From: Acidobacteriota bacterium
Lineage (GTDB): Bacteria; Acidobacteriota; Vicinamibacteria; Vicinamibacterales; 2-12-FULL-66-21
Assembly: GCA_013813355.1 (NCBI GenBank)
Contig: JACCRT010000046.1
Span: 1-51,403 of the forward strand
DNA: 51,403 nucleotides
Direction of reading: 5' to 3'
The notes beneath the pieces are model-generated. The model made no database searches, was not told where the DNA came from, and worked only from the letters and a program-made list of their open reading frames with translations. Positions 1 to 51,403 of this stretch are shown piece after piece; the first letter of the stretch is position 1, and every line of letters starts with the position of its first letter. A program made the position numbers and the translations under genes.

Positions 1-122
1 CCGATCCGCTGATCAACCTCCACGACGCGCACGCGGAGGGTCGGCTGGTGGCTGGTGAACGGCTCATCCTGTTCACGTTTGGTTTCGGCGCGAACTGGGG
101 CTGCATGGTGCTGGAACATTGA
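1..122 (+). CDS. 3-oxoacyl-ACP synthase III-like protein, C-terminal end (partial)
   Basis: Only the last 39 residues are in the window, read from base 3 to a TGA at 120-122. They carry the FabH/KAS III C-terminal signature: a G-x-L-V-x-G-E-x-L-x-L-F turn followed by FGFGANWG, equivalent to the FGAGxTWG strand of ketosynthase III enzymes. The family condenses an acyl-CoA or acyl-ACP with malonyl-ACP in the cytoplasm. The active-site Cys, His and Asn lie upstream of the window. The stop overlaps a TTG start of an SDR-type ORF (TTGA), so the two were probably translationally coupled. A KAS III followed by an SDR reductase would fit a specialised acyl pathway rather than housekeeping FabH, but that is inference. 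Confidence 0.6.
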   Translation, partial: DPLINLHDAHAEGRLVAGERLILFTFGFGANWGCMVLEH

Positions 123-240
123 GCAACCGCGTCCTGCTCGTTACAGGCGCCACAAGCACCGTCGGCAGTGCCGTCCTCCAGCGGTTGCTGAGCAGCGATG
201 CGTTCACGAGCGCCACGATTGTCGTTCGCACGGCACCGCT
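119..240 (+). pseudogene. SDR/NAD-dependent epimerase, 5' fragment truncated by an inverted-repeat element
   Basis: A TTG start overlapping the upstream stop opens about 40 residues of clear Rossmann N-terminus (LLVTGATSTVGSAVLQRLL, a GxTGxxG nucleotide-binding loop plus helix and a second strand). Homology-like sequence stops exactly where the 23-bp inverted repeat begins at 240. The frame stays open to 1435 only because it runs antisense through the next gene, so the rest of that translation is not real protein. It was probably the partner reductase of the upstream ketosynthase gene. It is now a remnant, since it lacks the catalytic Ser-Tyr-Lys region. Confidence 0.6.
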
Positions 241-403
241 AGCAGCCCGTGGTGAAAGTCTGACTGCATTCGACGAGCGAAGCCTCCCCGGGGGCGGCGT
301 TGCTCCTCCTTCAAATACAGCCGGTATTCTCAGTCGTCGCGCCTTGCCCGCGGGGCGCCTCGCCCGTCTCGGTGCGACGCCAGACTTTCACCACGGGCTG
401 CTA
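240..403. mobile_element. MITE-like element with perfect 23-bp terminal inverted repeats
   Basis: Bases 240-262 and 381-403 are exact reverse complements over 23 positions; the left repeat starts TAGCAGCCCGTGG. They enclose 118 bp with no credible ORF, giving a 164-bp element. Perfect long terminal repeats around a short non-coding core are typical of a miniature inverted-repeat transposable element mobilised in trans. The left end coincides with truncation of an SDR gene. The right end supplies the TAG stop codon of the minus-strand propeller gene. No flanking target duplication is obvious, so it may be old or may have arrived with a deletion. Confidence 0.6.
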
Positions 404-1378
404 ACGTCCGATGACGACCCCCCAGGCGCCGGCGCCGGTGGGGATGGTGGCGGTGACGCGACGACGTTCGATGTCGATCACCGAGCTGTCGCCCGAGAGG
501 CCGTTGGCCGTGTAGAGCTTGCGGCCGTCGGGAGTAATGGCGATGCCCCAGGGGCGTCTGCCGACGGGTACGGTGGCTACGACTTTGAGCGATTGGGCGT
601 CGACGAAGGCGACGCTGTTCCCGTGGCCGTTGGCGACGTAGACGAATCGGCTATCAGGGGACACCACCACGCCCACGGGTTTGGCGGTGGCGGGCAGTTC
701 GATGGTGGCGATGACGCGGTGCTGCGCCACGTCGATGACGGCGACCGAGCCGCCGATCTCCGCCGACACGTACGCGCGGGTGCCGTCGGGGGAGAAGGCG
801 GCATCGCGCGGGCGGGGATCGACCAGGAAATTCGAGACGACCTTCAGGGCGTTGGTGTCGATCACCGAGACGGTATTGCTGGTTTCGGCAGTGACATAGA
901 CCCAGCGCTCATCAGGGCTGATGGCGATCCCTTCGGGCTCGATGCCCACGACGAGGGTCGCGAGCACCTGACCGGTCTTCAGATCCGTGATGGTGGCCGT
1001 GCCGGCGTCTTCGTTCGCGGCGTAGAGCCGCGAGCCGTCCCTGTTGAGGACGAGCCGTTCTGGATCGGATCCCGCGTCGTACCGTGCCAGGATGGCGCCG
1101 GTTTCGACATCGGCGACCGCGATGCCGTCCTGATCACTGGTGGCGTGCGGATTGTCATCGCTCAATGCCACGAACAATCGCCGGCCGATGACTTCGAGCC
1201 CCCGCGGCCGCGGCGCCATCGTGATCTGGCGGACCACCCTGTCGGTCGCCGTGTCGATGACCGTCACCGTGCCGGCGCGCTCGTTGGAGACGTAGGCCCG
1301 CGGAGCCGGCGATTGCCCGAAGGACGCCGACGTTGTCAGCACGACGAACATCAGCGCGACCGTCCAGCCCATCTTCAT
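401..1378 (-). CDS. PQQ-dependent catabolism-associated YVTN beta-propeller protein
   Basis: A 325-residue protein with a cleavable signal peptide (hydrophobic core at residues 5-20, then FGQSPA), followed by about seven YVTN/YncE-type repeats. Recurrent motifs are AYVSNE, GTVTVIDTATDRVV and PDGxxxY. The order of blades, including RPRGLEV near the start and GAWGVVIG at the end, matches from memory the TIGR03866 family found beside PQQ-dependent alcohol dehydrogenases. It is probably periplasmic. Its start overlaps the stop of the upstream gene by 4 bp (ATGA), and that gene's product belongs to the same PQQ neighbourhood. The stop codon lies inside the right terminal repeat of the MITE-like element, so the native 3' end may have been trimmed by a few codons. 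The dehydrogenase itself is not in this window. Confidence 0.75.
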   Translation of the reverse strand: MKMGWTVALMFVVLTTSASFGQSPAPRAYVSNERAGTVTVIDTATDRVVRQITMAPRPRGLEVIGRRLFVALSDDNPHATSDQDGIAVADVETGAILARYDAGSDPERLVLNRDGSRLYAANEDAGTATITDLKTGQVLATLVVGIEPEGIAISPDERWVYVTAETSNTVSVIDTNALKVVSNFLVDPRPRDAAFSPDGTRAYVSAEIGGSVAVIDVAQHRVIATIELPATAKPVGVVVSPDSRFVYVANGHGNSVAFVDAQSLKVVATVPVGRRPWGIAITPDGRKLYTANGLSGDSSVIDIERRRVTATIPTGAGAWGVVIGR

Positions 1379-2127
1379 CGGTTTCCTGCCTCCCAGAGAA
1401 GTTCACCCAGGACCTCGTCGCCGGACACGATGTAGAGCGGCTGGCGCAAGACGCGAGTGGTGGGATCGAACACCAGGGGCCGTCCCTTGTGACCGTCGAA
1501 CCGGGTGCCCGCGAGGGCCTGGCACCGGGGCGCGTCCGGCGCGCGCAAGGCGCTGTCGACCAGCGCCTTGACGGCGAACCAGGCCAGCCAGGCCTCTGAC
1601 GTCATCGGCCCGCCAGTCTGCTTCCGATAGCGGTCGTTGAGTTCTGCGGCGCCATAGCGAAAGAGCGATGGATGCCAGGCCACGACACGCGGATCGGCCG
1701 CCTTGCCCGCCGCGGGGCTCTCCAAGCGCCAGCGCTCGAGCGCGGCGGTGCGCTCGGTTTCCGTCAGCCCCGCACGAAAAGTACAGCCCGGATCAGGGAA
1801 GCCGGGCACGTCCCGGAGGAGCACGATGGGTGTGGCGGACGGGACCGCGCCCGGGCTCGGAGGCTCCACGGAGATCACGCCAATGGCGCCCGTGATCCCG
1901 GCCGCGGACGTGCCGAGCTGAAGCTCGCGGCGCATCAGCGTCGACGTAACGGACGCCTCGGCCACCCCGAACTGCAACCCCTGCGCGGCTGCCTCCGGCA
2001 GCTTGCCGTGCACGAGCAGGCGCAAGCCGTCCGGCGCCGACACAGCCCGGGCCGGCAGCGCGGCCGCCAGCGGAGTGGCCAGCATCCAGGCCAGCAGATC
2101 ACGTCGGGTCAGCGCGGGCGCAGGCAT
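1375..2127 (-). CDS. ABC-type substrate-binding protein of the PQQ-dependent alcohol dehydrogenase system
   Basis: About 250 residues from an ATG at 2127. That start was chosen because it gives a Tat-like signal (ALTRRDLLAWMLATPLAAAL) ending in a cleavable PARA; an upstream in-frame start at 2172 would bury it. The mature part is a shortened periplasmic binding-protein-like domain with stretches such as VLLRDVPGFPD, DPRVVAWHPSLFRYGAAELN and MTSEAWLAWFAVKALVDSAL. I associate these, from memory, with TIGR03863, a binding-protein family co-occurring with PQQ alcohol dehydrogenases. It is shorter than usual for the family, so it may lack a lobe. It is operonic with the propeller gene downstream (4-bp overlap). 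A role in alcohol or aldehyde catabolism is inferred from family context only. Confidence 0.65.
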   Translation of the reverse strand: MPAPALTRRDLLAWMLATPLAAALPARAVSAPDGLRLLVHGKLPEAAAQGLQFGVAEASVTSTLMRRELQLGTSAAGITGAIGVISVEPPSPGAVPSATPIVLLRDVPGFPDPGCTFRAGLTETERTAALERWRLESPAAGKAADPRVVAWHPSLFRYGAAELNDRYRKQTGGPMTSEAWLAWFAVKALVDSALRAPDAPRCQALAGTRFDGHKGRPLVFDPTTRVLRQPLYIVSGDEVLGELLWEAGNR

Positions 2128-2587
2128 GAGGGCTGGAGCGATTGTAATCACTCCCGGCCGGTTCACGCGCACTCGCGCTTACGTGGACCTGATCGAATCC
2201 GGAAGGGGTGTCACCGACGCCGGCCGGGGGACGATTCACGCTTTGGCAATCACCAGCCGTCGTGGTGACCAGTTCCACCCCTCTCGCGTTCCCGAATCAT
2301 ACGCGTGCCCGGCGGGCGGCGCCATCCGGCCGGGCTGTTCAGCTGCTGCTGGTTGGAAGCCCATGCACTCGGTGCTCGGAGGTGCGAGGCGAGCATGGTG
2401 TTCGAGCGCTCTCCGTGCCCGGTTACTGGAACCGGCTTTGCTACTCACCCTGCTGGCTCCCCCGCAATTGCCGTTGGGCTGATGGCGGTCGGGCGAATTC
2501 GTAAGCAAGCCGACCACCACGCCGCGGGCGGCAGGCGGCACGGGCGCAGACGGCGACGGACGCGACGGAAAGGACAGCAACGGACCC
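2128..2587. other. 460-bp intergenic region without a recognisable gene
   Basis: This separates the minus-strand PQQ pair from the plus-strand glycoconjugate cluster, so both promoters should lie here. Several ORFs of 98-159 codons cross it in different frames, but none shows a recognisable domain or an RBS with a sensible start. I see no clear sigma-70 -35/-10 pair, tRNA or hairpin-plus-T-run. A purine-rich GGAAAGGACAG about ten bases before the ATG at 2588 could serve as that gene's ribosome-binding site. Confidence 0.4.
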
Positions 2588-3697
2588 ATGCAGATTCTCA
2601 TCACTGGCGGTGCGGGGTTCATCGGATCGCACCTGGCCGATGACCTCATTCACCGCGGGCACAGCGTACGCGCGCTGGATAACCTGTCGTCGCAGGTGCA
2701 TGGTACCGACGTGGCGCGCCCGGGCTACCTTGATCCTGACGTCGAACTCCTGCTGGGGGACGTGCGCGACCCGCTGACCGTGCGCCGCGCGCTCGACGGG
2801 GTGGACGCCGTGTTCCACTTCGCCGCGGCGGTCGGGGTCGGCCAGAGCATGTACGAGATCGAGCACTACACGTCGACGAACAATCTCGGCACCGCCGTCC
2901 TGTTGCAGGAGATCGTCGACCGCCCGGTTCAGCGGCTCGTGGTGGCGTCGAGCATGAGCCTGTACGGGGAAGGGCTGTACCGCACCGGCGACGGGACGAC
3001 GACGACCGGCGTGGAGCGGGGCCTGGCCCAGTTGCGCGCGGGCGAGTGGGAAGTCCGTGACGCCGATGGCGGCCTCCTCGAACCGCTCCCCACCCCCGAA
3101 ACCAAGGTTCCCTCGCTTTCGTCGGTCTACGCGCTCTCGAAGTTCGACCAGGAGCGGCTCTGCCTGATGATCGGCCGTGCCTACAACATCCCCACCGTCG
3201 CCCTGCGGTTCTTCAACGTGTTCGGCACCCGGCAGGCGCTCTCGAATCCGTACACCGGGGTCCTGGCTATCTTTGCCTCGCGGCTGCTGAACGGCAACGC
3301 GCCGCTGATCTTCGAAGACGGGCTGCAGCGGCGCGACTTCGTCAGCGTGTACGACGTCGTGCAGGCCTGCCGCCTCGCCCTCGACGTTCCGGAGGCGGCC
3401 GGGCACACGTTCAACGTAGGCAGCGGCCGGTCGCATTCGGTGTGCGAGGTGGCCGCGCTTCTGGGGCAGGTGCTCGGGAAAGCCATCCCGCCGGACGTCT
3501 GCGGCAAGTACCGGGCGGGGGACATCCGCCACTGTTTTGCGGACATTTCGCTGGCGCGCAGCGTCCTCGGCTACGAGCCGCGGGTCACGCTCGAACAGGG
3601 CCTGGTGGAACTGGCCGAATGGCTTCAGGACCAGACGGCCGTCGACCGGGTCGCCGATGCCAGCCGGGAGCTTGCGGCGAGGGGGCTGACGGTATGA
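2588..3697 (+). CDS. NAD-dependent epimerase/dehydratase (NDP-sugar epimerase, extended SDR)
   Basis: A 369-residue extended SDR. The NAD loop GGAGFIGSH is at residues 7-15, an acidic residue follows strand 2 (LDNLSS), and LLLGDVRD contacts the adenine. The catalytic set is SSMSLYG (122-127) with Y181-x3-K185 in YALSK. The RFFNVFG block and the DFVSVYDVV region are as in GalE-type epimerases. An insertion at about 130-170, between the Ser and Tyr motifs, makes it longer than standard GalE. The reaction is NAD-assisted epimerisation or dehydration of a nucleotide sugar in the cytoplasm; the exact sugar cannot be read from sequence. It opens the 10-kb polycistron, and its stop overlaps the next start (ATGA at 3694-3697). 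In this context it should supply an activated sugar to the glycosyltransferases downstream. Confidence 0.85.
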   Translation: MQILITGGAGFIGSHLADDLIHRGHSVRALDNLSSQVHGTDVARPGYLDPDVELLLGDVRDPLTVRRALDGVDAVFHFAAAVGVGQSMYEIEHYTSTNNLGTAVLLQEIVDRPVQRLVVASSMSLYGEGLYRTGDGTTTTGVERGLAQLRAGEWEVRDADGGLLEPLPTPETKVPSLSSVYALSKFDQERLCLMIGRAYNIPTVALRFFNVFGTRQALSNPYTGVLAIFASRLLNGNAPLIFEDGLQRRDFVSVYDVVQACRLALDVPEAAGHTFNVGSGRSHSVCEVAALLGQVLGKAIPPDVCGKYRAGDIRHCFADISLARSVLGYEPRVTLEQGLVELAEWLQDQTAVDRVADASRELAARGLTV

Positions 3698-4779
3698 CGG
3701 CGGCATCCCGGATGTCCGACCTGGCGCTCATCACCGGCGGAGCGGGCTTCGTGGCGACGAACGTGGCCGATCGCCTGCTGCGCCTCGGCTGCCGCGTGCG
3801 GCTGTTCGACAACCTCTCGCGTGCCGGCGTGGATCAGAACGTGGCGTGGCTGGAGGCCGAGCACCCGGGGCGCGTCGAACTCGTCGTGGGGGACGTGCGG
3901 GACGCGGCGGCGCTCCGCGAGGCGGTCCGCGGCACGACCCGCGTGTTCCACTTCGCCGCCCAGGTCGCCGTGACGACGAGCCTGGGCGATCCCTTCCTTG
4001 ACTTCGAGGTCAACGCGCGCGGCACGCTCAACCTGCTCGAGGCCCTTCGAGGCCTGGCGGCGCCGCCCAGTCTGCTCTTCACCTCGACCAACAAGGTGTA
4101 TGGGGAGCTGGAGGATGTTCGCCTGCTGGCGCGCGGCCGCCGCTACGAGCCGCTGGATGCAGAGCTCGCGGCGCGGGGGGTCGGCGAACGGAGGCCACTC
4201 GATTTCCAGAGCCCTTACGGCTGTTCGAAGGGGGCGGCCGAACAGTACGTGCTCGATTACGCGCGCACCTTCCGGCTGCCCGCCACGGTGTTCCGCATGA
4301 GCTGTGTCTACGGCCCGCACCAGTTCGGGACAGAGGACCAGGGCTGGGTGGCGCACTTCCTCATCCAGGCGCTGCAGGGGCGTGCGCTGACCGTCTATGG
4401 CGACGGGATGCAGGTGCGCGATGTGCTGTTCGTCGAGGATCTTGTGGACGCGATGCTCCTCGCGCACGATCGGATCGAGGACCTCGCAGGGCGCGCCTTC
4501 AACATCGGCGGCGGCCCGGACCACACGGTGTCGCTGCTGGAGCTGATCGAGCTGCTGGGGGAGATGCTCGGCGGCCGACCCGCCTACGCGCTGGAGCCCT
4601 GGCGCCCAGCCGACCAGCGGTATTACGTGTCGAACACCGGGCGCTTCAGTGCGGCCACCGGCTGGCGCCAGATGACCAGCGTGCGCGAGGGGCTCGAGCG
4701 GCTGGTGAACTGGCTGGTGGAGGTGAACGCCGCACGCGCGCCGCTGCCGGAAATCGTGGGCAGCCGGGTCGCATCATGA
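3694..4779 (+). CDS. NAD-dependent epimerase, CDP-paratose 2-epimerase-like
   Basis: A 361-residue second extended SDR, started at the ATG overlapping the upstream stop; the longer upstream reading frame is a shadow. An alternative start is the Met at 3712. The nucleotide loop is GGAGFVATN, with Ala replacing the third Gly. The catalytic region is TSTNKVYGE (130-138) and Y175-x3-K179. The STNKVYG block and GDGMQVRDVLFVEDL are hallmarks I associate with CDP-paratose/tyvelose 2-epimerases, so C2 epimerisation of a CDP-dideoxyhexose or related sugar is a reasonable guess. It resembles the preceding gene only at family level. It overlaps the next start by 4 bp (4776-4779). Its product probably feeds the same glycan pathway. 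Confidence 0.8.
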   Translation: MTAASRMSDLALITGGAGFVATNVADRLLRLGCRVRLFDNLSRAGVDQNVAWLEAEHPGRVELVVGDVRDAAALREAVRGTTRVFHFAAQVAVTTSLGDPFLDFEVNARGTLNLLEALRGLAAPPSLLFTSTNKVYGELEDVRLLARGRRYEPLDAELAARGVGERRPLDFQSPYGCSKGAAEQYVLDYARTFRLPATVFRMSCVYGPHQFGTEDQGWVAHFLIQALQGRALTVYGDGMQVRDVLFVEDLVDAMLLAHDRIEDLAGRAFNIGGGPDHTVSLLELIELLGEMLGGRPAYALEPWRPADQRYYVSNTGRFSAATGWRQMTSVREGLERLVNWLVEVNAARAPLPEIVGSRVAS

Positions 4780-6074
4780 AGTTCGCGCTGCTGAACCCGC
4801 GATGGACGTTCGACGGCGGCATCTACTTCGGCTGCCGGGAGCCGCACCTGCCGCTCGAATACGGCTACGCGCGCGCGCTGCTGGAGCGGGACGGCCACGA
4901 GGTCCTGCTCGTGGACGCGCAGCTGCACGATCTGCCTCTCGAGGAGGTCGCCGGCCGGGTGTCCGCGTTTGCCCCGGACCGTCTCGTGATCACGACGGCG
5001 CCGAGCTACCTGTTCTGGCGCTGCGCGCCGCCGGAGCTGCGGGTGCCGCAGGAAACGCTGCGCGCGCTCGCCGGCGTTCCCGGCTTGCGGATCGTCGTCG
5101 GACCGCACGCCTCCACCACGCCCGCCGCGACGCTTCGCAAGCTCGGCGCGGACGTGGCGGTCCTCGGCGAGTGCGAGGACATCCTGCCAAAGCTGGCGTC
5201 CAGGCAGTCGGACTGGCCCGCCATCAATTCGATCGCGTGCGCCATGGGAGGCGAGGTGCGGGTCCAGGGCGAACCCCACCAGTGCGACCTGTCGGCGCTG
5301 CCGGCGCTGCACTGGCCGGCCGCGGACGTCGGGCGCCACCACCATCACCATCATCGCTTCGACGCGGAGCCCCTGGCGCCTGGCGCCGAGATGGAACTGT
5401 CGCGCGGCTGCCCCTATCACTGCACGTTCTGCGCGAAGGACAATTTCCGCGACGACTACCGGAAGCGTCCGCTCCCGGTGATCCTCGAGGAGGTGGACGG
5501 CTTCGTCGCGCAGGGCGTCGAATACATCTATTTCATCGACGAGATCTTCCTCCCGAACACGCCGCTCCTCGAGGCCCTCGTCGAACGGCCCGTCCGGTTC
5601 GGGCTGCAGACCCGCATCGACCTGTGGACACCCGCCATGCTCGACCTGCTCGGCCAGGCCGGCTGCGTCTCGATCGAGGCAGGTGTCGAGAGCATCACCG
5701 TCGAGGGACGCAACCTGCTCGACAAGGCCAGCCGGCTCACGACCGAACAACTGGCGGACCGGCTGATTCACGCCAAGCGTTCGGTGCCCTTCGTCCAGGC
5801 CAACCTGCTCGAATCGGGTGCCGACGACCCGGCCGACGTCGAAGCCTGGCGCCGGCACCTTCAGCAGTTCGGCGTGTGGGCCAACAAACCGGTTCCGATG
5901 TTCCCGTACCCCGGCTCGCCGGGATACACCCGCCGGTGGGGCGCCCCCGACGACCGGGCGTGGGAGCGCGCCATCGATTTCTACCTCGGGCAGTTCCAGG
6001 CGTTCAGCGACATCCAGGAGGCGCGGCCGCGCCCCCTATCCGAACTGGAGCTCCACAATGCCGACACGCATTAG
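4776..6074 (+). CDS. B12-binding-domain radical SAM protein of a glycosyltransferase cluster
   Basis: 432 residues. The N-terminal 150 form a cobalamin-binding-like Rossmann domain (YARALLERDGHEVLLVDAQ, VITTAPSYLF, IVVGPHAST), but the canonical DxHxxG B12 motif is not obvious. The radical SAM core follows with C212-x3-C216-x2-C219 (RGCPYHCTFC), which would bind a [4Fe-4S] cluster, then FIDEIF and SIEAGVES blocks. Between the domains lies a natural run of six histidines (188-193). From memory it resembles TIGR04295, a family restricted to clusters like this one. Such enzymes methylate or rearrange unactivated carbons; the substrate here is unknown, plausibly a sugar or lipid-linked intermediate. 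It overlaps both neighbours. Confidence 0.8.
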   Translation: MKFALLNPRWTFDGGIYFGCREPHLPLEYGYARALLERDGHEVLLVDAQLHDLPLEEVAGRVSAFAPDRLVITTAPSYLFWRCAPPELRVPQETLRALAGVPGLRIVVGPHASTTPAATLRKLGADVAVLGECEDILPKLASRQSDWPAINSIACAMGGEVRVQGEPHQCDLSALPALHWPAADVGRHHHHHHRFDAEPLAPGAEMELSRGCPYHCTFCAKDNFRDDYRKRPLPVILEEVDGFVAQGVEYIYFIDEIFLPNTPLLEALVERPVRFGLQTRIDLWTPAMLDLLGQAGCVSIEAGVESITVEGRNLLDKASRLTTEQLADRLIHAKRSVPFVQANLLESGADDPADVEAWRRHLQQFGVWANKPVPMFPYPGSPGYTRRWGAPDDRAWERAIDFYLGQFQAFSDIQEARPRPLSELELHNADTH

Positions 6075-7233
6075 CGGCACGCTCGAACGGCAGGACACCC
6101 ACGGATTGGCCGGCATCCTCTCCGGCGCCCCCTCCTCGCGCGCCGTGCCGAGGCGGGTGCTGATGACCGCCGACGGCGTGGGCGGGGTCTGGCCCTGCAC
6201 GCTTGACCTGGCGTCCGGGCTCGCGGCCCGCGGTGTGGAGGTCACCGTCGCCGTCATGGGGCCACCGCTGCTCGATCACCAGCTCGCCGAGGCCGCCCGC
6301 CGGGGGCTGGCCCTCATCGAGGGGGGTTACGCGCTCGAATGGATGGATAATCCGTGGAATGACGTGGACGCAGCCGGGGAATGGCTTCTTGGCCTCGAGC
6401 GCACGACGGCGCCTGATCTCGTGCACCTGAACGGGTTCTGTCATGCAGCCTTGCCGTGGCGGGCGCCGACGGTTGTCGCGGGGCACTCCTGCGTGCGCTC
6501 GTGGTGGCTGGCCGTGCACGGCGTGGAGGCGCCGCCCCAGTGGGCACGCTATACCGAACGCGTGGCCGAAGGGCTCCGTGCGGCCACGCTCGTCGTCGCG
6601 CCATCCGCAGCGATGCTGAGCGCGCTGGAGGCTGAATACGGCCCGCTCGGCCCGGCCCGCGTGATCCCCAACGGTCTCGCGCACGTCAGGCGCAGTGACA
6701 CCACGGCGGCAAAACAGGACCTCGTGTTTTCGGCCGGCAGGATCTGGGACGATGCGAAAAATATAGAGGCGCTCTGTGCGGTGGCGTCCTCTCTGCCGTG
6801 GCCTGTCGCCGTTGCCGGTGACAGGCAGGGTCCACACGGTCCCTGCGCGCCCACCGCTGGCGTGAACTCTCTCGGCCAGCTGCCGCGCGAGGGGGTGCAG
6901 GCGTGGTACGACCGGGCGGGCATCTACGTGCTGCCGGCTCGCTACGAGCCGTTCGGGCTGTCGGTGCTCGAAGCGGCGGCCGCGGGCTGCGCGCTGGTGC
7001 TCGGCGACATCCGCAGCCTGCGCGAGAACTGGCACGGCGCCGCCGTCTTCGTGCCGCCCGATAACCGCCGCGCTCTCGCGGCGGCCATCCGCGAACTGAG
7101 TGCGGATCCCGAGCGGCGGCACACCCTGGCGCAGGCCGCGGCCGGCCGCGCGAGCACGTTCACGCTCAACCGAATGGTGGGCGGCTACCTGGACGCATAC
7201 AGGTCGCTCACCCCCGTCGCGGTGCACCAGTGA
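6058..7233 (+). CDS. glycosyltransferase family 4 (group 1)
   Basis: 391 residues, GT-B fold. The start at 6058 was chosen because a GGAG box sits seven bases upstream and homology begins soon after; it overlaps the radical SAM gene by 17 bp. The N-terminal domain opens with RRVLMTADGVGGVWPCTLDLASGLAARG, shown here by its position at residues 32-59. The C-terminal nucleotide-sugar domain has FSAGRIWDDAKN (224-235), GQLPREGV and the GT4 EX7E signature E297-PFGLSVL-E305, followed by an AAAAGCALVLGD loop. It should act in the cytoplasm and retain anomeric configuration. Donor and acceptor are unknown. The stop overlaps the GTG start of the next gene (GTGA). Confidence 0.85.
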   Translation: MPTRISGTLERQDTHGLAGILSGAPSSRAVPRRVLMTADGVGGVWPCTLDLASGLAARGVEVTVAVMGPPLLDHQLAEAARRGLALIEGGYALEWMDNPWNDVDAAGEWLLGLERTTAPDLVHLNGFCHAALPWRAPTVVAGHSCVRSWWLAVHGVEAPPQWARYTERVAEGLRAATLVVAPSAAMLSALEAEYGPLGPARVIPNGLAHVRRSDTTAAKQDLVFSAGRIWDDAKNIEALCAVASSLPWPVAVAGDRQGPHGPCAPTAGVNSLGQLPREGVQAWYDRAGIYVLPARYEPFGLSVLEAAAAGCALVLGDIRSLRENWHGAAVFVPPDNRRALAAAIRELSADPERRHTLAQAAAGRASTFTLNRMVGGYLDAYRSLTPVAVHQ

Positions 7234-8312
7234 GTCGGCCTCGCATTGCGTTCTTCGGCTCGAGCCTGGTCTCGGCGTACTGGAACGGGGCGGCCACCTA
7301 CTATCGTGGCATCGTGCGCGCGCTGCACGAGCGCGGCTACGTGGTGACGTTCTACGAGCCTGACGCCTACGAGCGCCAGCAGCACCGGGACATCCCCAAT
7401 CCCGACTGGGCCCGTGTCGTCGTCTACGAGGCGAACGAGGCGGCCGTGTGGCGGGCGATCGACGAGGCCAGGGGCGTCGACATCGTCGTGAAGACGAGCG
7501 GGGTCGGCGTGTTCGACGAACTGCTGGAGGCGGCGGTGCTGGCGAGCAAGGCACCCCACACGCTTGCGGTCTTCTGGGACGTGGACGCCCCGGCGACGCT
7601 CGACCGGCTGCAACAGAATCCGTCGGACCCGTTCCACGCGCTCATCCCGCGATACGACCTGGTGCTGACCTACGGTGGGGGCGAGCCGGTCGTGGAGGCC
7701 TACACCGCCGTGGGGGCCCGGGCATGCGTGCCGATTTACAACGCGCTCGATGCCTCGACGCACCACGCGGTGCCCGCGGATTCGCGCTTCGCCGCGGATC
7801 TCGGCTTTCTCGGCAACCGCCTCCCGGACCGGGAGCAGCGCGTCGAAGCCTTCTTCCTCGCTGCGGCGGAACGGTTGCCCCTGAAGCGGTTCCTGCTCGG
7901 CGGCAATGGGTGGGAGGGTAAGCCCATGCCGCCGAACATCCGCTATGTCGGGCATGTGTACACCGGTGACCACAACGCCTTCAACTGCACGCCTCGCGCG
8001 GTGCTGAATATCAGCCGCGAGAGCATGGCGCGGTACGGATTCTCGCCGGCCACGCGGGTGTTCGAAGCCGCCGGCGCCGCGGCCTGCCTGATCACGGACG
8101 CGTGGGAGGGGATAGAGCTGTTCCTCGAACCAGGGCGGGAAGTCCTGGTGGCCGAAGACGGGGACGCGGTGGCGGCCCACGTCGCGGAGCTCGACGCCCA
8201 GACGGCACGCCGGATTGGCGCCGCCGCGCAGCGGCGCGTCCTGGCCGACCACACCTACGCCAGGCGCGTCCTGCAGCTGGAAACGCTGCTCGGCGAACGG
8301 GCGGTTGCATGA
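7230..8312 (+). CDS. CgeB-family glycosyltransferase (first of three)
   Basis: 360 residues from a GTG overlapping the upstream TGA by 4 bp. Signature parts are IAFFGSSLVSAYWNGAATYY at the N-terminus, VFWDVDAPATL in the middle, DLGFLGNRLPDRE at the start of the second domain, and ALNISRESMARYGFSPATRVF then EAAGAAACLITDAWEG near the C-terminus. The last block is the CgeB/DUF3880-type GT-B acceptor/donor loop. It is clearly related to the two CgeB-like genes at 8774 and 9898, which suggests duplication and stepwise addition of several sugars. The Bacillus CgeB family acts on spore-surface glycans, but most members are uncharacterised. Its stop overlaps the start of a response regulator (ATGA). 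Confidence 0.75.
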   Translation: MSRPRIAFFGSSLVSAYWNGAATYYRGIVRALHERGYVVTFYEPDAYERQQHRDIPNPDWARVVVYEANEAAVWRAIDEARGVDIVVKTSGVGVFDELLEAAVLASKAPHTLAVFWDVDAPATLDRLQQNPSDPFHALIPRYDLVLTYGGGEPVVEAYTAVGARACVPIYNALDASTHHAVPADSRFAADLGFLGNRLPDREQRVEAFFLAAAERLPLKRFLLGGNGWEGKPMPPNIRYVGHVYTGDHNAFNCTPRAVLNISRESMARYGFSPATRVFEAAGAAACLITDAWEGIELFLEPGREVLVAEDGDAVAAHVAELDAQTARRIGAAAQRRVLADHTYARRVLQLETLLGERAVA

Positions 8313-8743
8313 TGGAGGGCGATGCACGGCTCCCGGTCGTGCTCGTCATCGAAGACGATCGGGCGGCGCGGCAGTTATACGCGATGATGCTGCAGGAGTC
8401 AGGCTGCAGGGTGGTCGAGGCCCATAACGGGCTGCAGGCCATGGAGAAAGCTGGCGATCTGCTGCCCGATGCGATCGTCACGGACCTTGGCCTGCCGGGC
8501 ATCGACGGCTTCGAGGTGTGCCGACGCCTCCAGGCGGATGAGCGAACCCGGCAGATTCCGGTCGTGGCAGTCACGGGCCGGTATGTCTCGGAGGCTGACG
8601 TCGCGCGGGCCCGGCGGCAGGGCTGCTCGACCGTACTCATCAAGCCGTTCGTGGCCGACGACCTGGTCGGCGCGGTCAAGGCCATTCTGGACACCGGATG
8701 CAGTTCTTCGACGTCGGCTGACAATCCACCCCTCCAGGGTTGA
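8309..8743 (+). CDS. single-domain response regulator embedded in the glycosyltransferase operon
   Basis: 144 residues consisting of one receiver (REC) domain and a short polar tail, with no output domain. Conserved residues are all present: acidic pocket E15-D16-D17, phosphoacceptor D59 in IVTDLGLPGIDGFE, T89 in AVTG and K112 in IKPF. The start used is the first of two adjacent ATGs, overlapping the upstream stop by 4 bp, so it is translated as part of the cluster. Stand-alone receivers act by protein-protein contact (CheY-like) or as phosphorelay intermediates. A cognate kinase is not adjacent. Its place between glycosyltransferase genes suggests that it reports on or gates production or export of the glycan, but that is inference. 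Confidence 0.85.
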   Translation: MMEGDARLPVVLVIEDDRAARQLYAMMLQESGCRVVEAHNGLQAMEKAGDLLPDAIVTDLGLPGIDGFEVCRRLQADERTRQIPVVAVTGRYVSEADVARARRQGCSTVLIKPFVADDLVGAVKAILDTGCSSSTSADNPPLQG

Positions 8744-8773
8744 CGGCGACACCACTCGGATACCGTGCGCGCC

Positions 8774-9901
8774 ATGAGAATCGTCTTTTTCTGCCATTCG
8801 CTCCTGTCGGACTGGAACCACGGCAACGCGCACTTCCTGCGCGGCGTGACGACCGAACTGCTGGAGTGCGGCCACGCCGTGGACGTCTTCGAGCCTCGCG
8901 ATGCCTGGAGTATGGTGAACCTGCTCCAGACCGAGGGCCCTGGAGCGCTCGACGATTTCCATACCGCGTATCCCCACCTGTCGGCGACCCGGTACGATCC
9001 TGACCGTCTCGACCTCGATGGCGCGCTCGCGGGAGCCGACGTGGTCATCGTCCACGAATGGAACGACCATCCGGTGGTCAGGCGGATTGGGCAGCACCGC
9101 GCGGCGGGCGGCCGGTACGTGCTGCTGTTTCACGACACGCACCATCGCTCGCTCACGGAACCGGCCGAGATGGCTCGGTACGACCTCGAGCATTACGACG
9201 GCGTGCTCGCGTTCGGCGAGGTGCTTCGTCAGCGCTACCTGTCGCAGGGGTGGGCGCGTCGTGCGTGGACGTGGCACGAAGCGGCCGACGTGCGGGTGTT
9301 CCGTCCCCTGCCACGGCCCGAGGGCCCCGGCTCCGAGGGGGACGTCGTCTGGATTGGCAACTGGGGCGACGATGAGCGATCGGCGGAGCTGCGGACATAT
9401 CTGGTTGAGCCCGTGTGGCAGCTGGGCCTGCGCGCACGGGTGCACGGGGTGCGGTACCCGGACGAGGCGCGCGAGCTGCTGGCCGATGCCGGGATCGAGT
9501 ACGCGGGCTGGCTGGCGAACTACCGCGTGCCCGAGGTGTTCGCCCGCTTCACCGCCACCGTGCACGTTCCCCGGCGCCCGTACGTCGAGGCGCTCCGCGG
9601 GATTCCGACCATCCGCATGTTCGAAGCGCTTGCGGCGGGAATCCCGCTGGTGTCGTGCTGGTGGGACGATGCCGAGCGGTTGTTCCGTCCGGGACGGGAC
9701 TACCTCCTGGCCCGGACGCCCCGCGAGATGACGCGGGCCCTTCGTGCGGTGACCTCCGAGCCGGCGTTGGCGCGCTCGCTCGCGGCGTCTGGGCTCGAGA
9801 CCATTCGCGCCGGCCATACCTGTGCGCACAGGGTGTCGGAGTTGCTGCAGATTGTCACGTCCATCCAGCAGACGGCACCGGAGACGGTGGTGCCCGCATG
9901 A
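8774..9901 (+). CDS. CgeB-family glycosyltransferase (second of three)
   Basis: 375 residues from the ATG at 8774 (MRIVFFCHSLLSDWNHGNAH); a GTG at 8765 is in frame but adds only three residues. Motifs are VDVFEPRDAWS, VIVHEWNDHPVV, VVWIGNWGDDERS opening the C-terminal domain, then VHVPRRPYVEALRGIPTIRM and FEALAAGIPLVSCWWDD, the acceptor-side CgeB block. It is separated from the response regulator by 30 bp, the only clear gap in the cluster. A weak GATACC could act as a -10 element there. It overlaps the next gene by 4 bp (9898-9901). It is a cytoplasmic GT-B fold enzyme with unknown sugar and acceptor. Confidence 0.75.
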   Translation: MRIVFFCHSLLSDWNHGNAHFLRGVTTELLECGHAVDVFEPRDAWSMVNLLQTEGPGALDDFHTAYPHLSATRYDPDRLDLDGALAGADVVIVHEWNDHPVVRRIGQHRAAGGRYVLLFHDTHHRSLTEPAEMARYDLEHYDGVLAFGEVLRQRYLSQGWARRAWTWHEAADVRVFRPLPRPEGPGSEGDVVWIGNWGDDERSAELRTYLVEPVWQLGLRARVHGVRYPDEARELLADAGIEYAGWLANYRVPEVFARFTATVHVPRRPYVEALRGIPTIRMFEALAAGIPLVSCWWDDAERLFRPGRDYLLARTPREMTRALRAVTSEPALARSLAASGLETIRAGHTCAHRVSELLQIVTSIQQTAPETVVPA

Positions 9902-11022
9902 AGATCGTGGTCCTCGGCCTGTCGATCACCTCGTCATGGGGCAACGGGCACGCGACCACGTACCGGGCGCTCGTTCGTGCCCTCGCCGCGCGCGGCCACT
10001 CCGTGCTGTTTCTCGAACGCGACGTCGAGTGGTACGCGCAGCACCGGGACCTACCGAACCCGTCGTACTGCGCGGTGCGGCTCTACGACAGCCTGGAGGC
10101 GCTCGAGGAGCGGCACGTCGCCGACCTCCGGGCGGCCGACCTCGTGATGCTGGGTTCCTACGTGCCGGACGGCATTGCCGTGGGCGATTTCGTGCTGCGC
10201 GTGGCGGGCGGCGTGACGGCGTTCTACGACATCGACACCCCGGTCACCCTCTCACGGCTGGCCGCCGGCGGCGCCGAGTATCTCGCACCGCGCCAGATCC
10301 CGCACTTCGATCTCTATCTCTCGTTCGCCGGAGGGCCCGCACTGGTGACCCTGCAGAACATGTATGGGGCACGGAGGGCACGGCCGCTGTACTGCTCGGT
10401 CGATCCCGAGCTGTATTTCCCGGCTACGACAAGAGGGGAACCCGTCTGGGATCTGGGCTACCTGGGCACCTATGGCGACGACCGCCAGCCGGTGCTGGAC
10501 CGGCTGATGCTGCAGGCGGCGGGGAGCTGGGCGGCGGGCCGCTTCGTCGTGGCCGGTCCGCAGTACCCCGACGGCATTCGCTGGCCGGCCAACGTCGAAC
10601 GGATCGAGCACCTGCCACCCACTGAACACCGCGCGTTCTACAACAGCATGCGATACACCCTCAACGTGACGCGGCGGGATATGGTGCGGGCCGGATTTTC
10701 GCCGAGCGTGAGGCTGTTCGAGGCCGCCGCCTGCGGTGTTCCGATCATCAGCGATGCCTGGATTGGGCTCGATCGCTTCTTCACCCCCGCGGTCGAGATC
10801 CTGATCGCCAACGGGCCCCGCCAGACGCTCCGCTACCTGCGCGACATCCCGGAAGCCGACCGGCGGGAGATCGGGCGGCGCGGCCGGGCCCGGGTGATGG
10901 GGGCACATACGGCTGAGCATCGTGCTATCGAACTCGAGACCTGCGTGCGCGAGGCGGGGTATCCGCAGGCTGATCCCGCCCGTACCTCCTTCAAAGACGG
11001 TGTGGAGACGTTCCTCTCATGA
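9898..11022 (+). CDS. CgeB-family glycosyltransferase (third of three)
   Basis: 374 residues, started at the ATG overlapping the upstream TGA; the longer reading frame upstream is a shadow. It begins with MKIVVLGLSITSSWGNGHAT, closely parallel to the gene at 7230 (SITSSWGNGHATTYRA versus SLVSAYWNGAATYYRG). It shares QHRDLPNP with the QHRDIPNP of that gene and keeps YDIDTPVTL, DLGYLGTYGDDRQ, LNVTRRDMVRAGFSPSVRL and EAAACGVPIISDAWIG. The parallel blocks indicate that it and the 7230 gene are paralogues from one duplication. It is probably a GT-B sugar transferase for a successive linkage. It overlaps the methyltransferase gene by 4 bp. Confidence 0.78.
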   Translation: MKIVVLGLSITSSWGNGHATTYRALVRALAARGHSVLFLERDVEWYAQHRDLPNPSYCAVRLYDSLEALEERHVADLRAADLVMLGSYVPDGIAVGDFVLRVAGGVTAFYDIDTPVTLSRLAAGGAEYLAPRQIPHFDLYLSFAGGPALVTLQNMYGARRARPLYCSVDPELYFPATTRGEPVWDLGYLGTYGDDRQPVLDRLMLQAAGSWAAGRFVVAGPQYPDGIRWPANVERIEHLPPTEHRAFYNSMRYTLNVTRRDMVRAGFSPSVRLFEAAACGVPIISDAWIGLDRFFTPAVEILIANGPRQTLRYLRDIPEADRREIGRRGRARVMGAHTAEHRAIELETCVREAGYPQADPARTSFKDGVETFLS

Positions 11023-11792
11023 GCAGCGCGGTAATGACGACGGACCAGATCAGAACGCGCGTGCGCGAGCTGGGCGACTGGTTTCACAACATGGATCTCG
11101 GTGGCGTGCAGACGGCCCCCGACCACTACCTTGGTGATTATCCGGGGGTCAAATGGCGCCGGTTCGCGAATGCGATCCCTTACGACCTGTCGGGCCGGAC
11201 CGTGCTCGACATCGGCTGCAACGCGGGGTTCTATTCGATCGAGATGAAGCGGCGCGGCGCCGATCGGGTCGTCGGGGTCGATAGTGACGAGCGGTACCTC
11301 GAACAGGCACGGTTTGCCGCCGGCATCGCGGGTGTCGAGATCGAGTTCCAGAAGATGTCGGTCTATGACGTGCCCAACCTGCGGGAGCGCTTCGACGTCG
11401 TCCTCTTCATGGGTGTGCTGTACCACCTCCGCTACCCGTTGCTCGCCCTCGACCTGTTGTTCGAGCACGTCACGCGGGATCTGGTCGTGTTCCAGTCGAT
11501 GCTGCGCGGAAACCACGAGACACGGCGGTTCGCCGAGGACTACGAGTTCGACGAGATGGAGCACTTTGACGATCCGGCCTACCCGCGGCTGTATTTCGTC
11601 GAGCACAGGTACTGCGGCGACGAGACCAACTGGTGGATCCCCAACCGCGCCTGCGCCGCGGCGATGCTGCGGAGCTCGGGTTTCGATGTCATCGGTCATC
11701 CGGAAGAAGAAGTCTTCATCTGCCAGCGCCGGAACGCCACGCCGGAGCACATGAAGCGGGAAGGGGAAAGGCCGGCGTGGTTGAAGCGGTAA
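11019..11792 (+). CDS. SAM-dependent methyltransferase of the glycosyltransferase/radical SAM cluster
   Basis: 257 residues (a start at 11034 would give MTTDQIRT). The class I methyltransferase core includes TVLDIGCNAGFYSIEMKRRGA (motif I, about residues 65-85), VVGVDSDERYL (motif II) and VLFMGVLYHLRYPLLALD. The fold resembles CmoB-type tRNA wobble-uridine enzymes. I read this gene as the TIGR04290 (Rta_06860) family, which from memory occurs beside the TIGR04295 radical SAM protein and glycosyltransferases, not beside tRNA modification genes. It probably methylates the glycan or its lipid carrier. It sits between the third CgeB-like gene and the glycosidase gene, overlapping both. Confidence 0.8.
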   Translation: MSSAVMTTDQIRTRVRELGDWFHNMDLGGVQTAPDHYLGDYPGVKWRRFANAIPYDLSGRTVLDIGCNAGFYSIEMKRRGADRVVGVDSDERYLEQARFAAGIAGVEIEFQKMSVYDVPNLRERFDVVLFMGVLYHLRYPLLALDLLFEHVTRDLVVFQSMLRGNHETRRFAEDYEFDEMEHFDDPAYPRLYFVEHRYCGDETNWWIPNRACAAAMLRSSGFDVIGHPEEEVFICQRRNATPEHMKREGERPAWLKR

Positions 11793-12661
11793 TGCTCTGG
11801 AACGAGCCGAACAACCTTTCGCACTGGGACTTCGAGATCGATCCCGAGTGGAAGCTGTTCGCCGGGCTCGTCAAGTCCGCCTCCGCGGCCGTGGCGGCGG
11901 AGCGCCCCCGGCTGTCGCGGGTGATGGGCGGGCTGTCACCCATCGATCCCTGTTTCGTCCGGACGCTGCAGGCCCATGGAGCGCTCGACGCGGTGGACGT
12001 GCTGGCCCTGCACGGGTTTCCGCTCGACTGGAACCACTGGCAGATACACGAGTGGCCCGACAAGCTGGAGGAAATCCGCGCGGTGACGAACCTGCCGCTC
12101 TGGGTGTCGGAGGTCGGCGTGTCGACGTTCGGCGCGGAAGAGGTGCAGGCCTTTGGCCTGCGCCGGACGGCCGAGCTGCTGCGGGGGCAGGTGGATCGCG
12201 TCCATTGGTACAGCCTCTATGACCTGCCGCGCGCCTGGCCCGCCACGACGAGACATCGCGAGGCCGAGGGGTCAGCCTACTACCGCCACTTCTACATGGG
12301 CCTGCTGCGCGAGGACGGCTCGCCGAAACTGGCGGCCGAACAGTTCCATGAGTTCACGCCCGATCTCGGCATCTGCCAATGGTTCCACTTCGAGGACCCA
12401 CGACTCGGCGAAGCCGTCAGATGGCTCGAACGGCTCGGCGTGCGGTACCTCCGGACGGGTCTCAGCTGGGCGGACTCGATCCGGCCGGGGGCCCAGGACT
12501 GGTTCGACCGGCAGATGCGCGCGCTCGAACCCTTTGAGGTGACGCTCACGTTCTGCTTCACGCCCGAAGGCGAGGGCATCCGGCCGAATCATACGAGCCC
12601 TCCTCGGAATGCGCAGGCCTTCGCCGACTTCTGCGCCGCGCAGATCCGGCGGTATGCGTGA
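11777..12661 (+). CDS. GH39-like glycosidase (beta-xylosidase-type), last gene of the cluster
   Basis: 294 residues. I start it at the GTG 11777, preceded by AGGGGAAAGG, because this gives MVEAVMLWNEPNN; an ATG at 11792 would begin only five codons later. The (beta/alpha)8 family features are E10 in WNEPNN as acid/base and E112 in WVSEVGVSTFG as nucleophile, with LHGFPLDWNHW and HWYSLYDLPRAWPATTRHRE between and after. The last 95 residues start a second sugar-binding-like half (GICQWFHFEDPRLGEAVRWL). No signal peptide is visible, so it may act in the cytoplasm, perhaps trimming or recycling an intermediate. It overlaps the methyltransferase gene by 16 bp and closes the operon. Confidence 0.72.
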   Translation: MVEAVMLWNEPNNLSHWDFEIDPEWKLFAGLVKSASAAVAAERPRLSRVMGGLSPIDPCFVRTLQAHGALDAVDVLALHGFPLDWNHWQIHEWPDKLEEIRAVTNLPLWVSEVGVSTFGAEEVQAFGLRRTAELLRGQVDRVHWYSLYDLPRAWPATTRHREAEGSAYYRHFYMGLLREDGSPKLAAEQFHEFTPDLGICQWFHFEDPRLGEAVRWLERLGVRYLRTGLSWADSIRPGAQDWFDRQMRALEPFEVTLTFCFTPEGEGIRPNHTSPPRNAQAFADFCAAQIRRYA

Positions 12662-12712
12662 TGGCTGTTAAGCGTCCAGTACCTGCGGCTCGATGTATGA
12701 ATCGCATCCGGG

Positions 12713-12742
12713 TGGCGGCGCGAGCCGGCGCGCCGGCCGCCA
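12713..12742 (+). terminator. strong GC hairpin after the glycan cluster
   Basis: TGGCGGC at 12713-12719 pairs with GCCGCCA at 12736-12742, and the interior holds a perfect 14-bp palindrome at 12724-12737. It is followed by GTTTACGG rather than a long T-run, so it may be a weak intrinsic terminator or a barrier. It separates the cluster from the sigma-54-type promoter 20 bases further on. Confidence 0.4.
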
Positions 12743-12760
12743 GTTTACGGGGTGTAATGG

Positions 12761-12776
12761 CTGGCACGTGAGTTGC
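12761..12776 (+). promoter_or_regulatory. sigma-54 (-24/-12) promoter
   Basis: CTGGCACG, four bases, then TTGC matches the RpoN consensus TGGCACG-N4-TTGC at every core position, with the invariant GG and GC dinucleotides separated by exactly ten bases. The expected transcription start, about 12 bases past the -12 element, falls at or next to the ATG at 12789. The mRNA would therefore be leaderless or nearly so. Confidence 0.55.
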
Positions 12777-12788
12777 GCCGAGCGAGGC

Positions 12789-13013
12789 ATGGCAAAGACC
12801 AGGAAGAAGACAGCAGGAGCCGCCCCGGATGCAGACAGGCCCGCTTCGCAGCGTGCTGGTGGGACGTCGTCGGCCAGGCTCGACAGCGAGCGCGTCGCGG
12901 CCAGAGCCTATGAACGCTACCTTGCCCGCGGCGGCGTGGACCGCCTCGCCATGGACGACTGGCTCGAGGCCGAGCGCGAGGTGAGCGAGTCGAGTGGTGA
13001 GGGCGACACGTGA
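12789..13013 (+). CDS. DUF2934 domain protein
   Basis: 74 residues, started at 12789 because a lysine-rich MAKTRKK N-terminus is typical and upstream codons cross the promoter. Residues 33-65 (DSERVAARAYERYLARGG, then a DDWLEAERE helix) are the DUF2934 signature of two short helices. The N-terminal 30 residues are basic, Ala/Pro-rich and probably disordered. The family is common in Acidobacteria and Proteobacteria and has no known function. A sigma-54-type promoter lies directly upstream, and the stop overlaps the GTG of the next gene by 4 bp, so the two form a small operon that may respond to nitrogen or stress. Confidence 0.7.
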   Translation: MAKTRKKTAGAAPDADRPASQRAGGTSSARLDSERVAARAYERYLARGGVDRLAMDDWLEAEREVSESSGEGDT

Positions 13014-13459
13014 GTCCTGACGCCGACGTTCTGGCGCGCGGCCGTGCTGCAGCTGAGCGGTCCACTCCGGCGGGCGGGCGTGTCACCAGCGAGCGAGCCA
13101 TCCTGGCAGCGCAGGGTGCCTACTTCGCGGCCACAGGGTTGTGGCCCATCTTTCACATGCGAAGTTTCGAGGCGATCACCGGCCCCAAGGTGGACCGCTG
13201 GCTGGTGAAAACCGTGGGCCTCTGCATAGCCTGCATCGGTGGCACGCTGCTCGCCGCGGCGCGCCACGATCGCGTCACCCCTGAGATCCGCGGGCTGGCA
13301 ATCTCATCGGCCTCGGCCCTCGCGGCCATCGACGTGTACTACAGCGCCACAGGCCGCATCAGCCCCATCTACCTTGCCGATGCCGTCGCGGAAGCCGGAC
13401 TTATTGCAGGGTTCGTGCGGGAGGGACGCCGCGCCGGGCGTGTGCCAACTCCAGGGTGA
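13010..13459 (+). CDS. small membrane protein, conserved hypothetical
   Basis: 149 residues from a GTG overlapping the upstream TGA. After a polar N-terminus there are about four hydrophobic segments: AILAAQGAYFAATGLWPIFH, TVGLCIACIGGTLLAAA, GLAISSASALAAIDVYYSA, and YLADAVAEAGLIAGFV. A conserved-looking MRSFEAITGPKVDRWLVKTVG stretch follows the first segment. I recognise this pattern from uncharacterised four-helix membrane proteins in soil bacteria but know no function. It is co-transcribed with the DUF2934 gene behind the sigma-54-type promoter. Confidence 0.6.
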   Translation: MSPDADVLARGRAAAERSTPAGGRVTSERAILAAQGAYFAATGLWPIFHMRSFEAITGPKVDRWLVKTVGLCIACIGGTLLAAARHDRVTPEIRGLAISSASALAAIDVYYSATGRISPIYLADAVAEAGLIAGFVREGRRAGRVPTPG

Positions 13460-13468
13460 ACCCCGTGA

Positions 13469-13801
13469 TTAGAAGAGCCGCGCCCCGGGTGCGACATCCG
13501 CTTCGGGCATCACGAGGACCACGGCGCCGTCGGCGTCGGGGACGCCCAGCGTGAGCACCTCCGATGGGAACGGGCCGATCTGGCGCGCAGGGAAGTTGAC
13601 GACCGCCAGCACCAGGCGGCCGACGAGATCGTGCAGGGCGTAGCGGACCGTCAATTGCGCCGAGGACGTCCTGGTTCCGAGCTCCGATCCGAAATCAATC
13701 CAGAGCTTGTAGGCAGGCTTCCGCGCCTCCGGAAAGGCTTCGGCGCGCAGGATGCGGCCCACCCGCACGTCCACCTTCTCGAAGTCCGCGATCGAGATCA
13801 C
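13469..13801 (-). CDS. csaA: tRNA-binding/export chaperone CsaA
   Basis: 110 residues, matching CsaA length exactly when started at the GTG 13801; the longer upstream ATG frame at 13909 adds unrelated residues. It is a single OB-fold EMAP/tRNA-binding domain with FEKVDVRVGRILRAEAFPEA, KPAYKLWIDFGSELG, RTSSAQLT, LVGRLVLAVVNFPARQIGPF and SEVLTLGVPD. The family dimerises, binds SecA and pre-proteins and is thought to act as a secretion chaperone in organisms without SecB. It faces the truncated DUF72 gene and has no operon partner. Confidence 0.85.
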   Translation of the reverse strand: MISIADFEKVDVRVGRILRAEAFPEARKPAYKLWIDFGSELGTRTSSAQLTVRYALHDLVGRLVLAVVNFPARQIGPFPSEVLTLGVPDADGAVVLVMPEADVAPGARLF

Positions 13802-13880
13802 CGGCTGGCGGCCTTGCGCCTGTAGCGGGCGCCAGGATCGCCGTCCACCAGGAGAATCCGCAGTGTGGCCATGCGGCACC

Positions 13881-14408
13881 ATGATGAGCGAAGAGGCGCG
13901 GGGAGGCAAGCGCGTGAAGAAGCTGAAGGATCCTGAAGAGCCGCTGGATCGGCTGTTCAGCCGGATGCGTCCGCTGCGGCGTCATCTCGGCCCGGTCCGT
14001 TACCAGCTTCCGCCCCGGTGGAAGCTCGACCTTCAACGGCTGGAGCAGTTTCTGCAGGCACTGCCGTCGGGTGCAAGGCACGTGGTGGAGTGTCGCGAGC
14101 CGAGCTGGTATGCGCCCGAGGCGCTCGCACTCCTCGAGCCTCGGGGGGTGGCGCTCTGCCTGCACGACATGCAGGGAACGGCGACCGGGCGCCAGCGCGT
14201 CGGCCCCCTCGTGTACGTCCGCGTCCATGGGTCCAGCGGGCGCTACAACGGCTCGTACGCCGACGATCAGCTGCCAGACTGGGCGGACTGGCTGCACGCG
14301 CAGCGCGGGTCAGGGTGCGACGTGTACGCCTGCTTCAACAACGATATCGGCGGCCATGCACCGCGGAATGCGGTGACGGTGCGCCGGTACATGGAGGCAC
14401 TCGAATGA
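13881..14408 (+). pseudogene. DUF72 family protein lacking its N-terminal third
   Basis: The readable protein (about 175 codons from the ATG at 13881) begins abruptly at the KKLKDPEEPLDRLFSRM block, which in intact DUF72 proteins follows roughly 100 residues containing the IGTSGW strand and the EINSTFY motif. The rest is typical: LGPVRYQLPPRWKLD, LPSGARHVVECREPSWY, ALCLHDMQG, VYVRVHGSSGRYNGSYAD and VYACFNNDIGGHAPRNA. The missing barrel strands are not found in another frame upstream; CsaA ends its coding region only 80 bp away. This looks like a 5' deletion with a fortuitous new start, so the product is probably non-functional. Its stop overlaps the next gene by 4 bp. Confidence 0.6.
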
Positions 14409-15427
14409 ACAGCCAGGCGATGTTCCTGCTGGGGGTGATGGGGGGCGCTGCCGCCGTCGTCGCCGGCAGCCAGGCGATCCGTCGGCGTCACGCGATCGAC
14501 TTTGCCGGGCGCGTGGTGGTGATCACCGGGGGGTCGCGGGGGCTGGGGCTGGTGCTTGCCCGCCAGCTCGCCGCCGAGGGCGCCCGCCTGTGCCTGCTGG
14601 CACGCGCCGAGGCGGAACTCGCCCGGGCGCGCGATGAACTGCTCGATTCCGGTGCGGAGGTGATGACCCTCCGCTGCGACGTCCGCCGCCGGGCAGACGT
14701 GCGGGCGGCGGTCGATCGGATTCTGGAACGCTGGTCCAGGGTGGACGTGCTCATCAACAACGCCGGCGTCATCCAGGTGGGGCCGCTCGAGCACATGACG
14801 CCCGAGGACTTCGAGAACTCGATGGCGACCCACTTCTGGGGTCCGCTGCACATGATGTACGAGATCGTTCCGGAAATGCGCCGGCGGGGATTCGGCCGAA
14901 TCGTGAACATCTCCTCGATCGGCGGCCGGGTCGCCGTCCCGCACCTCGCGCCGTATTGCGCGGGCAAGTTCGCGCTTGCAGGCCTGTCGGACGCGGTGCG
15001 TGCCGAACTGAATCAGTACGGCGTGCGCGTGACGACGGTCGCGCCGGGGTTGATGCGGACAGGCTCGCCGATGAATGCCGATATGAAGGGGCAGCATGAG
15101 GCGGAGTACGCGTGGTTTGCGATCTCCAGTTCCCTGCCAGGGCTGAGCATCTCGGCGGACGCCGCGGCGCGTCAGATCGTTGAGGCGTGCCGGCACGGCG
15201 ACCCCGAGTTGACGATCACGTTGCAGGCGCGGCTGGCGGTGATGCTGACTCATGTCGCGCCGGGCGTGGTCGGCCGCATGATGATGATCGCGAACCGGTT
15301 CTTGCCCGGCCCCGCGGGCGTGGCCGGCGATCGCCACCGGAAAGGGCGTGAGAGCGAGTCGAAGTGGGCGCCCTCGGCCGCAACGATCCTGACGAATCGC
15401 GCGGCCGCGGCGAACAACGAATGGTGA
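14405..15427 (+). CDS. membrane-anchored short-chain dehydrogenase/reductase
   Basis: 340 residues. A hydrophobic N-terminal segment (MFLLGVMGGAAAVVAGSQAI) is followed by a classical SDR domain. NADP-binding is by TGGSRGLG (about 43-50), NNAG lies at about 115, and the catalytic triad is ISS with Y-CAG-K in PYCAGKF. The APGLMRTGSP loop follows, and the C-terminal 70 residues extend beyond the usual SDR core and contain another hydrophobic stretch (LAVMLTHVAPGVVGRMMMI). Substrate is not predictable. It starts inside the stop of the DUF72 remnant, so it may depend on readthrough from that gene. Confidence 0.8.
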   Translation: MNSQAMFLLGVMGGAAAVVAGSQAIRRRHAIDFAGRVVVITGGSRGLGLVLARQLAAEGARLCLLARAEAELARARDELLDSGAEVMTLRCDVRRRADVRAAVDRILERWSRVDVLINNAGVIQVGPLEHMTPEDFENSMATHFWGPLHMMYEIVPEMRRRGFGRIVNISSIGGRVAVPHLAPYCAGKFALAGLSDAVRAELNQYGVRVTTVAPGLMRTGSPMNADMKGQHEAEYAWFAISSSLPGLSISADAAARQIVEACRHGDPELTITLQARLAVMLTHVAPGVVGRMMMIANRFLPGPAGVAGDRHRKGRESESKWAPSAATILTNRAAAANNEW

Positions 15428-15465
15428 CCGTGGGAGGAGCGATCCTCCGACCGATGACCCTTCGA

Positions 15466-16185
15466 TCAGGGCACGACTTCGCCTGATTCGACCTGCTGCT
15501 TGAAGCGGCGCAGGTCTTCGCGAATTTCGGTGGCCGCATCGCGGCCGACCAGCCGCGCGATGGCGGCACCCGCCTTGCCGCCCGGGGGGCTGTACTGCAG
15601 GCGCACGCGGAGCCTGGTGCCGCGCCCGGCCTTTTCGAAGTTTACCGAGCCGGCGCTGACCACCTCGGATCCCTCGAGCGAGCGCCACCCGATGAGCTTG
15701 TTCGGAACCTCGTTGTTGACTTCCGCATTCCACTCGACCGACATCCCGGCTGGCCCCTTCGCGCGCCAGCGGGAGATCGTCTCGGTGATGGGCTCGACCG
15801 ACTCGAGGTGCCGCATGAACCGGGGAAGGTTCTCGAAGTTCCGCCAGAAGCGGTACAGCTCCTCCGCCGAGCGATTGATCGTGACGCTTTCCTCGACGAG
15901 CACGCCGGCCGATCCGCCAAGCGCCGCCCGCGTGTCTCCGCCGCCGGTCGCGGTGTCGATTCCCATGGCCTGGTAGACATCGCAGTGTGCGGTGATGCCG
16001 CGTCGGAAGAGCATGGCGAGGGCGGCGATGACGTAACCGGACGGGCGCTGCCGGGTGATGCCGAAAGCGGCCAGCCCGATGCCGGTACTCATCGAGATCC
16101 AGCGTTCCAGTTTGCTGATGTTGTGGCCTCCCTGCAGCCAGGCGGCGGCCGGGCTACCCTGTCGAGTCTCGCTCTCAACCATCAT
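15466..16185 (-). CDS. SRPBCC (polyketide cyclase-like) protein with YgaP-type membrane segment
   Basis: 239 residues from the ATG at 16185, nine bases after a GGAGA box; the longer frame upstream is spurious. The N-terminal 75 residues carry a DUF2892-like membrane hairpin (GGHNISKLERWISMSTGIGLAAFG, shown by position 18-41, then GYVIAALAMLFRRGITAHC). The C-terminal 150 form an SRPBCC domain: VEESVTINRSAEELYRFWRN, FENLPRFMRHLESV, AEVNNEVPNKLIGWRSL. The fold has a hydrophobic ligand cavity. The fusion is common in stress-associated loci of soil bacteria, and its ligand is unknown. It is the second gene of a pair with 16223-16597. Confidence 0.75.
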   Translation of the reverse strand: MMVESETRQGSPAAAWLQGGHNISKLERWISMSTGIGLAAFGITRQRPSGYVIAALAMLFRRGITAHCDVYQAMGIDTATGGGDTRAALGGSAGVLVEESVTINRSAEELYRFWRNFENLPRFMRHLESVEPITETISRWRAKGPAGMSVEWNAEVNNEVPNKLIGWRSLEGSEVVSAGSVNFEKAGRGTRLRVRLQYSPPGGKAGAAIARLVGRDAATEIREDLRRFKQQVESGEVVP

Positions 16186-16222
16186 AATCGTCGTCTCCAC
16201 TTCAGTTGTAGGTCGCGTGGCA

Positions 16223-16597
16223 TCAGCGGCGGCTGGCGCCCGTCGTTGGTGTCCAGGACGGGGAGTCGCTCGCCGGGAAGGATCCTTCGGACGCATCGTC
16301 CACGCGGTCGTGTGCACGCCATCCCCAGTCGACCAGCCGGCTGTCGACCCAATCGCGGGCCACCCCATAGTCGTGCCGGCCCATCGCGGCACGTACCGCG
16401 AGCACGGCGCCCGCCGTGGCGGCGAGGCCACCCCCGAAGCCGCCGCGGCGAGCGCCCGTAATCGCGAGCGCGACGCCCCAGGCGGCGGTCATCCAGCGCT
16501 GCTGGTCGTAGTCCGAGAGCGCGGCCGACCAGCCGGGTTCGTCCCAGACGCTCTTCGAGCCGCGCGACACCTGCAGATTCATGGTTCCATCGGCCAT
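16223..16597 (-). CDS. conserved hypothetical protein with C-terminal SFPASDSPSW motif
   Basis: 124 residues. An AAGGA box precedes the start by about ten bases. The centre has a hydrophobic segment (WMTAAWGVALAITGARRGGFGGGL, by position 35-58) and a second one (TAGAVLAVRAAMG), consistent with a small inner-membrane protein. The C-terminus carries VDDASEGSFPASDSPSWTP. This short acidic/proline motif recurs at the ends of many uncharacterised bacterial proteins of stress-type loci. It lies 37 bp upstream of the SRPBCC gene and is probably co-transcribed with it. I know no function. Confidence 0.6.
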   Translation of the reverse strand: MADGTMNLQVSRGSKSVWDEPGWSAALSDYDQQRWMTAAWGVALAITGARRGGFGGGLAATAGAVLAVRAAMGRHDYGVARDWVDSRLVDWGWRAHDRVDDASEGSFPASDSPSWTPTTGASRR

Positions 16598-16754
16598 CGA
16601 GTATCAGTCCTTTCGCAGGCCCGGGCGTCCGCCCAAGCGTAACAGCCTTAATGGTGCACAAGACGTACCCGGAAGCGTACTCCTCGACCCGCCGCCCCGG
16701 GTCGGCTTTTGAGGACCACGCAAACGGGACAGGGTGGGGCACGGGATCCACGGC

Positions 16755-16760
16755 TACAAT
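16755..16760 (+). promoter_or_regulatory. -10 box TACAAT, start-proximal
   Basis: TACAAT ends five bases before the ATG at 16766, so transcription would begin at the start codon (leaderless). No good -35 is visible 16-18 bases upstream. Confidence 0.4.
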
Positions 16761-16765
16761 GCGTG

Positions 16766-18376
16766 ATGCGCCTACCCCGAGCATTGTTGGCCACGGCTGT
16801 CACTCTCCTGGTCATTAGCGGCCTTACCGTCCAGGGCAGCTTCCGATCGCAGCCGGCTGAGCCGTTCGATGTCCTGATTCGAAACGGCCGTGTCATGGAC
16901 GGCTCGGGCAATCCGTGGCTGCGGCTCGACATTGGCGTCCGGGGTGACCGCATCGTGGCGGTCGGACGGCTGGGCAATGCGCCGGCCCAGAGGACGATTG
17001 ACGCAGGGGACCGGCTCGTGACGCCCGGCTTCATCGACGTGCATTCGCACGCAGCGGAGGGGCTCCCGCACCCGGACCTCCGGCAGGGCCGGCCCCTTCT
17101 GTCGCAGGGGATCACGACCGTCGTCGTCAACCCTGATGGTGGAGGTCCGGTCGATCTTGCCCGGCAGCGGGCAGCGCTCACCGGCGGCGGTGTCGGGCCG
17201 AACGTGGCGCTGCTCATCGGCCACGGCAGCGTCCGCCGGAATGTTCTCGGTGCCGCCAACCGGCCGCCGACCGCCGAGGAACTGGATCGGATGCGCGCGC
17301 TTGTCCGGGCCGCCATGGACGAGGGCGCTTACGGCCTGTCGAGCGGCCTCTTCTATACGCCGGGCAGCTTCGCGCAGACCGAGGAAGTCATTGCGCTCGC
17401 ACAGGTCGCGGCGGAGTTCGGCGGGCTGTATACGAGCCACATCCGCGACGAGGGTGACTACAACATCGGGGTGGTCGCGGCCGTGCAGGAAGTGATTCGG
17501 ATCGCGGAGGAGGCCGCGATTCCCGGCATCGTCAGCCACATGAAAGCGCTGGGGCCAGATAACTGGGGCCTGGCGCCCGCGCTGACGCAGCGGATCGAGA
17601 CGGCCCGCGCCCGCGGTGTGCAGGTGTTCGCGGATCAATACCCCTACGAGGCGTCGTCGACCAACCTCGGTGCGGCGCTGTTGCCCGGCGGCGTGACCGT
17701 CCCTGCGCCTGAGGAGCTGCTGCGCTCGATCGAATCGCTGACGCCGGCCGAACGCGTCGAGCGGGCCAGGCTGGAACAGGCGGTTGCCGAGAACCTCCGT
17801 CGGCGTGGCGGTGCCGAAGCGATCCAGATTGCCTTTCACCGCGCGGACGCGTCGCTCGAGGGCCGTACGCTCGGGGAGATCGCGGCCATGCGGGGGACCA
17901 CACCCGAGCGCGCCGCGCTGGCGCTGATGGCAGGCGGGGGAGCGTCGATCGTCTCGTACAACATGTCGGAAGACGACATCCGGCATATCATGCGGAAGCC
18001 GTACACGATGACCTCGAGCGATGGCGGGCTCGTGCTGCCGACATCCGGCAAGCCACATCCGCGCAACTACGGCGCATTTTCGCGCAAGCTTGCCCTCTAC
18101 GTGCGCGAGGGCCGAGTCCTGGACCTGGAGTTCGCGATCCGCTCGATGACCAGCCTGCCGGCTTCGGTCTTCGGCATACGCGATCGCGGCCTCATCAGGG
18201 AAGGGGCGGTCGCCGATTTGCTGATTTTCGATCCGGCGCTCGTCCGCGATCGCGCCACCTACACCGATCCGCACCAGTTGGCGGAGGGCATGGCGTACGT
18301 GCTCGTCAATGGGGTTGTCGTCGTGGACGAGGGACGGTTTACCGAGGCGCTGCCGGGAAAGGTGCTACGGAAATAG
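16766..18376 (+). CDS. N-acyl-D-amino-acid deacylase family amidohydrolase, exported
   Basis: 536 residues starting MRLPRALLATAVTLLVISGL, a signal peptide; the upstream in-frame start at 16709 would destroy it. The mature enzyme has the small beta-domain DVLIRNGRVMDGSGNPW and the metal-binding strand GFIDVHSHAAEG (H93, H95). A metal-bridging region is near LFYTPGSF, then LYTSHIRDEGDYN, GIVSHMKALG, QYPYEASSTNL, SYNMSEDDIRHIM and the catalytic-Asp region MTSSDGGL. The C-terminal GAVADLLIFDPALV closes the beta-sandwich. The family hydrolyses N-acyl-D-amino acids, with one or two zinc ions. The exported form suggests periplasmic scavenging of D-amino acid derivatives. Its 3' end overlaps the convergent photolyase gene by 12 bp. 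Confidence 0.8.
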   Translation: MRLPRALLATAVTLLVISGLTVQGSFRSQPAEPFDVLIRNGRVMDGSGNPWLRLDIGVRGDRIVAVGRLGNAPAQRTIDAGDRLVTPGFIDVHSHAAEGLPHPDLRQGRPLLSQGITTVVVNPDGGGPVDLARQRAALTGGGVGPNVALLIGHGSVRRNVLGAANRPPTAEELDRMRALVRAAMDEGAYGLSSGLFYTPGSFAQTEEVIALAQVAAEFGGLYTSHIRDEGDYNIGVVAAVQEVIRIAEEAAIPGIVSHMKALGPDNWGLAPALTQRIETARARGVQVFADQYPYEASSTNLGAALLPGGVTVPAPEELLRSIESLTPAERVERARLEQAVAENLRRRGGAEAIQIAFHRADASLEGRTLGEIAAMRGTTPERAALALMAGGGASIVSYNMSEDDIRHIMRKPYTMTSSDGGLVLPTSGKPHPRNYGAFSRKLALYVREGRVLDLEFAIRSMTSLPASVFGIRDRGLIREGAVADLLIFDPALVRDRATYTDPHQLAEGMAYVLVNGVVVVDEGRFTEALPGKVLRK

Positions 18377-19834
18377 GCCGGGCTGCGGGGCATACCGTGC
18401 CAGCCACTGCTTCAGCCGGAGCTTGCGGCTGGCGCTCCCGGATGTCATGCACCGGACGGTCCCGAAGATGGGCCGCTCGAACCAGGGTCGGTCGTAGCGC
18501 CCGAGCACCCATCCGTAGCTCGCGTACGAGATCGGATCGCGGCCGTCGAGCGAGTACCGGTTCATCAGGTGCTCCATCCGCGCGAGCGCCTCGCGAGGCT
18601 CGACGGACCATTCGAGGATCTTCTTGCCCCAGACCATCCGCATGTAGCCGTGGAACCAGCCCTCAGTTGTCAATTGCCGCTGGGCGGCGTTCCAGATGCG
18701 ATCGTGGGTCGCGGCGTCCTCGAGCTGTCGGCTGGTGTACAGATGCGGCCTCGGATCGTCGAGGTGCGCGTCGAGCGTCCGTCGCGCCCAGGCCGGAATG
18801 GCCTCGTAGCCCGTGGCCTGCGACCACTGGCAGCCGTTGAAGGCGAGTTCGCGCCAGACCACCAGCTGATCGAGGAAGGTCTCGGCGGACGCTGAGACGC
18901 CCCACCATCCCTCGCGGGCGCCGCCGGCCCCGGCGGCGAGCCGCCTGGTCGTCCATCGTTCGGCGCTCATGACCGCCGCGAAGACTTCGTGTGAGGCGAG
19001 GTGGCCGAAGTGCAGGTAGGGCGAGAGCCGGCTCGTCGCGTCGGCGTCCGGGTGGTTGTGCGCCTCGCCATACGCCGCCAGCCGCTCGCGGACGAAGGTG
19101 TTCAACGCCCGGGCCGCCGCCGTGCTGCCGCCTCTCGTGTCCGCCGGCGCCACGGCGTGATCGATCGGAAGGGTCGCGAGCGCGGCCACGCGGCCTTGGA
19201 GCATTCCCGGCTCGGCTGCGGGCCACTCGGTCGTGATGGAGGGGGGGACGGGATCGACGGCGGGCGCCTCGAAACCTTCAAGCGGATCCTCCTGCGGGAA
19301 CTGCTTGAGGTGGGTCTTGAGCTCGCGCTGGACGAAGGCGCGGTAACCGCGGGCGGTCGGGAACTCGCGGCCGTGCGCCGAGAGCGGCACCAGGCCGTTC
19401 GAATCGACGGCCTCGAGCCGCACGACCGACTGCCGCGCGGCGGCCGCCAACATGCGAGGCAGAAAGAATGCGGGGTAGCTGTCGGTCACGACCACGCAGG
19501 CCGCGCGTGCGAGCGCTGCGAGCAGGCCCTTGCCCGCACCTCGCGACGGCTCAACGTAGGCGTAGTAGCGGGCGCGGCCGAGCACCGCGGCCGCGTTGGC
19601 AGCCATACCGTCCAGGATGAAGCGGTGGAGGCGGTCGTTCGCCCACGGGTAGTCGCACCGGAGCGCCTCGAGTATCACGAGCGGCCGCTGCAGCTCCCGG
19701 GCGAGCTCCGTCGCGCGCTGGAGGCCGAAGTTCCAGCGTGTTCGCCGCGCCGTTGTCATCCAGTAGAGAACAAAGGCGCCGTCCGGATTGAGCGGGCGGT
19801 CGTTGAGCGGGCGGATGCGCCCGAGGGGTGTCAT
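18365..19834 (-). CDS. phr: class II CPD photolyase
   Basis: 489 residues from the ATG at 19834. The N-terminal Rossmann-like antenna domain opens with GAFVLYWMTTARRTRWNFGLQ, shown here by position 19-39, a class II hallmark, with RPLVILEALRCDYPW following. The C-terminal FAD domain includes HNHPDADATSRLSPYLHFG, by position, then VSASAETFLDQLVVWRELAFN, WGKKILEWS and the end block DPISYASYGWVLGRYDRPW. These match class II cyclobutane-pyrimidine-dimer photolyases, which repair UV damage in blue light and differ from the class I PhrB of E. coli. It is apparently monocistronic and converges on the amidohydrolase gene. Confidence 0.88.
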   Translation of the reverse strand: MTPLGRIRPLNDRPLNPDGAFVLYWMTTARRTRWNFGLQRATELARELQRPLVILEALRCDYPWANDRLHRFILDGMAANAAAVLGRARYYAYVEPSRGAGKGLLAALARAACVVVTDSYPAFFLPRMLAAAARQSVVRLEAVDSNGLVPLSAHGREFPTARGYRAFVQRELKTHLKQFPQEDPLEGFEAPAVDPVPPSITTEWPAAEPGMLQGRVAALATLPIDHAVAPADTRGGSTAAARALNTFVRERLAAYGEAHNHPDADATSRLSPYLHFGHLASHEVFAAVMSAERWTTRRLAAGAGGAREGWWGVSASAETFLDQLVVWRELAFNGCQWSQATGYEAIPAWARRTLDAHLDDPRPHLYTSRQLEDAATHDRIWNAAQRQLTTEGWFHGYMRMVWGKKILEWSVEPREALARMEHLMNRYSLDGRDPISYASYGWVLGRYDRPWFERPIFGTVRCMTSGSASRKLRLKQWLARYAPQPGLFP

Positions 19835-19888
19835 GGCAGGCAACAACGGTTCGCGGAGCCGCCCCTGCATGTTATCCCGGGCGGCGCG

Positions 19889-21895
19889 TCATTGCGTCTC
19901 CGGCAGAATGGTACTGTCGTTCTTGAGCGCGCCTGGCGACGTGTTGAGGAACGTCGTGGGCGACAGGACGACCTGGTCGATCGAGAGCCCGTCCTCGCGC
20001 TGCTGGATGCGGATGCGCTGCGTCCCGGTCGAGGCGAAATAGACGACCGGCCCATACACGTTGGCGCCCCAGCCATTGTCCTGCCAGCCCCAGCCTGACA
20101 GCCCGCAGCCGCTGCAGTCCTCCAGGTTCACTTCCGTTGCCGACGTGGTGCCGATGCGCCAAAGGGCCGAACCGCTCGCGTTGACAGCCCCGGAGAACTG
20201 GACGAAGACCGAATCGTTGCCCCAGTGATTGCTCTCGGCGCGGCCGCGAATCCAGAGTTGATACGGCTTGCCTGCTACGGCATGGAACGTCATCTCGAAG
20301 TAGTTGGCCGGTGAGGCCGCTGCCGTGTTGATCTTCGGGTCGTTCTGGTTGGGATTGTGAATCCGTTTTCCGCCGGCGGCTGTGCTGTCGCCGACAATCG
20401 TCCATCGGCCCGCCCGGGTCGCCGCCTCGCCGGCATGGAGCACGACGTCGTCCGCATCGGTGCTGCCGGTTGGAGGGGGAGCAGAAGCGGTACCGCTGGT
20501 GGTGAACGTCCACACATCACTGCCGCGCACGACGGAGGCCATGGTCTTCGAGACCACCCTCCAGTAATACGTCGTGCCCTGCGCCAGCGTCGTCGGGACC
20601 TTGAAACTCTGCGTCTGTGTCGTGGTCTGACTGGGCCCGAGCTCGACGTTCTCGGCCAGCAGCGCGAGATTGCTGGGATCGGTCCCGAGATAGACGTCGT
20701 AGAGATGGGCCCACGGGCCCGCGTACCACCGCAGCGTCAGGCCCGAGGGGGACACCCCGCTTGCCAGGTGCGCTGGTGAGGGCTGGTTCGGTTTGTCGGG
20801 CGGCAGCGGGATGAAGGTCGTTGTCTCCGCCACGCCGGCCGAGTTGGTCCACTTGCGGGTGAACTGGTTGGTCAGCCACGAGTAGAAGTACGGCTTGGTG
20901 GTGAAGTAGTTGTGCTCTTCCTGCGAATTGTCCGACGGGCTCGTCCAGTTCGACGAGCCGATGATCGACAGCGCCTGGCTGTGGAGGATCGTGGACTTCT
21001 GGTGGTTCAGCCCATCGTGCTGGCGGTGACGAATCTGCACGCCCGCCGCATAAAGGCGATCCACGTTCCAGGAATGCCAGAGACGACTCGGATCCCGATA
21101 CTGTTTGGGCTCGGTGATGATGCGGACGGTGACGCCGCGCCCGCGCGCCGCGATGAGCGCGTCGGTATGACGCCGGTCGGTGATGCGGTAGATGATTGCG
21201 TCGATCCGCTGGGTCTCAGCGTTGTAGCGGGAAACGGCGCGGTTGGCAAAGGACTCGAGCGGAGGGAAGTTCAGCTCGGGATCTTTCGCGAAGATCGAGT
21301 GGGACCGCACGAGCGGTGTCGAGATGTTGGCGTAGTTGCCGTAAGTCGATGTGTTGATCCACAGGTCGTCGTACTTGGTCCGGAAGCTGTTCACCACCTT
21401 GGAGTCGTCGGTGAAGTAGATCACCTCGTCCGTGTAGTTCGTGTACGGCGAGCCGGACCACGTCCAGGCGTTCGCGCTGTAGTTTGCGCCGCTGAACTGG
21501 ACCGTGTTCTGGCCCGAGAAGAGCATCATCTTCCAGTGGAGGATGCCGTTGGCCGTCCGCCGCCGCATCGGGATCCCCGCATCCTGCAGCTCCTTGAGCC
21601 GGTCGGCGTTCCACTGGCTGGAGTCGTTGGCGCGCGTGTCTACCAGCACGCGCACTGGCACGCCGGCCTTGAAACGCGCGATCAGCTCCGTGGTGTAGCG
21701 GGCATCTTCCATGAACCAGAACGCCACGTCGATGCCGACGTTCTCGGCCCGGATGAGGTTGATGAGGACCGTCCGGCAGTTCTCGTTGGCCGGGTCGCAC
21801 AGCCGATCCTGGGCCTGCGCGGGCGCCGCCCACGCGCCGGCCAGAGCGGCACTGACTCCGAGAACGAATCCGAAGCGTACGCACACACGCGACAT
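19889..21895 (-). CDS. secreted phospholipase D-like protein with FN3 and C-terminal sugar-binding-like domain
   Basis: 668 residues. The ATG at 21895 is preferred over a TTG six bases upstream because GAGG lies seven bases before it. A signal peptide ends around PAQAQD. Two PLD half-sites follow: HWKMMLFSGQ...GANYS and NHQKSTILHSQ...IIGSSNWT. Both keep H-x-K and the GSxN-like turn, but the Asp of HKD is Ser in the first and His in the second. After about residue 360 comes a fibronectin-III domain (PDKPNQPSPAHLASGVSPSG, YDVYLGTDPSN, YYWRVVS). Then a beta-sandwich with a Cys-rich EDCSGCGLSGWGWQDNGWG loop and TGTQRIRIQQREDG resembles a carbohydrate-binding module. It is probably extracellular; the substrate (lipid, nucleic acid or polymer) is unknown. 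Confidence 0.75.
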   Translation of the reverse strand: MSRVCVRFGFVLGVSAALAGAWAAPAQAQDRLCDPANENCRTVLINLIRAENVGIDVAFWFMEDARYTTELIARFKAGVPVRVLVDTRANDSSQWNADRLKELQDAGIPMRRRTANGILHWKMMLFSGQNTVQFSGANYSANAWTWSGSPYTNYTDEVIYFTDDSKVVNSFRTKYDDLWINTSTYGNYANISTPLVRSHSIFAKDPELNFPPLESFANRAVSRYNAETQRIDAIIYRITDRRHTDALIAARGRGVTVRIITEPKQYRDPSRLWHSWNVDRLYAAGVQIRHRQHDGLNHQKSTILHSQALSIIGSSNWTSPSDNSQEEHNYFTTKPYFYSWLTNQFTRKWTNSAGVAETTTFIPLPPDKPNQPSPAHLASGVSPSGLTLRWYAGPWAHLYDVYLGTDPSNLALLAENVELGPSQTTTQTQSFKVPTTLAQGTTYYWRVVSKTMASVVRGSDVWTFTTSGTASAPPPTGSTDADDVVLHAGEAATRAGRWTIVGDSTAAGGKRIHNPNQNDPKINTAAASPANYFEMTFHAVAGKPYQLWIRGRAESNHWGNDSVFVQFSGAVNASGSALWRIGTTSATEVNLEDCSGCGLSGWGWQDNGWGANVYGPVVYFASTGTQRIRIQQREDGLSIDQVVLSPTTFLNTSPGALKNDSTILPETQ

Positions 21896-22034
21896 ATCCA
21901 AACCTCACCAGCAAGCAATCGCAGGGCAGCAGCAGCACCACTGCCAGCACGATGCCAGCCGCCGCAAGTCGCGTGAATCGTGAATTATCAGGCGAATCTG
22001 CCACTGAGTGGAAAGGCCGTGACGCGCGGGTTGC

Positions 22035-22087
22035 GGGCCTGTGGAGCCAGGCAGCAGAAATGGGTAAAGCCCTGCTGCTTCAGGCCC
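22035..22087. other. nested two-stem hairpin of unknown role
   Basis: GGGCCTG (22035-22041) pairs perfectly with CAGGCCC (22081-22087). Inside it GCAGCAG (22051-22057) pairs with CTGCTGC (22072-22078), leaving an asymmetric internal loop and a 14-base apical loop. It lies between the divergent PLD and regulator genes, about 47 bases upstream of the putative regulator promoter. It could be a leader structure for the minus-strand gene or a small RNA. It does not match a riboswitch I know. Confidence 0.35.
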
Positions 22088-22133
22088 CGCGGTGCCGTTC
22101 TTCAGCTTCCCGTCGAGCTGTCCGAGCTTGACC

Positions 22134-22161
22134 TTGACATCGCACCGGTGGGATGTAACAC
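22134..22161 (+). promoter_or_regulatory. sigma-70-type promoter of the SahR-like gene
   Basis: A consensus -35 TTGACA (22134-22139) is followed after 16 bases by TAACAC (22156-22161). The predicted transcript starts about 10 bases before the ATG, too short for a normal ribosome-binding site. Confidence 0.5.
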
Positions 22162-22163
22162 TT

Positions 22164-22181
22164 CATCCGGATTTACGGATG
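22164..22181 (+). promoter_or_regulatory. palindromic operator candidate over the start codon
   Basis: CATCCG, six bases, then CGGATG is a perfect inverted repeat whose right arm ends in the ATG of the ArsR-type gene. GGATG at 22151-22155 also pairs with CATCC at 22164-22168, giving three related half-sites from the -10 region into the gene. That placement fits autorepression by an ArsR-family dimer. Confidence 0.45.
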
Positions 22182-23132
22182 GAAACAAGAACCCTCGCGC
22201 CGGCGGCGATACTCGGCGACCTGACCGCGCTGGCCGACGCCACACGCAGTCGGATGCTCCTCCTGCTCGACCGCAATGAGTTGATGGTGTCGGAACTCTG
22301 CGCCATCCTCCAGTTGCCGCAGTCGACCGTCAGCCGTCACCTGAAGACACTGGCTGATGCCAGCTGGGTGACGTCGCGCCGGGACGGCACGAGCCGGTAC
22401 TATGCGCTGGCGCTCGAGGACCGCGAGCCGGCCACCCGCCGGCTGTGGGCGCTCCTCCGCGAGCAGGTCAGCTCGACGCCCGGCGCGGACCAGGACGCCA
22501 GGCGGCTCAAGGGCACTCTCGCCCGCCGCCAGTCGAAGTCAGAGGAGTTCTTCGAGTCAGCCGCGGGACAGTGGGACAAGCTCCGCGAGGACCTGTTTGG
22601 AGCCGCCTCGCACCTGCAGACCCTGCCGGCCCTGCTCGACGACGAGTGGGTTGTCGGCGACCTGGGATGCGGAACAGGGCAGGTCGCCGCGGCGCTCGCG
22701 CCGTTTGTCGGGCGGGTCATCGCCGTGGATCGCTCTGGCGAAATGCTTCAGGCGGCGCGCCGTCGGCTCCGCACGCTGCGCAACGTCGAGGTGAAACGAG
22801 GCGACTTGGAAGCGCTGCCCATCGTCGACGCCGAACTCGACGTGGCGTCGCTGCTCCTCGTGTTACATCACCTGCCGGACCCGGCCGCGGCGCTCGCCGA
22901 GGCCGCGCGCGTGCTCAAGCCGGGCGGCCGTCTGCTGATAGCCGACATGCTGCCGCACGACCACGAGGAGTACCGGCAGCAGATGGGGCACGTCTGGCTG
23001 GGGTTCTCCGCGGAACAGTTGACGCGGCTGCTCGAGTCCGCCGGCTTCACGCGCATTCGGGTCACGGGATTGCCGCCCGCCGCCGACGTCAAGGGACCGG
23101 CGCTGTTCGCGGCATCCGCAAGGAAACCATAG
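22179..23132 (+). CDS. ArsR-family regulator fused to a SAM methyltransferase domain, SahR-like
   Basis: 317 residues from the ATG at 22179. Residues 8-90 form an ArsR winged helix (GDLTALADATRSRMLLLLDR, LMVSELCAILQLPQSTVSRHL, then a wing with SRRDGTSRYYAL). Residues 130-310 form a class I methyltransferase: VVGDLGCGTGQVAAAL, VIAVDRSGEMLQAARRRL, LLLVLHHLPDP, VLKPGGRLLIADM. No metal-binding Cys set is visible. This architecture next to ahcY matches the SahR group described in Proteobacteria, where the methyltransferase fold senses S-adenosylhomocysteine and controls methionine-cycle genes. The gene lies 42 bp upstream of ahcY, and operator-like repeats overlap its own start. Confidence 0.75.
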   Translation: METRTLAPAAILGDLTALADATRSRMLLLLDRNELMVSELCAILQLPQSTVSRHLKTLADASWVTSRRDGTSRYYALALEDREPATRRLWALLREQVSSTPGADQDARRLKGTLARRQSKSEEFFESAAGQWDKLREDLFGAASHLQTLPALLDDEWVVGDLGCGTGQVAAALAPFVGRVIAVDRSGEMLQAARRRLRTLRNVEVKRGDLEALPIVDAELDVASLLLVLHHLPDPAAALAEAARVLKPGGRLLIADMLPHDHEEYRQQMGHVWLGFSAEQLTRLLESAGFTRIRVTGLPPAADVKGPALFAASARKP

Positions 23133-23174
23133 GATCACGCCCAGCTCGGGCGCGAACGAAGGAAGGAAGGAACA

Positions 23175-24674
<1,500 letters not shown>

Positions 24675-24685
24675 TGCTTGTAGCA

Positions 24686-24734
24686 GGCAGTCGGCAGCAG
24701 GCAGTCGGCAGTCGGCAGCAGGCAGCAGGCAGTA
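24686..24734. repeat. seven tandem heptamers GGCAG(TC/CA/TA)
   Basis: Seven consecutive 7-bp units fill 49 bases after the ahcY stop, in the order GGCAGTC, GGCAGCA, GGCAGTC, GGCAGTC, GGCAGCA, GGCAGCA, GGCAGTA. A degenerate GTAGGCG tail continues to about 24762. It is non-coding and lies between convergent genes. Slippage-prone repeats of this kind may vary in copy number between strains. Confidence 0.8.
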
Positions 24735-24775
24735 GACGGCCGGGCCGTAGGCGGTAGGCAACAGGTGCCGGCTGG

Positions 24776-25462
24776 CTACGGCCGGTTCGTCTGGGCTACG
24801 AGGGGCTCGTTCAGGAACCGGACGAGCGGCATGATGGCCTTGTAGGTGGCGATGAGCGCCGGGTAGAATCCGGCGCTCGTTGCAAATTCGGGCGGGAACT
24901 CGCGTCCAGCGAGATACTGACGGAACTTCAGGTACTCGGCTGCCGGGTCATCCTTGCGGAATCCCCGCGGGATGCGGGACAGCTTTTCCCCAGCCAGCTG
25001 GCCGGCCACGGATCGGAACGGCTTCGCGCGGGCCACGCGGTCGATCTCCGGATACGTTGCGGAGATGTGCTCGCGGATGTGGACCAGTTGCGGCATTGCG
25101 GGCGCCCAGAACCCGCCACCCATCCAGACCCACTGCGGATGCACTTCCAGGTAGAGCCCCGCGCCTTCCCCCTTTGCGAAACCGCGCCAACGGAACGACG
25201 CCGACACGTGAATCTTCAGCGGACGCTTGTCGTCGCTGAACCGGGTGTCCCGGTAAATCCGGTACAGCGAAGTCCTGGGCGAGGCGACGATTTCCGGTGC
25301 GAAGGACGGAAGGTCTTCGGCGAGCCGCTCGATGACCCGAATCATCGGCGCGCGCACGTGCGTGTCGTAGCGGTCCCGTCGCGCCCTGAACCACTCGCGG
25401 TCGTTATTGCGTTTAAGGGCCCGCAGGAACGTCAGGGTGTGGGGAGTGAAGGAGGGCCGCAT
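24776..25462 (-). CDS. DUF2461 (TIGR02453) family protein
   Basis: 228 residues, close to the usual length. The N-terminus has TLTFLRALKRNNDREWFRARRDRYD (positions 9-33), then VIERLAEDLPSFAPEIVASPRTSLYRIYRDTRFSDDKRPLK with the characteristic RDTRFSxDKxPYK-like block, GAGLYLEVHPQWVWMGGGFW and LSRIPRGFRKDDPAAEYLKF. The family is widespread and its biochemical role is not established. No operon partner is evident. The gene is divergent from the tRNA-Pro gene and ends beside the heptamer repeat. Confidence 0.85.
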   Translation of the reverse strand: MRPSFTPHTLTFLRALKRNNDREWFRARRDRYDTHVRAPMIRVIERLAEDLPSFAPEIVASPRTSLYRIYRDTRFSDDKRPLKIHVSASFRWRGFAKGEGAGLYLEVHPQWVWMGGGFWAPAMPQLVHIREHISATYPEIDRVARAKPFRSVAGQLAGEKLSRIPRGFRKDDPAAEYLKFRQYLAGREFPPEFATSAGFYPALIATYKAIMPLVRFLNEPLVAQTNRP

Positions 25463-25557
25463 GCGCTGGATGAAGTATCGTAGTTATAGGTTTCGTAGGC
25501 CCGACCTTCCGATCGGGCGTGCCCGGACACGGTCGGGCGTGCGCCCGCCGGGTGTGG

Positions 25558-25563
25558 GATAAT
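25558..25563 (+). promoter_or_regulatory. -10 box GATAAT of tRNA-Pro
   Basis: GATAAT lies eleven bases upstream of the mature tRNA 5' end, an appropriate distance for a short tRNA leader. Confidence 0.5.
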
Positions 25564-25574
25564 GACTGTCCAGT

Positions 25575-25651
<77 letters not shown>

Positions 25652-25659
25652 CTCATCAC

Positions 25660-25696
25660 GGGGTCCGGCGGACGAGAACCGTCGGGCCCCTTCTTT
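25660..25696 (+). terminator. Rho-independent terminator of tRNA-Pro
   Basis: GGGGTCCGGCGG (25660-25671) pairs with CCGTCGGGCCCC (25679-25690) over twelve positions including two G-U wobbles, with a seven-base loop, followed by TTCTTT. This is a classical stem plus U-rich tail. Confidence 0.8.
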
Positions 25697-25896
25697 GTAA
25701 ACCGCCCGTCCCGGACGGGGCAGCCCGGCTCGCGGCGTTGCGCCTCCTTTCTATAGGCCCACTATGCGCGGTCGTTGCGCCTTGCGATCCGGGCGCCGCG
25801 CTCCGGGACTTATGCAACTCATCACGCTGCCAGGGGACTAGCCGACGCCTGACCCGATAGAACCCGACACGCGGCTCCGCCGGTTCCGTCTGGTGG

Positions 25897-27276
25897 TCAC
25901 CGCAGCCACCGCACTCGCAGCCCATGCGGATCGGGCGCCTGTCCGGCCTGCAGCCGCTCGTTGACCATCGGCACGATCGCGACGAGCGAACCGCTTCTGC
26001 CGTCTTCGGTGATCTGGATGATCCCCATACCGGGCGTGCTGCCGACGGCGTTGTGGGGATCGCCGCTGAGCGGCACCGGGCCGCGGAGCGCCACGAACAG
26101 GCGGTCGCCGCCCGGTGCCGTGTCGATCAGATCCGGCGCGGCGTTGTCGGTCAAGGGGCCATTCAGATTCACCGTGTTGACCCGCTGGCCTGACTGCAGG
26201 TCGAGTATCTCGGCCACGTCGTTGTGGCGGTCCATCACCCAGAGGTACCGCCCGTCGCCCGCCGCCGCGATGCCGTGGGAGTCGGCCGCGCCGTCCTTGC
26301 TGAAAAGGACCTCCGGTGCCGGGGCATTCGCCGCGTTCTCGGCCGAGTAGCCGGTGAGCGGGAACCGGTAGACGTCGAAGCCGTACAACGCATGGTGGTG
26401 AGGGTCGTTCCCCGAGACGTTCACCGGGGACCCGCCGGAGTTGATATACATGTGACCGCCGACCTCGGCGCCTCCGCAGCCGTTGCCGCGCACCGTCGCC
26501 TGGTCGTATTCGCCGACGATAGCCATCGGTGTCGCCTTGGCATCGAGCACGAAGAGGCCCCCGCCGCGTAGCGTCACGAACGCGTACCGGCTGGTGGAAT
26601 CAATGATGGGGCAGATCGGCCAGTTGACCGGGCGAAGCTCCTCGCTCTCGCACGGCCGGCCACTCGGCGTAGTGCAGTTCATCAGGTCGAGTGAGGCTTC
26701 ACGGTTGTGGACGAAGGTATTGGCGGCGTAATCCGTGTCGATCCGCTCGAGCCGCTTGCCGTTCTGGTTGGCCACGACGATGTAGGAGCCGTCGGGCGCG
26801 GCGAAGGCGGCGTGCGCCTGCCGAAAAGAACCCTGCTCCGTGACCCGCTCCGTCATCTCCATGCAGCTCAGTGGTGTGCGCCTGGCAGCGTCAAAGATGA
26901 CCACGTGTCCGCTGGCGACGAACGACAGGACGGCGTGCGTGTGTTCGTCGTTGAAAAGAACCATGTGCGGTCGGACGGGATGACGCCCGGTCTGCTCGAA
27001 GCAGAGGTCCGACGTTTCGGCTCCAAGGTCCACCCGCGCGACCGGCTCGGCCCTGGCTGCCGCGGGGCTCATCAGCCCCTGTCCCTCATAGACCAGGAGT
27101 TGCCCGCCGTACCCCTTGCGGGTGTCCGACTGGTCGGCGATCCAGACCTCGAACGCGGGGGGAGCTGCGGCCTGGACCGCTTCGGGTGATGCCGGCGCAT
27201 CAGACGATCTGCACCCTGTGAGGAGCGGCGCGACGGCTGCGAAACCGATTGAGAGGATGGCCAAGCGTGATCGCAT
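25897..27276 (-). CDS. secreted beta-propeller lipoprotein
   Basis: 459 residues. The start has a GGAGG box, then a lipoprotein signal with lipobox LLTGC (C22 lipidated). The mature part shows repeated propeller strands: FEVWIADQSDTRKG, HVVIFDAARR, GSYIVVANQNGKRLERID, YAFVTLRGGGLFVLDAKAT, RYLWVMDRHNDVAEILDLQ and DRLFVALRGPVPLSGDP. A histidine-rich GNDPHHHAL loop and two Cys pairs (about residues 200-225) could bind metal or form disulfides. The family resembles YVTN/lactonase-type propellers of unknown substrate. It is divergent from the truncated ADOP permease gene and stands alone. Confidence 0.75.
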   Translation of the reverse strand: MRSRLAILSIGFAAVAPLLTGCRSSDAPASPEAVQAAAPPAFEVWIADQSDTRKGYGGQLLVYEGQGLMSPAAARAEPVARVDLGAETSDLCFEQTGRHPVRPHMVLFNDEHTHAVLSFVASGHVVIFDAARRTPLSCMEMTERVTEQGSFRQAHAAFAAPDGSYIVVANQNGKRLERIDTDYAANTFVHNREASLDLMNCTTPSGRPCESEELRPVNWPICPIIDSTSRYAFVTLRGGGLFVLDAKATPMAIVGEYDQATVRGNGCGGAEVGGHMYINSGGSPVNVSGNDPHHHALYGFDVYRFPLTGYSAENAANAPAPEVLFSKDGAADSHGIAAAGDGRYLWVMDRHNDVAEILDLQSGQRVNTVNLNGPLTDNAAPDLIDTAPGGDRLFVALRGPVPLSGDPHNAVGSTPGMGIIQITEDGRSGSLVAIVPMVNERLQAGQAPDPHGLRVRWLR

Positions 27277-27444
27277 TCAAGTCCTCCAAATTTGCCCGTG
27301 CTGTCACGGATCGGCCGGAGGATACCGTACCTTGGGCGACGCAGGACGCACCCCCGGCCGCAATGCAAATGCGCGCGAGGGGGCAGCTTCAGCGGCAGCT
27401 CCACTGCGCACGGCAGGCGTTCGTCGCGGGCTCTTCGCCACGGA

Positions 27445-28980
27445 TGCGCAAACGTCGCGAACCTGATGCTCGCACGCGCGACCGCGCGGGAACGCGAGCT
27501 TGGTATCCGCTCGGCGCTCGGCGCCGGCCGCGCGCGGCTAGCCCGGCAGCTCATGGTCGAAAGCCTCGTGCTGGCGAGTGCCGGCACCGTGCTCGGCGTG
27601 GTCCTCGCCTGGTGGGGTGTGCAGGTGCTGCGCACGTCTCTGCCGGAGGGCGTGCCGCGCGTGGCAGCCATCGCGCTCGATCTGCGCGTGCGGGGCGTCG
27701 CCGGGCTGATGGCGCTCGTCACCGGGCTGGCGTTCGGGCTCTTTCCGGCGTTGCAGGCCTCGCGGCCAGATCTGGTCCACGCTCTGAAGGACGGCGCGCG
27801 CGGCACAAGTTCGGGCCGTGGGCGCCAGCGGCTCCGCAGCACGCTCGTCGTCGTCGAGGTCGCGCTCGCCATGATCCTGCTCGTCGGCGCGGGGCTGTTC
27901 ATCTCCAGCTTCATGACGCTGATGCGCAACGAGCCCGGTTTCGATATGCGGAACCTCCTGACGTCCACCGTCCGGCTGCGCTTCGAGCCCGGCGCGCTCG
28001 AGCGCGGCGGGCCGATGCTCATCGAGGTGGTCGAGCGCCTGCAGCAGGCCTCGGGTGTGCTGGCGGCGGCCGCGATCTCCGGCGGACTCCCGTTGTCAGG
28101 CAGCATGAGCAGCACGACGTTCAGACTGCAGGGGCAGACCGCCGAGGAGGCAGAAAACGTCAGCATCCGCAGCGTGACGCCGGCCTATCACGACACCATG
28201 CGGATCCCGCTGAAGAGCGGGCGGCTGCTGGAGCCTGGCGATCGTCGGGACGGGCAGCAGGTGCTCGTGATCAACGAGGCCGCCGTGCGGCAGTTCTTCG
28301 AGGGCGAGAACCCCATCGGGCGGAGGGTCACCGTACAGGGCGAACGCGAGATCGTCGGCGTCGTAGGGGATGTGCGTCAGATGGGCCCAGAGGGACCGCC
28401 GGCCGCGGAAGCCTACATCCCGCTGGCACAGGCGCAGTCGATTGGCGGCGAGATCGTCGTCCGCACGGCTGGGAATCCCCTGGCGGTGCTGCCGGCCGTG
28501 AAGGCGGCCGTGTTCGCCGTAGCGCCGGACGTGCCGCTGCGCAACATCGCCACGATGGAGGAGCTGTACGCGCGCCGCGTCGCGCAGCGCAGGTTCAACA
28601 TGCTGCTGCTCGGCCTCTTCGGCGTGCTGGCGCTCGTCATCTGCGCGGTCGGCATCTACGGCGTCATGGCCTACATCGTGGCGCAGCGCACGCACGAGAT
28701 CGGTGTGCGCATGGCGCTCGGCGCCTCACGGGGGTCCGTGGTTTCGATGGTGCTGCGGAAGGCGACCGTGCTCGTCGTCGTGGGCCTGGTGATCGGCGGT
28801 GTGGCCGCCTGGTTCCTGAGCGCAACCGCAAAGGCGTTTCTTTTCAACGTGGAGCCGACCGACCCGCGCGTATTCGGCGTAGCGCTGTTCGTGTTGGCCG
28901 TCGCGGCCCTGCTCGCCAGCGCGGTGCCCGCGCGGCGGGCAGCGGGCGTGGACCCGATGATCGCCTTGCGCCAGGACTGA
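27445..28980 (+). pseudogene. ADOP-type ABC transporter permease (MacB/FtsX), 5' truncated
   Basis: Homology begins at CANVANLMLARATARERELGI, which in intact acidobacterial duplicated orphan permeases follows about 300 residues (first periplasmic core domain and TM1). The preceding 150 bases do not encode that part in any frame. From there on it is complete: first FtsX domain, RSTLVVVEVALAMILLVGAGLF, the second MacB-type periplasmic domain (VLVINEAAVRQFFEGENPIG, REIVGVVGDVRQ), and the final FtsX repeat ending GVDPMIALRQD. Without its first half it is probably non-functional. An ATG at 27466 could still give a partial product. It is divergent from the propeller lipoprotein gene, so a deletion probably joined the two. 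Confidence 0.7.
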
Positions 28981-29025
28981 AAGCCACGCCCAGTGTGCGG
29001 GCCGGGGCCTTACCGGCGCGTGGGG

Positions 29026-29031
29026 CATAAT
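29026..29031 (+). promoter_or_regulatory. -10 box CATAAT, start-proximal
   Basis: CATAAT ends seven bases before the ATG at 29039, placing the expected transcription start at the start codon (leaderless). Confidence 0.45.
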
Positions 29032-29038
29032 TGGCCGC

Positions 29039-29461
29039 ATGTATCGGCAGGACTACATCCTTCGGCTCATCGAGCAGTTCGGCAAGGCGCTCATTGCGCT
29101 CCGTGACCGGATCCTGAGGCGTGAAACGGACCGGCAGAAGATGGGCGCCGAGATCGGCGAGATGGCCCGGCAGGCCGGCCTGGATCTCGGGGTGGCACGC
29201 AGCCTCGACCAGGCGTCGCTGATGATGTGGCTGGCGCCGGCAGGCCAGGTCGACCAGCCGCGGCTGTGGCTGATGGCGGAGCTGCTGTTCCTCGAAGGGC
29301 TCGCGGCCGTGGAGTCTGAGGACCTGGCTGCGGGCCGGGCAGACCTGGGACGCGCCCTCGCCATCCTGGAACGTCTCGAGCCGGACTGGCGGCCGGCCGA
29401 GGACCTCCCGAGTGCCGCGAACCTGGCGGACGAGATCCGCGAGCTGCTGCAACGCCCCTGA
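29039..29461 (+). CDS. DUF6483 family protein
   Basis: 140 residues, all helical in appearance. The N-terminal MYRQDYILRLIEQFGKALIA followed by LRDRIL is the recognisable family signature (DUF6483, from memory). The rest is a TPR-like helical bundle (LWLMAELLFLEGLAAVE, ADLGRALAILERLE). Function is unknown. The start is supported by the conserved MYRQDYI and the -10 box seven bases upstream. It is followed 69 bp later by the phosphate symporter gene with its own -10 box, so co-transcription is not required. Confidence 0.7.
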   Translation: MYRQDYILRLIEQFGKALIALRDRILRRETDRQKMGAEIGEMARQAGLDLGVARSLDQASLMMWLAPAGQVDQPRLWLMAELLFLEGLAAVESEDLAAGRADLGRALAILERLEPDWRPAEDLPSAANLADEIRELLQRP

Positions 29462-29514
29462 TCGCTCCCCGCAGCACCGTGAAGCGGTCCCCCGTCGCAA
29501 GTATGACGTTGGTG

Positions 29515-29520
29515 TAAACT
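29515..29520 (+). promoter_or_regulatory. -10 box TAAACT, start-proximal
   Basis: TAAACT within TGTAAACT ends ten bases before the ATG at 29531. It predicts a leader of only a few bases for the phosphate symporter mRNA. Confidence 0.35.
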
Positions 29521-29530
29521 GTCGCTCGAA

Positions 29531-30634
29531 ATGGCGCCTGCGCTCCACGGGGGTCTGCGGTTGCTCGCCCTCGTGGTGGTGCTGCTGACGTTTTTCCTTG
29601 GCCTCGACCTGCTCGGCCTCGCCTTTGGCCTGTTCGGCAAGGGCTTCGCGTCCATGCTGGTGGAGCGGACCTCCAATCCTTTCGTCGGGCTCTTCGTCGG
29701 CATCCTCGGGACCACCCTCGTGCAGAGCTCGTCGACGACGACCTCGCTGACGGTGGCGCTGGTGGCAGCGGGCGCGCTGACCGTCGAGGGGGCGATCCCC
29801 GTCATCATGGGGGCGAACATCGGCACATCGGTCACCAACAGCCTGGTGTCGCTCGGCCACGTCACGCGCCGCGGCGAGTTCGAGCGGGCCTTTGCCGGCG
29901 CCACGATTCACGATCTCTTCAACGCCATGTCGGTGGCCATCCTGCTGCCGCTGGAACTGATGACGGGGTTCCTGTCCAAGGCGTCCGTCTACCTGGCCGG
30001 CGGTATCGCCGACGTCGGCGGGTTGAACCTGCTCGACCCGGTCAAGGCACTGGTACGGCCGATCGCGCTGTGGATCGTGGAGATCCTGGGCCGCTCGCCG
30101 GTGCTCACGCTCATCGTGGCGCTCGTCCTGCTGTTCGCCGCGCTGAAGCTCCTGGTGGACTTGTTGAAGGCGCTGATGTCGGGGCGTGCCGAGCGCATCC
30201 TGCACCAGACCATGTTCCGCTCGCCGATCGCCGCGATCACGGCCGGCCTGCTGATGACCGTGATGGTCCAGAGCAGCTCGATCACGACCTCGGTGATGAT
30301 TCCACTCGTCGCCGCCGGGATCGTCACGCTCGAGCAGGTGTTCCCGTTCACGATCGGCGCGAACCTTGGCACCACCATCACCGCGCTGGTCGCTGCCCTG
30401 AGTACGGGCAACATCTCGGCCGTGACGGTCGCCTGTTCGCACATGCTGTTCAATATCTGCGGCACGCTGATCGTCTTCGTGCCGCCGCCCATCCGAGCCA
30501 TCCCGCTTGCCTGCGCCCGAGCGCTGGGGCGCTTGACGGTCCGCAACCGGTTGTATGCCGTCGCCTATGTCGTGCTGGTGTTCTTCGTGCTGCCGTTCGT
30601 ACTGATTTTCGTGAGCGGCGCGTTTTCGGACTGA
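29531..30634 (+). CDS. Na+/phosphate cotransporter (NptA/PNaS family)
   Basis: 367 residues, a polytopic inner-membrane protein with about eight to nine hydrophobic segments. The family's inverted repeat is obvious: TTLVQSSSTTTSLTVALVAAGAL near residue 65 and MVQSSSITTSVMIPLVAAGIV near residue 250. The QSSS motifs form the sodium/phosphate site. GANIGTSVTNSLVSLGH and GANLGTTITALVAALST follow each repeat. It imports, or in some bacteria exports, phosphate with Na+. The PhoU-type domain that is often fused at the C-terminus is encoded here as the separate gene 50 bp downstream, so the two probably act together. Confidence 0.85.
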   Translation: MAPALHGGLRLLALVVVLLTFFLGLDLLGLAFGLFGKGFASMLVERTSNPFVGLFVGILGTTLVQSSSTTTSLTVALVAAGALTVEGAIPVIMGANIGTSVTNSLVSLGHVTRRGEFERAFAGATIHDLFNAMSVAILLPLELMTGFLSKASVYLAGGIADVGGLNLLDPVKALVRPIALWIVEILGRSPVLTLIVALVLLFAALKLLVDLLKALMSGRAERILHQTMFRSPIAAITAGLLMTVMVQSSSITTSVMIPLVAAGIVTLEQVFPFTIGANLGTTITALVAALSTGNISAVTVACSHMLFNICGTLIVFVPPPIRAIPLACARALGRLTVRNRLYAVAYVVLVFFVLPFVLIFVSGAFSD

Positions 30635-30684
30635 GTCAGGTTCCTATTGGGCGGCCCGCCGGAATGCGGGGGCAGGAGTCGGAA

Positions 30685-31344
30685 ATGGATTTCTTCAAGC
30701 AGTTGTTCAGCCCGGGCTCGGGATCGACGCTCGTTGATGCGGCGTTCGCCGAGGTGTCGGGCATGCTGAGTCAGTCGGCGCTAATGCTCGACCATTCGCT
30801 TGAAGTGCTGCTCGAGAACCAGCCCGTGTCAATGGACCTCGAGGAACTGGATGACATGGTGGACGAGGCGGAGCGGCGGGTCCGCCGGACAATCCTGCAG
30901 CACCTGGCGGTGAATCCGAAGCAGGACCTCGTTGCCAGCCTCGTCCTGGTCAGCATGGTGCAGGACGCCGAGCGCATCGGCGACTTCGCACGCGGGCTGG
31001 TCGAGCTGATGAAGATGGCCCGGAGCCCCCGGACCGGGCCCTTCGCCGACGACCTGCGGCGCGAGGCGGCCAAGCTCAGGCCGCTTTTCGAGATCACCGA
31101 GCGCGCGTTCCGGAAGGCTGACAAGGCGCAGGCGCGCAAGGTGATCCGGGCGCACAAGGAACTGCGGGCCGAGCTCAAGGCGTATCGAACCCGCGTCGCC
31201 GAAAGCGACCTCACGGCCGACATGGCTATCGTCTACTCGGGAGCGGCCCAGATTCTTCGTCGGGTGGGCGCGCATTTGAGCAACATCTGCTCGACGGTCG
31301 TGCAGCCGTACGACCGGATTCGGCATGGGGATGAAGACCTTTAA
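30685..31344 (+). CDS. PhoU-domain protein partnering the Na/Pi symporter
   Basis: 219 residues from the ATG at 30685, preceded by GGAG. It is all-helical: MDFFKQLFSPGSGSTLVDAA, AEVSGMLSQSALMLDHSLEVLL, LDDMVDEAERRVRRTILQHL, VLVSMVQDAERIGDFARGLVELM and a C-terminal AHLSNICSTVVQPYDRI. The pattern of E/D-x3-D/E metal-binding helices is that of PhoU three-helix bundles. PhoU-like proteins regulate phosphate uptake. In the NptA context they are usually fused to, or encoded next to, the transporter. The last 119 bases overlap the convergent pyrophosphatase gene. Confidence 0.82.
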   Translation: MDFFKQLFSPGSGSTLVDAAFAEVSGMLSQSALMLDHSLEVLLENQPVSMDLEELDDMVDEAERRVRRTILQHLAVNPKQDLVASLVLVSMVQDAERIGDFARGLVELMKMARSPRTGPFADDLRREAAKLRPLFEITERAFRKADKAQARKVIRAHKELRAELKAYRTRVAESDLTADMAIVYSGAAQILRRVGAHLSNICSTVVQPYDRIRHGDEDL

Positions 31345-31993
31345 CATCGCCCCACCCTGAAACGCACGCCCATGACTCCTCGTCGTCGTCTTCCGCCTTG
31401 TAGCGGTTGAAGAAGCCGGCAATGCGCCGCTGTTCGGCCGCGTTCAGCAACGCGCGGCGCTTCGCGGGGTCGGATTCGGTCGTGACGACGATCTTCGCGT
31501 CGTGCCCCTTTTCGTCGGTCATGTGCATGATGCCCAGCACGTGGCCGCGCACGAGCTCACCGGCTGGTGCATCACCGCCCACGACCAACCCGTCGAACGG
31601 GTCGCCGTCCACCCCGATGGTCTGCGGGATGAACCCGTAGCCGGTGGGGTACCCGCCGAGCGACGCCGGGATGGTGCGATTGAGCTCGAGCCGGTTCTTC
31701 CCGATGTCGAATTCCCGCTTCTCGGAGCTGCCTTGCGGGATTTCAACGAATACGGTCACCGTACCGTCGGCATGCACCGCAGGCGTATCCCGCCAGACGT
31801 GCCGATCGTGATCGCGCGCGTCCTCGAAGGCCTCGCGGAGCGCGGCGTCGGCCCGCTGCGGGAGCCGCACCGGCGGGGGTTCTGCCGCCGGGCACGACCG
31901 GCGCTGCTGCGCGGCCGATGGCGGGGCTGACTCTGGAAGGCCGAACAGCAGAGTTGCTATGACGACAACAATGGAAAGCATCGAATGCATCAT
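31226..31993 (-). CDS. ppa: exported family I inorganic pyrophosphatase with abnormal C-terminus
   Basis: About 255 residues from the ATG at 31993 (other Mets at 31990 and 31981; a GTG at 32011 is possible). A signal-like hydrophobic stretch (IVVVIATLLFGLPES) precedes a family I PPase core: VTVFVEIPQGSSEKREFD, YPTGYGFIPQTIGVDGDPFDGL with the D-G-D-P-x-D metal site, GIMHMTDEKGHDAKIVV. It hydrolyses PPi to two phosphates with Mg2+. After FFNRYKAEDDDEESWACVSGWGD the expected terminal helix is replaced by about 40 residues read antisense to the end of the PhoU gene, so the true 3' end appears lost. It is divergent from a PPi-type phosphofructokinase. A non-exported version cannot be excluded. Confidence 0.72.
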   Translation of the reverse strand: MMHSMLSIVVVIATLLFGLPESAPPSAAQQRRSCPAAEPPPVRLPQRADAALREAFEDARDHDRHVWRDTPAVHADGTVTVFVEIPQGSSEKREFDIGKNRLELNRTIPASLGGYPTGYGFIPQTIGVDGDPFDGLVVGGDAPAGELVRGHVLGIMHMTDEKGHDAKIVVTTESDPAKRRALLNAAEQRRIAGFFNRYKAEDDDEESWACVSGWGDVKGLHPHAESGRTAARPSSRCCSNARPPDEESGPLPSRR

Positions 31994-32076
31994 GCCCGCA
32001 TGGTGAAGCACAACTCAAGCCCGCCCCCGACGGCGTCAGTCCTCCGCACGCGAACGCCGCTAGTTCCCTGCTACCC

Positions 32077-32082
32077 TGTAAT
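32077..32082 (+). promoter_or_regulatory. -10 box TGTAAT, start-proximal
   Basis: TGTAAT ends twelve bases before the ATG at 32095. It predicts a leader of about six bases for the phosphofructokinase mRNA, and no clear ribosome-binding site is present. Confidence 0.4.
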
Positions 32083-32094
32083 GGAAACACAAAT

Positions 32095-33375
32095 ATGGAA
32101 CATCACAAACACGTAGCGATCCTCGTCGGCGGCGGCCCGGCGCCCGGCATCAACAGCGTCATCAGCGCGGCCACCATCCGCTCCAGTCTCGAAGGCATCG
32201 ACGTGGTCGGCATCCGTGACGGGTTCGAGTGGCTCATGAAGGGCGACATCGAACACGTGACGCCGCTCACCATCGACGCGGTCAGCAGGATTCACTTTCG
32301 TGGCGGCTCCTATATCGGGATCTCCCGTGCAAACCCGACGCGCAACCCCGAGCACCTCGAGAACACGGTCATCTCGCTGCTGCGCCTCAACGTATCGCGG
32401 CTGATTACCATCGGCGGCGACGACACGGCGTTTTCGGCCCTGAAACTGGCCGAAAAGTCAGAGGGCCGCATCCATGTCGTGCACGTGCCGAAGACGATCG
32501 ATAACGACCTCGGCCTTCCGTCCTATGTCGATACCTTCGGCTTCCAGACGGCGCGCCACTACGGCGTGGACATCGTCAAGAACCTGATGGTCGACGCCCG
32601 CACGACCTCACGCTGGTATTTCGTGATCACGATGGGCCGCAAGGCCGGGCACCTCGCGCTGGGCATCGGCAAGGCGGCCGGCGCAACGCTGACCCTCATT
32701 CCGGAAGAGTTCAGCAAGCCGATTCGCCTCAAGACCATCGTCGACACGCTCGTCGGCGCCATCATCAAGCGTATGAGCTACGGCCGCCGGGACGGGGTGG
32801 CCATCATTGCCGAGGGGGTCGTACTCGACGTGCATCCCGAAGACCTCCAGGAACTGCACGAGGTCGAGCGGGATGAGCATGACCATCTCAGGATCGCTGA
32901 GGTCAACCTTGGCGAGATCATCAAGACGCAGGTGGCAGCCCGGCTGCGGGAGTTCGGGCTGAAGTCGACGATGGTGGCAAAGAATATCGGTTACGAGCTG
33001 CGTTGCGCGGACCCTATCCCCCTGGACATGGAGTACACCCGTGACCTGGGCTATCTTGCAGCGAAGTACCTGCTGTCGGGCGGCAGCAATGCCATGATCT
33101 CGGTGCAGGGCGGCCACTTCGTGCCGATCCCGTTTGGCGAGATGCTCGACGCGGAGACCGGGAAGACGCGTGTGCGCCTGGTGGACGTGCGGTCGGAGCG
33201 CTACGCCATTGCCAGACGCTACATGATCCGGCTGCGCCGCGATGATTTCGAGGATCCGCACGAGCTGGCCAAGTTCGCCGCGACGGCGCGCATGTCGCTG
33301 CAGGAGTTCCGCAGCGAGTTCCAGGGCCTGATAGCCAGCGAGCCGCCCCCGCTGGAGATCCCGGGGAATGGTTGA
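32095..33375 (+). CDS. pfp: 6-phosphofructokinase, pyrophosphate-dependent type
   Basis: 426 residues. The nucleotide-binding N-terminus is ILVGGGPAPGINSVI (9-23). The residues that decide phosphoryl donor are G107-G108-D109-D110-T111 and P132-K133-T134-I135-D136-N137-D138. ATP enzymes have GGDGS and PGTIDND, whereas the Asp after GGD and the Lys before TIDND are classical markers of PPi use, so PPi dependence is expected. MGRKAGHLALGIGKAAGAT and MSYGRRDGVAIIAEG follow. It interconverts fructose 6-phosphate and fructose 1,6-bisphosphate reversibly, serving both glycolysis and gluconeogenesis. It is divergent from the pyrophosphatase gene. Confidence 0.88.
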   Translation: MEHHKHVAILVGGGPAPGINSVISAATIRSSLEGIDVVGIRDGFEWLMKGDIEHVTPLTIDAVSRIHFRGGSYIGISRANPTRNPEHLENTVISLLRLNVSRLITIGGDDTAFSALKLAEKSEGRIHVVHVPKTIDNDLGLPSYVDTFGFQTARHYGVDIVKNLMVDARTTSRWYFVITMGRKAGHLALGIGKAAGATLTLIPEEFSKPIRLKTIVDTLVGAIIKRMSYGRRDGVAIIAEGVVLDVHPEDLQELHEVERDEHDHLRIAEVNLGEIIKTQVAARLREFGLKSTMVAKNIGYELRCADPIPLDMEYTRDLGYLAAKYLLSGGSNAMISVQGGHFVPIPFGEMLDAETGKTRVRLVDVRSERYAIARRYMIRLRRDDFEDPHELAKFAATARMSLQEFRSEFQGLIASEPPPLEIPGNG

Positions 33376-33403
33376 TCGTTGAAGCGCCGTCCTCGGCGGC
33401 GGA

Positions 33404-33433
33404 CGGTGGTGTCGCAGGACAATGACGCCACCG
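33404..33433 (+). terminator. hairpin after the phosphofructokinase gene
   Basis: CGGTGGTGTC (33404-33413) pairs with GACGCCACCG (33424-33433), ten pairs with one G-U wobble and a ten-base loop. The following CCCCCGATGG is not U-rich, so it could be a weak or factor-assisted terminator. Confidence 0.35.
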
Positions 33434-33521
33434 CCCCCGATGGGCTGTAATCTGCGGGGACACCTCGGGCACAGGGGTTGCAGCACGGCCCTCGTTGCCT
33501 GTTGTTCTGGAGAAGAACGCT

Positions 33522-36500
33522 ATGAGTGCATTTGTTCGGCCCCTCGTCCTCATTCGGACCCTCGGCTTGGTGGTCGCGTTTCTGGCTGCGGGCCATTCGC
33601 CGCTGCTGGCGCAGACGGGCTACTTTGGCCAGAATCGGGTCCAGTATCAGACGTTCCAGTTCCGTGTGCTGCCGACGGAGCACTTCGACATCTATTTTTA
33701 TCCTGAAGAGGAGGAGGCCGCGCGCATGGCGGCCCGGATGGCGGAGCGGTGGTATGCGCGGCTGTCGAAGCTGCTCAACCACGAGCTTCGCGGTCGCCAA
33801 CCGTTGATCCTGTACGCCAGCAGTCCCCATTTCTGGCAGACCAACACCATCATGGGCGCCGTCGGGGAGGGGACCGGGGGTGTGACCGAGGCGTTCAAGC
33901 GGCGCATCGTGCTGCCGTTTGCCGGGCCGCTCGAGGCGACCGACCACGTACTCGGCCACGAACTCGTTCACGCGTTCCAGTACGACATCACCGGGACCAA
34001 CATCAGCACCAACACGGCTGGTGCACTCGGCCTGCCGCTGTGGTTCATCGAGGGCATGGCCGAGTACCTGTCGATCGGCCCGGAGGACCCCCACACGTCG
34101 ATGTGGATGCGGGAGGCCGCCCGGCGTGAAAAGCTGCCTACTATCGACGAGCTGAACCGTGGGCGCTATTTCCCATACCGGTATGGACACTCGCTGTGGG
34201 CGTTCATTGGCGGCCGCTACGGCGACCAGGCCGTGAGCGACCTTCTGCGGGCGAGCCTGGGCGGGGGCGGATACCGTGAAGGATTCGCACAGGTGCTGGG
34301 TCTTCAGACCGACGAGCTGTCCAAGCAGTGGCACGACGCGCTGTTCGAGGCGTATCGCCCCGTGGCGCAGACCACCCAGACGCCCGCCGAGAGCGCACGG
34401 GCTCTCATCAACCGGGAGCGCGGCGGTGGTGACATCAACGTGAGCCCGGAGCTGAGCCCCGATGGCACCAAGCTGATGTTTTTTTCGGAACGCGACCTGT
34501 TCTCGATCGATCTGTTCATGGCCGACGCGCGCACGGGTGAGGTCCTTCGCAAGATTACCGACACCGCGACCGATCCGCATTATGAGAGCCTGCAGTTCCT
34601 GTCTTCGGCGGGAGCGTGGGATCCGACGAGCACGCGCTTCGTATTTCCCGGTATCGCCAGGGGCCAGCCGATCCTGACGATCGTCAACACCGGCAATGGC
34701 CGTCGCGAGAGAGAGATCCGTCTCGACACGGTCGACGAGGTCCTGAACCCGTCATGGTCGCCTGACGGCAACCGCATCGCGTTCTCCGGGCTGGTCGGCG
34801 GGTTCAACGACCTGTTTGTTTACGATCTGCAGTCGAGCCAGTTGACGCGCCTTACCGCCGATGCCTTTTCGGAGTTGCACCCGGCGTGGTCGCCAGACGG
34901 ACGCGAGATAGCGTTCGGCACCGACCGTTTCTCGAGCGCGCTGGATCGTCTCTATGTCGGCAACCAGCGGATCGGCATCATTGATGTGGAGTCTCGGCAG
35001 ATCCGAGAGGTCGCCGGATTCGAGGGGGCAAAGAACATCAGCCCCCGGTGGGCGCCGGATGGCAGGAGCCTGTTCTTCCTGTCCAACAGGCAGGGGATCA
35101 CGAACGTGTACCGCGCCCCGCTCGACGGCGGACCGATCACGCAGATCACGAACCTGCTGACGGGGGTCAGCGGATTCACGGCGCTGAGCCCGGCAATGTC
35201 GTTCGGGGGCGGACGCCTCGTGTTCAGCGCCTATGAGGACGATGGCTACAGCATCTACGCCATCGACGAGGAAGAGCGGCTTGCCGGCGCGGCCCTGACC
35301 GATCTGCCGCGGCACGCGGCCGTCCTGCCGCCGCGCACGACGCCGGCCGGCCCCGTGCACGCGGCCCTGCAGAATGAAACGATCGGTCTGCCCACGGTCG
35401 AGGCGGTGCAGGCGGAGGCCGAGCCCTATCGCCCGCGCCTGTCGCTCGATTACGCAGGGCAGCCGACCGTCGGCGTCGGCATAGACCCGTTCGGCACGTA
35501 TGCGGCCGGCGGCGTGTCGTTCCTGTTCAGCGACATGCTGGGCAACCACACGGTGGCGACATCGGCGCAGCTGACGAGCCGCTTCGACGAGTTCGGCGGC
35601 GGCCTCATGTATCTGAACCGGGCGCGGCGCTGGAACTGGGGCGCCTCCATCGATCAGACGCCGTACGTGGCGCGCGCCTTCCAGGCCGGCCAGGGAAATA
35701 TCGGCGGGCAGAACGTGTACATCGAGAACGAGTACCGCATCCTCCAGGTCGACCGCTCCCTCGCGGGGGTGATCTCCTACCCGTTCAGTCGTGCCCAGCG
35801 CGTCGAGGTGACGGGCGGCCTGCGGCAGATCGGTTTGACGGAGGACATCACGCAGCGGCTGTTCTCACTCTCCACGGGCCAGATGTTGTCGGAAGAACGC
35901 GAGCGGCTGTCGACGGTGCCCTCCATCAACCTGGCCCAGGTGTCGGGAGCCCTAGTGTACGATACGACGATCAGCGGCCTGACCAGCCCCATCCGCGGGA
36001 GCCGCTACCGGCTCGAGTTGTCGCAGGTCAACGGCAGCCAGCGAGAGGGCGGCGGGTCTCTGGCGTACACGGGAACGCTGGCGGACTACCGCACCTACTA
36101 CATGCCCGTGCGGCCGTTCACCTTCGCGTTCCGCGGTCTCTATTACGGCCGTCACGGCTCGAGCGCCGGTGATAACCGCCTGCCGACGCTGTCCCTGGGG
36201 TATCCAGGCCTCGTTCGCGGCTACGACCCCGGGTCCTTCCGGGCGGGCGAGTGCGGGGTCCAGGAAGACGGCTCGTGCCCGGTGTTCGACCGGTTGCTCG
36301 GCAGCCAGGTCGGCATCCTGAACGCAGAAGTTCGGTTTCCGCTCTGGAGCATCTTCGGCGCCCGCGACTTCTACGGACCGCTGCCGATCGAGATGGCTGT
36401 GTTCTCGGACGCGGGCGCGGCCTGGGGGCCGATCGGGAACACCGGCACGGTCCGCCGCGAGGGTGCCCGTGAATGGGTCCGCAGCGTAGGCGCCGCGATG

Positions 36501-36608
36501 CGCGTGAACCTGTTTGGATTCGCTGTCGGAGAGCTCAACTACGTCCGCCCGCTGGACCGTCCCGGCCGGGGCTGGCTCTGGCAGTTCAATCTGCGGCCGG
36601 GATTTTAA
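33522..36608 (+). CDS. outer-membrane metalloprotease-propeller-barrel fusion
   Basis: 1028 residues from the ATG at 33522, preceded by GGAGAAG. After a signal peptide (to about residue 31) comes a peptidase-MA-like zincin domain: H146-ELV-H150 in GHELVHAFQ with a downstream FIEGMAEYLS that supplies the third ligand (E178 region). Residues 310-620 form a TolB/PD40 propeller with recurrent WSPDGNRIAFSG, WSPDGREIAFGT and WAPDGRSLFFLSN. Residues 650-1028 resemble a BamA/Omp85-type beta-barrel (GGVSFLFSDMLGNHTV, LVRGYDPGSF, final FNLRPGF with terminal Phe). The propeller plus barrel architecture suggests surface-linked proteolysis or secretion at the outer membrane. Similar three-part proteins occur in Acidobacteria and related phyla; I know no characterised member. 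Confidence 0.8.
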   Translation: MSAFVRPLVLIRTLGLVVAFLAAGHSPLLAQTGYFGQNRVQYQTFQFRVLPTEHFDIYFYPEEEEAARMAARMAERWYARLSKLLNHELRGRQPLILYASSPHFWQTNTIMGAVGEGTGGVTEAFKRRIVLPFAGPLEATDHVLGHELVHAFQYDITGTNISTNTAGALGLPLWFIEGMAEYLSIGPEDPHTSMWMREAARREKLPTIDELNRGRYFPYRYGHSLWAFIGGRYGDQAVSDLLRASLGGGGYREGFAQVLGLQTDELSKQWHDALFEAYRPVAQTTQTPAESARALINRERGGGDINVSPELSPDGTKLMFFSERDLFSIDLFMADARTGEVLRKITDTATDPHYESLQFLSSAGAWDPTSTRFVFPGIARGQPILTIVNTGNGRREREIRLDTVDEVLNPSWSPDGNRIAFSGLVGGFNDLFVYDLQSSQLTRLTADAFSELHPAWSPDGREIAFGTDRFSSALDRLYVGNQRIGIIDVESRQIREVAGFEGAKNISPRWAPDGRSLFFLSNRQGITNVYRAPLDGGPITQITNLLTGVSGFTALSPAMSFGGGRLVFSAYEDDGYSIYAIDEEERLAGAALTDLPRHAAVLPPRTTPAGPVHAALQNETIGLPTVEAVQAEAEPYRPRLSLDYAGQPTVGVGIDPFGTYAAGGVSFLFSDMLGNHTVATSAQLTSRFDEFGGGLMYLNRARRWNWGASIDQTPYVARAFQAGQGNIGGQNVYIENEYRILQVDRSLAGVISYPFSRAQRVEVTGGLRQIGLTEDITQRLFSLSTGQMLSEERERLSTVPSINLAQVSGALVYDTTISGLTSPIRGSRYRLELSQVNGSQREGGGSLAYTGTLADYRTYYMPVRPFTFAFRGLYYGRHGSSAGDNRLPTLSLGYPGLVRGYDPGSFRAGECGVQEDGSCPVFDRLLGSQVGILNAEVRFPLWSIFGARDFYGPLPIEMAVFSDAGAAWGPIGNTGTVRREGAREWVRSVGAAMRVNLFGFAVGELNYVRPLDRPGRGWLWQFNLRPGF

Positions 36609-36635
36609 AACTCAGAACGTAGAAGCTCGAACTCA

Positions 36636-36689
36636 GAATGAAGAACTCAGAAGGCAAGAACTTGGAAGCAGATTCTGAGTTCCTCATTC
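36636..36689. terminator. bidirectional hairpin and A/G-rich repeat between convergent genes
   Basis: Bases 36636-36652 and 36673-36689 are inverted repeats of 17 bp with one mismatch. They are built on AACTCAGAA, which recurs three times as an imperfect direct repeat from 36609. The stop of the minus-strand DinB gene lies inside the right arm. The AT-rich composition contrasts with the surrounding genes. It is plausibly a two-way terminator, with simple-repeat origin. Confidence 0.5.
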
Positions 36690-37163
36690 TAAGTTCTTCA
36701 TTATCTTGAGGTGGTGGAGATCGTGTCCCGCCATCTGCGCGATCACCCACCCGACGCTCAGCGTGCCGTACTCGGGGTGTTCGAAGCGGCGCTCCCGCTG
36801 GGCCGCTGACAGGCCCCGCACCATGGCCACATTCATCCGGCGCAGGGTGGTGTACACGTCCAGCGCCGCCCGCGCGTCCAGGGCGGCGTCGACCGTGAGC
36901 CAGTCATCCTGCGAGAAGTTCTGCGCGTGGTAGCCGTCCTCGGTGAGGGCGAACCGCATCCGGGCGCCGAGCGCCAGCTCCGTCTGGGCGAGATGAACCA
37001 GCACCTGCCGGGTGGTCCACTTGCCTGGTGCGTAGCTGCGCTCGAACTGCGCGTCCGTCCAGCCGTCGAGCAGTGCCCGGGTCTTAAACGGGGTGTCGGC
37101 AAACGCCTCCAGTGCGTCCCGGTCTCCCAGATCCGCGGCGTAAGGGTTGGTCATGTCAGGCAT
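36684..37163 (-). CDS. DinB family protein
   Basis: 159 residues, a four-helix bundle of the DinB/YfiT class. LLDGWTDAQFERSYAPGKWTTRQVLVHLAQTELAL (positions 31-65) includes the first metal-binding His. WVIAQMAGHDLHHLKIM near the C-terminus supplies the other two His positions, so a divalent metal site is expected. Members include bacillithiol or mycothiol transferases and many uncharacterised thiol-dependent enzymes. The start gives MPDMTNPYAADLGDRDALEAF, consistent with homologues. Its stop lies within the hairpin shared with the upstream convergent gene. Confidence 0.8.
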   Translation of the reverse strand: MPDMTNPYAADLGDRDALEAFADTPFKTRALLDGWTDAQFERSYAPGKWTTRQVLVHLAQTELALGARMRFALTEDGYHAQNFSQDDWLTVDAALDARAALDVYTTLRRMNVAMVRGLSAAQRERRFEHPEYGTLSVGWVIAQMAGHDLHHLKIMKNLE

Positions 37164-37323
37164 GGTCCATTCTCACCCGATCCCGGCCGCAGGGTCCACT
37201 CCCTCGACCCCACGCGTCACAGTAGTTCCAGGACGGCCTCCTGGTCGATAATCAGGAACAGGCGTTCGTGCGGGCGCCGCCTCCATCGTCCGAGGCGGCA
37301 TCAGCACAACCCAACCCGGGACG

Positions 37324-37914
37324 ATGAGACACCAGCGCAGATACGGGATGGCATTCGCGGCACTCGCCGTGCTGCTGGCCGCTGCCTGCGATCGCCCTCC
37401 TGCCAGCCCGCATCAGGCGCTCACGGCTGGCGCCGAGCCGCTTCGCTCTCACTTCAACCGGGACGTCGGTTATACGCGTATCGTCCTGCTCGCCGCGCCG
37501 ACGTGAGGGCAGTGTCTGCTCGGGGTCGCCGAGATTCAGCACAACGTCCTGACAAAAGAAGACAGCACCCGGCTCAAGGCGTATTCCGTCTGGGTCCCGA
37601 TGGTCCGCGGCATGGAGCGGCATGTGCCACAGGCTTCTCGCGAGCTGCCGGATGCGCGCGCCGCCCATTACTGGGATGGCGACGGCCAGTTGATGACCGG
37701 CTACCGGGAGACGCTCGGGCTCTCGGAGGACGCCTGGGACATCTTCCTGGTGTACGGTCCGGACACCCGCTGGGACGGGAGCCTGCCGCCGGAGCCGCTT
37801 TACTGGGCCCACCAGCTCGGAACGCGCGACAAGCCCCGCGTGCAGGGGCCCTACCTCGACGCAGCTACGTTCCTCGGTAAGACCCGAGACGCGCTGGCGC
37901 TGCGACAGCCTTGA
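37324..37914 (+). CDS. candidate selenocysteine-containing thioredoxin-like lipoprotein (in-frame TGA at 37504)
   Basis: Two ORFs, 37324-37506 and 37600-37914, lie in the same frame, and the bases between them are open apart from the single TGA at 37504-37506. Read through, they give 196 residues. A basic n-region, hydrophobic core and lipobox LAAAC (Cys22) come first, then NRDVGYTRIVLLAAPT, U61, GQC64 LLGVAEIQ, a thioredoxin-fold strand-loop-helix in which U61-G-Q-C64 replaces a CxxC motif. Continuous family-like sequence follows: AYSVWVPMVRG, RAAHYWDGDGQLM, AWDIFLVYGPDTRWDG, PPEPLYWAHQLG. A SECIS-like hairpin begins five bases after the TGA. It would be a membrane-anchored redox protein. 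The alternative is a single Cys-to-stop mutation. The end overlaps the convergent kinase gene by 50 bp. Confidence 0.7.
37504..37542 (+). promoter_or_regulatory. TGA codon plus SECIS-like hairpin
   Basis: After the TGA, GTG (37512-37514), CTG (37516-37518) and CTCGG (37519-37523) pair with CCGAG (37529-37533), CAG (37537-37539) and CAC (37540-37542). That is eleven base pairs, with a one-base bulge on the left and ATT on the right. The apical loop is GGTCG, starting with GG, and lies 17 bases after the TGA. Both spacing and loop fit bacterial SECIS elements recognised by SelB. Confidence 0.65.
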
Positions 37915-39091
37915 GGTGCTTGGGCGCCGTTTCGCGGCCGTAAGGCGGTTGGTCATCCGGGTCCGTGGTGTGGCGGTGCAGCGGCAGCCGAACGATGAAT
38001 CGCGCGCCACGCCCCACGCCATCGCTGTCGGCTTCAATGTGACCCCGGTGCAGCTCGACGAGCTGCCGGACGATGGCGAGGCCGAGCCCGAGGCCGCCGT
38101 GCCGCCGTGTCGAACCTGTGTCGGCCTGCCTGAACCGTTCGAATACCTGCGGCAGGAAGTCGGGCGCGATGCCCACGCCCGTGTCCGAGACGACCACCTC
38201 CGCGAAGCCGCCATCGCGGCGGACGATCAGGCTGGCGCGCCCACCGCTCGGCGTGAACTTGATCGCGTTCGCCAGCAGGTTGAAGACGATCTGCTGCAAG
38301 CGCTCCGGGTCGCCCCAGACGGTCAGGGACTCGGGCGGCGCCTCGACCTGCAGCTCGACACCCTTCTCACTGGCTTCGTCGCGGACAGACGCCGCGGCCG
38401 CGACGGTCAGCGGTACGAGGTCCACTTTGGACGGATCGAGGTGCAGTCGCCCGGTGAGGCTCTGGGCGACGTCGAGCAGATCGCCGACGAGCTGAGCCTG
38501 TACTCGGGCATTGCGCTGGACGACCTCGAGGGCATGAGTGGTGCGCGGCGCGCTGAGGTTGCCGGCGCGAAGGAGCGTCACCCATCCGAGGATGGCGTTC
38601 AGCGGCGTCCGTAACTCGTGCGAGACGATCGCGAGGAACTCGTCCTTGAGCCGGTTCGCCTCTTCGGCCTCGGCCCGAGCCGCGAGCAGTGTCTGCTCGA
38701 TGTGCCGCCGTTCGGCGATCTCGGCCTGGGCAGCCGCCATACTCTGCTCGAGCTGGCGGCGATCGGACTTCATCCGATCGAGGATGACTGCCGCGCCCCC
38801 GATGAACCCGGCGAACAGCGTCAGGCGAACGGCCTCTTCCCACGTCACCGGCAACATCCCGTCGTTGCCAGGGGAGTCGAAGTAGAGACGGGTGCCGAGG
38901 CCGGCGGCGCCTGTCAGCAGGGCAGGGCCGGTGCCGGCCACCCAGGCGGCGATCACCGCAGCGAACATGAACAGCGCAAACGGCGCGGTCGTTTCCCAGA
39001 GCGGCGCCATGAGGCTGCGAAGCAGGAGTGTAGCGGCTATCACGAGGACAGCGAAGCCATACCGCTCTGCAGGCGTGGTCAGGCGCTTCAT
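37865..39091 (-). CDS. membrane sensor histidine kinase (DUF4118-type membrane domain)
   Basis: 408 residues. Residues 11-105 contain four hydrophobic segments resembling the KdpD-like DUF4118 module (AVLVIAATLLLRSLM, FALFMFAAVIAAWVAGTG, LTLFAGFIGGAAVIL). A coiled coil (about 108-150) leads into HisKA with the phospho-His H158 in IVSHELRTPLNAILGW. The ATPase domain has the N-box QIVFNLLANAIKFTP, G1 VVSDTGVGIAPD and G2 GLGLGLAIVRQL. No receiver or regulator is adjacent, so it is an orphan kinase. A -10 box TAAGAT sits nine bases upstream of the ATG. The last 50 bases overlap the candidate selenoprotein gene. Confidence 0.88.
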   Translation of the reverse strand: MKRLTTPAERYGFAVLVIAATLLLRSLMAPLWETTAPFALFMFAAVIAAWVAGTGPALLTGAAGLGTRLYFDSPGNDGMLPVTWEEAVRLTLFAGFIGGAAVILDRMKSDRRQLEQSMAAAQAEIAERRHIEQTLLAARAEAEEANRLKDEFLAIVSHELRTPLNAILGWVTLLRAGNLSAPRTTHALEVVQRNARVQAQLVGDLLDVAQSLTGRLHLDPSKVDLVPLTVAAAASVRDEASEKGVELQVEAPPESLTVWGDPERLQQIVFNLLANAIKFTPSGGRASLIVRRDGGFAEVVVSDTGVGIAPDFLPQVFERFRQADTGSTRRHGGLGLGLAIVRQLVELHRGHIEADSDGVGRGARFIVRLPLHRHTTDPDDQPPYGRETAPKHLKAVAAPARLGSYRGT

Positions 39092-39100
39092 GCAGACAAA

Positions 39101-39106
39101 ATCTTA
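39101..39106 (-). promoter_or_regulatory. -10 box TAAGAT (minus strand), start-proximal
   Basis: On the minus strand TAAGAT ends nine bases before the ATG of the histidine kinase gene, predicting a leader of a few bases. Confidence 0.4.
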
Positions 39107-39179
39107 GAGTGCTTCGGGACGGAACACAATCGTGCGCACTCCGAAGCTCGACCTTGGCGAGTGGGTCGACACGTGCTGT

Positions 39180-39185
39180 TATGAT
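39180..39185 (+). promoter_or_regulatory. -10 box TATGAT, start-proximal
   Basis: TATGAT ends eleven bases before the ATG at 39197 of the esterase gene, again predicting a nearly leaderless mRNA. Confidence 0.4.
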
Positions 39186-39196
39186 CCCGGCGCGGC

Positions 39197-39985
39197 ATGT
39201 TGCGTGTTCATGAGATCTCGAGCCTCTATCTCGGTGTTCCCCGCAGGATCACCGTCTGGCTGCCGCCCGGTTCCCGGCGACGGGTGCGGGTGGGGCTGCC
39301 CGTGCTGTACCTGAATGACGGGCAGAACCTCTTCGATCCGGGCCGCGCGTTTGCGGGAGCCACGTGGCGCGTCGCGGAAACCGCCGACTGGCTGGTCCGC
39401 CGCCGCCACATCCCTCCGGTGCTCATCGTCGGGATCGATCACGGCTCGGAACGGCGCGGGCGGGAATACCTGCCGGTCGAGGACGACCGGAATCCAGGGA
39501 CCGAGCGGCCGCTCGGCCGCGAGTACGCCGAGTTCGTGACTCGCGAAGTCATGCCGCTCGTCGTTCGCGAGTATCGCGCCGCCCGCGGGCCCGCGGCGAC
39601 TGCGTTCGGCGGATCGTCCTACGGCGCGCTTGCGGCACTCAACACAGCGCTTGTCAAGCCGGGGGTCTTCGGCAGGCTCCTGCTCGAGAGCCCGTCGCTA
39701 TACGTCGGCGACGAGTACGTGTTACGCAAGGCTCGCCGGCAGACGCGATGGCCCGCCAGGATTTACCTCGGCGTCGGGACGGCCGAGACGAGCCGTGCCG
39801 ACTGGAACGAGGAGACCGTTGTGAACGTGTTGAAGCTCGAGGCCGTGCTGCGCCGCGCCGGGCTCGGGCCCAGGCGGCTGGCGGTGGCGATTGAGCCGGG
39901 CGCGACGCACTCGGAAGCTGCCTGGGCGGGACGGTTCATGCGCGCACTGGAGTTCCTCTATGGCGCAGGACAGACGAGAGGGTAG
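39197..39985 (+). CDS. putative esterase D/enterochelin-esterase-like alpha/beta hydrolase
   Basis: 262 residues without a signal peptide. Family features are LPVLYLNDGQNLFDPGRAF (33-51), ATWRVAETADWLV, PPVLIVGIDHGSERRGREY, and the nucleophile elbow in FGGSSYGALAALN (GxSxG). PARIYLGVGTAE forms the strand before the acid residue, and a late His lies in PGATHSEAAWAGRF. This order matches the esterase family that includes Fes, IroE-type hydrolases and antigen-85-like proteins. The substrate is probably an acyl or carbohydrate ester, not specified. It is convergent with rdgB, with only 3 bp between. Confidence 0.8.
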   Translation: MLRVHEISSLYLGVPRRITVWLPPGSRRRVRVGLPVLYLNDGQNLFDPGRAFAGATWRVAETADWLVRRRHIPPVLIVGIDHGSERRGREYLPVEDDRNPGTERPLGREYAEFVTREVMPLVVREYRAARGPAATAFGGSSYGALAALNTALVKPGVFGRLLLESPSLYVGDEYVLRKARRQTRWPARIYLGVGTAETSRADWNEETVVNVLKLEAVLRRAGLGPRRLAVAIEPGATHSEAAWAGRFMRALEFLYGAGQTRG

Positions 39986-39988
39986 AGG

Positions 39989-40591
39989 CTAGGGCAGGGA
40001 CTGCGGGGTCCGGATTGCGTGCAGGTAATCGCGGAGCGCGCGGAACGCCTTTCCGCGGTGGCTCATGGAGGACTTCCGCTCCTGATCGAGCTCGGCGAGC
40101 GTGCAGTTGAACGGCCGGTAGAAAAAGAGCGGGTCGTAGCCGAAGCCATTGCCGCCACGCGGCTCTGCGGCGATCTCGCCGCTCACGATGCCTTCGGCTT
40201 CGAACACGATCGCGGCCTGCTGGGCCAGTGCGACACTGCAGACGAACCGCGCGTGGCTGGTGGCCAACCCGCGCTCGCGCAGCAGTTCGTGAATCTTTTC
40301 AAACTTGAAGGCGTAGTCGGTGCCGTGCCAGCGGGCGGAATGCACGCCTGGGGCGTTGTCGAGCGCGTCGATCTCGAGTCCGGAATCGTCGGCGGCGGTC
40401 AGCAGGCCGGTCGCCTGGGCATAGTAGCGCGCCTTCAGCCGGGCGTTCTCGGCGAACGTGGTGCCGGTTTCCTCCGGCTCCTCCACCGCGGGCAGGTCGC
40501 GCAGCGTCAGCAGCCGGATCGGCATGTCCGCCAGAATGGCTTCGATCTCGCGCAGCTTGCCGGGATTGGTGGTGGCGACGAGCAGCGTCAT
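39989..40591 (-). CDS. rdgB: XTP/dITP diphosphatase (non-canonical purine NTP pyrophosphatase)
   Basis: 200 residues, the usual length. It removes ITP, dITP and XTP from the nucleotide pool in the cytoplasm by hydrolysis to monophosphates. [20 protein letters not shown] starts with the nucleotide-binding TTNxxK motif. [33 protein letters not shown] (metal Asp) and [23 protein letters not shown] are the remaining Ham1/RdgB signatures. It overlaps rph by 4 bp (ATGA), a common pairing, and is the last gene of the amidase-GerMN-rph-rdgB run. Confidence 0.95.
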
Positions 40592-41325
40592 GCGCCGATG
40601 TCGCCGACGATCGCATGCTGCAGGGCGACGAGTTCCTTGATGCCCTCGTCGGCCAGCGCCAGCAGGTCGTCGAGCGCCTGGCGCTCGAAGGGAGGGCCTT
40701 CAGCCGTGCCCTGCACCTCGATGAATCGGCCGTCGCCGGTCTTGACCACGTTCATGTCCACGTCTGCCTTCGAGTCTTCGTCGTAGGCGAGATCCAGCAG
40801 CGGCGCGCCGGCTACGACACCCACGCTGATGGCGGCCACGTAGTCGAGCAGCGGCAGCGACTTGAGGCGGCCTGCCGCGCGAACCCGCTTCAGCGCGAGC
40901 GCGAGGGCCACGAAGCCGCCGGTAATCGCGGCTGTCCGCGTCCCGCCGTCGGCCTGGATGACGTCGCAGTCCACCCAGATGGTGCGCTCGCCGAGCGCGT
41001 CGAGCTTGGTCACGGAGCGCAGCGAGCGCCCGATCAGCCGCTGGATCTCCTGCGTGCGGCCGCCGACCTTGCCGGCCGACGCCTCGCGCTGCGTTCGGGT
41101 GGAGGTCGCGCGCGGCAGCATCCCGTACTCCGCCGTGACCCAACCCTTGCCGGTGTTGCGCAAGAACGAAGGAACGCGATCTTCGACGCTCGCCGTGCAG
41201 AGCACCCGGGTCAAGCCGGATTCGATGAGTACGGATCCTTCGGCGTGCATTGTGAAGTCCGGCGTCAGGCGGGTAGGCCTGAGTTGCGCAGGGCCGCGCC
41301 CGTCAGTGCGAGTCGGTATAGACAT
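40588..41325 (-). CDS. rph: ribonuclease PH
   Basis: 245 residues, typical length. It is a phosphorolytic 3'-5' exoribonuclease that trims tRNA 3' ends using phosphate. [19 protein letters not shown] starts the family. The remaining signature blocks are [39 protein letters not shown] with the RNA-binding basic run, [25 protein letters not shown] (by position 85-109), [18 protein letters not shown] and [20 protein letters not shown]. The start ATG lies 15 bp from the end of the GerMN gene. It is translationally coupled to rdgB. Confidence 0.95.
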
Positions 41326-41340
41326 GTGTCAGCTTCAGCT

Positions 41341-41961
41341 TCAGAGTCCTGGAGGTCCGCGGTCAGGCTCGATTCCGGGTTCAGCCGTTTGCGCATCCTC
41401 CATCCATTTCAGACCTCTCCGCAGGGGGTTGCGCAGATCGACGTGTCCGGCCAGCGTGTCGACCTCCTGGCCTTCTACCAGGATCTGGACCCGCGTGATG
41501 GCCGGCAGGTTCACGGTCAGCGCGTTCACGATGGTATACACGGTAAACAGCTCGTCGAGGGACCCGCCACGGTGATTCGCCCGGGCATCCGCGCTGAGGT
41601 CGACGAAGGCGTCACCGCGCTCGCTGATGAACAGCGCGCGCAGCGTCGTCCCCTCGGGGATGGCGGTCGCGAGCGGTTCGGGGGCGCCCCTGAGCTGCGC
41701 TTCGATGATATGGCGAGCCTGTTCGGCAATTGGATCACCAAAAGGGACCTCGCGCGTCACGCCGACGAGCGACAGGCCGTCTTCCGACACGAAGTACAAC
41801 GTGGCGGTGATTCGCCGTTCGGCAGTGGCGGGGGCTTCCCCCGCGGCAACCCCGGTCTCCGGCTGCGGCGCGACGCGCCGCGGCAGCGCGACGAGCATCG
41901 CCCAGATGGCGGCCCCCACGACAATGATGACCAGCGCGATCAAGGCATTCCGGCGCGACAT
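41341..41961 (-). CDS. GerMN-domain protein, membrane anchored
   Basis: 206 residues. One N-terminal transmembrane segment (ALIALVIIVVGAAIWAMLVAL) is followed by a GerMN domain (ITATLYFVSEDGLSLVGVTREV, IIEAQLRGAPEPLATAIPEGT, FVDLSADARANHRGGSLDELF, TVYTIVNALTVNLPAITRVQILVEGQE by position). The GerMN fold is found in spore germination protein GerM and in many non-spore-formers next to amidase genes, where it probably binds cell-wall material. Start and stop overlap with the amidase gene as TGATG, so the two are coupled. Periplasmic location is expected. Confidence 0.85.
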   Translation of the reverse strand: MSRRNALIALVIIVVGAAIWAMLVALPRRVAPQPETGVAAGEAPATAERRITATLYFVSEDGLSLVGVTREVPFGDPIAEQARHIIEAQLRGAPEPLATAIPEGTTLRALFISERGDAFVDLSADARANHRGGSLDELFTVYTIVNALTVNLPAITRVQILVEGQEVDTLAGHVDLRNPLRRGLKWMEDAQTAEPGIEPDRGPPGL

Positions 41962-43472
41962 CAGGGATTGGCTCCGGCGCGGGCATCGCCAAATCGGATG
42001 ACGCTGGCCACCAGGGCCTGGACGATTTCCACCTGGAAGGCCTCCGACGTCAGTTGCTGTTCCTGACCCTGGTTGGTGATGAACCCCATCTCGACGAGCA
42101 CCGCCGGCATGTTGGCGCCCACCAGCACGCGGAACGGCGCCGGCTGGAGGGCGCGAGGGCTCATCGGGACGCGCTCGCGCAGGGCCGCCTCGACCGCCTG
42201 CGCAAACCCGGCTGACTGCGGGATGTAGCGGACCTGCGCCATCTGCCAGGGGATGACTTCGATCTCGCGCGTCCCCCCTCCAAAAACCGGCAGTGCGGTC
42301 CGCTCGCCTCTCAGGCGCTCGGCCTCCTCCTGGTAGTCATCAATGCCGAGATAGAACACCTCCGCGCCGGAGGCCGACGGGCGCACGGACGCGTTGGCAT
42401 GCAGGCTGATGAACAGGTCCGCCTTGTTGTTGTTTGCCACGGCGGCACGCTCATCGAGCCCGACCGTGTCGTCACCGTCGCGCGTGAGGATCACCCGGAC
42501 GCCCAGACGAGCTTCGAGCGCGGCCTTGAGCCGCCGTGCCACTGCCAACGTCACCTGCTTTTCCAGCGTGCCGCCGGGTCCCCGCGCTCCACTCTCGGTT
42601 CCGCCGTGCCCCGGATCGATCACGACGGTCCGCAGCGTGCCGGGCGGCGCGAGGTCGAGCAGTGGCGGCGGCTCTGCGGGCGGGGGCGCCGGCGGCGCCG
42701 TCGTGTCGGGTGTGGTGATCGGGGCGAGCACGTCTATGACGAGCCGCCCGGCGCCACGGTCGCCCGGTACGTCGGTCGCGCGGAAGGAGGCGAACTGCGG
42801 GCCCAGGTCCACCGCGAGCGTCGCCGCCGCCTCACCGGGCCGCACCGCCTGGATCAGGTCGGGAGCCGTTGACGCGGGAAGCGCCGCATCGAGGCTGTCG
42901 GCTTGAAAGCGGATGACGAGGCGCTGACCTTCCTGTGTGACGGTGTGCGGAGTGGCAGGCGCCACATCAAAGGTCAGCCGCGCAGAGCCAGCGAGGGCCT
43001 CGATTCGACCGCCGATGCGAGGCACGCGGATGTCGCCCGTGAGGATCAGGCGCGAGGGCTTGCGCAGTTCGAGCGGGGTTCCGACCACTGGCGCGAGCGC
43101 CCGTGCGACGAAGTCTACCGGGACATACCACGTTCGTCCCTCCCGCACTGGTGGCGCAGGAAGGGAAACCAGGCGTCCCCCCACCGATGCCAGGCTCTGG
43201 CCGGGGGTCAGGACGATGGTCTGGTCGCGTGCCGTAACCGTCAGGCCCCCCGCCAGCGTGTCCTCGGCGACCGCAAGGTCGAAGAGCCGCGCAAGGTCGT
43301 CGAGTGCGAACATCTCCTGACCGGCGACCATTCGCGTCGCCAGCGGCCGCCGCCCGGCCTCGCGTGACAGCACGGTGTAGGGCGCCGCCGAGGTGGGCGC
43401 CTGCGCAGCGGGCGCACTGTCCAGCACGGCGAGCATGGCAGCCAGCACGGCCACCGCAAGATATCGAATCAT
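41961..43472 (-). CDS. amiC: N-acetylmuramoyl-L-alanine amidase (AmiC-type, Amidase_3)
   Basis: 503 residues. A signal peptide (YLAVAVLAAMLAVLDSAPAAQA) is followed by a copper-amine-oxidase-like/AMIN N-terminal half (residues 30-245), a proline-rich linker (TTAPPAPPPAEPPPLL), and an Amidase_3 domain. The zinc site is VIDPGHGGTESGARGPGG (His and Glu), the E of EKQVTLAVARRL, LFISLHANAS, and the catalytic Glu of VLVEMGFITNQ. It cleaves the amide between MurNAc and stem peptide in the periplasm during cell separation. It is the first gene of the run to rdgB, with a TATCAT -10 box eleven bases upstream of the ATG. Confidence 0.92.
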   Translation of the reverse strand: MIRYLAVAVLAAMLAVLDSAPAAQAPTSAAPYTVLSREAGRRPLATRMVAGQEMFALDDLARLFDLAVAEDTLAGGLTVTARDQTIVLTPGQSLASVGGRLVSLPAPPVREGRTWYVPVDFVARALAPVVGTPLELRKPSRLILTGDIRVPRIGGRIEALAGSARLTFDVAPATPHTVTQEGQRLVIRFQADSLDAALPASTAPDLIQAVRPGEAAATLAVDLGPQFASFRATDVPGDRGAGRLVIDVLAPITTPDTTAPPAPPPAEPPPLLDLAPPGTLRTVVIDPGHGGTESGARGPGGTLEKQVTLAVARRLKAALEARLGVRVILTRDGDDTVGLDERAAVANNNKADLFISLHANASVRPSASGAEVFYLGIDDYQEEAERLRGERTALPVFGGGTREIEVIPWQMAQVRYIPQSAGFAQAVEAALRERVPMSPRALQPAPFRVLVGANMPAVLVEMGFITNQGQEQQLTSEAFQVEIVQALVASVIRFGDARAGANP

Positions 43473-43483
43473 TGAGTCTGCTC

Positions 43484-43489
43484 ATGATA
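43484..43489 (-). promoter_or_regulatory. -10 box TATCAT (minus strand), start-proximal
   Basis: On the minus strand TATCAT ends eleven bases before the ATG of the amidase gene and so predicts a leader of about five bases for the four-gene transcript. Confidence 0.45.
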
Positions 43490-43556
43490 CCCCGTAGGGT
43501 CACTGGCCCCGTGCACGCCGTGGCCGAGGAAGGCGTGTCATCCCTGCAAGCCGCGG

Positions 43557-44663
43557 CTAGAACGTCGCCACCAGCGCAGCCGAGAGCACGGTATCGGTGG
43601 CCCGGAAGCCCGGTACGGGACGGTTGCTCCGTTTCAGCTCGTGGCGCAGCTTGAACGAGAGCAGCCGTGTCATGGTGAGCGTGAGGGTCAGCCCATTCTG
43701 GAAGCGCCAGTTCGGGGCGTCCCCAAGGTCGGCCGTGACGAGCAGCTGTTCGGTGAGGTCACTTGTGCGTGAGAACCGCCAGCGGTAGAGCGCCCCCACC
43801 GTGCCGACCGCGAAGGTCAGGTTGTCGGCAGCCAGGCGCGCTTCATGCGTCACGCCGACGCCGGCGTCCAGCCTCAACGAATGAGGCGCCTCGTCGATCG
43901 CGAGCCAGCCCAGGCCGGTGTCGACGGTCGTGCGGTGATCGATGCCCGAGAAGCGATCCGAGAGGTACGCCGCGCGCGCATAGACATCGGCGCGCGCCGA
44001 CAACGCACGCGATTGCCGGAGATCGGCCAGCAGCGACTCGGCAGTGTCGAGCCCGTCGGTCGCGCTCCTGACGTAGGCCACGCGCGTTCGCGTCACCCAC
44101 TCGCCGGGCCGCCAGACGACCGACCCGCCGACGCCGAGCGTCTGGGTGTCGGTGTTGCCGCCGGTGGCCACCAGGGACAGTTCCGCGGTCCGTTCCCACC
44201 GCGGGGGCGGCGGATCCGTTTTCGCAAACTGCTGCGCGACGGCGTCGCCCGCCGGTCCCGAATGCCGCAGCGCGAGCCGCCAGCCGTCCGCCTGGCGGAC
44301 CCAGACATCGGTCAGCAGGCTCCGGATGATCGCCGGTTCGCAGGTCGCCGGATCCTCGGAGGTCGTGAGCACGAGCGACACGATGGCCGTGTCGCCGGCC
44401 TGACCGCGGACCGCGAAGTCCGAGATCTCGTATTGCGACCCCCAGCACAGTGCCACGGCATTCCTGATCCAGGTGTCGCGACCGACGTCCGGCGCGCCGC
44501 GCAGCACGAACTCCGGCGCGAGCAGGCGTTCGAAGACGTCGCGGTCCTTCTTCGTGAGCGCTGCGGCGAGCCGTTCTTCGGCGGTGCGGAGGTCGACTTC
44601 GGGTGTCTGCGCAGCGGCCGTCAACGGGAGCAGGAGCAGGGCGACGACGATCAGTAGGGGCAT
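43557..44663 (-). CDS. secreted DUF481 protein with N-terminal SnoaL/NTF2-like domain
   Basis: 368 residues from the ATG at 44663, which gives a signal peptide (MPLLIVVALLLLPLTAAAQ); the longer ORF to 44747 starts inside the vapC gene. Residues 25-150 fit an NTF2/SnoaL-like cone (AEERLAAALTKKDRDVFERLL, DTWIRNAVALCWGSQYEI, SLLTDVWVRQADGWRLALRHSG). Residues 165-368 are a DUF481 outer-membrane-like beta-barrel (TAELSLVATGGNTDTQTLGVGG, VYARAAYLSDRFSGIDHRT, ending ALVATF with a terminal Phe). It is probably a periplasmic-plus-outer-membrane fusion. DUF481 proteins are unannotated salt- or stress-associated porin-like proteins. Confidence 0.72.
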   Translation of the reverse strand: MPLLIVVALLLLPLTAAAQTPEVDLRTAEERLAAALTKKDRDVFERLLAPEFVLRGAPDVGRDTWIRNAVALCWGSQYEISDFAVRGQAGDTAIVSLVLTTSEDPATCEPAIIRSLLTDVWVRQADGWRLALRHSGPAGDAVAQQFAKTDPPPPRWERTAELSLVATGGNTDTQTLGVGGSVVWRPGEWVTRTRVAYVRSATDGLDTAESLLADLRQSRALSARADVYARAAYLSDRFSGIDHRTTVDTGLGWLAIDEAPHSLRLDAGVGVTHEARLAADNLTFAVGTVGALYRWRFSRTSDLTEQLLVTADLGDAPNWRFQNGLTLTLTMTRLLSFKLRHELKRSNRPVPGFRATDTVLSAALVATF

Positions 44664-44743
44664 TCGCGAGGTTTCTCCACGCACCAATGGAAGCACGAGC
44701 TGCCAGTACAGCCAGCAGGCCATCGAGCGGGCGCGGCTCGACG

Positions 44744-45169
44744 TCACCCGGTTAGCACGCGGAAGCCTTCAAGCTGCGCCGCGCGGGCGAGGGTGCGATC
44801 GAGGGTGACGAAGGGCAGTGTTTCGGCGCGATCCCCGGCGGCGAGCAGGGCGGCGCCGAGCTGCATCGCGTCGGCGGCGCTCAGCGGGTGGACGCCGACG
44901 AGCCGTTCGGCGCGTCGCTTGACGCCGTCGGCGTGCGTGACGGTCGCCCAGTGGCGGAAGAGGTCCATCGCGTCGAGGCGCACGCCGGGCAGCAGGTCGG
45001 CCAGTGCGGGCGTCTGCCGCCCGAGCCGCCCGAGGACGGACAGAAGCTCGACGCTGCTCAGCATCCAGACAATGGCGTCCGGGTCGGCGGCCATCATCTG
45101 TCGCATCGCGGCCGTCGAGGGCTCGTCGATCACGAGCGGCGCGAGGGCCGAGGTATCCCAGAACTTCAC
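44744..45169 (-). CDS. vapC: PIN-domain toxin (VapC)
   Basis: 141 residues from a GTG at 45169 that overlaps the antitoxin stop by 4 bp. The PIN-domain acidic residues are all present: D5 in KFWDTSAL, E41 in SSVELLS, D100 in LSAADAMQL and D124 in FVTLDRTLA. VapC toxins are Mg2+-dependent RNases that cut tRNA or rRNA when released from antitoxin. The gene is downstream of and coupled to vapB, the standard order. It abuts the end of the DUF481 gene's spurious upstream ORF. Confidence 0.88.
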   Translation of the reverse strand: MKFWDTSALAPLVIDEPSTAAMRQMMAADPDAIVWMLSSVELLSVLGRLGRQTPALADLLPGVRLDAMDLFRHWATVTHADGVKRRAERLVGVHPLSAADAMQLGAALLAAGDRAETLPFVTLDRTLARAAQLEGFRVLTG

Positions 45170-45492
45170 CGCGTGCTCTCGCGCCGCAAGTCGATTAGCG
45201 CCTCGACCGCGCCGCGGGCGCCCTTGGGCAGCCGCAGCGGCTCGTGCGATGCCAGCCATCGGCCGGCCGCCGGCGAATCCCCGAGCGTCAAGATCCCCTG
45301 CCGCGCCAGATCCGCCATCCGGTCGGCGACAGCCGGGTCGGTGGCCTCGTCTGCCGGTCCCGCCGGGTTGAAGGGGATGATCCGGGCCACGGGGGTGTCG
45401 CGGTCCAGCACGGTGATTTGACCCCCCTGTTTCACGTGCGCCAAGTGCCGCGACAGGTTGTTCTTGAGGTCGGCGATCTTGATTAATGCCAT
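45166..45492 (-). CDS. vapB: Phd/YefM-type antitoxin of the VapC pair
   Basis: 108 residues. The N-terminal Phd fold begins ALIKIADLKNNLSRHLAHVKQGGQ (by position) with VLDRDTPVARIIPFNP, the DNA-binding and dimerising half. The C-terminal 45 residues (RMADLARQGILTLGDSPAAG, LPKGARGAVEALIDLRRE) are the flexible toxin-wrapping part. It neutralises VapC and, with VapC, represses the operon. A perfect palindrome TGGCTA-TGT-TAGCCA lies two bases upstream of its start codon and overlaps the -10 box, the expected operator. Confidence 0.88.
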   Translation of the reverse strand: MALIKIADLKNNLSRHLAHVKQGGQITVLDRDTPVARIIPFNPAGPADEATDPAVADRMADLARQGILTLGDSPAAGRWLASHEPLRLPKGARGAVEALIDLRRESTR

Positions 45493-45493
45493 G

Positions 45494-45508
45494 TGGCTAT
45501 GTTAGCCA
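45494..45508 (-). promoter_or_regulatory. vapBC operator palindrome overlapping -10 box
   Basis: TGGCTA-TGT-TAGCCA is a perfect six-base inverted repeat directly upstream of the vapB start. Read on the minus strand it contains TAACAT (45504-45499), a start-proximal -10 box six bases from the ATG. Binding of VapBC here would block transcription. Confidence 0.5.
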
Positions 45509-45634
45509 TACAGACGTGACCCTGTCAAGGTGACGTAATGCGCCATGTAAGCGCTAACGAGTCGCCGCTCACGGCCAGGATCCGGGACTAGCCGCTGAGC
45601 TGACTCGCGCGCCGGTCTGGATCGCACAATCGCC

Positions 45635-45640
45635 TATAAT
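45635..45640 (+). promoter_or_regulatory. -10 box TATAAT, start-proximal
   Basis: A perfect TATAAT ends fourteen bases before the ATG at 45655, upstream of the small ORF coupled to the spermidine-synthase-like gene. Confidence 0.5.
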
Positions 45641-45654
45641 CAGCTCCCTCTTTC

Positions 45655-45849
45655 ATGCCGCGCACGTCCATGCCGTTCCTGCCTCGTGGCAACGTCGCCG
45701 AGGCGTACCGCTGGCTGGACATCGCCGTCCAGGAGAAAGCGTCAGGGCTGATCCTGCTGAGTGTGCACCCGCGGCTGGATCCGAGTCGCGCGGACCCGCG
45801 CTACTGGCCGCTCGTGCGCCGCGTGGGTCTCGAGGACGGCGGCTCGTGA
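45655..45849 (+). CDS. 64-residue protein resembling the C-terminal end of TPR proteins
   Basis: The reading frame has its own TATAAT box and a start ATG (another Met at 45670). From about residue 12, VAEAYRWLDIAVQEKASGLILLSVHPRLDPSRADPRYWPLVRRVGL (by position) matches the final helix pair of the tetratricopeptide domains found at the ends of serine/threonine kinases and cyclases (pattern W-L-x5-E, then LDPxRxDPRxxxLxRRVGL). The remainder of such a protein is absent, so this is either a residual 3' fragment or a genuine small adaptor. Its TGA overlaps the GTG of the next gene, giving translational coupling that might preserve it. Confidence 0.5.
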   Translation: MPRTSMPFLPRGNVAEAYRWLDIAVQEKASGLILLSVHPRLDPSRADPRYWPLVRRVGLEDGGS

Positions 45850-46580
45850 AGCCCCTCGCGCGCCTCGGCGACGCCCGCGCGCCGGACGGGACCCAGCTTA
45901 CGTTCACGAAGCGTGACGACGAGTTCATGATCCTCGCGAGCGGCATGCCGCTGATGACGAGCCGGATGCACGGGTCGGAGCAGGCGCTCGCGACGCTGGG
46001 CTGCCGGGAGATTCCGGCGCACGGGGCACGCGTGCTCGTCGGCGGCCTCGGCATGGGCTTCACGCTCCGCGTCGCGCTCGACCTGCTGCCCCCTGACGGC
46101 GTCGTCGTCGTCGCCGAGCTCGTTCCCGCTGTTGTCGAGTGGAACCGCGGACCGCTGGGGCCGCTCGCCGGTCATCCGCTGAACGATCCGCGCGTCCGCC
46201 TCGACGTCCGCGATGTACGCGAAACGCTGGCGGCCCGTGACGCAACCTTCGACGCCATCCTGCTGGACGTCGACAACAGTCCCGACGCGTTCACCGTGCG
46301 GAGCAACCAGTCAATTTATCGTGAGGCCGGACTCGCGGCGATCCACGCGGCGCTGCGACCCGGGGGCATGCTGGCCATGTGGTCCGATTCAGAGGACAAG
46401 TGGTTCGAAACGCGCCTCAGGCGCGCGGGATTCGTCGTGACAGCGGAGCGCGTGCGGGGACGGCTGGCCGGGAAAGGCCCGCACCACACGATCTTTCTGG
46501 CGCGTGCGACCGCCGCGCTGTCAGGCGGGCGGCAGGGAGGCGATCGCGCGTCGAGCCGGAGGGCCACGGGCGGGCAGTAG
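45846..46580 (+). CDS. spermidine-synthase-like methyltransferase-fold protein
   Basis: 244 residues from a GTG at 45846. The Rossmann core has VLVGGLGMGFTLRVALDLLP (motif I, about residues 62-81), VVVVAELVPAVVEWNRG with an acidic residue at the end of strand 2, DVRDVRETLAARDATFDAILLDVDNSPDAFT and LRPGGMLAMWSDSEDKWFETRLRRAGF. This resembles spermidine-synthase-like proteins of unknown substrate. The gate-keeping residues of true SpeE that bind putrescine are not recognisable. The last 25 residues are a disordered tail. It is translationally coupled to the 64-residue TPR-like ORF. Confidence 0.75.
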   Translation: MKPLARLGDARAPDGTQLTFTKRDDEFMILASGMPLMTSRMHGSEQALATLGCREIPAHGARVLVGGLGMGFTLRVALDLLPPDGVVVVAELVPAVVEWNRGPLGPLAGHPLNDPRVRLDVRDVRETLAARDATFDAILLDVDNSPDAFTVRSNQSIYREAGLAAIHAALRPGGMLAMWSDSEDKWFETRLRRAGFVVTAERVRGRLAGKGPHHTIFLARATAALSGGRQGGDRASSRRATGGQ

Positions 46581-46632
46581 TGCTGCTTCAGAGAATGCCG
46601 TCTCGACCCGGATTGCGATAGCAGGGGCTGTC

Positions 46633-46842
46633 ATGGCGAGCGAGCGTCCTCAGCCATCTCCGGACGCCCACGTACTCGACGTGCTTCGAGGCGGGGGAGA
46701 GATGGGTGCGCTCGCGCGGACGGTGGACTGGAGCCGAACGCCGGTCGGACCTGTCGAGCGATGGCCGCAGAGCCTGCGCACCGCGCTCAGCATCCTGCTC
46801 GAATCGAAATTTCCAATGCTCCGGTGCTGGGGGCCGGAGTTC
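46633..46842 (+). pseudogene. N-terminal fragment of a PAS/GAF-type sensor histidine kinase
   Basis: About 70 residues from the ATG at 46633. The block MGALARTVDWSRTPVGPVERW, by position 24-44, then PQSLRTALSILLESKFPMLRCWGPEF is the conserved start of a large class of multi-domain sensor kinases, normally followed by N-D-A-Y-R-P and PAS and GAF domains. Homology ends at 46842, and the sequence then runs antisense into the MazF gene. No kinase core is present in the window. It is a remnant, with the deletion endpoint lying at the toxin-antitoxin locus. Confidence 0.55.
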
Positions 46843-46873
46843 ACCCGTTCGCCCGCTGATCGCAGACGCTGGA

Positions 46874-47209
46874 TCATCCGAGGATCTCATTCAGGCCATC
46901 GAGCACGCGAGACAGTTCCTCTTCCGAGGCTCGTGCGATCCGTTGACGGATGCGATCGACAGAGAGGGTGCGAATCTGACTGATCTTGATCCAGGATCGC
47001 TTCGTGAGACCGGCGGCCTTACTCTCCAGCGTCAGAGGAAAGCCGGCCCGCGGTTCCTGGCTGGTCAGGGCCACTCCGATGATCGTGCCGGAGCGCTCGT
47101 TGAAGACATCATGGCTGAGGATCAGGACCGGGCGCCGGCCCGCCTGCTCGTGGCCACGAACGGGGTTCAACTCCGCCCAGCGAATCTCCCCTCTCAGTAT
47201 TCGGGCCAT
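46874..47209 (-). CDS. mazF: MazF/PemK-family type II toxin
   Basis: 111 residues, standard length. RGEIRWAELNPVRGHEQAGRRPVLILS (by position 6-32) contains the family's G-E-x-W/x-A-E-L and R-P-V-L-I-L-S-x-D. TIIGVALTSQEPRAGFPL provides the substrate loop with the catalytic region, then SWIKISQIRTLSVDRI, with a C-terminal helix (SEEELSRVLDGLNEIL). MazF-type toxins are sequence-specific mRNA endoribonucleases. It overlaps its antitoxin gene by 16 bp, the usual coupled order. The TA pair lies directly next to the truncated kinase fragment. Confidence 0.9.
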   Translation of the reverse strand: MARILRGEIRWAELNPVRGHEQAGRRPVLILSHDVFNERSGTIIGVALTSQEPRAGFPLTLESKAAGLTKRSWIKISQIRTLSVDRIRQRIARASEEELSRVLDGLNEILG

Positions 47210-47436
47210 GCCGCCAGGTCCTCGGCCAGCCCCTCATCGGCCAGGCGTTTCTCCTCGCGTGGATTCAGCCTGGCGGATTCGGTGGCCAGCCGCGTGCGGG
47301 CCAGGCGCCGCAGCTTGTCCGCCAATGCTGCTTCCACGGCCTGGCTGCGGTTGCGAAACCGGCGCCGTTCCACCAGTTCATCCACCTGTTCGATGAGGTC
47401 GGCGTCGAGGGTCAGGGCGACTTTGGTCTTGGGCAT
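47194..47436 (-). CDS. ribbon-helix-helix antitoxin paired with MazF
   Basis: 80 residues from the ATG at 47436; a slightly longer start at 47454 is possible. The N-terminus KVALTLDADLIEQVDELVE then RRRFRNRSQAVEAALADKL is a CopG/MazE-type ribbon-helix-helix DNA-binding region. The acidic C-terminus (NPREEKRLADEGLAEDLAAWPEY) is the toxin-binding tail. I prefer 47436 because a TATGAT -10 box (47458-47453, minus strand) would leave a short leader. It neutralises the toxin and should autorepress. The longer ORF upstream is spurious. Confidence 0.8.
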   Translation of the reverse strand: MPKTKVALTLDADLIEQVDELVERRRFRNRSQAVEAALADKLRRLARTRLATESARLNPREEKRLADEGLAEDLAAWPEY

Positions 47437-47452
47437 GGCAGTAGGACGATTC

Positions 47453-47458
47453 ATCATA
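47453..47458 (-). promoter_or_regulatory. -10 box TATGAT (minus strand) of the MazF operon
   Basis: On the minus strand TATGAT ends sixteen bases before the proposed antitoxin ATG, favouring the shorter start. Confidence 0.4.
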
Positions 47459-47618
47459 CTCCCGGCGACGCGGGCTGACAAGCGTTTGCAGCCGGCGGAC
47501 GGATCTACTGGCAGCAGCTGCCGTTGTTTGGATCCGTCGCCATCCAGTGATCGCGGGCACGTTGACGACGCTTCCCATGACCCTGACAAACAACTTATAG
47601 TCGCGTGGGAGGATGTCG

Positions 47619-48590
47619 ATGACTCGCACGCCGCCGCACCGGCTGTCACTCTGTGCCGGCGCCCTGCTGGTGCTCTTCGCCGGCTGCGGTGCCCCCGCGG
47701 ACCGGACCTACCTGACCATCGCCACGGCCGGGACCGGCGGCGTCTACTACCCGCTCGGCGGCGCGCTCGCGCAGATCTACAGCGCGCGGCTCCCCGGGGT
47801 GATCGCCTCGGCGCAGTCCACGGTCGGATCGGTCTTCAACGTCCAGGCCGTCCAGCGGGGGCGCGCCGACCTGGCCTTCACCATGGGGGACATCGCCTGG
47901 TTCGCGTACGAGCAGGGTACTGACTCGGACCCGACGCCCCATCGGAAGCTCCGCGCGCTGGCCGTGCTCTACCGGAACACGGTACAAATCGTCGCGCGGC
48001 GTGATGGCCCGCTCAGAACCATCGCCGACCTCCGCGGCCAGCGCGTGGGCGTCGGCGCCCCCGGCAGCGGGACCGAGGTGTCGGCGCGCGTGGTCATCGA
48101 GGCGCACGGGCTGAGCTACGCCGATGTCACCCCGGACTACCTCTCATTCGCCGAGGTCGCCGCGCAGATGCAGGACCGCACGCTCGACGCGGGGGTCGTC
48201 GCCGCCAGCTATCCGGTGTCGGCCATCACCGACGCGAGCATGACGGTCGGCATCCGGCTCCTCCCTGTCAGCGACGAGGCCATGGCCCATATCAGCGCGC
48301 AGTACCCGTTCTTCAAGCGCGTCACGATTCCGGCGGGCACCTACAGCGGCCAGGATGTGGACGTGCCCAGCGTCAGCGTCGAGAACCTGCTCGTCGTCAG
48401 CGAGGATCTCGACGAGCAGCTCGCGTACGACCTGACGCGGCTGTTCTTCGAGTCGCTCGACGACCTCGCGCGCACGCACGTCGCGGCGAAGGAGATCGAC
48501 CTCGCCGACGCCTCGACCGCGCCGATTCCCATGCACCCGGGTGCCGCCAGGTACTACCGGGAGCGCGGCGTCCTGCCCGCCGTCCCATGA
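47619..48590 (+). CDS. TAXI-family TRAP transporter solute-binding lipoprotein
   Basis: 323 residues. The ATG at 47619 is preferred over 47613 because the GGGAGG box ends six bases before it. A lipobox LFAGC (Cys23) predicts a lipoprotein. The mature part is a TAXI binding protein: YLTIATAGTGGVYYPLGGALAQIY, ASAQSTVGSVFNVQAVQRGRADLAFTMGD, VGVGAPGSGTEVSARVVIEAHGL and QMQDRTLDAGVVAASYP. It delivers an organic acid or similar ligand to the permease encoded next, with which it overlaps by 4 bp (ATGA). The ligand is unknown. Confidence 0.9.
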   Translation: MTRTPPHRLSLCAGALLVLFAGCGAPADRTYLTIATAGTGGVYYPLGGALAQIYSARLPGVIASAQSTVGSVFNVQAVQRGRADLAFTMGDIAWFAYEQGTDSDPTPHRKLRALAVLYRNTVQIVARRDGPLRTIADLRGQRVGVGAPGSGTEVSARVVIEAHGLSYADVTPDYLSFAEVAAQMQDRTLDAGVVAASYPVSAITDASMTVGIRLLPVSDEAMAHISAQYPFFKRVTIPAGTYSGQDVDVPSVSVENLLVVSEDLDEQLAYDLTRLFFESLDDLARTHVAAKEIDLADASTAPIPMHPGAARYYRERGVLPAVP

Positions 48591-50512
48591 TCGCGGCGCT
48601 CCGGCGTCTCGCGACGCTGCTCGCGATTGCCCTCGGCATCTATCATCTCTACACCGCGGTTTTCGGCGCCCCGGTCGCGCTCGTTCATCGTGCCGTCCAC
48701 CTGGGCGGCATGACGCTGCTGGCGTACCTGATTCTCGCGTCCGCCGAGCGCCGCTCGACCGCCGGACGGATCGCGTATCTCGGGCTCGGTCTGCTCGGTG
48801 CCGCGGCGTCGCTGTACCTGGTGGTGTCGTTTCGCGACCTCATCACCCGGGTGGGGTCCCCTTCGCCCCTCGACCTGACGATGGCGGCCATTGCGGTCCT
48901 CGTCGTCATGGACCTTGCGCGACAGCTCCATGGATGGGCGCTGACGCTCACGACGACGGCCTTCATCGTGTACGGCCTGGCCGGCCCCTGGATGCCCGGC
49001 TTCATGGGCCACCGCGGCTACGCGGTTCCCGAGACGCTCGAGTTCATCTACACCACGACCGAAGGCCTCTTCGGCGTGCCGCTGCAGGTGTCGGCCACTT
49101 ACCTCGCGGTCTTCATTCTGTTTGCCGCCTTCCTCGAGCGCTCCGGCATCATCGGCCTCTTTCACGACCTGGCGTTCGCCATCGCGGGCCGGTCGGCCGG
49201 CGGCGTGGCCAAGGTGGCGGTCGTATCGAGCGCGCTGATGGGGACGGTGAACGGGAGCGGCCTCGCCAACGTAACGACGACCGGCGCGGTGACGATCCCG
49301 CTGATGAAGAGGAGCGGCTTCTCGCCGCACTACGCGGCCGCGGTGGAAGCCACGGCCTCGATGGGCGGGCAGATCATGCCGCCGGTCATGGGCGTGGCCG
49401 CCTTCCTCATGGCCGAGCGGCTCGGGGTACCCTATGCGCGCATCGCGCTCGCCGCGATCGTGCCGGCGCTCCTCTACTTTTTCGCGACGGGTGTGCAGAT
49501 CCACCTGCACGCCAGACGCCTCGGGCTGGCACCCCCGCCCGAGGCCAAGGCGCGGCTCCTGGGAGACGTCCTCTGTCGGGACGGCTACCTGCTGCTGCCG
49601 GTGCTGGTGCTCTTCGCCGTGATGCTGCAGGGCTACTCGCCGGTCTACGCCGCCGTCGGGAGCATTGCCGCCAGCCTGCTGCTCTCGTGGGCCGCCTCAC
49701 TGGTCCTCGCGCTCCGGACGCCCGGCGGCGGCGCGGCGCGTGCCGCGGCGTTTCTTGGCGCCGCCGGCGCCCGCGGCGCCACGCTCACCGGCATCCTGGG
49801 ATCGCTCGACGCCGGCATGCGCCGCACCGTGAGCGTCGCGTCGGCCTGCGCCGTCGTCGGCATCATCATCGGGATCGTGACGCTCACCGGCGCCGGGCTG
49901 AAGCTGTCGAGCGCCATCATCATGGCCGCCGGCGAGCGCCTGCCAGCCACGCTGGTCCTGACGATGTTCGCGTGTTTCCTCCTCGGGATGGGCTTGCCGA
50001 CGATCCCGACCTACATCATCACGTCGACCATGGCAGCGCCGGCACTGCTGAAGCTCGGCGTGGACCCGCTGGCGGCGGATTTCTTCGTGATGTACTTCGG
50101 GGTGCTGGCCAACCTCACGCCGCCCGTAGCGCTGGCGGCCTACGCGGCGGCCGGGATCGCGGGCGCGCATCCGATGCGCACGTGCCTGCAGGCCATCCGG
50201 CTGTCGGTCGCGGGCTTCCTCGTGCCGTACATCTTCGTCTACTCCCCCATCATGCTGGGCGTCGGCTTCGAGCCGTGGGCGATGCTCGGCGTGGTGGTCA
50301 CGGCCGCGGCCGGCGTCTTCGCCCTGGGCGCGGCGATGGAGGGTTACCTGTTCCGTGAGACCGCCTGGCACGAGCGCGTCCTGCTGCTTGCTGCGGCGCT
50401 CGTGCTGATCGTGCCGGGCCTCGTGACCGACACCATCGGCGCGGTGCTGTTCGCCATTACGGTGGTGTCGCAGAAAATGTATCGCGTGGGGATCGAACCC
50501 AGGACGCCGTGA
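48587..50512 (+). CDS. TRAP transporter fused 4TM/12TM permease
   Basis: 641 residues with about sixteen hydrophobic segments, the fused DctQM-type permease that pairs with TAXI binding proteins. Recognisable parts are the N-terminal 4TM region, YAVPETLEFIYTTTEGLFGVP, then VVSSALMGTVNGSGLANVTTTGAVTIPLMKRSGFSPHYAAAVEATASMGGQIMPPVMG (by position 210-266) and the second half FACFLLGMGLPTIPTYIITSTMAAPAL, YFGVLANLTPPVALAAYAAAGIAG. It imports substrate using an ion gradient. The final residues MYRVGIEPRTP do not belong to the family and are encoded by a tRNA-like sequence read in antisense. Confidence 0.9.
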   Translation: MIAALRRLATLLAIALGIYHLYTAVFGAPVALVHRAVHLGGMTLLAYLILASAERRSTAGRIAYLGLGLLGAAASLYLVVSFRDLITRVGSPSPLDLTMAAIAVLVVMDLARQLHGWALTLTTTAFIVYGLAGPWMPGFMGHRGYAVPETLEFIYTTTEGLFGVPLQVSATYLAVFILFAAFLERSGIIGLFHDLAFAIAGRSAGGVAKVAVVSSALMGTVNGSGLANVTTTGAVTIPLMKRSGFSPHYAAAVEATASMGGQIMPPVMGVAAFLMAERLGVPYARIALAAIVPALLYFFATGVQIHLHARRLGLAPPPEAKARLLGDVLCRDGYLLLPVLVLFAVMLQGYSPVYAAVGSIAASLLLSWAASLVLALRTPGGGAARAAAFLGAAGARGATLTGILGSLDAGMRRTVSVASACAVVGIIIGIVTLTGAGLKLSSAIIMAAGERLPATLVLTMFACFLLGMGLPTIPTYIITSTMAAPALLKLGVDPLAADFFVMYFGVLANLTPPVALAAYAAAGIAGAHPMRTCLQAIRLSVAGFLVPYIFVYSPIMLGVGFEPWAMLGVVVTAAAGVFALGAAMEGYLFRETAWHERVLLLAAALVLIVPGLVTDTIGAVLFAITVVSQKMYRVGIEPRTP

Positions 50513-50533
50513 GAAAAGTCAGGTGCTCTACCC
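50482..50533 (-). pseudogene. degenerate tRNA-like remnant, Lys-type
   Basis: On the minus strand, GGTAGAGCACCTGACTTTT (D-arm end and anticodon region with TTT), then GGGTTCGATCCCCAC resemble the D-, anticodon and T-arms of tRNA-Lys. The anticodon stem and acceptor stem do not close properly, so it is non-functional. It overlaps the last codons of the TRAP permease gene, suggesting an insertion or recombination point. Confidence 0.35.
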
Positions 50534-50983
50534 GGTAGGCGGTAGTTCGACCCGCTGATCCCACCTCGCAAGTCCGGGTGGCCCCACCAGTTCGATCAGC
50601 GAGTCCTCCTCCACGCTTCGTGTGGACCTGAAATGCGGGAAGTCCTCCTTACGATGGGTGCCCCCACGAGCACAGGTGAGGGATCGCAGCGCGGTGGACC
50701 GTCCGGCTTTGCGCCCGCCCGGCCTCCGCTGTGGTCGAGCTGCGCACCCCGGCGGTGATCGAGCCCGCCGGCTGCAGGCCCTCGACCGGAACCCCGGGGC
50801 TCGCGTGTCTTGGCAGACGACAGGAGCCCGGGCTCTACTCGGGAGCGCCGCTGCCTGCTTTGTCCAATCCCGTCAGCCGGATAGCGGGATTCCGAAGGCC
50901 CCGCGCCTATGGCGTGTTTTCTGCACGCTTCGCGCACCGGGACAAACCTTTCCCACGTCCGACCCGTTGACAGGAGGAATGTG
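50513..50983. other. 470-bp intergenic region without recognisable gene
   Basis: It contains only short ORFs lacking known motifs on both strands. The remaining tRNA-like sequence lies at its start. AATCCCG (50866-50872) and CGGGATT (50885-50891) form a small hairpin. The last 20 bases carry a good ribosome-binding site (CAGGAGGAAT) for the gene at 50984. No clear promoter consensus is visible. Confidence 0.4.
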
Positions 50984-51403
50984 ATGACACGGACACTCGC
51001 AACTTCGTGGATCCTGGCCTGTGCGTTCGCTGTGAGCCTCGCGGCGCAGGCGCCGGCTCAGCAGCAACCGGAGTCCAAAGCGGCCGGCGAACGGACGGTC
51101 GATCTGACCGGATGCCTCGCCGCCGGCAGCCAGCCGGACACGTTCCGGCTGACTCACATCAAGGCCGCTAAGACGCCGACCGCCAAGCCCGGCGAGGTGG
51201 TTGGCACCACCGGGCTCAAGACCGGCGACGCCGTACAGCTCATCGGCACCGACGCCGCCAAGCTCAAGGCCCACATCGGCCATACGGTGACCGTCACCGG
51301 CATGCTCGTCCCGCGGAAAGAGGGCTACGCCGAGCCGGCGGCAAAGCCGGGCACTCCGGCGGCAAAGGAGCAGGGGGACATGCGCATGAACATGAAGTCG
51401 TTC
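50984..51403 (+). CDS. secreted OB-fold-like protein, 3' end beyond window
   Basis: 140 codons are present with no stop before the window ends. An AGGAGG ribosome-binding site lies six bases before the ATG. The signal peptide (WILACAFAVSLAAQAPAQQ) is followed by a small beta-rich domain with VDLTGCLAAGSQPDTFRLTH, VQLIGTDAAKLKAHIGHTVTVTG and a C-terminal Lys/Pro/Ala-rich region ending in Met-rich MRMNMKSF. The pattern TGCL...FxLT...L...HxGHxVxVTG resembles a small secreted OB-fold family that is frequent in Acidobacteria. Periplasmic location is expected. Function and final length are unknown. Confidence 0.65.
   Translation, partial: MTRTLATSWILACAFAVSLAAQAPAQQQPESKAAGERTVDLTGCLAAGSQPDTFRLTHIKAAKTPTAKPGEVVGTTGLKTGDAVQLIGTDAAKLKAHIGHTVTVTGMLVPRKEGYAEPAAKPGTPAAKEQGDMRMNMKSF

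Follow-up and report, generated by a model that had tools for sequence, protein, structure and literature searches.

The analysed stretch of DNA (the window, 51,403 nucleotides from an Acidobacteriota bacterium) contains a gene belonging to a protein family, here called the UxxC family, in which an in-frame TGA occupies the first position of a UxxC motif. We are nearly certain that this is a selenoprotein family, a judgement made from sequence, with selenium incorporation itself inferred. The best overall explanation, which we consider likely, is that the gene encodes a selenoprotein whose periplasm-facing Sec/Cys pair captures a soft metal, most probably Hg(II), for the transporter MerT. The following features were assigned to the window gene.

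37324 to 37914, plus strand: whole predicted selenoprotein gene, with ATG at 37324, Sec-TGA at 37504 and terminal TGA at 37912-37914 (196 aa).
37333 to 37389, plus strand: N-terminal hydrophobic helix (residues 4-21 in the AF2 model), ending in the non-canonical lipobox AAA-Cys22.
37504 to 37506, plus strand: TGA codon, putatively read as selenocysteine 61 (TGA in 41 of 52 phylum-wide matches, Cys in the others).
37512 to 37542, plus strand: SECIS hairpin of 11 pairs in three blocks (fold of 37504-37545, -13.1 kcal/mol).
37513 to 37515, plus strand: Cys64, second residue of the UxxC pair, invariant in alignments A1 and A5.
37524 to 37528, plus strand: apical loop of the SECIS hairpin, GGUCG, starting 17 nt after the TGA.
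37735 to 37740, plus strand: Trp138-Asp139, a conserved pair just before strand 140-144 (conservation and AF2 model).

The sequence-only reading had interpreted this region as one gene split by an in-frame TGA and carrying U61-G-Q-C64. This frame was confirmed, with a single internal TGA at 37504-37506 of 37324-37914 (MRHQ...IVLLAAPT-U-GQC...RQP, 196 residues), and homologues have TGA or Cys at the same site. In a search of 100 related genomes, 11 further homologous places were detected in nine other genomes, each with exactly one in-frame TGA and always at [S/A]PT-U-x-x-C; the nearest homologue of the window protein is 50% identical over residues 14-192. A profile (A1) was built from the homologous places in relatives and searched against 396 genomes of the phylum, which yielded 52 matches in 47 genomes and 38 genera. 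It had been proposed to ask whether homologues carry Cys or TGA at position 61: the 41 TGA forms are complemented by 11 forms without TGA, and all of the latter have Cys at the Sec position (SPTCxxC; SPSC/SPNC in loci L055 and L052). The Sec61 column is invariant in the A5 alignment. When the window protein alone was used as a whole-protein query against the named genomes, no match was obtained, because the family is too diverged for a single query; the search with relatives did recover homologues. A tblastn search of plasmids gave no match.

The breadth of the family was apparent from a scan of 84,980 named species genomes with the DNA pattern L-L-S-P-T-TGA-x-x-C-x-x-G, which returned at least 117 loci with about 119 sites, about 115 of them family members by profile. 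As the pattern required TGA, the Sec share of this set is uninformative and its value lies in the range of phyla: Acidobacteriota, Planctomycetota, Chloroflexota, Thermomicrobiota, Actinomycetota, Armatimonadota, Latescibacterota, Gemmatimonadota, Nitrospinota, Rokuibacteriota, Zixiibacteriota, Sumerlaeota and Verrucomicrobiota. Many of these records are MAGs, and phyla represented by a single record are uncertain. The Sec form is now known from 152 distinct TGA-bearing sequences across many phyla, Cys was the sole alternative seen, and a quick tree requires at least seven changes between Sec and Cys.

A hairpin of eleven pairs in three blocks, with its loop 17 nt past the TGA, had also been described for the window gene, and folding of 37504-37545 reproduced this geometry. 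Taken alone, the hairpin is unremarkable (z = -1.05 when dinucleotides are shuffled; p = 0.22 when codons are shuffled with the protein preserved). Since a single hairpin did not exceed chance, the claim was tested on the relatives, with a null in which synonymous codons were permuted within each gene so that protein and codon use were kept. Among the 152 Sec-form sequences, a hairpin with its loop centre +21 nt from the T of the TGA reached a mean score of 14.9 versus 8.2 in the null (Z = 27), and 60% of the sequences were individually at p <= 0.05. Second among the 33 loop positions came the adjacent +27 (Z = 7.4), the loop site of a subgroup. No hairpin signal was detected in ten Cys forms with the same codon-permutation test. 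The paired positions also covary, with 138 double-changed cells versus 50 after shuffling, and a covariation of 0.51 versus 0.09-0.16 when the pairing was slid. In the W subgroup the stem lies 5 nt later with 94% pairing, and covariation was seen in two subgroups. In the alignment, replacement of CGG (Arg) by CAG (Gln) in the 5' arm coincides with a silent TCC-to-TCT change in the 3' arm. Plain folding energy compared with codon shuffles gave a small SECIS signal only; detection required a test specific for hairpins whose loop lies at a fixed position. Thus, the proposed SECIS element stands as a conserved and covarying feature of the family, and not on the window copy by itself.

SelA was found over the cut-off in 48 of 53 family-bearing genomes, and in 39 of the 43 TGA-bearing genomes examined (the window's own genome excluded). 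Three of the remaining four (G001, G197 and G229) have SelB over the cut-off, and the fourth (G340) has part of SelB at 146 bits; G197 and G229 additionally possess tRNA-Sec at 69 bits. In the Cys-only genome G395 (99% complete, 2 contigs), neither SelA nor SelB was detected over the cut-off and no tRNA-Sec-like match exceeded 45 bits. Genes resembling tRNA-Sec at more than 56 bits occur in approximately three quarters of the sampled relatives, therefore co-occurrence alone is modest evidence. The sequence-only reading had further stated that the organism must encode SelA, SelB, SelC and SelD. SelA, SelB, SelD and tRNA-Sec were not recovered from the window's own assembly, which is only 57% complete; in 43 other TGA-bearing genomes SelA or SelB is present, at least in part. 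A selD-like match in the own genome was rejected, since judged from its sequence it reads as ThiL, thiamine-monophosphate kinase, and tRNA-Sec matches at 29-33 bits were taken as ordinary tRNAs. The failure to recover this machinery is the weakest point for the window's organism. The central claim of a new UxxC selenoprotein with a SECIS element is nonetheless supported by the homologues, the covarying hairpin and the machinery of the relatives.

Two explanations would deny the window gene a functional selenocysteine. That the TGA is a plain stop, a sequencing error, a strain mutation of a Cys gene, or a Trp or Cys codon of another code can be virtually dismissed, and for the family as a whole it counts as refuted: nothing beyond the stop itself speaks for it, and it would have to account for TGA at the same site in 152 distinct sequences of many phyla, for Cys as the sole alternative and for a SECIS signal restricted to TGA forms. 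Pseudogene, sequencing error and alternative code were rejected. It is also conceivable, and in our opinion very unlikely, that the organism has lost its Sec machinery and that the window copy is decaying or truncated. The missing selA, selB, selD and tRNA-Sec and the lack of significance of the window hairpin alone would agree with such a loss. However, we estimate that three unlinked Sec loci would all be missed by chance in about 8% of cases in an assembly of this completeness, the frame and invariant residues are intact on both sides of the TGA, and in relatives of the same family tRNA-Sec and SelA are present.

In thioredoxins, a cis-proline is normally located at the start of the strand that, by order, corresponds to residues 140-144 of the window protein. 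The AF2 model (75 sequences; pLDDT 87.9, pTM 0.80) predicts a thioredoxin fold with a beta-alpha-beta core and the redox pair at the N-terminus of helix 1, and the best structural matches in the PDB are ResA, DsbE/DsbF and DipZ-type thioredoxins at 10-14% identity. No conserved Pro was present at positions 134-141, so the cis-proline that thioredoxins proper carry before the third core strand is not seen here; Trp138 was found in 73 of 75 members and Asp139 in all 75. The placement of Trp138-Asp139 at the cis-Pro site follows from strand order and topology, without superposition, and the profile comparison with thioredoxins aligned the active-site half only. The cis-proline may prevent metal binding to CxxC motifs (PMC2757866). 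Among the Pfam and NCBIfam models, including those available for catalogued Sec families, none named the family at significance when 75 members were scanned; Redoxin and AhpC-TSA each matched one of the 75, weakly. A PDB sequence search returned no relative, and the Sec protein itself could not be identified as a MerP-type HMA domain with GMTCxxC.

Helix 4-21 of the window protein is predicted from the model to be a secretion signal or membrane anchor, and 120 of 150 family members have a hydrophobic N-terminal segment. The earlier assignment as a lipoprotein is weak for the window copy, which does not match the canonical lipobox [LVI][ASTVI][GAS]C (AAAC, Ala at -3), and it does not describe the family, as a lipobox-like motif was seen in only 10 of the 150. 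The redox role proposed with it was revised towards likely metal (mercury) binding beside MerT.

In classical mer operons, the periplasmic binding of mercury falls to MerP, and those MerT and MerC proteins that have been characterised import mercury. Genes of the MerT/MerC type are located on the same strand in 68 family loci, with MerT directly upstream in 60; of the 150 loci for which sufficient upstream DNA was available, 67 have MerT or MerC, versus none of 19 control loci. Three of four MerT-type proteins scanned scored over the Pfam gathering score (PF02411), the fourth having weaker NCBIfam matches, and the MerC neighbour passed the gathering score of Pfam MerC. Upstream on the same strand, these genes recur together with MerR-type regulators (41 loci), CopZ-type 2Fe-2S chaperones (15 loci) and DF family (seleno)proteins (23 loci, counted by a non-iterated profile search). 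A recognisable MerP-type domain is absent from 61 of the 68 MerT/MerC-linked loci; the other seven carry an HMA/MerP-type motif, sometimes fused to the Sec protein. The tree requires at least 18 changes in mer linkage, which thus does not reflect one inherited cluster. In the isolate Acidobacteriaceae KBS 96, MerR, DF, MerT and the UxxC gene form a tight run of overlapping or touching genes.

The window gene stands solo: the gene upstream is DinB-like, the one downstream encodes a histidine kinase, and both lie on the minus strand. No mer operon surrounds it, and the recurrent linkage to merR, merT or merC does not extend to this copy. MerT was not found in the window's own assembly, in a search that matched no control genome either. 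At its 3' end (37865-37914) the window gene shares 50 bases with the histidine kinase ORF, which runs convergently on the minus strand (37865-39091).

In this explanation, SelB and tRNA-Sec, guided by the hairpin, decode the UGA of codon 61 as selenocysteine, and the product would be a secreted or membrane-anchored protein of thioredoxin fold, with its U61/C64 selenolate/thiol pair facing the periplasm. It is inferred that the conserved Trp-Asp stands in for the cis-proline by which metal is normally kept off CxxC, so that the Sec-Cys pair could capture an ion of a soft metal, Hg(II) being the likeliest. The metal might then be passed to the vicinal cysteines of the inner-membrane transporter MerT, a step inferred from the job of MerP. 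Solo copies such as that of the window may act as scavengers or serve a transporter encoded elsewhere. A role in soft-metal (Hg) handling, which is inferred, appears somewhat more probable than not for the mer-linked members; for the window's own copy it is tentative, and falls slightly short of an even chance. An even chance is given to the farthest-reaching version of this reading, a widespread selenium-dependent mercury binder: a thioredoxin fold that has given up its cis-proline and whose Sec-Cys pair takes over from MerP as the periplasmic partner of MerT, in Acidobacteriota of soils as in more than a dozen further phyla, putting the very strong selenium-mercury bond to biological use.

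Metal specificity is unreadable from sequence, and two other functions have to be weighed. The protein could be a selenoprotein that works in the periplasm as a conventional TlpA/ResA-like oxidoreductase for thiols and disulfides (or for peroxides); it would protect or reduce proteins and, within mer operons, repair metal-damaged thiols or reduce partners. We regard this as unlikely. The thioredoxin-like fold with UxxC is compatible with it, as are CcdA-type genes in three loci, a thioredoxin neighbour in Planctomycetota and the lack of a mer-type neighbour in about half of the family loci. It is at odds, however, with the missing conserved cis-Pro, with the 60 loci in which MerT adjoins and MerP-type domains are mostly lacking, and with fusions to metal-binding HMA domains. 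That the selenoprotein serves a different soft metal or metalloid (Cu, Cd, Ag or As), and not mercury, seems still less likely. Cu, Zn, Cd and Pb likewise have MerR-type regulators, and the MerR-family sensor that was scanned scored alike with the MerR, CadR/PbrR, ZntR and CueR models, none over the cut-off; the CopZ-type chaperones would fit such a function as well. Against this, MerT and MerC import mercury where characterised, and their neighbours here match the Pfam models over the gathering score. Mercury capture for MerT remains our preferred reading.

Sec has precedents in mercury systems, namely in MerP-type proteins, MerT/CopZ fusions, SaoL and HgcA. Like MerP (TIGR02052 / HMA PF00403), the UxxC protein combines a periplasm-facing soft-metal CxxC/UxxC pair beside MerT with MerR-type control and, by inference, hands metal over to MerT; unlike MerP it has a thioredoxin-like fold instead of HMA and Sec at the first position. 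With the TlpA/ResA/DsbE thioredoxins (PDB 1su9, 2l5o, 3ios) it shares the fold and the redox pair at the start of helix 1, but it differs in the Trp-Asp in the cis-Pro region, the low identity and the lack of a significant Pfam or NCBIfam match. SaoT (NF040730), GOS_C (NF045500), TsoX and the HUIPC-motif proteins likewise have a UxxC motif, a partly Trx-like nature and a bacterial SECIS, yet their models are not among the families matched by the 75 members. Sec in heavy-metal transport is further known from NF045683 (MerT/CopZ fusion-like heavy-metal selenoprotein) and NF041115 (UxxU metal-binding (seleno)protein), which in contrast have HMA/MerT folds and match the MerT neighbours only, not the UxxC protein.

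The comparison with known families covered reviews and tools to May 2026 (PMC13188914, PMC12013277, PMC2398784, PMC1794560). The 2026 catalogue lists many UxxC families (PMC13188914), and the present family is not in it as described, as far as entries with NCBIfam models could be compared. It is thus apparently undescribed, with the limitation that entries without models (e.g., redoxin PF08534 and thiol-disulfide isomerase-like cd02966) were not compared, and that the groundwater candidates mentioned in PMC13188914 were likewise outside direct comparison. A large selenoprotein family without a Pfam or NCBIfam model is thereby added, present in about 12% of the sampled Acidobacteriota genomes and in over a dozen phyla. 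Standard annotation splits or drops such genes, and a family found mostly in the Sec form can also escape prediction pipelines with a filter on Cys homologues. If the mercury role is true, bacteria exploit the exceptional affinity of selenium for mercury for detoxification in soils, and the protein is testable in isolates such as Acidobacteriaceae KBS 96 and Kouleothrix aurantiaca.

Several loci deviate from the common architecture. UxxU forms with TGA at both active-site positions (SPTUPKU) were seen in L075 and L082. In L094 (2066 and 3470) and L168 (complement), from Phycisphaerae and relatives, a single reading frame contains two Sec domains (468 and 250 codons apart), each with its own TGA, which would make the product a double selenoprotein. 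The SPTU/CxxC domain is fused with an HMA metal-binding domain, at either end, in L038, L041 and L051. The Sec gene of L014 is seemingly frameshifted after about residue 130, the rest fitting the profile in another frame. In L156 the same strand encodes, two genes upstream, a MerA-like or glutathione-reductase-like flavoprotein. In L145 (Thermomicrobiales), a CcdA-like gene lies directly upstream of the Sec gene, as in L130, and the Sec domain is extended at the C-terminus by about 300 residues that resemble beta-propeller repeats.
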